A DNA stretch of 24,565 bases. It comes from a virus. Where the stretch lies: the IMG/VR virus record IMGVR_UViG_3300035698_006249, positions 1-24,565 of that record, one strand, 5' to 3'. Under the pieces are notes generated by a model, which searched no databases, was not told the origin of the DNA, and saw nothing but the letters and a program-made list of their open reading frames with translations. Both the position numbers and the translations under genes were made by a program. Within the stretch, counting starts at the first letter, position 1. Each line of letters begins with the position of its first letter. Of this stretch, positions 1 through 24,565 are shown in pieces.

Positions 1-113
1 ACCATCCCATATTGTTTATCCTATTGTGGACATTATACAATTTAACTCCTGTTATTTCACACCATTCAGTCCATCGGTTGTGTGTAGATCTAATATGTTT
101 GTAATGATTTCAT
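1..113 (-). pseudogene. Edge fragment of a probable homing-endonuclease DNA-binding module, frame disrupted
   Basis: The minus-strand frame from 109 down to 2 is open for 36 codons and reads through RWTEWCEITGVK and RINNMGW. This resembles the small helix-turn-helix module (W-x-x-x-x-G, then R-I-x-x-x-GW) found in phage homing endonucleases. There is no start codon in that frame; a TGA lies just upstream. An ATG at 113 opens another frame that stops after seven codons (MKSLQTY). Removing one T near 91-95 would join the ATG to the module. So this is the 5' end of a gene with a one-base shift, a decayed remnant, or a sequencing error. A sigma-70-like promoter at 130-158 points at it. The gene continues beyond the window, so its length and catalytic domain are unknown. 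Confidence 0.35.
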
Positions 114-129
114 GTTGGTTATACCCTAT

Positions 130-158
130 AAGATACATTATTTCAAAGTAAAAGTCAA
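130..158 (-). promoter_or_regulatory. Sigma-70-type promoter for the left-edge gene
   Basis: On the minus strand TTGACT (158-153) is followed by a 17-base spacer and TATCTT (135-130). The TGA stop codon of the RuvC gene (157-155) lies inside the -35 hexamer. The spacer contains TTGAAATAAT at the same position as in the plus-strand promoter at 15922-15950. Confidence 0.6.
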
Positions 159-818
159 TACTTTTTTAAGAAATCTCTAACTAAAACATTTTGGGGTTGT
201 GATTTGGACACCGCATTGAAGATTTCTATCTTTTTTGTGGTCAAATCTCGCAACTGTATGATACCAAATCGGAGTTTCAGCTCTATTTGTAATAATCTCA
301 TGATCCAATAAGCATCAATGATATCTTCCTGTGGATTTTTAAGTGTGTCTAGATGATCCAATTTTATAAATTGGCTATCCTCTTTAACGAAGGCTTCATA
401 CATAGACACTTTCCCGCAATTACCATTATTAGCAGCAAATTTTTTGATAGATGATGGTGTATATATTCTTAATGGTGTTTCGTGGTTGTATACCATACTT
501 TTAGTGAGTACTGTAGCCTCAGCAATATTGAACACTTTACCACTAGCATTCATAGCATAACCCTCTATAGCAGCATACTCAGGTTCATCAGTATCATACA
601 TGAATTGTTCTACGCTATCTCTCAAGAAATAAAATCTATCCATATCATTTCTGAAATTCTTTTTAACATTGTATATTAGATTATCATCTAGTTTGCAATT
701 TTTTTTTTGTTGACGAGAAAGATAAATAGTCTATACCTATTATATCAAAATTCTCGTCTAATTCAGCTTTAACTACCGCTGGTGATGATATGCTGTAATC
801 AATTCCACATATAAACAT
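155..818 (-). CDS. RuvC-type Holliday junction resolvase, reading frame broken at an A10 run
   Basis: The product would cut branched DNA during recombination and before packaging, the role gp49 has in T4. The 5' frame starts with ATG at 818 behind AGGAG and carries MFICGIDYSISSP with the first catalytic Asp (D7). The downstream frame carries YAAIEGYAMN (catalytic Glu) and EDIIDAYW (the DxxD pair), so all four RuvC acidic residues are present. The two frames do not join: at the A10 run (minus-strand sense, 708-699) the 5' frame runs on to a TGA seven codons later. Nine A residues would give one continuous protein of about 220 residues, a normal size for the family. If the shift is real, the separately open part is 643-155 (162 residues), without D7. 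The upstream hairpin with a late promoter suggests late expression. Confidence 0.8.
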
Positions 819-835
819 GCGACACTCCTGTTGGT

Positions 836-868
836 TTAATAGGGATATTTATACATTATCCCTATTAA
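836..868 (-). promoter_or_regulatory. Hairpin with internal late promoter in front of the RuvC gene
   Basis: There is a perfect 12-bp inverted repeat (836-847 and 857-868) with a 9-base loop. On the minus strand TATAAATA (853-846), the T4 late promoter -10 element, lies in the loop and the first two bases of the 3' arm. The 5' arm contains the primase stop codon (867-865). The AGGAG ribosome binding site follows six bases after the 3' arm. No T tract follows the stem, so it does not look like a simple terminator. Transcripts reading through from upstream would carry the stem; transcripts from the late promoter would lack the 5' arm. Confidence 0.6.
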
Positions 869-1851
869 TTTTTCCAAGTAAAATATATTTTATCTATGAG
901 GTTATTAGTAAAATATGGTTCTATGATATCCCACGTCAATTTTGTTATACCTTTTTTATTTTTAAGTATAAAATCATTAACATCTTTCACCTCACCATCA
1001 CATTTATAATCTTTCAAGAACTTTCTCCAATTAAAGATATACTTCTTCTCTTTAAGAAGCTTCACAGCCTTTTTAGCACCACTTTTGTCGTTATCTAATA
1101 GGAAGTATAGCTTCTTGAACTTATCGAGCACATCACCCTTTAGTTTGAGTCCTGTGACAGCTATCGAGTTTTCTACAAATGCCGAATCTATCGGTCCCTC
1201 TAATAATGGGACAGGTTTATCAGGATCTACATTATAATAATTGTATATACCTATATGATCACCAAATCTAGATAGATATTTAACACCATTTTTATTATTA
1301 AAGGATCTCCCCTGATAATAATATACTTTACCTTTAGCATTTAAAAAAGTTATTATTATTCTACCCGAATATATCCCACTAGTAGCATATTTCCATTTAC
1401 TATACACTTCTTTTGGTATACGTCTATTTTCACAGTAGTCAACACAATCAGGAAACTTCATAATAGATTTAAAATATTTGGTATCTTCCTTTTCATCTCT
1501 ATTGGAAGCACCACTCTTTTGTTTGAAATTATAATCAGCACCATCACGTTTTGGGGCATTCCTCATAATTTCTATCATCATATTTTTATAATTGGCAGTA
1601 AAATATTCTTTCAACCACTTAACAGCAGTCGTTGATGTCTCACAATTATGACAATAGTAAACCCACGGATCATTAGTTTTTAATATGAATCCACGTTTTT
1701 TGTATATATCTTTTTCAGAATCACCACACACATTACACTTTATATTATAATATTCGCTAGTCTCGAATACATATTCAGCCCCAAAATAAGAATTTAGCAC
1801 AATTCTAACATGTTTTTCTAAAATTTCTTCTGATATTTTAATATAACCCAT
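865..1851 (-). CDS. 61: DnaG-type DNA primase, T4 gp61 homologue
   Basis: This is the lagging-strand primase that works with the gp41 helicase at the phage fork. It has 328 residues, close to the 342 of T4 gp61. The N-terminal zinc-binding domain has Cys39, Cys42, Cys67 and Cys70 (CNVCGDS and CHNC). The TOPRIM core follows: LLEGPID around 216-222 with the metal-binding Glu, LLDNDKSG around 251-258 with the Asp-x-Asp pair, and VNDF further on. It is downstream of gp32 with an apparent terminator between them, so it should be expressed less than gp32. Upstream of the ATG at 1851 only a weak GGG is seen as ribosome binding site. Its stop codon lies in the hairpin before the RuvC gene. Confidence 0.92.
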   Translation of the reverse strand: MGYIKISEEILEKHVRIVLNSYFGAEYVFETSEYYNIKCNVCGDSEKDIYKKRGFILKTNDPWVYYCHNCETSTTAVKWLKEYFTANYKNMMIEIMRNAPKRDGADYNFKQKSGASNRDEKEDTKYFKSIMKFPDCVDYCENRRIPKEVYSKWKYATSGIYSGRIIITFLNAKGKVYYYQGRSFNNKNGVKYLSRFGDHIGIYNYYNVDPDKPVPLLEGPIDSAFVENSIAVTGLKLKGDVLDKFKKLYFLLDNDKSGAKKAVKLLKEKKYIFNWRKFLKDYKCDGEVKDVNDFILKNKKGITKLTWDIIEPYFTNNLIDKIYFTWKN

Positions 1852-1878
1852 AAATGTTTGCCCGTGAAAATGGTGTAT

Positions 1879-1911
1879 AATTAAAAATGGGGATGAGTAA
1901 TCATCCCCATT
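1879..1911 (-). terminator. Rho-independent terminator after gp32
   Basis: A perfect 11-bp stem (1886-1896 with 1901-1911, AATGGGGATGA) closed by a four-base loop is followed on the minus strand by a T-rich tail (TTTTTAATT). It lies between the gp32 stop and the primase start, so it probably attenuates transcription from the strong gp32 promoter into primase. Confidence 0.75.
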
Positions 1912-1934
1912 AAATTTGCAAATATAACTAACGA

Positions 1935-2792
1935 TTAATCTTCGTCGTCTTCTAAGTCACCAAAGAAATCGTTGTCGTCACCCTCACTAATCATATCCTC
2001 ATCACCTATATCATCAATATTGTCATCATCAACAATTTCTTCTTCCTCAACTTCATCAGCAGTAGATGTTCGGGTTCTTTGAGGTTTAGAACCACTAGAA
2101 GCTTCACCAACAACCTCTAGATATTTCTTTTTAAGGACTTCATATGAATTGTATTCACCCTCAGCGTGAAATGTTGTTAAATTATGTCTATCAGCAAGAA
2201 TTTTAGTCTCATCACCGAAATCTTCAAGAGCTGTTTCTGTATCAGAAAACCTCGAAGCATCATAATTAGTCATCTTCCCACCCTTTTTCTTGGCAGAAAA
2301 TACGAAATTAACCCCAACATTATCATCCCAAGGTTGTTTACCTTCATCAATAATATCATCAATTTTTTCCATAATCTTTTTACCGAATTTAAAGATAAAA
2401 ACTTTACCATTATTTTCAGGTTTATTAGTATCATCGATAATTAATATGTTGGTGTAATAACTAGTACCCTTTTTACGCTCGTAATAAAGATCGTTATCTG
2501 TTTCGTAATAGTTGTGCTCATACAAATCATCACATATAGGACACTTTTTCCCGATAGTCGAAGGACAATTTTTAATAAGCCATCCACCTACATCTTTAAA
2601 GAAATGACCATCTTGATCCACGTATGGCATATCTGTGTCACTACTATCAAGCATTCTCATAGTAACTTTAGATTGATTTTTATCATTAAACGTAGGAACA
2701 TAAATTCTCTCATCAGCTTTGAATTTTTTCTTACGATCTTTGATGTTCTTGTTAATCTTCGACCAGTCTTTCTTAAACGTTTTCTTAGGCAT
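1935..2792 (-). CDS. 32: Single-stranded DNA-binding protein, T4 gp32 homologue
   Basis: This protein coats single-stranded DNA during replication, recombination and repair. It has 285 residues against 301 in T4 gp32. The zinc site is visible as His63, Cys76, Cys84 and Cys87, and the block KGTSYYTNILIIDD through GKVFIFKFGKKI matches the T4 core (KTSYWANILVVKD, GKVFKYRFGKKI). The N-terminus is rich in Lys and Arg, like the cooperativity domain. The C-terminus is strongly acidic (EEEEIVDDDN and later), like the tail that binds partner proteins. The ATG at 2792 behind GGAGAGGG was chosen over an in-frame TTG at 2834, which lies just after the promoter and lacks a ribosome binding site. The gene has its own sigma-70-type promoter and a terminator. 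Confidence 0.95.
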   Translation of the reverse strand: MPKKTFKKDWSKINKNIKDRKKKFKADERIYVPTFNDKNQSKVTMRMLDSSDTDMPYVDQDGHFFKDVGGWLIKNCPSTIGKKCPICDDLYEHNYYETDNDLYYERKKGTSYYTNILIIDDTNKPENNGKVFIFKFGKKIMEKIDDIIDEGKQPWDDNVGVNFVFSAKKKGGKMTNYDASRFSDTETALEDFGDETKILADRHNLTTFHAEGEYNSYEVLKKKYLEVVGEASSGSKPQRTRTSTADEVEEEEIVDDDNIDDIGDEDMISEGDDNDFFGDLEDDED

Positions 2793-2843
2793 ATATACCC
2801 TCTCCAATAAATGAGTAAACTGTACTACTTTCAATTCATATAT

Positions 2844-2872
2844 AATATAACATTTTTATCTCATAAAGTCAA
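2844..2872 (-). promoter_or_regulatory. Sigma-70-type promoter for gp32
   Basis: On the minus strand TTGACT (2872-2867), a 17-base spacer and TATATT (2849-2844). The spacer resembles that of the promoter at 15682-15710: both begin TTAT and end AAAAATGT. The stop codon of the upstream gene (2871-2869) is inside the -35 hexamer. Confidence 0.75.
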
Positions 2873-3273
2873 GATAAAATTTCTAAAATATTATCAGTTG
2901 TTTTATCTATATTGTATTTTTCTGCTAATTCGTCCTTCAAAATCCATTCTGTTTCAGAATCTATAAATTTTATAATTTTATTCAGCATAATAGTTTCTTC
3001 TAAAAACATCAAAGAATCTGTTATTTGTATATTATTATTACGCTTCATTTTACGTAATGCTATATTAAATTCGTGTTGTTCATTAAATGTGTATGACCCA
3101 CCTTGTATGAAACGGCTGATAGTTTTATAATCATATCCATAGTCGCGCTCCATAAGTTCAAAAAATCTGCTAGTATCTAATTCCTTATGTAAATTTTCCT
3201 CGGTTTTCCTGAATGTATCATATTCATTTTTTATAAGTTCAGTTTCAATAATAATACTACTTTCTGTGTCCAT
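2869..3273 (-). CDS. Unknown 134-residue protein upstream of gp32
   Basis: I do not recognise this protein. It starts at an ATG behind AGGATGG and is 134 residues long, charged and predicted mostly helical by eye, with no signal peptide, membrane segment or zinc motif. In T4 the slot just upstream of gene 32 holds gene 59 (helicase loader) and gene 33 (late transcription co-activator). The size fits gp33 (112 residues) better than gp59 (217). The C-terminus, DNILEILS, is a short acidic-hydrophobic tail that could act as a clamp-binding motif like that of gp33, but the rest shows no clear match. A profile comparison against gp33 and gp59 would settle this. Its stop codon overlaps the gp32 promoter. 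Confidence 0.7.
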   Translation of the reverse strand: MDTESSIIIETELIKNEYDTFRKTEENLHKELDTSRFFELMERDYGYDYKTISRFIQGGSYTFNEQHEFNIALRKMKRNNNIQITDSLMFLEETIMLNKIIKFIDSETEWILKDELAEKYNIDKTTDNILEILS

Positions 3274-3282
3274 AATACCATC

Positions 3283-3576
3283 CTATTTTAGCAAATGATA
3301 ATCAATTTCATCATCATTCACAAGTTTATAACTAATGACATATCCTTCCGTAGATAATAATTTACCATATAATATAACCGAATTATCGTGTTTTATAGCG
3401 TGACCACCATAAACCATTTCAGGTATATAAATCCTACTATGACAATTTGGGCATAGTTCTATCAAATTAGATGTACTATCAACACCACCCATAGATTTCG
3501 GAATTATGTGGTGATAGTGTATCTGAGATTTATCTTTACACTCATAATCACAATCAGGCATTTGACACATATACAT
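3283..3576 (-). CDS. Small HNH endonuclease, probably a free-standing homing enzyme
   Basis: A 97-residue protein with a complete HNH core in its first half: Cys4 and Cys9 then Cys42 and Cys45 form the likely structural zinc site; HYHHIIPKSMGG holds the His pair (22-23), Asn37 is in SNLIELCPNC, and the final His is His46. HNH enzymes nick or cut DNA with one metal ion. Small phage HNH genes lying between replication genes are usually mobile. It sits between the gp41 C-part and the unknown gene before gp32 and has its own TATAAATA element about 30 bases upstream, which suggests late expression. GGGGTAG precedes the ATG at 3576. Nothing shows its target site. Confidence 0.88.
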   Translation of the reverse strand: MYMCQMPDCDYECKDKSQIHYHHIIPKSMGGVDSTSNLIELCPNCHSRIYIPEMVYGGHAIKHDNSVILYGKLLSTEGYVISYKLVNDDEIDYHLLK

Positions 3577-3604
3577 ATACTACCCCATATATAAAATACA
3601 GAGT

Positions 3605-3612
3605 TATTTATA
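3605..3612 (-). promoter_or_regulatory. T4-type late promoter for the HNH gene
   Basis: TATAAATA on the minus strand (3612-3605), about 30 bases upstream of the HNH start, in the short gap after the gp41 C-part. This octamer is expected several times by chance in such AT-rich DNA, so position rather than sequence is the support. Confidence 0.45.
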
Positions 3613-3618
3613 CAAATA

Positions 3619-4893
3619 CTAATATTTAATTTCAGCCTTAGTTTTTTTAGGTGTAGATCTATTTATACGACGATTTTTAGGTGCTACCTTTCCACTTTTA
3701 GCGTTTTCGTTAACACTTCGTTTTTTCGTACTATCACTTGTAGGTGCAACCTTTTTAATGGTTGGTGCATCACTAGTAGTATCGTCTGTTTTATTATCAT
3801 AATCGTCAGTTAACCTCATCTTATTATAATTAACCCTAATATTAACACCCACCTGATTTTCACCATATCTATTTTTTATAATAACCCATCGATATTTACC
3901 TGAAGCTCTAAATTCATCAGGTTGTGTAACACCTATCATAATATCCGCAGTAAACGCTGTACCAATAGAATCTGATGTATTTGTTAAATCTAATTCATCT
4001 TTACCCATACCCAATCTATTAGTTTGAATAGCAGATACAATGGGTATTCCCGATTCTACTGCTAAACCACGAACATCCTCAGTTATTTTTTTTTGTATAG
4101 TATATGTGTTATCTGATTTATTGGTAAATGTCGAAGCCATAATACCTATATAATCAATATATATTATGTCGGGGATGAAGTTTTTCTTTAAATCCAATTC
4201 TTTTAACAAATTTCTGATATGATTAACTGATGCCGCACCAGTAGCATACTCTTTTATTATAAATTGACCTTTAAGCCTATCTCTAGCCCGCTGAAAACAT
4301 TCCCCGAATTTGTTTCTAGTTAATTTCTTTAACTCTTTACTACCAACATCAAAAGTATTAGAAATGACACGAACACCTATCTTGAATTCAGACATTTCGC
4401 ACGTAACATATAGAACTTTCTTACCTTGAAAAATATTATTCGTAGCAAGAGATCCCATAATAAGAGATTTTCCCATATTGGTGTTATGACTAACAATATC
4501 ATTTGTGTAATATCGATGGTTTTCATGATCAACTCTAATGTCAACGACATCTTCTAATTCATGTGTGTTTTCAACAATACACGATGAATATTCACCCATA
4601 TTGTTGAGAATCAAATGATCATCATTTAAATTATCTACTGATGCCCACCCATTATTGGTATACACCAAATGTTTCCCACTACATTTAAGTGTTTTATTAT
4701 TTGTTATTAATGTGTATATTTCCTTCTCACCCTTATTGACGAAATGGGTTACAGGGACGTACCCATCAGGAGAATCAACTTCTATCTCAAAATCATCTGA
4801 TAATAAAATATCCTCAACGTCACCAATAGGAATGTCAATATATTCCCATTCATCCAAATCTATATTAGCTTCTAATGAATTTAACACACTCAT
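3619..4893 (-). CDS. 41: C-intein fused to C-terminal part of replicative helicase gp41
   Basis: The 424-residue product begins with a 137-residue C-intein ending VSHN, followed by the helicase from Thr138. The extein opens with TNMGKS, the second half of a Walker A motif whose first half (VMAE) ends the N-extein at 5933. Walker B is IIYIDYIG (243-250), followed by the RecA/DnaB core with SAIQTNR. N-extein (194) plus C-extein (287) gives 481 residues against 475 for T4 gp41, so trans-splicing would give a full-size DnaB-like 5'-3' helicase. The last 60 or so residues are a Lys, Ser and Thr-rich basic tail. The ATG at 4893 is behind GAGGG, and the gene overlaps the end of the endonuclease gene by 29 bases, which suggests coupled translation. 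Confidence 0.92.
   Translation of the reverse strand: MSVLNSLEANIDLDEWEYIDIPIGDVEDILLSDDFEIEVDSPDGYVPVTHFVNKGEKEIYTLITNNKTLKCSGKHLVYTNNGWASVDNLNDDHLILNNMGEYSSCIVENTHELEDVVDIRVDHENHRYYTNDIVSHNTNMGKSLIMGSLATNNIFQGKKVLYVTCEMSEFKIGVRVISNTFDVGSKELKKLTRNKFGECFQRARDRLKGQFIIKEYATGAASVNHIRNLLKELDLKKNFIPDIIYIDYIGIMASTFTNKSDNTYTIQKKITEDVRGLAVESGIPIVSAIQTNRLGMGKDELDLTNTSDSIGTAFTADIMIGVTQPDEFRASGKYRWVIIKNRYGENQVGVNIRVNYNKMRLTDDYDNKTDDTTSDAPTIKKVAPTSDSTKKRSVNENAKSGKVAPKNRRINRSTPKKTKAEIKY
4483..4893 (-). other. C-intein of a split intein (137 residues)
   Basis: Block B is LKCSGKHLVY, with Ser72 and His75 in the place of the TxxH pair. Block F is DIRVDHENHRYY, with His126. Block G is VSHN, with the penultimate His136 and the terminal Asn137, followed by Thr as the +1 nucleophile. 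The N-terminal 45 residues are very acidic (Asp and Glu clusters in DLDEWEYIDIPIGDVED and LLSDDFEIEVD), opposite to the basic N-intein at 5861-5932. The intein totals 161 residues and has no endonuclease domain. Because the split is very close to the intein N-terminus, this belongs to the atypically split class, like the metagenomic VidaL and AceL inteins. Confidence 0.9.
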
Positions 4894-5815
4894 TTACAAC
4901 ACCCTCTTTATTATTTAAGAAATCTTTTTCCCATATAACCATAACAATATATCCCTGTTTTTCTGCACTACGAATTTTATTGCTATCTAATACCCATATA
5001 TCTTTAGCTTTTTTGTGGGTGACTGGGTGTACCCAAGCTTCATTATATATAATGGGGTTTGCGTGCCAGTAATCCCCATTAAACTCTATTATTTTATTTT
5101 CACACCACATATCATACAAATACACCTTTTTGTCATCATATATAGATAATAAAACTTTTTGTTGGGCTAAATCACATATATAATTTTGTATGCGACTAAA
5201 TAAGTCATTTTCCATATTAGAACTCAATACCCCATTAACTCTATTAGTCGTACACATCTGCCTAGCCCGAACTTTATCTAAAGCATCATCTATATAATAT
5301 CCTTTTTTTAGCCAATAACCTATCTGATTAGGCATTAACGAAAAATCTGATTGCTTTGTTATTCTAGAATTTTTTTGAGCCTTATCTTTAATAAAACACA
5401 CTTTATCCGATGCTTCCTGTTCTGAATACCCACGATTTATCCAAGTATCTTTGACTAACGGGCTTTGTCTATTAGGTCTCATATTTCTACTATACGATTC
5501 TTTTTGAGCCACACTAGTTGCATCACAATATTTATTATATAATATAGTTCCTACAGATTCACCATAAAATAATACATATGTATTTAAATCGTGAAACGAT
5601 TTTATGCGTGTATCCGACGACATATATACACAAATTTTATCATACAAATTATCCACACCATATTCAATCAATCTACTTATATGTGTCAATGCGTTCACAC
5701 TTTTTAGTACTTTAGGATACTTTTCTTCTATTTGTATAAGCACAGATACATTATTTTCTGTCAAATTCAAATGGTTAAACATTTTTCTTTCATATAACTT
5801 CATTTTTACAGGCAT
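4865..5815 (-). CDS. Vsr-like homing endonuclease in the fracture of gp41
   Basis: A 316-residue protein whose C-terminal domain has the PD-(D/E)xK-type fold signature of the Vsr/I-Bth0305I family: YLYDMWCE (Asp235), IIEFNGDYWHANP (Glu244, 242-254), WVLDSNK (274-280) and VMVIWEKDF (291-299). The middle (about 120-190) has two DNA-binding-like repeats, each with W, a Gly-Tyr step and a following helix (WINRGYSEQEA and WLKKGYYIDDA). It is not fused to the intein; it lies between the two halves of gp41 in the same direction, as reported for some fractured genes with split inteins. Homing would spread the interrupted locus. GAGGA lies 9-13 bases before the ATG at 5815, directly after an 18-bp hairpin containing a late promoter. 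The cleavage site is not known. Confidence 0.85.
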   Translation of the reverse strand: MPVKMKLYERKMFNHLNLTENNVSVLIQIEEKYPKVLKSVNALTHISRLIEYGVDNLYDKICVYMSSDTRIKSFHDLNTYVLFYGESVGTILYNKYCDATSVAQKESYSRNMRPNRQSPLVKDTWINRGYSEQEASDKVCFIKDKAQKNSRITKQSDFSLMPNQIGYWLKKGYYIDDALDKVRARQMCTTNRVNGVLSSNMENDLFSRIQNYICDLAQQKVLLSIYDDKKVYLYDMWCENKIIEFNGDYWHANPIIYNEAWVHPVTHKKAKDIWVLDSNKIRSAEKQGYIVMVIWEKDFLNNKEGVVNECVKFIRS

Positions 5816-5828
5816 ACATACCGTCCTC

Positions 5829-5873
5829 TTTGTTTCAGCTATAAATATTTATATAATTTATAGCTGAAACAAA
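5829..5873 (-). promoter_or_regulatory. 18-bp hairpin with late promoter at the gp41 fracture
   Basis: A perfect 18-bp inverted repeat (5829-5846 and 5856-5873) with a 9-base loop. In the minus-strand transcript the 5' arm encodes the last residues of the N-intein (LFQL) and its stop codon (5860-5858). TATAAATA (5853-5846) lies in the loop and the first base of the 3' arm. The 3' arm ends one base before GAGGA, the ribosome binding site of the endonuclease, and the stem can extend by pairing UCC with GGA across a two-base bulge. Read-through transcripts would hide that site; transcripts starting at the late promoter would lack the 5' arm. T4 genes 49, e, soc and I-TevI are controlled this way. 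Confidence 0.65.
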
Positions 5874-6514
5874 GGAATCATTTTATTTTTTCTTCTAACT
5901 CTAACTCTAACTTTGGTATCTTTAGTTACACATTCAGCCATCACCAAGGTAAGAGTCTTTTCGTGGAACCCACCCTCTATCAACTCATCTACAGTATCTA
6001 ATCCAGTAGAAACAACATAATCAGTATTATGTAGATGATCGTACATCATTTCTTCTGAGTCTGAATCAAATACATCTAATCCAACACTATCATCAAAAGA
6101 AAACGCCAACGCCTCCCTCATTTCGTCAGCCGAGTCACCTATTTGGTCCATTTCCTCATTAGACACTTTTTCAGCAACCTTAAAACACACATCCATAACA
6201 CACCGTTGACGGATGTACTCTTCTATCTCACCAAGTATTACTTCTGTGGTGTAATCCGAAGTATCGATTTTAAGAATTTCTTTTAAATGCTCATAAGCAT
6301 CAACATCAGGTATTTGGAGTCTAGTTTCCTTTACATTAGGAAATTTATTATATTTTGTCCTGAATTTTTTAATGAATTTTATTAGCGTAAGATTTTCGTC
6401 AATATCAAATATTGAGAATCTAAAGTAAGGGAGAACTTTATCCCTTACTTTATCATCTGTATATAAAAATTTCATGATAATATTTTCAAGCAAGTCCTGA
6501 CTATCATCAACCAT
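5858..6514 (-). CDS. 41: N-terminal part of replicative helicase gp41 fused to a short N-intein
   Basis: The 218-residue product is the N-terminal domain and linker of a DnaB-like hexameric helicase (residues 1-194) followed by a 24-residue N-intein. The extein ends LTLVMAE, just before the P-loop; the C-extein continues with TNMGKS, giving AETNMGKS after splicing. STGLDTVDELIEGGFHEKTL is the typical stretch before Walker A in DnaB and gp41 proteins. Alone this polypeptide has no ATPase core and should be inactive. The ATG at 6514 has AAGGTG upstream and follows uvsX by 14 bases. The primase gp61 is the expected partner of the spliced helicase. Confidence 0.9.
   Translation of the reverse strand: MVDDSQDLLENIIMKFLYTDDKVRDKVLPYFRFSIFDIDENLTLIKFIKKFRTKYNKFPNVKETRLQIPDVDAYEHLKEILKIDTSDYTTEVILGEIEEYIRQRCVMDVCFKVAEKVSNEEMDQIGDSADEMREALAFSFDDSVGLDVFDSDSEEMMYDHLHNTDYVVSTGLDTVDELIEGGFHEKTLTLVMAECVTKDTKVRVRVRRKNKMIPLFQL
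5861..5932 (-). other. N-intein of a split intein (24 residues)
   Basis: The segment starts with the Cys1 nucleophile and block A (CVTKDTKVRV) and stops 24 residues later after PLFQL. It carries eight Lys or Arg and a single Asp, complementary to the acidic start of the C-intein, as is known for split inteins that assemble by charge. Classical split inteins have N-parts of about 90-100 residues; this one is split within the first strands, before block B, which is found in the C-part. Confidence 0.88.
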
Positions 6515-6528
6515 TTAACACACCTTTA

Positions 6529-7587
6529 TTATAAAAATATACTATCTAGAAACTCTTCTTCTTCTACTGCAAATGATTCATCTTTAAACATATACTTTTC
6601 TGATAAATATTTATCAAATTCATCATCGTTAAATACATCTTTCCAAAAATCTGTACAATAGAGATCTTTCTCGAAATATTTAGTTACACCATTTTTAGCT
6701 CTATATTTTGATCCATCAGCAACAACAACCCCAGCATCTAAAGCATCAGGAAGTATACCATAAAATGGGTCTAAACCCCCCTCGTATCTTAATCGATATG
6801 TAAGTTTAGATTCACCTTTAGAAAATCGAGATTTAAATGTTTTCGCTGTTATGAAATGACCTGTAACAGCCTTCTCAGCATTTTTATTATCCTTCGCTCG
6901 GCTCATACCTAAAACAACAGTTTCGCAGTTGAAAGTCACTTTACGTCCACCTGGAATTTTTAATGGATCACCAAAACCACCAGTATTATCATAAACATGA
7001 TTAACAATTAAAAATGTTGATCCGGTATTTAAAATGATGTTTGCTAACCTATTTTTAGCTTTAGGTTCGCTCATATCGACAACATCATTACCTTTTAACG
7101 AGTTAGCCTTAGTTCTTGTTGTAATTAATGTCCCCCAACTATCAATAATAAATATCGTTTTATGTCTATCAGCCATAGGGATTTTTTCTGTTATAGAAGC
7201 AACAATTTCCTCAATACGGAACATATCACTAGTTCTAAATACTTGTAACTTCTCTTTACTAATGTCAATATTTAGTGCTAAAGCTAATTTTTTCTTAAAT
7301 GCTCGTTCAGTATCAATTATAACAACATTAAGACCTTTTCTTTGAGCACTTCTAGCAACATTAGCAGCGATAATAGACTTCCCTAACTGTGATGGTGCGG
7401 AAATCATACTCATATGACCAAGAGGTATACCACCCTTAACACGCCCACTAAACAACAAATTCAATGCTATAGAGTTTGTTGTTAAAAATTCTATATGTTC
7501 ATTTTCGAAATCATACATATCATACGACAACGCTTTACGAGATTTTTCACCCTTATCTTTTTTAATAATATCATAAATATCTGCCAT
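6529..7587 (-). CDS. uvsX: UvsX recombinase (RecA family)
   Basis: The product forms filaments on single-stranded DNA and drives strand exchange and recombination-dependent replication, with UvsY (17699-18130) and gp32 as partners. It has 352 residues against 391 in T4 UvsX. Walker A is APSQLGKS (64-71), the glutamate region is VIIDTERAF (89-97), and Walker B is IFIIDS (145-150); FLIVNHVYDN and PGGRKVTF follow as in RecA-like cores. The C-terminus is acidic (VEEEEFLDSIF), as in T4. A strong AGGAGGG precedes the ATG at 7587. It lies 9 bases after the polymerase gene and 14 before gp41, clearly one operon. Confidence 0.93.
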   Translation of the reverse strand: MADIYDIIKKDKGEKSRKALSYDMYDFENEHIEFLTTNSIALNLLFSGRVKGGIPLGHMSMISAPSQLGKSIIAANVARSAQRKGLNVVIIDTERAFKKKLALALNIDISKEKLQVFRTSDMFRIEEIVASITEKIPMADRHKTIFIIDSWGTLITTRTKANSLKGNDVVDMSEPKAKNRLANIILNTGSTFLIVNHVYDNTGGFGDPLKIPGGRKVTFNCETVVLGMSRAKDNKNAEKAVTGHFITAKTFKSRFSKGESKLTYRLRYEGGLDPFYGILPDALDAGVVVADGSKYRAKNGVTKYFEKDLYCTDFWKDVFNDDEFDKYLSEKYMFKDESFAVEEEEFLDSIFL

Positions 7588-7596
7588 ACATCCCTC

Positions 7597-10260
7597 CTAA
7601 AAAGTAACAAATTGGTTAATATTATTCCTTTCTAAAATAACATCACCCCAATCAAACGCGTCATAAAAATCTTCAATTAACTTCAAAAAACTTTTATACC
7701 ACTGTTTTTCGTAATCAACTCTAAAATATTCTTTAAATTCTTTCGGATAATCACCAACATAAGCCATTATCTCGGTTTGTAGCACATTATTCGGGTTAAC
7801 ATAAACCACCTTAATCTGACTACCATTACCAACAAACGGATACATCATTTTTTTCTTTTTTATAAAGAAATTATAATTAATTGATGCTTTCACATGTTGA
7901 GGGGTTCTTGATATAAAAGCTACCCCATCATTATCTATATATGTCTGTAATTCCTCACTCCACTTATCATAATTATTAACAGAACGTGGTGCCGATATAT
8001 CATTTATATTCGATTCCATAAATTCGGTTTTATAATTTCTCAGCATGTCAACAATTTTATCCTTGTCGTCGTCAATGAGCATAGATTTTAAAACAGATTT
8101 GGACGAATCCTTAAAAAATGAGGGCATAGTTGTTTTAACCATATCTATCCCTGTTATAAATAACGTTGGTTCATCATATACTTTACTCTCATTCTGTATA
8201 ACAATATCAGCATACTTTTTCTTTTTAAGAACAAGTTTACGGGTAATAATTTTTTCTCTCTTAAAATCGTGCAAATTGTTAGCATTATATTTCTTGGCAT
8301 AAATTTCCAGTATTTTAGCGAAAAATGGTGTCAAAAATACGGTATCAAAGTTATCCACCCATAAACGATACTCTTCATCATTTTCAAATTCAACACCCAA
8401 GCCGCTAATAACCTCGTCAAGACAAATATAATTACTATCAGTATCAATAACGGGGATCATCTCGTCAACAATTGGTTCCACTTTACCTTTAAGATGTTTA
8501 TATTCAGGAAAATATTTCCAAAAAGTTTTATGCCAATATTTATGGAAGTAGTTATTAACAGAATCAGAAACATACTCAATAACATCTCTACCTGCTATAG
8601 TAATAGCCATAGCATTTTTAATATTATAAAACGAGAAAAATCTGTTACCAAGAACACCGTACATAGAATTAATTAAAATTTTACGAATCATTTGCTGTGA
8701 ATCGTAATATTGTTCATCATACCCCTCAGCAATAACACAATCATAAATTTCTTGTGTCTTTTCTATACTCCAATGGTTATCATTAGCCATATGTTCGATG
8801 TCACGATCATGAGCTATACCAAACGCAATTTTAGCTTTATTTTTAAAATCGACACGATCAAAGTAAATAGTACCAACTATTTTTGGTAATATTCCTTCTT
8901 TATCCTTACGATAATAAATACCACTAACACTGAAGGGTCCTTTAGGGGTCTCGCACTCATATAGCTCTGATGCAGGCGTTTTAATTAAGTTTGGTATGTC
9001 AGCCTCATCAGGGAACATAACTAACGTTTCGGGGCTTATATTAAACATTCTAATAATAGTTGGATACAAACTAGCAAAGTCAAACGAAACTAGCTGTTTA
9101 TATACACCCCTAATAGCTTTGACAAACCCGCCTGGATATTTTTCCATCACACCTCGCGGTGAATCAGGCATAACCAAACCAAACTGATGTAAATAGTTCA
9201 GCATATATCCAGTAATAACTTTTATCGATGAAAATACACCATCAAGCGGAATCATTGCTTGAGAGCATAAGTTTATAGCCAATTCAATGAATTTCTTTTT
9301 GGCTTCTATTTTAGTTACCAACACAACATCTTGAATATTATATTCAACAAATAAATCCCAATTAGTTTCATAAATTTTATTTATAGCATCATCAAGAGCG
9401 AGTTTTCCCTCATCACATACTCTTTGACCTATATGACCAAGCTTATAGCTAACTTCTTTTTTGAATGTAAAATTTTTATATAATTGTAAACCATCTAATT
9501 GGGATATACCCGCAATTTTATAATATTTTTGTCGGATTTCGTGACCATCACCAAATTTTAATACATCAAACGCCTCATCATAAAAATTTATAGGAGAAAA
9601 TGATATATCAATATCTAACATTTCTGTTCTATCGATGAGATAACGCATATCAAAACACTTTGAATTCCAACCAGTTATAACATCAACATGTTTACGACGA
9701 AAATGTGTCATAAAAGATTCTATCATATTTTTTTCATCAGGAACATAAAAATATGTCCACGTAGGATCTATATCCCTATAATTACCATTATAAGGTTTAT
9801 TACCCCAAGTATATGTTTTATTCTCTTTAGAATAATGAACAGTTATAAGGTTAACAACATTTTCACACTCTTCAACCATTTTATCGAATGGTTTAGGGTC
9901 GTCACCAAGTTCAATCTCAATATCTATTGTACATACCTGAAAATTAGCCATATCAACATCTATATGCTTTCCTGCATATGTCTTTTGTAAATATTTTATT
10001 TCTTGGTCAATATTAGCTTCACAAGTTTTCAGATTACCCAATTTTATAGCATTTTTCATAGATTTCGCACTACGAGATACCTGATGCTTTACTGGTGTAC
10101 CAAAAATATCCGTTGTTGTAGATTTCCCTGTATCATCAGGAACATAATATTCTATAACTGGATTAATACGCTTCTTTACAGTTTTACCATCTTCATTAAT
10201 AGACCATGCGGTTATTCTATTACTATATCTATTATAATAGGTATTCTTAAATCCGTGCAT
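7597..10260 (-). CDS. 43: Family B DNA polymerase, T4 gp43 homologue
   Basis: The replicative polymerase with 3'-5' proofreading, 887 residues against 898 in T4. Exo I is TIDIEIELG with Asp113 and Glu115 (T4 Asp112 and Glu114); Exo II is TGWNSKCFDMRYL; Exo III is EYNIQDV. The polymerase domain has SFDFASLYPTIIR (motif A), KILINSMYGVLGN (motif B) and VIDTDSNYI (motif C, with the DTD pair). The C-terminus ends NNINQFVTF, a possible clamp-binding tail. GAGGT precedes the ATG at 10260. The clamp (gp45) and clamp-loader (gp44, gp62) genes that neighbour gp43 in T4 are not in this window. No intein is seen in the conserved motifs, a common insertion place in phage polymerases. Confidence 0.96.
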   Translation of the reverse strand: MHGFKNTYYNRYSNRITAWSINEDGKTVKKRINPVIEYYVPDDTGKSTTTDIFGTPVKHQVSRSAKSMKNAIKLGNLKTCEANIDQEIKYLQKTYAGKHIDVDMANFQVCTIDIEIELGDDPKPFDKMVEECENVVNLITVHYSKENKTYTWGNKPYNGNYRDIDPTWTYFYVPDEKNMIESFMTHFRRKHVDVITGWNSKCFDMRYLIDRTEMLDIDISFSPINFYDEAFDVLKFGDGHEIRQKYYKIAGISQLDGLQLYKNFTFKKEVSYKLGHIGQRVCDEGKLALDDAINKIYETNWDLFVEYNIQDVVLVTKIEAKKKFIELAINLCSQAMIPLDGVFSSIKVITGYMLNYLHQFGLVMPDSPRGVMEKYPGGFVKAIRGVYKQLVSFDFASLYPTIIRMFNISPETLVMFPDEADIPNLIKTPASELYECETPKGPFSVSGIYYRKDKEGILPKIVGTIYFDRVDFKNKAKIAFGIAHDRDIEHMANDNHWSIEKTQEIYDCVIAEGYDEQYYDSQQMIRKILINSMYGVLGNRFFSFYNIKNAMAITIAGRDVIEYVSDSVNNYFHKYWHKTFWKYFPEYKHLKGKVEPIVDEMIPVIDTDSNYICLDEVISGLGVEFENDEEYRLWVDNFDTVFLTPFFAKILEIYAKKYNANNLHDFKREKIITRKLVLKKKKYADIVIQNESKVYDEPTLFITGIDMVKTTMPSFFKDSSKSVLKSMLIDDDKDKIVDMLRNYKTEFMESNINDISAPRSVNNYDKWSEELQTYIDNDGVAFISRTPQHVKASINYNFFIKKKKMMYPFVGNGSQIKVVYVNPNNVLQTEIMAYVGDYPKEFKEYFRVDYEKQWYKSFLKLIEDFYDAFDWGDVILERNNINQFVTF

Positions 10261-10272
10261 AAATACCTCAAA

Positions 10273-11157
10273 TTATTTTCTGATAGATGGTAATGTTTTA
10301 TATAAATCTTTCTCTAAGAAATCTAAAGTTTTGTTCATCTCTTCTTCTGTACTAACATCAACACCAGCGGCTTTTTTATGACCACCACCAATATTATGTT
10401 TCTTTAAATATAACCCAAAATTAAAATCATCTAACTTACTTCGTATAGAAATTTTATAATTTTTAAGTGTATTAAAAAATACAACGTCATATCCATCCTC
10501 GTGCATTAATTTGTGGGATAATTCATTAACCAATATGTCTGATATGAAAAAACAAGCATTTATTTTTTCGCATTCGAATATTTCCAGTTCATCATATATT
10601 TTATCGAATGAATTACGAACACCACGAACGTAAGCCTTTTCAGTTTTACTCAATGACAAATTACCATGTCTAAAACGTTTTCTAAACTGTTCAGCATTAT
10701 ATAAACTAAATAAATCGTTCATAATAACACTACCTTTGTGTTTCAAAATCCACATATCGTAATCATTAGTAAGTTTAACAAATTTACTAAATCTTTGCAA
10801 CACATCTTCGCCATACATTTTAGTTAAAAAATGATTAGTAAGATATGTTGCTGAATATTTTGTATTAACAAAGTGTTTTTTCTTAGGATTATTAATCGCG
10901 GTTTGGTGGTGATCAATAAGAATTAAATTGTCGAATCTATCTAATACTTCGACAACATTAGGAAAAATATCTGTAACAAAAACGACATCGTACTCATCCG
11001 CATCAACAGATATTAACTCTTTATCTATATCAAAGTATGAGCAGTTAATATATTCTATATTAGGAAACACGCCACCTAAAAGTATTTGTGCTCCTATACC
11101 ATCCAAATCATTATGAGATATAGAAAGAATTTTAGATTTTCTCGGAATTTTTTTCAT
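10273..11157 (-). CDS. DHH-family phosphoesterase (DHH plus DHHA1 domains)
   Basis: A 294-residue metal-dependent phosphoesterase. SHNDLDG (14-20), VTDIFP with Asp63, and IDHHQT (81-86, the DHH signature) build the active site; NDYDMW follows, and IGGGHKKAAG near residue 255 is the DHHA1 substrate-binding motif. This layout matches short-oligonucleotide phosphodiesterases of the NrnA type; RecJ nucleases share the DHH core but are longer. Its place between a glycosyltransferase and the DNA polymerase suggests a role in nucleic acid turnover or replication. The ATG at 11157 is preferred to an in-frame TTG at 11166, which has no ribosome binding site. A sigma-70-type promoter lies just upstream, so it opens the transcription unit with gp43, uvsX and gp41. 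Confidence 0.85.
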   Translation of the reverse strand: MKKIPRKSKILSISHNDLDGIGAQILLGGVFPNIEYINCSYFDIDKELISVDADEYDVVFVTDIFPNVVEVLDRFDNLILIDHHQTAINNPKKKHFVNTKYSATYLTNHFLTKMYGEDVLQRFSKFVKLTNDYDMWILKHKGSVIMNDLFSLYNAEQFRKRFRHGNLSLSKTEKAYVRGVRNSFDKIYDELEIFECEKINACFFISDILVNELSHKLMHEDGYDVVFFNTLKNYKISIRSKLDDFNFGLYLKKHNIGGGHKKAAGVDVSTEEEMNKTLDFLEKDLYKTLPSIRK

Positions 11158-11182
11158 AGTACCCAATTGTTAAATATAGTAT

Positions 11183-11211
11183 AATATACCTTTTTTATTA
11201 TTAATAGTCAA
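11183..11211 (-). promoter_or_regulatory. Sigma-70-type promoter for the DHH, gp43, uvsX, gp41 unit
   Basis: On the minus strand TTGACT (11211-11206), a 17-base spacer and TATATT (11188-11183), in the 61-bp gap between the glycosyltransferase stop and the DHH start. Same hexamers and spacing as the promoters at 2844-2872 and 15682-15710. Confidence 0.75.
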
Positions 11212-11218
11212 GCACTAT

Positions 11219-12418
11219 TTATAATATAGTCAAAATATTATTAATATATCCCGAACTTTCTGTGATCCAATCGCTGTCAACGACCTGTTGGTATTGATCA
11301 TCCAACAATTTGTTATATCGTTCAGGTTCACACAGATCACTTATCAGATGACTTATTTCCTCGGCAGATACATTATCATCAACTTTTGTGAGAGATATAT
11401 CATAAGGTGAAATTTCACCATTAGAAAATGTTGTACCAATACCCACAATACCAGCAACACAATATTCTTGATATTTTATAGGACTTTTAGAATAATTAAA
11501 GTGGTTTGGTACTAACGGAGAAATACCAAAATCAGCTCCAAGCTCTTTAACTACTCGCGGATAATTTAAACTATCAACCCAAGAAACTACCTGTATTTTA
11601 TCTTTTATCTCTTCAAAAAACCAAGGTAAGCCACCCATTTGGATATAATTTATTTTATCTTCGTTGACGGCGTTAATAATCCATTCACGCCACGCATTAT
11701 CCATATCACCACACAGTTTTTTCGCGTCGTTCCAATGTGTAGGACTCGCAGACCATAAAATAGTAGGCTTTTCTATACGTTCTGTGATATGAGGCTTTTT
11801 AGTTGATCCCCATAAAAATGAAGGCATTGTATTTTGAACAATAACAATATTATCATTATTAACACCTTTACTAGCTATATAATCTTTAAGAAAGGGGCTA
11901 GTAACACATACTGTATCCATCATCTTCATAATATCTATAGAAGAACTCCTAACAATATCATTTATACCATCTTTTCCAAAATTATAATCAGGTATTTCTT
12001 CGCCCTCAGAGTCGCCTTCCCATATAAAATCATCAATATCGTATATCAATTTATATTTATATTTAGACTGCATATCCTTATATTGTTTAACAACATCAAC
12101 CGTACCCGGACCCATAGTTCGTTGAAAGAATATTGATCTAGTACGATTTAATATATCTGGTTGAAATATCATCGTTGGAGAAGTTATAATCTGTAATTCT
12201 CCGCCCCGACCAAACACGGAATTCATATATGTGAATGGGATTATGTTTCTAATATGACCACACCCTGTATAATCGGACACATATGATAATACCAAATTCT
12301 TTTTAACGTGTGAAACTTTTTCCTCGTCAATAACTTGTTTTGCATTATCAAATCCGATATTAGGGTTTTGTATTTGTTTTTTAAATAATTCGAAGTCTGA
12401 AGTTGGTATTGTAATCAT
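11219..12418 (-). CDS. GT4/GT-B-like glycosyltransferase
   Basis: A 399-residue protein with features of GT-B fold retaining glycosyltransferases: an N-terminal half with LIYDIDDFIWE near residue 130, then TILWSASPTHW opening the second Rossmann domain, and a C-terminal nucleotide-sugar region with DFGISPLVPNHFNYSKSPIK and YQEYCVAGI, where the Glu in YQEY is placed like the conserved EX7E region. The acceptor is unknown. In T4 the alpha-glucosyltransferase gene lies between genes 47 and 55; here the gene directly follows gp47 in a similar cluster, so transfer to modified phage DNA is a reasonable guess, with a virion protein as alternative. Its ATG overlaps the gp47 stop by one base, so translation is probably coupled. 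Confidence 0.8.
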   Translation of the reverse strand: MITIPTSDFELFKKQIQNPNIGFDNAKQVIDEEKVSHVKKNLVLSYVSDYTGCGHIRNIIPFTYMNSVFGRGGELQIITSPTMIFQPDILNRTRSIFFQRTMGPGTVDVVKQYKDMQSKYKYKLIYDIDDFIWEGDSEGEEIPDYNFGKDGINDIVRSSSIDIMKMMDTVCVTSPFLKDYIASKGVNNDNIVIVQNTMPSFLWGSTKKPHITERIEKPTILWSASPTHWNDAKKLCGDMDNAWREWIINAVNEDKINYIQMGGLPWFFEEIKDKIQVVSWVDSLNYPRVVKELGADFGISPLVPNHFNYSKSPIKYQEYCVAGIVGIGTTFSNGEISPYDISLTKVDDNVSAEEISHLISDLCEPERYNKLLDDQYQQVVDSDWITESSGYINNILTIL

Positions 12419-13464
12419 TAATTAACCTCATTATAAATTTTCATGATAATATCTAATATTTTAGCTTTCTCTTCAATTTCGCTGTCGTTATTTATATATA
12501 ATTCTATCAAATCTGGTATAGAATTTGTTCCCGATTTGATAGATTCAAAATCACTAGCATGATCGTTAATAACATTCAATATGATGTTAACCTTATCAGC
12601 AGGATTCAATTTCTCAAGTTTTTCGATATACTTGTCTATGATATTGCCTATCAAATCTTTTTTATTAATAGATATACTTGCGTCCACAATATTTCCCTCA
12701 ATTTCTTTACGTTCGGGAATTTCTGGATATTCAACGTCAACAAACTGCATAGATGTCGTGTTTGGTATTCGTTTATATCTCAATGTATCGATATTCAAAA
12801 TAACGAACCCTTTAGATTCATTAATATCATTACGAGTCATTTGATATGGAGACCCTATATATACTATTTCCGTTTTACCCACACGTTTAGAGCTTGGGGT
12901 ATGATAATGACCACTAAATACCTTCTTAAAGTTGGTAAACATCTCACTATCAGCACCCTCAGTACTTACTCTAGTTTTATTTAACGCAAATCCTACGATA
13001 TCGAAATGCCCAAATAAAACATCAGCCTCAGATTCATCAAAAGCATCAATAAGCTGTTTATCATCATAATCTATAATCCACGGGCAAAATAAAGTATTAA
13101 CCCCCAAGATATCTATATGTCTAATAGTATCTACAACAGTAACATTGGTTAAATGGTTTAAAAACTTTAAAGAATGAACCTCATTAGACGTTTTATAATA
13201 AGTGTCGTGATTACCAATAAGAATGTATATATCAAACCCATTCAATATATCACTAAACAAGTTATATATTTCATCATTAATTCTAACATTAATAGTATTT
13301 CTATTATCAAACACATCACCCAGAACTAAAATTGTGGTAATTTTTTCCTGCACAAGATAAGGCACAAACTGTTCTTTAAAAAATTTAATGCTACTATTTA
13401 GAAATAATTCAGAATTTTTATTAACCCCGAAATGTATATCACTAACAATAGCAACTTTATTCAT
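12418..13464 (-). CDS. 47: Recombination nuclease subunit, T4 gp47 (SbcD/Mre11) homologue
   Basis: The metallophosphoesterase subunit of the gp46-gp47 complex, which resects DNA ends for recombination-dependent replication. It has 348 residues against 339 in T4. The phosphoesterase motifs are in order: VSDIHFG (Asp9, His11), VLGDVFDNR (Asp50), IGNHDTYY (Asn85, His86), LFGHFD, and FSGHYHTP. The ATG at 13464 overlaps the end of the gp55 gene by eight bases, and its stop overlaps the glycosyltransferase start, so the four genes gp46, gp55, gp47 and the glycosyltransferase form a tightly packed operon. The order differs from T4, where 47 and 46 are adjacent. Confidence 0.94.
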   Translation of the reverse strand: MNKVAIVSDIHFGVNKNSELFLNSSIKFFKEQFVPYLVQEKITTILVLGDVFDNRNTINVRINDEIYNLFSDILNGFDIYILIGNHDTYYKTSNEVHSLKFLNHLTNVTVVDTIRHIDILGVNTLFCPWIIDYDDKQLIDAFDESEADVLFGHFDIVGFALNKTRVSTEGADSEMFTNFKKVFSGHYHTPSSKRVGKTEIVYIGSPYQMTRNDINESKGFVILNIDTLRYKRIPNTTSMQFVDVEYPEIPERKEIEGNIVDASISINKKDLIGNIIDKYIEKLEKLNPADKVNIILNVINDHASDFESIKSGTNSIPDLIELYINNDSEIEEKAKILDIIMKIYNEVN

Positions 13465-13858
13465 ACGATATTTCCCTCTTATCTATATTTTCTATAAATG
13501 GTAATCTAACCAAAACATCTTTATCTTTTTTCTTTTCACCTAAAAATCTCATAATACCATTATACACATATTGTGAAAAATATGAAAATGGATCAGGAAT
13601 TCTACCAGTGTTTATGTGACGTTCATCCATAGCATCAACATCATAATTATCAATATATCGTACCATGTCATATACCGCTTCGGATATCATATCATCTTTC
13701 CAATCCTCAGAATAATTTATATAAAATGGTTTGTTAATATAATTTCTTGCTATAAGTAAAAAGCACTTTCCAACTTTCTCATAAGATTTTATTGATCCTG
13801 TTTCTTTATAATCTTTTAATTCTTTATGAAATTCTAATTTATCAATATATTTAGCCAT
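13457..13858 (-). CDS. 55: Late-transcription sigma factor, T4 gp55 homologue, short C-terminus
   Basis: T4 gp55 is the small sigma factor that makes host RNA polymerase recognise TATAAATA late promoters. The match covers the region-2-like core: CFLLIARNYINKPFYINYSE and WKDDMISEAVYDMVRYIDNY here correspond to MLIAEGLSKRFNFSGYTQ and [21 protein letters not shown] in T4, followed by PDPFSYFSQYVYNGIMRFL for PHAYITQACFNAFVQRI. It has 133 residues against 185 in T4 and stops soon after this core. The T4 C-terminal clamp-binding motif (SLDFL) has no evident counterpart; the end reads FIENIDKREISYE. Late promoters upstream of virion and nuclease genes in this window agree with the call. AGGAG precedes the ATG at 13858. 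Confidence 0.85.
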   Translation of the reverse strand: MAKYIDKLEFHKELKDYKETGSIKSYEKVGKCFLLIARNYINKPFYINYSEDWKDDMISEAVYDMVRYIDNYDVDAMDERHINTGRIPDPFSYFSQYVYNGIMRFLGEKKKDKDVLVRLPFIENIDKREISYE

Positions 13859-13870
13859 AAGGCTCCTCTG

Positions 13871-15640
13871 TTAAATATTCCTAATTTTCGAAAAACCATC
13901 TTTGTTTTTATTAACCTCGACCATACTATTAAAAAAATGTTTGTATTCATTTTTAAATCTATGAGATATTATATATATCCCCATATCCTTATCGTTATGA
14001 ACCATTTTTTCTAAACTTTCAAGTAATTTTTCGAGACCATCATCATCAATGGAGCTATCAAGTAGTTCGTCAATAACTAAAAGATTACAATTCCAATTAG
14101 CTATTTTTTTAGTAACATCAATGAATGAAAGAAGAATAGCCATATCGATTTTTTTCTTCTCACCCTCGCTGAAACTAGAATAACTCACCTTACTATTAAA
14201 ATTAGCAGATGTCTTAATATTGTCCTTCATGGCGTTATCAAACTCAATATAAATTGGTAATTCAAAAATATTTAGGTAATAATTAACACTTTTGTTTAAT
14301 ACAGGTATTAGTTGATCAAATATATAAGATTTGACCCCACTGTCAGATAAAATCTGAATTATTTTTGTATAATTTCCGATTGAATCTGATATATCTGCAA
14401 GTTCATGTTTATTTTCGGTATATTCTTTAACTTTTTGTTTATGTTCATCATTCATCACCTTCAAATCCACAACAAATAGTCTATTTTTAATTTTATCACT
14501 ATCTATCGCCAACTTTTCTATTTGAGATTCTATACCAATATATTGGTTTTTCAAATATTTCAATGAATATTTAATATCTCGTTCATCATTTATAACATCT
14601 TCCGCTTCTGTGATATCATTTTTTATGTGTGTCAAACAATCTTTATACTCAATCAATAATAATTCAGAGTTCTTTATGATATCTTTTTGTAAATTAACCT
14701 CATCTTCCTTATGTTTTTCCGTTAATTTGGAATTACATGTAGGACAAACATCATATTCATTCAATGCTGATAAAATATCTTCAGCATTTTTGATATCATA
14801 CTCTGCTTTAGTTTTTAATTTATTTATGGATTCTTTTTTATCGCGTAAATCTCGTAAATCGTGTAAAGTGTTTAATTTAGCAAGTTCACTCTTTTTATTT
14901 TTAGCATCAGATTTTAACTGTTTAAGATTACGCTTATGGATAGAAATCTTTTCATTAATTTCGAATAAATCGTTCTTTTTGTCTGAATCAAAATTCTTTT
15001 TGGAATCTTCCAACTCATTGATATGCTTTTTCTCACTTCTAATAACATCAGCAAGTAAATCTATAGAATGGGTTGTCATATCTTTTTTTATCTTGATATT
15101 CTTTAACACATCTTTAGCAACTTTCAGCATCGATGCAATAACATCAATATTAAAGAATTTTTCTAATAAATCCCTTTTATCTTGGGCGGGTAGTGTTAAA
15201 AATGGCTTATTGTGGTTTATAGATAGAGATATTATCTGTTTAAATAATTTATAATCAATACCTATATGATTTTCGATCTCATCCTGACTCAAACTCTTTG
15301 ATGATAACATGTTCTGTGATACGCCATCGATATAAAATTCTAGTTCAACATCTTTATTTTTCAACCCTCTAACAATTCGATAAGCAGTATCATTAACCAA
15401 AAAATCACAAGAAACTTTTAAATTCTTTTTATTTTTTCTATTAATTAGCTCACTTTTATTTATTTTACGGTAGGGTTTGTCGTATAAAGCAAAAGATATG
15501 GCATCCAATAATGCTGAGGACTTACCAGCCCCATTCTTACCAGTGATTAAGTTTAAACCACTAGTAAAGTCTATCTCTACCTCACTATTACCGAAAGAAA
15601 GAAGATTCTTGATTATTAATTTTTGAAATACTACTCTCAT
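13871..15640 (-). CDS. 46: Recombination nuclease ATPase, T4 gp46 (SbcC/Rad50) homologue
   Basis: The ATPase subunit of the gp46-gp47 exonuclease, 589 residues against 560 in T4. Walker A is GKNGAGKS (34-41). Two long charged coiled-coil arms (about 175-290 and 305-430) flank the zinc hook CPTC (299-302). The C-terminal lobe has the ABC signature SFSEGEKKKIDMA and Walker B with LLVIDELLDSS, then IISHR as the H-loop. GGGGAG precedes the ATG at 15640. It is the first gene of the leftward operon, about 40 bases from the -10 element of its promoter. Confidence 0.95.
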   Translation of the reverse strand: MRVVFQKLIIKNLLSFGNSEVEIDFTSGLNLITGKNGAGKSSALLDAISFALYDKPYRKINKSELINRKNKKNLKVSCDFLVNDTAYRIVRGLKNKDVELEFYIDGVSQNMLSSKSLSQDEIENHIGIDYKLFKQIISLSINHNKPFLTLPAQDKRDLLEKFFNIDVIASMLKVAKDVLKNIKIKKDMTTHSIDLLADVIRSEKKHINELEDSKKNFDSDKKNDLFEINEKISIHKRNLKQLKSDAKNKKSELAKLNTLHDLRDLRDKKESINKLKTKAEYDIKNAEDILSALNEYDVCPTCNSKLTEKHKEDEVNLQKDIIKNSELLLIEYKDCLTHIKNDITEAEDVINDERDIKYSLKYLKNQYIGIESQIEKLAIDSDKIKNRLFVVDLKVMNDEHKQKVKEYTENKHELADISDSIGNYTKIIQILSDSGVKSYIFDQLIPVLNKSVNYYLNIFELPIYIEFDNAMKDNIKTSANFNSKVSYSSFSEGEKKKIDMAILLSFIDVTKKIANWNCNLLVIDELLDSSIDDDGLEKLLESLEKMVHNDKDMGIYIISHRFKNEYKHFFNSMVEVNKNKDGFSKIRNI

Positions 15641-15681
15641 TAACTCCCCTCATAAAATAAATATATTGAATTCATAACTAT

Positions 15682-15710
15682 AATATAACATTTTTTCTGT
15701 ATAAAGTCAA
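15682..15710 (-). promoter_or_regulatory. Sigma-70-type promoter for the gp46 operon
   Basis: On the minus strand TTGACT (15710-15705), a 17-base spacer ending AAAAATGT, and TATATT (15687-15682). The spacer is close to that of the gp32 promoter. Confidence 0.78.
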
Positions 15711-15921
15711 TAGATTTCTTTGTTTGATGCATTAATTTTTGTGTTCCGTAACAACTTTTACATGGTAATTAAAACATAAAGATAAATAAATAATATAATC
15801 TTTTATAATACTACTAAAATAAACTGGTTAATTAATAGAAAATTATAATACTTAATAGACGTAAAAGAGTTTATAAGTCGCGCGCACGAGGGCTACTAAA
15901 TATTATTTATTAAAAAAACTA

Positions 15922-15950
15922 TTGACTTATTAATTGAAATAATATATATT
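15922..15950 (+). promoter_or_regulatory. Sigma-70-type promoter for the primase-like, uvsY, uvsW operon
   Basis: TTGACT (15922-15927), a 17-base spacer and TATATT (15945-15950), about 55 bases before the first ATG. The spacer shares TTGAAATAAT with the left-edge promoter at 130-158. Confidence 0.75.
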
Positions 15951-16005
15951 ACTGTTAATTATATTTAACTCTAACTTTTTTACTTTAATAATAAATAGGT
16001 GTGTT

Positions 16006-17688
16006 ATGAAACAAATGTTTATGTCAATTAAGGAGCATAGGTTGACAGATGGGTATGTCCCTAAATTTATTAATTATGATTATGTGAAGTATTTTGATTT
16101 TGAAAATGAACAAGATATTGAAATGCTGTACGAGAATATAAATTTATATATGCACACATTTTATAAATATAAAGATAATCACCGTAAAGAAAAGGCATTT
16201 GAATCAGCATCAGCTATATTTTTAGATTTTGATGGAAAACATGATCACGATGATTCAACAATTACAGAATTTTTGGATTCAGAATTTGCTAAAAAGTATA
16301 ATTGGTTTCTTTATACATCTAAATCTCATATATCAAATACGCAAGAATGTTTTCATGTGGTATTACCATTGGATACAGAAATTACTGATATACCACAATT
16401 GAAATTAACATATGCATTTTTGTTCGATGAAATGAAAAAATATGATCTGAAATGTGATTTTGTTGTTAATGATGGTGCTCGTATGATATTTCCATCGTTA
16501 AATGAATCTAATGTTAGAGATGATGATGAATATTTCGATAATTTTATATTTGAGTATAGTTATGATGGTGAATATTTGAATTGTTTAGGGTTGATTTGTG
16601 ATGATGAAGATGAAATTATACCACACACCAAAAATAATGATTCACCGTTATTATTCAAAAATAAAGGCAAATCTGATGTTGGTGAGATTTTGGGTGATTA
16701 TATTGGGGCTTTTAGAAATATGTCTTATAGTTCTAGATATAAATATATACATTCTGTTGTTAAATATGTGAATACTGTAAATAAAACATCTAATTTTAAA
16801 TCTGTTAATTATAGGATGTGGATTTCTATTGGATATTCTTTGAGGAAAATGTTTGGAAAACGTTTTGGATATAAGCTATTTAAGAGACTCAGTTATGGGC
16901 ATCCTAAATATTTTGGGCGCGATCTTTTGGATCAATTCGAATATTTAAATCATGGTGATGGTCAGAATGATGGTGCTCATAATGATGTTTTTAAATTAAT
17001 AAACATTTCATATAAATTGGGATATAATCATGGCATGTATCTTAACTATTATTTCAAGATTAAGCAAACATATGATAACCAAGAATCCTACAAATTATTC
17101 AAATCTATGGTCAAAATGCTACTGAAAGACAGGGGTTACACACGAATAGATTTATCTAAATTGAAAATGTATAGATTTAACGCATCCAAAGATGCTAGAT
17201 TATTTCTTGTTGAAATAAATTCTGATGAAAAAATACATTTTACGGTATCTCTTAGTGAATTGAAGACGATTATGGGTAAAGTTTTGAAACTTCCTAGAAG
17301 ATTTGTCACATCATCCATAACAAAAGGTGTGATTAGAAGATTTATAAATATGAATGGTGTTTATGATGTTGTCGGTTATGTTGGTGAAAAGGTTATAGAA
17401 CATTTAAAAACTGTTAACGATGATTATATCAGAGTTAGCGATGTTATTGATATTTTAAGAACGGTTAGGGATTACACACCATCAACTATCGAAGGTTATG
17501 TCACAAATAAGAATATTGAGGAGTATTTATTAACACTTGGTATTTTTAGTGAGAAGAAGAAGAAAAGATTTGCCATAGATGGGGCTAACAAGCCATATAT
17601 GGGCTTTAAAATAGATAAGGTGAGGTTAGGTATCATTAACAATGTTTCTGATGTTCTAGCCACCTCTAACGAGATTATGGTGTGCTGA
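16006..17688 (+). CDS. Archaeo-eukaryotic primase (AEP)-like protein with PriCT-like region
   Basis: A 560-residue protein. Residues 68-165 show the layout of the AEP/PrimPol catalytic core: IFLDFDGK with the Asp-x-Asp pair (Asp74, Asp76), YTSKSH (103-108, the SxH motif), FHVVLPLD (116-123), and DFVVNDGARMIFPS with Asp156 and Arg159. A helical segment around 275-345 (WISIGYSLRKMFGKR to LLDQFEYLNHG) resembles the PriCT domain found after such cores. Phage proteins of this type prime or start DNA synthesis. This genome also has a DnaG-type gp61 primase, so two unrelated primase folds appear together. The C-terminal 200 residues are not recognised and may bind DNA. It heads the operon with uvsY and uvsW. 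Weak GGTG precedes the ATG; Met4 or Met6 are possible starts. Confidence 0.6.
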   Translation: MKQMFMSIKEHRLTDGYVPKFINYDYVKYFDFENEQDIEMLYENINLYMHTFYKYKDNHRKEKAFESASAIFLDFDGKHDHDDSTITEFLDSEFAKKYNWFLYTSKSHISNTQECFHVVLPLDTEITDIPQLKLTYAFLFDEMKKYDLKCDFVVNDGARMIFPSLNESNVRDDDEYFDNFIFEYSYDGEYLNCLGLICDDEDEIIPHTKNNDSPLLFKNKGKSDVGEILGDYIGAFRNMSYSSRYKYIHSVVKYVNTVNKTSNFKSVNYRMWISIGYSLRKMFGKRFGYKLFKRLSYGHPKYFGRDLLDQFEYLNHGDGQNDGAHNDVFKLINISYKLGYNHGMYLNYYFKIKQTYDNQESYKLFKSMVKMLLKDRGYTRIDLSKLKMYRFNASKDARLFLVEINSDEKIHFTVSLSELKTIMGKVLKLPRRFVTSSITKGVIRRFINMNGVYDVVGYVGEKVIEHLKTVNDDYIRVSDVIDILRTVRDYTPSTIEGYVTNKNIEEYLLTLGIFSEKKKKRFAIDGANKPYMGFKIDKVRLGIINNVSDVLATSNEIMVC

Positions 17689-17698
17689 GGGGTGGATT

Positions 17699-18130
17699 AT
17701 GTGTAAAGTTGTTGTTTATACCGAAGAAAGGTTTATTTCATTACAAAAGCGTGTGTTAATTGATTTGAAATTAACACCTGATAATGTTCAACAAAAAATA
17801 TTAGAATTACCGATAATATACACAAAATATAAGAAATTATATCTCGAACAACGGAGATTGTTAAAAAACATAAATAATGATATTAAACGTACAAGAGCGA
17901 AAAGATATCATTATTATAAATTTGATGGCGATTTTAGATTGGATAATGCAACAGAAATAAATATTTTTGTTGATGGGGATGATGAGTTATGCGAAATTAA
18001 CTTAATATTGGATAACCAAGATGCTATAGTCGAATTTTTAAAAGAAACAGTTAGTAACATTACTAAGATGAGTTACCTTATTCGTTCGTATGTTGATTTA
18101 GAGAAATTGAGAAATGGGGCTATAACTTAG
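17699..18130 (+). CDS. uvsY: UvsY recombination mediator
   Basis: UvsY loads UvsX onto gp32-coated single-stranded DNA. The 143-residue product (T4: 137) matches in pattern: LPIIYTKYKKLYLEQRRLLK for LQYEAANNVMLYSKWLNKHS and the following helix, a basic stretch IKRTRAKRYHYYKFDGD for the T4 KARLDYYSGRGDGDEF region, then DDELCEINLILDNQDAIVEF for DKDVLKVDTSLQYWGILLDF, and a final helix with an IRS and DLEKLRNG for AIKHIQDMRAFEAG. The gene directly precedes uvsW, the same pairing as in T4. GAGGGGTGG precedes the ATG at 17699, and the gap to the upstream gene is ten bases. Confidence 0.85.
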   Translation: MCKVVVYTEERFISLQKRVLIDLKLTPDNVQQKILELPIIYTKYKKLYLEQRRLLKNINNDIKRTRAKRYHYYKFDGDFRLDNATEINIFVDGDDELCEINLILDNQDAIVEFLKETVSNITKMSYLIRSYVDLEKLRNGAIT

Positions 18131-18139
18131 TAGGTATTG

Positions 18140-19666
18140 ATGAGTGATATAATTTCTGTTAATTTGAAAGATAACGTGTATTTAGGTATTGAATGTGACC
18201 GAGGTCAAGCGTTTGAGCTTAAAGAATTTTTTTCGTGTTATGTTCCGAATCACAAATTTAATCCAAAATTTAAAGCGAAGATGTGGAATGGTAAGATTAG
18301 TTTCTTTAGTACCTACGACATGACGTTACCTATTGGTTTGTTGCGATACCTCAAACCTTTTTTAAAAAAATATGATTATCGTGTTAATTTTAATTTTGAT
18401 AGAAAAACTTTATCAGATGATATCACTCAAGACGATCTTATACCGTTTTATACGGCATTATTTGATGGTACAGGCAAATATCCTAGAGATTATCAACAAG
18501 AAGCTATTCTAGAGGGGTTAAAACGTAAGCGTGGTGTATTAGAGATAGCTACTGGGGCTGGAAAATCAATTATAGTGTACGCATTTATTCGTTTTATTAT
18601 GGAAAATGTTAAGGGTAAAGTTCTTTTAGTTGTACCATCCATAGATTTAGTTAATCAGATGTTTAGTGATTTCCGTGATTACGGTTGGTATGATTCATAC
18701 GACGATGTATCATTACTGTATGGTAAAAGTAAAAGTTATGATCCCAATAAGAAAATATTGATATCGACGTGGCAGTCCATTTATAAAAAGGGTGAACACT
18801 TTTTTAAAGATTTTGAAGCGGTTATAGTTGACGAAACACACAATGCTAAATCAGCATCTATTCAAAGTGTATTAAAAAAGTGTACAAATGCTGAATATAA
18901 ATTGGGGTTAACAGGTACTCTTCCAACAGAAACTATAGATAAATTTAATATTTACGGGTATTTGGGTCCAGTATTATACACACTCAGAAGTGATGCCTTG
19001 ATAAAATTAGGTTTTTTATCCGATATTAGGATAGTAAATTTATTTTTAATATACCCGAAAGCTGATGTTAAAATAAATAAAGATAGAAAGTATGTGGAAG
19101 AGTTAGAATTTATTATAAATAATGATAAACGAAATCACGCATTGAAATATATTGTTGATAGTAAATATGTTAAAAATGACGAAAATATTTTAGTTTTGGC
19201 TCAACGAAGAAAACATATTGATAGGATTGTAGAATATTTAACCAAAGAATACCCCCAAAGAGAAATCATAAAGATTGATGGTGGTGTTGATGGTAATGAA
19301 AGGGAAAGGGTGAGAAATTATGTCGAAAACAATAATAGCATTATTTTGGTGGCTACTTACGGAACATTATCAACTGGTGTTAATATACCCAGGTTACATC
19401 ATGTCGTATTTGCGTCTTTTTATAAGTCAAAAATTAAAGTCCTTCAATCGATAGGAAGAGGGCTAAGATTACATAAAACTAAAGATCGTATCATCATTTG
19501 GGATATGATTGATGATATGCGTTGGAAAAAACGAATACGTAAAGGGTGTAAACAAACCTATGGGTATAACTATGCATATCAACATTATTTGGTGCGTGTG
19601 AAATACTATAAAGAACAGAAATTTAAGTATGTTAATAAGCATATTTCCCTGAGTGATTTAGAATGA
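18140..19666 (+). CDS. uvsW: UvsW helicase (superfamily 2)
   Basis: A 3'-5' DNA/RNA helicase that unwinds branched DNA and R-loops and, in T4, switches replication from origin to recombination mode. It has 508 residues against about 503 in T4. After an N-terminal DNA-binding domain with FNPKFKAKMWNGKISFF come motif Q-like YPRDYQQEA (114-122), Walker A ATGAGKS (137-143), the DETH box (231-234) and LTGTL; in the second lobe LVLAQRRKHID, LVATYGTLSTGVNIP and QSIGRGLRLHK (motif VI). The ATG at 18140 is chosen over the adjacent TTG at 18137, with AGGT six bases upstream. It ends the rightward early operon; a terminator starts at its last base. Confidence 0.95.
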   Translation: MSDIISVNLKDNVYLGIECDRGQAFELKEFFSCYVPNHKFNPKFKAKMWNGKISFFSTYDMTLPIGLLRYLKPFLKKYDYRVNFNFDRKTLSDDITQDDLIPFYTALFDGTGKYPRDYQQEAILEGLKRKRGVLEIATGAGKSIIVYAFIRFIMENVKGKVLLVVPSIDLVNQMFSDFRDYGWYDSYDDVSLLYGKSKSYDPNKKILISTWQSIYKKGEHFFKDFEAVIVDETHNAKSASIQSVLKKCTNAEYKLGLTGTLPTETIDKFNIYGYLGPVLYTLRSDALIKLGFLSDIRIVNLFLIYPKADVKINKDRKYVEELEFIINNDKRNHALKYIVDSKYVKNDENILVLAQRRKHIDRIVEYLTKEYPQREIIKIDGGVDGNERERVRNYVENNNSIILVATYGTLSTGVNIPRLHHVVFASFYKSKIKVLQSIGRGLRLHKTKDRIIIWDMIDDMRWKKRIRKGCKQTYGYNYAYQHYLVRVKYYKEQKFKYVNKHISLSDLE

Positions 19667-19692
19667 GAGCATCTTTTAGGTGCTCTTTTAAT
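19666..19692 (+). terminator. Rho-independent terminator after uvsW
   Basis: AGAGCATC (19666-19673) pairs with GGTGCTCT (19679-19686), eight pairs including one T-G, around a TTTTA loop, and is followed by TTTTAATTT. It separates the early operon from the late genes. Confidence 0.8.
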
Positions 19693-19695
19693 TTA

Positions 19696-19703
19696 TATAA
19701 ATA
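19696..19703 (+). promoter_or_regulatory. T4-type late promoter for the virion gene block
   Basis: TATAAATA directly after the uvsW terminator and about 40 bases before the first ATG of the late block. This is the gp55-dependent late element of T4 phages. Confidence 0.7.
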
Positions 19704-19744
19704 AAGGTGAGATATTATATTAATATCATTATAGGAGATTATAA

Positions 19745-20191
19745 ATGGAAATTAATGAAAAATTATTTGAAAATATAATTGTTATGGGTTCTTCTGGTGA
19801 ATCCGATATTTTTGATCAAATAGAAGATCAGGAAAAGAAAATTGCTGAGAATAAAGATTTATATGACGCATTTTCTAAAATTACTAAAGTATTAGAATCA
19901 CCTAGTACATATAATGAAATACAGTCTGTAGCACCATCATTGGATGTTAATAATGGTACTATTACAGTTAATGGTGTGTGTAAACATTCAGTTAAAGCGT
20001 GTTCCTCAGATATGGGTATTGTTGATGGTGATGACACATCTAGTGGTGATGTCGAAAATATCATAACGTCGTATGTTAAAGATCTTACAGGGGCATTACC
20101 TGATGGGTTAAAATTAACCCACGAGATTTTTGATGATGAAACACCAGCTTTAGATAAGAAGAAATTCTTAATAATTATTAGTCGAAAATAA
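19745..20191 (+). CDS. Unknown late protein, first gene of the virion block
   Basis: A 148-residue protein that I do not recognise. It starts at an ATG behind ATAGGAG, just downstream of the terminator and late promoter. It has a charged, helical N-terminal half (IEDQEKKIAENKDLYDAF), a Ser/Gly/Asp-rich middle around 65-100, and a basic end (KKKFLIIISRK). No signal peptide or membrane segment is seen. The late promoter and the downstream structural-looking genes suggest a virion or assembly protein. Confidence 0.75.
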   Translation: MEINEKLFENIIVMGSSGESDIFDQIEDQEKKIAENKDLYDAFSKITKVLESPSTYNEIQSVAPSLDVNNGTITVNGVCKHSVKACSSDMGIVDGDDTSSGDVENIITSYVKDLTGALPDGLKLTHEIFDDETPALDKKKFLIIISRK

Positions 20192-20200
20192 GGGGTTATT

Positions 20201-20620
20201 ATGCCAATAGAAGGTAAAGATACTGCTATAGATCTTATTAAAGCTATATCTATGTTTAATCCTGAAGAAGATTATGATGATATCGATGCTAAAGATGAAT
20301 TATCTATACTTTTTCGTGAACTTATTATGAACACAGATCCTGATTCAAAGAAATTCTTTGATAGATTTTTTAAGGGTGTGCATAATATTATACGAGATAT
20401 GGGTGTTATTGCAGGTGATGATGAATCTACTGATGATGGTGATGAAGTTGATATGCCTGATACACAGGAAGAAATACCACCAACGGATGAAGAAGAAACA
20501 GAAGAATTGCCTATAGATGGTACCGAAGATGGTACTGAAGAGGAAGAAATTTCTGATGAATTAATGGGTGCAGGGTATGATCCATTGGTATCTAGAGCTA
20601 ATAGTTTTTTATATTTTTAG
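20201..20620 (+). CDS. Unknown acidic late protein
   Basis: A 139-residue protein without a recognised family. Residues 1-75 look helical (ELSILFRELIMNT and FFDRFFKGVHNIIRDMG). From about 78 to 122 it is extremely acidic (runs of Glu and Asp such as TDEEETEELPIDGTEDGTEE), then it ends in YDPLVSRANSFLYF. Acidic low-complexity segments occur in phage scaffold and core proteins, but this is only a hint. The gene begins ten bases after its neighbour, behind AAGGGG. Confidence 0.72.
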   Translation: MPIEGKDTAIDLIKAISMFNPEEDYDDIDAKDELSILFRELIMNTDPDSKKFFDRFFKGVHNIIRDMGVIAGDDESTDDGDEVDMPDTQEEIPPTDEEETEELPIDGTEDGTEEEEISDELMGAGYDPLVSRANSFLYF

Positions 20621-20629
20621 GAGTTTGAT

Positions 20630-21181
20630 ATGGGTTATATGGATTATTTAACAGGTATAGATAAACATATTTTTGAAAAAGATGTTGTAGAAACAAAAAG
20701 AACTTCATTCAGGGAACTTTGTGATAGTGGTAATGTACCCACTAAAAAAAGTAGAAAAAAATCTACTAAAAAAAATAAAGAGGTTCCTTTAGAGAAAGAA
20801 GTTTCTGTAGTAGAAGAAGCGGAAATGGTTATTGAACGAGATGTTTCTGTTGATATAATAGAAGATAGAATGAGGACTAAGTTAGAGGGTGTTGGATTGA
20901 ATGATAAAGTTATTAATGAGGTTGTATCATATGTCCTTGCTAATAGCGTAAATATAACAGGTTTAGATACAACCCAACAAGTTACTGTTGAGAGTGTTGA
21001 ATCACCAACTACCACCATTGATGGTATACCACCGTCAATAAGAAGTAGAGCTGAGGATATTTTAGGTGGGGGTGCGTTCGTTACACCCAACCCGATCAAT
21101 GAACAAGTGAACACCAATCCTAATGTTAGACCATCATACAATATGAATAATGTTGCAGATCACGCATCTGCGTTATTATAG
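20630..21181 (+). CDS. Unknown late protein with basic and Thr/Ser-rich segments
   Basis: A 183-residue protein I do not recognise. Residues 35-52 are a Lys-rich run (TKKSRKKSTKKNKEVPLEKE), followed by an acidic helical section (VVEEAEMVIERDVSVDIIED), a second helix (LNDKVINEVVSYVLANS) and a Thr, Pro and Asn-rich C-terminal part. GGAG precedes the ATG at 20630. The mixed charge and place in the late block suit a virion or assembly protein, with no further evidence. Confidence 0.72.
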   Translation: MGYMDYLTGIDKHIFEKDVVETKRTSFRELCDSGNVPTKKSRKKSTKKNKEVPLEKEVSVVEEAEMVIERDVSVDIIEDRMRTKLEGVGLNDKVINEVVSYVLANSVNITGLDTTQQVTVESVESPTTTIDGIPPSIRSRAEDILGGGAFVTPNPINEQVNTNPNVRPSYNMNNVADHASALL

Positions 21182-21190
21182 GAGGTTAAC

Positions 21191-21700
21191 ATGGCTAGTT
21201 TTGTTTTTAATCATGTTAAAAGTAAAATTGTTAAAGGTGAAATAAATTTTAATGTTAGTGATGGTATATATCGATTAGCTTTAGTTGACGCAACAATATT
21301 CGAGGATATTGCAACTTATAGTAAAAGAACACTTTGGAGTGAGATATCACATTCGGAGATAACAACTACGGCTAATGCAGGTTATACGCAAAAACCATTA
21401 AATAGTATTATAACAACCAACACTATTACTGATTCTGTTGGTTTGGATAGTATAATAATATCTGCGAATAATGTTATATATCCAATATCAACCATAACCG
21501 CGTATGGTATCGTTATATTTCAATATAATACTGGTTTTGGGTCTACTGATGGATTATTAATTAGTGCTATTGATATTAGGACAGCAGTAGATGGTGAAAC
21601 AGCTTTAACATTACCTGTTAAATCTGTAGAAGGTGTATTCACTGTTAAGTTAGAATATGTTACTGATGACGAAAATAGTGGATTTTTAAAAATTAAATAG
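21191..21700 (+). CDS. Predicted phage structural protein, beta-rich, first of a tandem pair
   Basis: A 169-residue protein resembling small phage virion proteins of the type that begins IYRLALVDAT and continues with a YEVS-like line, a GYT motif (NAGYTQKPLN) and later a TITAYGIVIFQ strand. The next gene (21711-22151) has the same plan (MRLALLSGTY, NYGYTTGG, RYGVIYNVS), so the two look like paralogues with low identity. A strong AGGAGG precedes the ATG. The family is known from many phages as a virion component of uncertain place (head decoration or tail); no finer role can be given. Confidence 0.75.
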   Translation: MASFVFNHVKSKIVKGEINFNVSDGIYRLALVDATIFEDIATYSKRTLWSEISHSEITTTANAGYTQKPLNSIITTNTITDSVGLDSIIISANNVIYPISTITAYGIVIFQYNTGFGSTDGLLISAIDIRTAVDGETALTLPVKSVEGVFTVKLEYVTDDENSGFLKIK

Positions 21701-21710
21701 TGAGGTGCTT

Positions 21711-22151
21711 ATGGCTGATATAATTCCACTAATTTTTCCCAAAGATCAGGCGGAAAAGAAAGTAGATTTTATAAATGATTCAATGAGATTGGCACTTCTT
21801 AGCGGTACATATGATGAGGTTAGTTTGAAGCAAAAAACTTCTTATAACGAACTTGTATCATATGAAATCTCACCAAATTATGGGTATACAACAGGCGGTA
21901 TTATAGTTGGTGGTAAAACAGTAACTATTGATGTAACGGATAATTCTGTTATTTATGATGTTGATGACATTGGTATGACCGTGAATGGTGGTACTTTAGG
22001 TCCAACTAGATATGGGGTTATTTATAATGTTAGTAATTCTAATAATCTTGTGTATATATTTGATTTTGGTGAAGATAAAACTGTTAATGATGGTGCTGAC
22101 TTTAAAATTAAAATAGATTCGGATGGTCTCTTGAGGGCTAAACCGAAATAG
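21711..22151 (+). CDS. Predicted phage structural protein, beta-rich, second of a tandem pair
   Basis: A 146-residue protein with the same order of motifs as its upstream neighbour: SMRLALLSGTYDE, then LVSYEISPNYGYTTGGIIVG, a strand with VIYDVDDIGMTVN, RYGVIYNV and a closing IKIDSDGLLRAK. The ATG at 21711 is used; an in-frame GTG at 21705 lies within the TGAGGTG ribosome binding site. The gene is followed by the complex inverted repeats at 22159-22228. Confidence 0.75.
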   Translation: MADIIPLIFPKDQAEKKVDFINDSMRLALLSGTYDEVSLKQKTSYNELVSYEISPNYGYTTGGIIVGGKTVTIDVTDNSVIYDVDDIGMTVNGGTLGPTRYGVIYNVSNSNNLVYIFDFGEDKTVNDGADFKIKIDSDGLLRAKPK

Positions 22152-22158
22152 ATATAAT

Positions 22159-22228
22159 GATGGCTATGATTAATTTCATAGCCATCTTAAAAAGATTCAT
22201 TATATGTGGGTCTTTTTAAGATGGCTAT
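22159..22228 (+). promoter_or_regulatory. Three-armed inverted repeat, possible RNA switch before the neck gene
   Basis: Two perfect but mutually exclusive stems are possible. Stem 1 pairs 22159-22169 with 22176-22186 (GATGGCTATGA, 11 bp, 6-base loop). Stem 2 pairs 22178-22195 with 22211-22228 (18 bp, 15-base loop). They compete for bases 22178-22186. The ribosome binding site of the next gene (AGAGG, 22233-22237) lies five bases after stem 2. Neither stem has a T tract after it on the plus strand, so translation control or RNA processing is more likely than simple termination. Confidence 0.5.
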
Positions 22229-22242
22229 ATAAAGAGGATGAA

Positions 22243-22962
22243 ATGATAATAAATCACACGACAACGTATATTGATGTTGGTACAGCGTTAACGCACACAA
22301 TATCAACTAAGGATGAATATGATTATTTACAATATTCTGCGTCCTCAGATAATACAACTAATATATGTTCAACGTCATATGATCCTGATAGAGAATTAGC
22401 ATCTATGCTAAATATGGAGATTTGGAATTCTTTTGGTGTAGAATTAACATATTATGGTACTACATATGATACATCATATGATAAGATATTCGGGGAAGAT
22501 GGTAATAGGGTTGTTAATTCATCTTGGAACATAATGTCTTATTTTCCTTTACCTAAAGAAAATAAGATTTGGGGTGAATTTGGTATTGAGGGTGTTAACG
22601 ATTTTTCTATGTATGTATCAAAAGAGCATTTTAGATATAGCACGAGTGGGTACATTCCTAAAATGGGGGATTTGGTTATATCGTTATATGATCAAAAATT
22701 ATATGAAATATTAGAAATAAAAGAAGAAGCCCCATTATTTTTACTTTCTAAACAATATGCTTGGGAGTTTATTGTACGTAAAGCTAAAATTGAACAAGAT
22801 ATTAGTGTTTCTCCTACACTATCAGCATCATCTATAACAAAATATTATAATGTTTCTGATATATTTAATATTGATGATCAAATAGATATAGAAAAAGAAA
22901 ATATTTTATATGAACCTGATACGACGGAAACTCCTGTGAATGATCCTTTTGGTACTTGGTGA
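22243..22962 (+). CDS. 14: Neck protein, T4 gp14-like, first copy
   Basis: T4 gp14 joins the head to the tail at the neck. This 239-residue protein (T4: 256) matches in pattern: TYYGTTYDTSYDKIFGED for the YYVPREYVSPDLIFGED line of T4, then WNIMSYFPLPKENKIWGEFG for the AYLN to FSNFG region, MGDLVISLYDQKLYEILEIK for [20 protein letters not shown]. The end, DIFNIDDQIDIEKEN and NDPFGTW, recurs in the next gene. The ATG at 22243 is behind AGAGG; an upstream in-frame ATG at 22204 lies inside the RNA structure and has no ribosome binding site. Together with 22975-23637 it forms a tandem paralogue pair. Confidence 0.8.
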   Translation: MIINHTTTYIDVGTALTHTISTKDEYDYLQYSASSDNTTNICSTSYDPDRELASMLNMEIWNSFGVELTYYGTTYDTSYDKIFGEDGNRVVNSSWNIMSYFPLPKENKIWGEFGIEGVNDFSMYVSKEHFRYSTSGYIPKMGDLVISLYDQKLYEILEIKEEAPLFLLSKQYAWEFIVRKAKIEQDISVSPTLSASSITKYYNVSDIFNIDDQIDIEKENILYEPDTTETPVNDPFGTW

Positions 22963-22974
22963 GGTATATAACTT

Positions 22975-23637
22975 ATGAGTAATTTTGACAATTTCAGTAG
23001 AGGTAAAAATTCATATTTTGATTTTAGTAGTGAGGCTTATGATAATGATAAGAATCTTATCAGTGTACTTATAAACGAATATTATAATAAATATGGTGTG
23101 TGTATGGAATATTATATAACATCGTATGATAAAAGTTATGATAAAATATGGGGCGAAGATAATGATAGGAGATTTGTGCGTAAATTTGATTTGAATGGGT
23201 ATTTCAATTTACCTAGAGAAGATAAATTTTGGACGAAATTTGGTATTGAGGGTACGGATGAATTAATTTTATGGATTTCTAAGAGACATTTTAATGGAGT
23301 CTCGGTTGATTCTTCAGGAAAACCTTATTCCCGCCCACAAATCGGGGATGTTATAAAATCTGAATATAGCACATATTTTTATGAAATCACGGAAGTTTCT
23401 GAAGATACAGGTCAATATCTCCAATCTAATCAACATGTTTGGGAAATAAATATGAAGCCTATGAAAAATGAATTTATAACTATATCATCAGCATTATCAG
23501 CATCAGATTTAGCTACAATAGCATCTCTTGATGATATATTTAATATTGATAATCAAATAGATATAGAGAAAGAAGATATTTTATATGAACCGAAAAATAG
23601 TGAGACACCAAATGATGATCCTTTCGGTAATTGGTAA
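22975..23637 (+). CDS. Neck protein, T4 gp14-like, second copy
   Basis: A 220-residue paralogue of the preceding gene. Shared blocks are YDKSYDKIWGED, LNGYFNLPREDKFWTKFGIEG, a SKRHF segment, an IGD strand with FYEITEV, and the C-terminal DIFNIDNQIDIEKEDILYEP with DDPFGNW. Spacing between genes is 12 bases, with GAGGT overlapping the upstream stop. Both copies keep the conserved core, so neither looks decayed. The two may occupy different places in the neck, or one may have taken the role of another connector protein. Confidence 0.78.
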   Translation: MSNFDNFSRGKNSYFDFSSEAYDNDKNLISVLINEYYNKYGVCMEYYITSYDKSYDKIWGEDNDRRFVRKFDLNGYFNLPREDKFWTKFGIEGTDELILWISKRHFNGVSVDSSGKPYSRPQIGDVIKSEYSTYFYEITEVSEDTGQYLQSNQHVWEINMKPMKNEFITISSALSASDLATIASLDDIFNIDNQIDIEKEDILYEPKNSETPNDDPFGNW

Positions 23638-23647
23638 TGTCAATTAA

Positions 23648-23655
23648 TATAAATA
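23648..23655 (+). promoter_or_regulatory. T4-type late promoter for the fibre/whisker gene
   Basis: TATAAATA in the 60-bp gap after the second neck gene, about 42 bases before the next ATG. Confidence 0.65.
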
Positions 23656-23697
23656 CTTAACGAATAATACAGTTTAAAATTAAAAGGTAGAATATCT

Positions 23698-24565
23698 ATG
23701 GCAGTTACTACGAGTGCATCAGGGGTAAAAATATCCCAATTATCAGCATTAGGTGAATTATACCCTAATGATATGTTTGTTGTTGTTGATGTTAGCACCA
23801 ACACTACAAAAAATACAACATATAGTTCTATAATAGATTATGCTAGTAGCGGTACATCTATATCAGCAACAACATTACCTAGTGCTGTATCAGAATTAAA
23901 TAATAAAGTTGATGTTGATATAAGTGACTTTTCCAACCATAAAGCAGATACAACAATACATTTTCCTCTTAGTGCTATTAATGGGTTAGTTGTGAGTGGT
24001 GGAGTTGCTGGTCAGGTATTAGTTAAGAATAGTAGTGTTGATTATGATATGGTATGGACTAATAGTTCTGGTACTATAGAAAATGCTTCGCGATTAGGTA
24101 ATCAATTACCATCATATTATTCAACATCAGCTAATTTAGATAGTCATACTACAGATGCTACAATACATTTCACAGAAGCTAGTATAGACCACGGGTCAAT
24201 AGCAGGATTATTAGGTTTAGATCACCCCCAGTATGCAACATCAGCAGACTTAGATAGTCACACTACATCAGCATCAATTCATTTTATAGCATCATCAGTT
24301 ACAAAAACAGATGTTGATCTTGCTAATGTAGATAATACTTCTGATGCTAATAAACCAATTTCTACTGCTACTCAAACATCTATTGATTTGAAATTTGATA
24401 CAAGTGGTATTGGTATTTATGCAACATCAGCTAATTTGGATAGTCATACTACAGATGCTACAATACATTTCACAGCTTCATCAGTTACAAAAACAGATGT
24501 TGGTCTTGCTAATGTAGATAATACTTCTGATGCTAATAAACCAATTTCTACTGCTACTCAAACAG
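23698..24565 (+). CDS. Tail-fibre or neck-whisker protein, 5' part, repeat-rich
   Basis: Open from ATG at 23698 (behind AAGGTAG) to the window end, 289 codons, no stop. The start, MAVTTSASGVKISQLSAL with YPNDMFVVVDVS, is the kind of attachment N-terminus seen in phage fibre and whisker proteins. The rest is Ser, Thr and Asp-rich with repeats LDSHTTDATIHFTASSVT, DVGLANVDNTSDANKP and ISTATQT, a common motif of trimeric phage fibres; LGLDHPQYATSADL is another typical fibre element. The neighbouring neck genes make a whisker (fibritin-like) role possible; in T4 the wac gene is next to genes 13 and 14. Host adhesion cannot be judged because the C-terminus is missing. Confidence 0.8.
   Translation, partial: MAVTTSASGVKISQLSALGELYPNDMFVVVDVSTNTTKNTTYSSIIDYASSGTSISATTLPSAVSELNNKVDVDISDFSNHKADTTIHFPLSAINGLVVSGGVAGQVLVKNSSVDYDMVWTNSSGTIENASRLGNQLPSYYSTSANLDSHTTDATIHFTEASIDHGSIAGLLGLDHPQYATSADLDSHTTSASIHFIASSVTKTDVDLANVDNTSDANKPISTATQTSIDLKFDTSGIGIYATSANLDSHTTDATIHFTASSVTKTDVGLANVDNTSDANKPISTATQT
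24232..24565 (+). repeat. 186-bp (62-residue) tandem repeats in the fibre gene
   Basis: The stretch 24292-24378 recurs at 24478-24564 with a single difference (GAT to GGT), an offset of 186 bases. The preceding segment 24232-24291 is a more diverged match of 24418-24477, and a further partial copy of that segment lies at 24118-24175. The array runs off the window. Confidence 0.85.

What the first reader, a model, noticed from the sequence alone, without database searches (positions are those of the whole stretch)
3619..6514. gp41 helicase gene fractured by an atypical split intein with a homing endonuclease in the break
The sequence shows a helicase N-part ending VMAE, then Cys and a 24-residue basic N-intein; and, 965 bases further along the transcript, an acidic 137-residue C-intein ending VSHN followed by TNMGKS. 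The joined extein rebuilds a Walker A motif and a 481-residue gp41. The split lies before block B, as in the few known atypically split inteins (VidaL, AceL). Fractured genes with a Vsr-like homing endonuclease between the parts are a known arrangement from metagenomic data; here it is seen in full genomic and regulatory context. The helicase should be active only after trans-splicing of two polypeptides.
Basis: partly seen in the sequence, partly recalled or inferred. Interest (0 to 1): 0.9.

Follow-up and report, generated by a model that had tools for sequence, protein, structure and literature searches.

The report
Split-intein helicase gene with endonuclease insert
A phage's essential DNA-unwinding helicase is encoded in two pieces that must be stitched together as proteins, with a selfish DNA-cutting gene sitting in the gap; relatives show that such breaks have closed up again into one gene in several lineages as the cutter was lost.

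Summary
gp41 is fractured at its Walker A motif: N-part 5858-6514(-) ends VMAE|C1 plus a 24-aa basic N-intein; a 316-aa I-Bth0305I/Vsr-like homing endonuclease (HEN) follows at 4865-5815(-); C-part 3619-4893(-) begins with a 137-aa C-intein ending VSHN|TNMGKS. Relatives with 52-72% identical exteins carry the uninterrupted MAETNMGKS at exactly this point. The C-intein's best solved match is VidaL. So this is a new member of a known kind: an atypically split intein in a HEN-bearing fractured gene.

(1) The HEN has a predicted I-TevI-like switch: a perfect 19-bp hairpin over the N-part stop codon sequesters the HEN Shine-Dalgarno in read-through RNA, and a TATAAATA late promoter inside it would start RNA that cannot fold. 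(2) At this site the family holds empty, contiguous, split+HNH (antisense, own late promoter in 33/36), split+Vsr and split-without-HEN forms. Contiguous and split forms interchange at least 10-11 times on the tree. Relics of HEN-promoter or HEN-end sequence inside contiguous inteins indicate healing from the split form in at least two lineages, including the window's own clade.

Splicing, cleavage and the switch are untested.

The parts
5933..6514 (-). gp41 helicase N-extein, 194 aa, ending ...VMAE
   Evidence: phrog_19 DnaB-like replicative helicase E 2.4e-16; 52-72% identity to the N half of uninterrupted relatives L002-L009
5861..5932 (-). N-intein, 24 aa, CVTKDTKVRVRVRRKNKMIPLFQL; stop codon 5858-5860
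   Evidence: reading frame; homologous to CVTKDTK.KIRIRK N-inteins of L058, L147, L149, L150 and CVHPDTKV.IR.RK of about 70 others
5828..5874 (-). perfect 19-bp hairpin covering the last N-intein codons, the stop codon and part of the HEN Shine-Dalgarno
   Evidence: longest perfect inverted repeat within 60 nt in the window; RNA fold -28.3 kcal/mol, z -6.9, with UCC/GGA extension pairing the SD; a transcript starting at 5842 folds at only -2.7
5846..5853 (-). TATAAATA, T4-type late-promoter motif inside the hairpin, 38 nt upstream of the HEN ATG
   Evidence: L099 (another split gp41 with a HEN of the same cluster) has it at the same -38 offset; in the window, TATAAATA lies 25-60 nt upstream of 4 gene starts against 0.3 expected
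5824..5831 (-). Shine-Dalgarno AAAGAGGA of the HEN, 8 nt before ATG
   Evidence: sequence; paired in the long transcript, free in the late one
4865..5815 (-). homing endonuclease ORF, 316 aa; C-terminal Vsr/I-Bth0305I-like nuclease domain (invariant D235, E244, H251, D277, E296)
   Evidence: same-cluster HENs in split gp41 (L058, L099) and relatives in split terL loci (L048-L055)
4902..4907 (-). Shine-Dalgarno AGAGGG of the C-part, lying in the last codons of the HEN
   Evidence: sequence; the corresponding stretch is retained in L147 after loss of most of the HEN
4483..4893 (-). C-intein, 137 aa, ending VSHN; overlaps the HEN 3' end by 29 nt
   Evidence: VidaL 6vgv E 2e-12; AlphaFold model pLDDT 81, TM 0.76 to 6vgv; catalytic residues conserved in 36 aligned C-inteins
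3622..4482 (-). gp41 helicase C-extein, 287 aa, starting TNMGKS (Walker A)
   Evidence: DnaB_C E 1.5e-17; phrog_19 E 2e-55; 56-68% identity to intact relatives

Best explanation
This is a mobile element made of an atypically split (S1-site) class 1 intein plus a Vsr-like homing endonuclease, inserted at the codons for the Walker A motif of the phage replicative helicase gp41. Both helicase parts are read from the gp41 transcript: the N-part from its own start, the C-part from a Shine-Dalgarno embedded in the HEN's last codons. The basic 24-aa N-intein docks on the acidic 137-aa C-intein and they trans-splice (Cys1, Asn137, Thr+1) into a 481-aa helicase. The HEN is silent on such read-through RNA because a 19-bp hairpin seals its Shine-Dalgarno. 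Late in infection a TATAAATA promoter inside the hairpin would start an RNA that lacks the 5' arm, so the HEN is made and cuts intein-free gp41 copies. The break is the HEN's seat: when the HEN is lost, related elements persist as HEN-free splits or heal into contiguous mini-inteins. Shown here: anatomy, homology, exact empty site, family-wide states, relics. Inferred: splicing, cleavage, late transcription, translational block.
For: Exact empty site in eight relatives. VidaL-like C-intein by sequence and fold. Catalytic residues conserved. HEN fold matches I-Bth0305I and Vsr. Same layout with a HEN of the same cluster in L058 and L099, and a HEN end overlapping the C-part start in the L151 fragment. 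Hairpin and late promoter, matching the documented I-TevI/segB/Aeh1-mobE switch (PMC2988022). Tree of 66 loci: 11 changes between contiguous and split, 10 forced by supported branches. Healing relics: L119 carries the antisense HEN-promoter sequence of its split sister L092 as codons; L150 carries VLNSS, resembling the leader of the split C-part; L147 keeps about 50 codons of a truncated HEN of the same family.
Against: No splicing, cleavage or transcription data. The N-intein carries a tail absent from most relatives. TATAAATA is an A+T-rich 8-mer only mildly enriched in the window (17 against 11.5 expected). Whole-model Foldseek E-values for the HEN are weak and its N-terminal two thirds are modelled poorly. 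The hairpin is not conserved in L058 or L105, so the switch is not a general feature of this HEN type.
Confidence: 0.86

Rival explanations
1. The helicase halves work by non-covalent assembly, as in phage Aeh1 NrdA split by mobE, and the intein halves are decayed.
For: HEN insertions that split genes without splicing are documented (PMC2988022).
Against: All catalytic intein residues are kept and conserved across 36 homologues; the break runs through the Walker A loop; the exteins join without loss or gain relative to intact relatives.
Confidence: 0.04
2. The 965-nt gap is an RNA intron carrying the HEN, removed at RNA level, so that a contiguous intein is translated.
For: HENs often sit in phage introns.
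Against: No group I or group II intron found by Rfam at E up to 1; the C-part has its own start codon and Shine-Dalgarno; related gaps are as short as 16 nt and others carry unrelated, oppositely oriented HENs.
Confidence: 0.02
3. The direction is the textbook one only: contiguous inteins were fractured many times independently by HEN insertion at one place, with no healing.
For: Natural split inteins are held to come from contiguous ones (PMC12707363, PMC11766414); change counts on an unrooted tree give no direction.
Against: Relics in contiguous L119 (HEN late-promoter sequence) and L150 (split C-part leader), HEN-promoter relics in HEN-free splits L077, L107 and L123, and a truncated HEN in L147. 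No contiguous member carries a HEN.
Confidence: 0.15
4. The hairpin is only a transcript-stabilising or processing structure, and TATAAATA in it is chance.
For: A second perfect 18-bp hairpin stands before an unrelated structural-region gene (22178-22228) without TATAAATA.
Against: The stem extends to pair the HEN Shine-Dalgarno itself, and the late-promoter offset (-38) recurs in L099.
Confidence: 0.25

Closest known systems
VidaL intein (PDB 6vgv), from phage UvsX
   Same: Atypical split with a short N-intein (16 aa CLPKEAVVQIRLTKKG in loci L159/L161), long C-intein, insertion in a Walker A loop, Vsr-like HEN in the break of L159; best sequence and fold match
   Different: Host protein UvsX, +1 Ser, N-intein sequence; L161 lacks the HEN
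Fractured genes with split inteins and Vsr-like HENs (Dassa et al. 2009; paper not held, from own knowledge)
   Same: Gene broken inside an intein, Vsr-like HEN ORF in the gap
   Different: The gp41-1, gp41-8, NrdJ-1 and IMPDH-1 examples are split at the canonical site (S2 in PMC7090010), giving a long N-intein; here the split is near the N terminus
AceL-TerL and GOS-TerL atypically split inteins
   Same: Short N-intein of 25 and 37 aa (PMC11766414), phage gene host; terL loci L048-L055 here show the same layout with a related HEN
   Different: Terminase host; GOS-TerL uses Ser1/Cys+1
PolB16 OarG intein (PMC10189870)
   Same: Atypical split, 15-aa N-intein
   Different: Ser1/Ser+1, DNA polymerase host, block-B His dispensable
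I-TevI / segB / Aeh1 mobE regulation
   Same: Hairpin hiding the HEN ribosome site on long RNAs, late promoter placed so that late RNA escapes (PMC2988022)
   Different: Those HENs lie in group I introns or stand free; this one lies in the break of a split intein
Vibrio phage vB_VmeM-32 (KU160494), cultured Straboviridae
   Same: gp41 fractured within Walker A by intein halves with a 378-aa HEN-like ORF between; the two gp41 parts are not annotated
   Different: Insertion three residues further on (AGVN^TGKS); different intein lineage

Membership tests
Inteins (class 1) | Hint-fold splicing domain with Cys/Ser1, block-B His, penultimate His, C-terminal Asn, Cys/Ser/Thr+1 | tested here: met
   Cys1, His75, His136, Asn137, Thr138; Hint fold of the C-intein model
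Inteins (class 1) | Exteins join into an intact known host protein | tested here: met
   Joined 481-aa helicase matches intact relatives with no residue lost or gained at the junction
Inteins (class 1) | Splicing activity | not testable with these tools
   needs expression and mass spectrometry
Atypically split inteins (S1 split) | N-intein of about 15-40 aa, C-intein carrying blocks B, F and G, on separate ORFs | tested here: met
   24 aa and 137 aa on separate ORFs 965 nt apart
Fractured genes (Dassa type) | Free-standing Vsr-like HEN ORF between the intein halves | tested here: met
   ORF 4865-5815; fold match to I-Bth0305I and Vsr; cluster with L058 and L099
I-Bth0305I / Vsr-like homing endonucleases | Vsr-like nuclease core with conserved acidic and His residues | tested here: met
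   D235, E244, H251, D277, E296 invariant in 10 sequences; Foldseek probability 0.99 but E 0.1
I-Bth0305I / Vsr-like homing endonucleases | Cuts the intein-free allele | not testable with these tools
   needs a cleavage assay
I-TevI-type HEN regulation | RNA structure pairing the HEN Shine-Dalgarno in upstream transcripts | tested here: met
   predicted fold -28.3 kcal/mol, z -6.9; prediction only
I-TevI-type HEN regulation | Late promoter placed so that late RNA lacks the structure | tested here: inconclusive
   exact TATAAATA in the hairpin, short RNA does not fold; start site not mapped
Group I/II intron | Covariance-model match | tested here: not met
   none at E up to 1

The most novel reading that the evidence does not exclude
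In this intein lineage the split is not a one-way accident but the seat of the mobile endonuclease: the HEN lives only in the gap between the halves, exchanges with unrelated HENs in either orientation (many with their own late promoter or an RNA switch), and when it is lost the break repeatedly heals into a contiguous mini-intein. Split and contiguous inteins would then be interchangeable stages of one homing cycle.
Probability: 0.65. Interest if true: 0.8.

Novelty: new member of a known kind. Interest (0 to 1): 0.62.

Why it matters
How natural split inteins arise and why they persist is usually answered by 'a contiguous intein was broken by a homing endonuclease'. Here one insertion site in one gene shows empty, split with two kinds of HEN, split without HEN, and contiguous alleles, including a natural pair 92% identical in DNA that differs by the break (L019/L022) and contiguous inteins carrying relics of the break. 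That makes gain, HEN exchange, HEN loss and healing directly testable. The window adds a concrete hypothesis for how an essential early gene tolerates a HEN in its middle: an RNA switch that keeps the HEN off until late. The family also yields dozens of very short natural N-inteins (about 16-24 aa), useful for protein semisynthesis.

Tried and rejected
RNA intron: Rfam search negative. Pfam and NCBIfam do not recognise the HEN, and see the intein halves at best below threshold; the VhuA and P35-antigen hits of the HEN were discarded as chance. The full alignment including L105 (A3) was too poor for modelling and was replaced by A4. Bacterial and archaeal genomes: 23 pattern matches, no relative of the intein. 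Hairpin plus late promoter as a general rule for sense HENs: rejected, absent in L058 and L105; terL HENs often have other hairpins at or near the start codon. The VidaL structure as a helicase (T4Lh) intein: rejected, its gene is uvsX. The founding paper on fractured genes is not held, and VidaL T4Lh-1 could not be found in the library. A first tree without a mixture model was repeated with the careful method, same counts.
Full report
OBSERVATION. Three ORFs on the minus strand account for the finding. The N-part (5858-6514, 218 aa) ends VMAE|CVTKDTKVRVRVRRKNKMIPLFQL*. The middle ORF is 4865-5815 (316 aa). The C-part (3619-4893, 424 aa) begins with 137 aa ending VSHN and continues TNMGKS. The N-intein has 8 basic and 1 acidic residue, the C-intein 7 basic and 29 acidic. 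The flanks match T4-type helicase: phrog_19 E 2.4e-16 and 2e-55, DnaB_C 1.5e-17.

EMPTY SITE. Eight viral contigs with 52-72% identical halves encode an unbroken helicase with MAE|TNMGKS. At DNA level the window's 45 nt before Cys1 and 45 nt after Asn137 join in the same codon register as these relatives. The insert is therefore exactly 1450 bp, and the two halves rebuild a 481-aa protein.

THE INTEIN. The C-intein's best solved relative by sequence is VidaL (6vgv, E 2e-12). An AlphaFold model from 36 homologues (pLDDT 81) matches 6vgv best (E 1.2e-8, TM 0.76, 1.6 A) and many other inteins. Invariant or nearly invariant positions include His75, Asp118, His126, His136, Asn137 and Thr138. The split lies before block B. 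The gene that encodes VidaL was found in four viral contigs and is uvsX, split after 16 aa; L159 carries a Vsr-like HEN in the gap and L161 does not.

THE ENDONUCLEASE. Pfam does not recognise it. Its relatives lie in breaks of gp41 (L058, L099) and of terL (L048-L055). The C-terminal domain is modelled well (blocks at pLDDT 83-90) and matches the I-Bth0305I catalytic domain (probability 0.99) and Vsr (0.97), although E-values for the whole model are only 0.1-0.3.

REGULATION. A perfect 19-bp inverted repeat (5828-5874), the longest perfect one in the window at this spacing, begins in the last N-intein codons, includes the N-part stop codon and ends in the HEN Shine-Dalgarno. In an RNA running through the N-part, the stem extends so that UCC pairs with the GGA of the Shine-Dalgarno (-28.3 kcal/mol, z -6.9). 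TATAAATA lies inside the hairpin, 38 nt before the HEN start. An RNA starting at 5842, a few bases past the motif, does not fold (-2.7). The review of T4 mobile elements describes precisely this for I-TevI, with similar arrangements for I-TevII, I-TevIII, segB and Aeh1 mobE (PMC2988022). TATAAATA as such is common (17 in the window, 11.5 expected), but it stands 25-60 nt before four gene starts against 0.3 expected (circular-shift p 0.0015): this HEN, the free-standing HNH ORF 3283-3576, and the genes at 19745 and 23698. L099 has the motif at the same -38 offset. The C-part has its own Shine-Dalgarno (4902-4907) inside the HEN's last codons, so helicase synthesis need not depend on HEN translation (inference).

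THE FAMILY. Two profile scans brought the set to 158 sequences including the window. At this one site the records hold 78 split, 29 contiguous and 24 empty alleles, plus 14 with only the C-part visible (redundant records). After removal of duplicates, 70 sequences remained: 36 split with an HNH HEN, 18 contiguous, 8 split with short gaps (16-198 nt in the redundant listing) and no intact HEN, 8 split with a Vsr-like HEN. In the redundant listing the HNH HEN is antisense to gp41 in all but one of the records displayed. No contiguous member carries a HEN. An exact antisense TATAAATA lies within 48 nt before the C-part start in 33 of 36 HNH breaks, against 0.002-0.007 expected per 60 bp: these HENs appear to have their own late promoter. 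Relatedness inflates the count, but the position varies from 13 to 47 nt.

REVERSIBILITY. On a tree of 66 loci (IQ-TREE, mixture model) contiguous and split forms change 11 times (11-11 in bootstraps; 10 forced by supported branches), in agreement with the first tree. Counts alone give no direction. Direction comes from relics. (a) Contiguous L119 encodes RFR-YLYKNM-HNYTK-WEEK; its DNA TATTTATATAAAAA-TATG is the sequence that in its split sister L092 is the HEN's antisense late promoter plus the C-part start. (b) In the window's own clade, contiguous L150 reads R-VLNSS-..-W, and VLNS/VENSS is the leader of the split C-parts of the window and L151, a leader that overlaps the HEN's last codons. 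The match is only 11 identical nt, so this is weaker than (a). (c) L147, also in this clade, is split, has lost most of its HEN and keeps about 50 terminal codons (...IWKIDQIKVETAILQGYEVMIVWENDFLQNKEGVLNECYEFIKK*) next to the C-part's ribosome site. (d) HEN-free splits L077, L107 and L123 keep the antisense promoter motif. Natural pairs differing by the break include L019/L022 (92% DNA identity over 4.4 kb) and L102/L105. The library's statements are one-way: split inteins from contiguous ones (PMC12707363, PMC11766414). I found no report of healing, but most of the intein literature is not held.

ALTERNATIVES. An intron is excluded at the level of Rfam. Non-covalent assembly is unlikely, as the break cuts the Walker A loop and the intein residues are kept. 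An assembly artefact is unlikely because the same break occurs in independent contigs, and a break three residues further on in the cultured Vibrio phage vB_VmeM-32.

VERDICT. The locus is an ordinary but complete member of a known kind. The interest lies in the RNA switch (predicted) and in the family-wide evidence that splitting is reversible and tied to the presence of the endonuclease.

Noticed in passing
window 3283-3576 (-), motif 3605-3612: A 97-aa HNH ORF directly after gp41 has an exact TATAAATA 36 nt upstream: probably a second, free-standing late-expressed HEN.
   Followed up: partly
window 22178-22228: A second perfect 18-bp hairpin stands just before a gene start (ATG near 22243) with Shine-Dalgarno AAAGAGGA left free, as described for seg43(25).
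   Followed up: no
L158 (Vibrio phage vB_VmeM-32, KU160494): A cultured Straboviridae phage has gp41 fractured within Walker A (halves unannotated, 378-aa HEN between), uvsX fractured around a SegG-like HEN, and an intein-like match in terL: a tractable system for testing.
   Followed up: partly
L051 3284-7145: A terL with three inteins in a row: one split with a Vsr-like HEN and two contiguous further down; L053 and L054 have two.
   Followed up: no
L017 5060-5275; L046 4100-5470: A second intein in the same helicase downstream (after TRSGF in L017, LNR in L046), split near the canonical site; in L046 with a Vsr-like HEN in that break too.
   Followed up: no
L048, L049, L051, L055 at the HEN start: Hairpins overlapping the HEN start codon (e.g. 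ATAGATGAGCTGAGAGCTTATCTATG in L049), suggesting RNA control of HENs in split terL as well.
   Followed up: partly
L159 and L161: The VidaL (uvsX) intein occurs with a 373-aa Vsr-like HEN in the break (L159) and with a 58-nt gap and no HEN (L161).
   Followed up: partly
L110 2863-3300, L135 2783-3265: Split gp41 gaps that hold an extra unrelated ORF beside the antisense HNH HEN.
   Followed up: no
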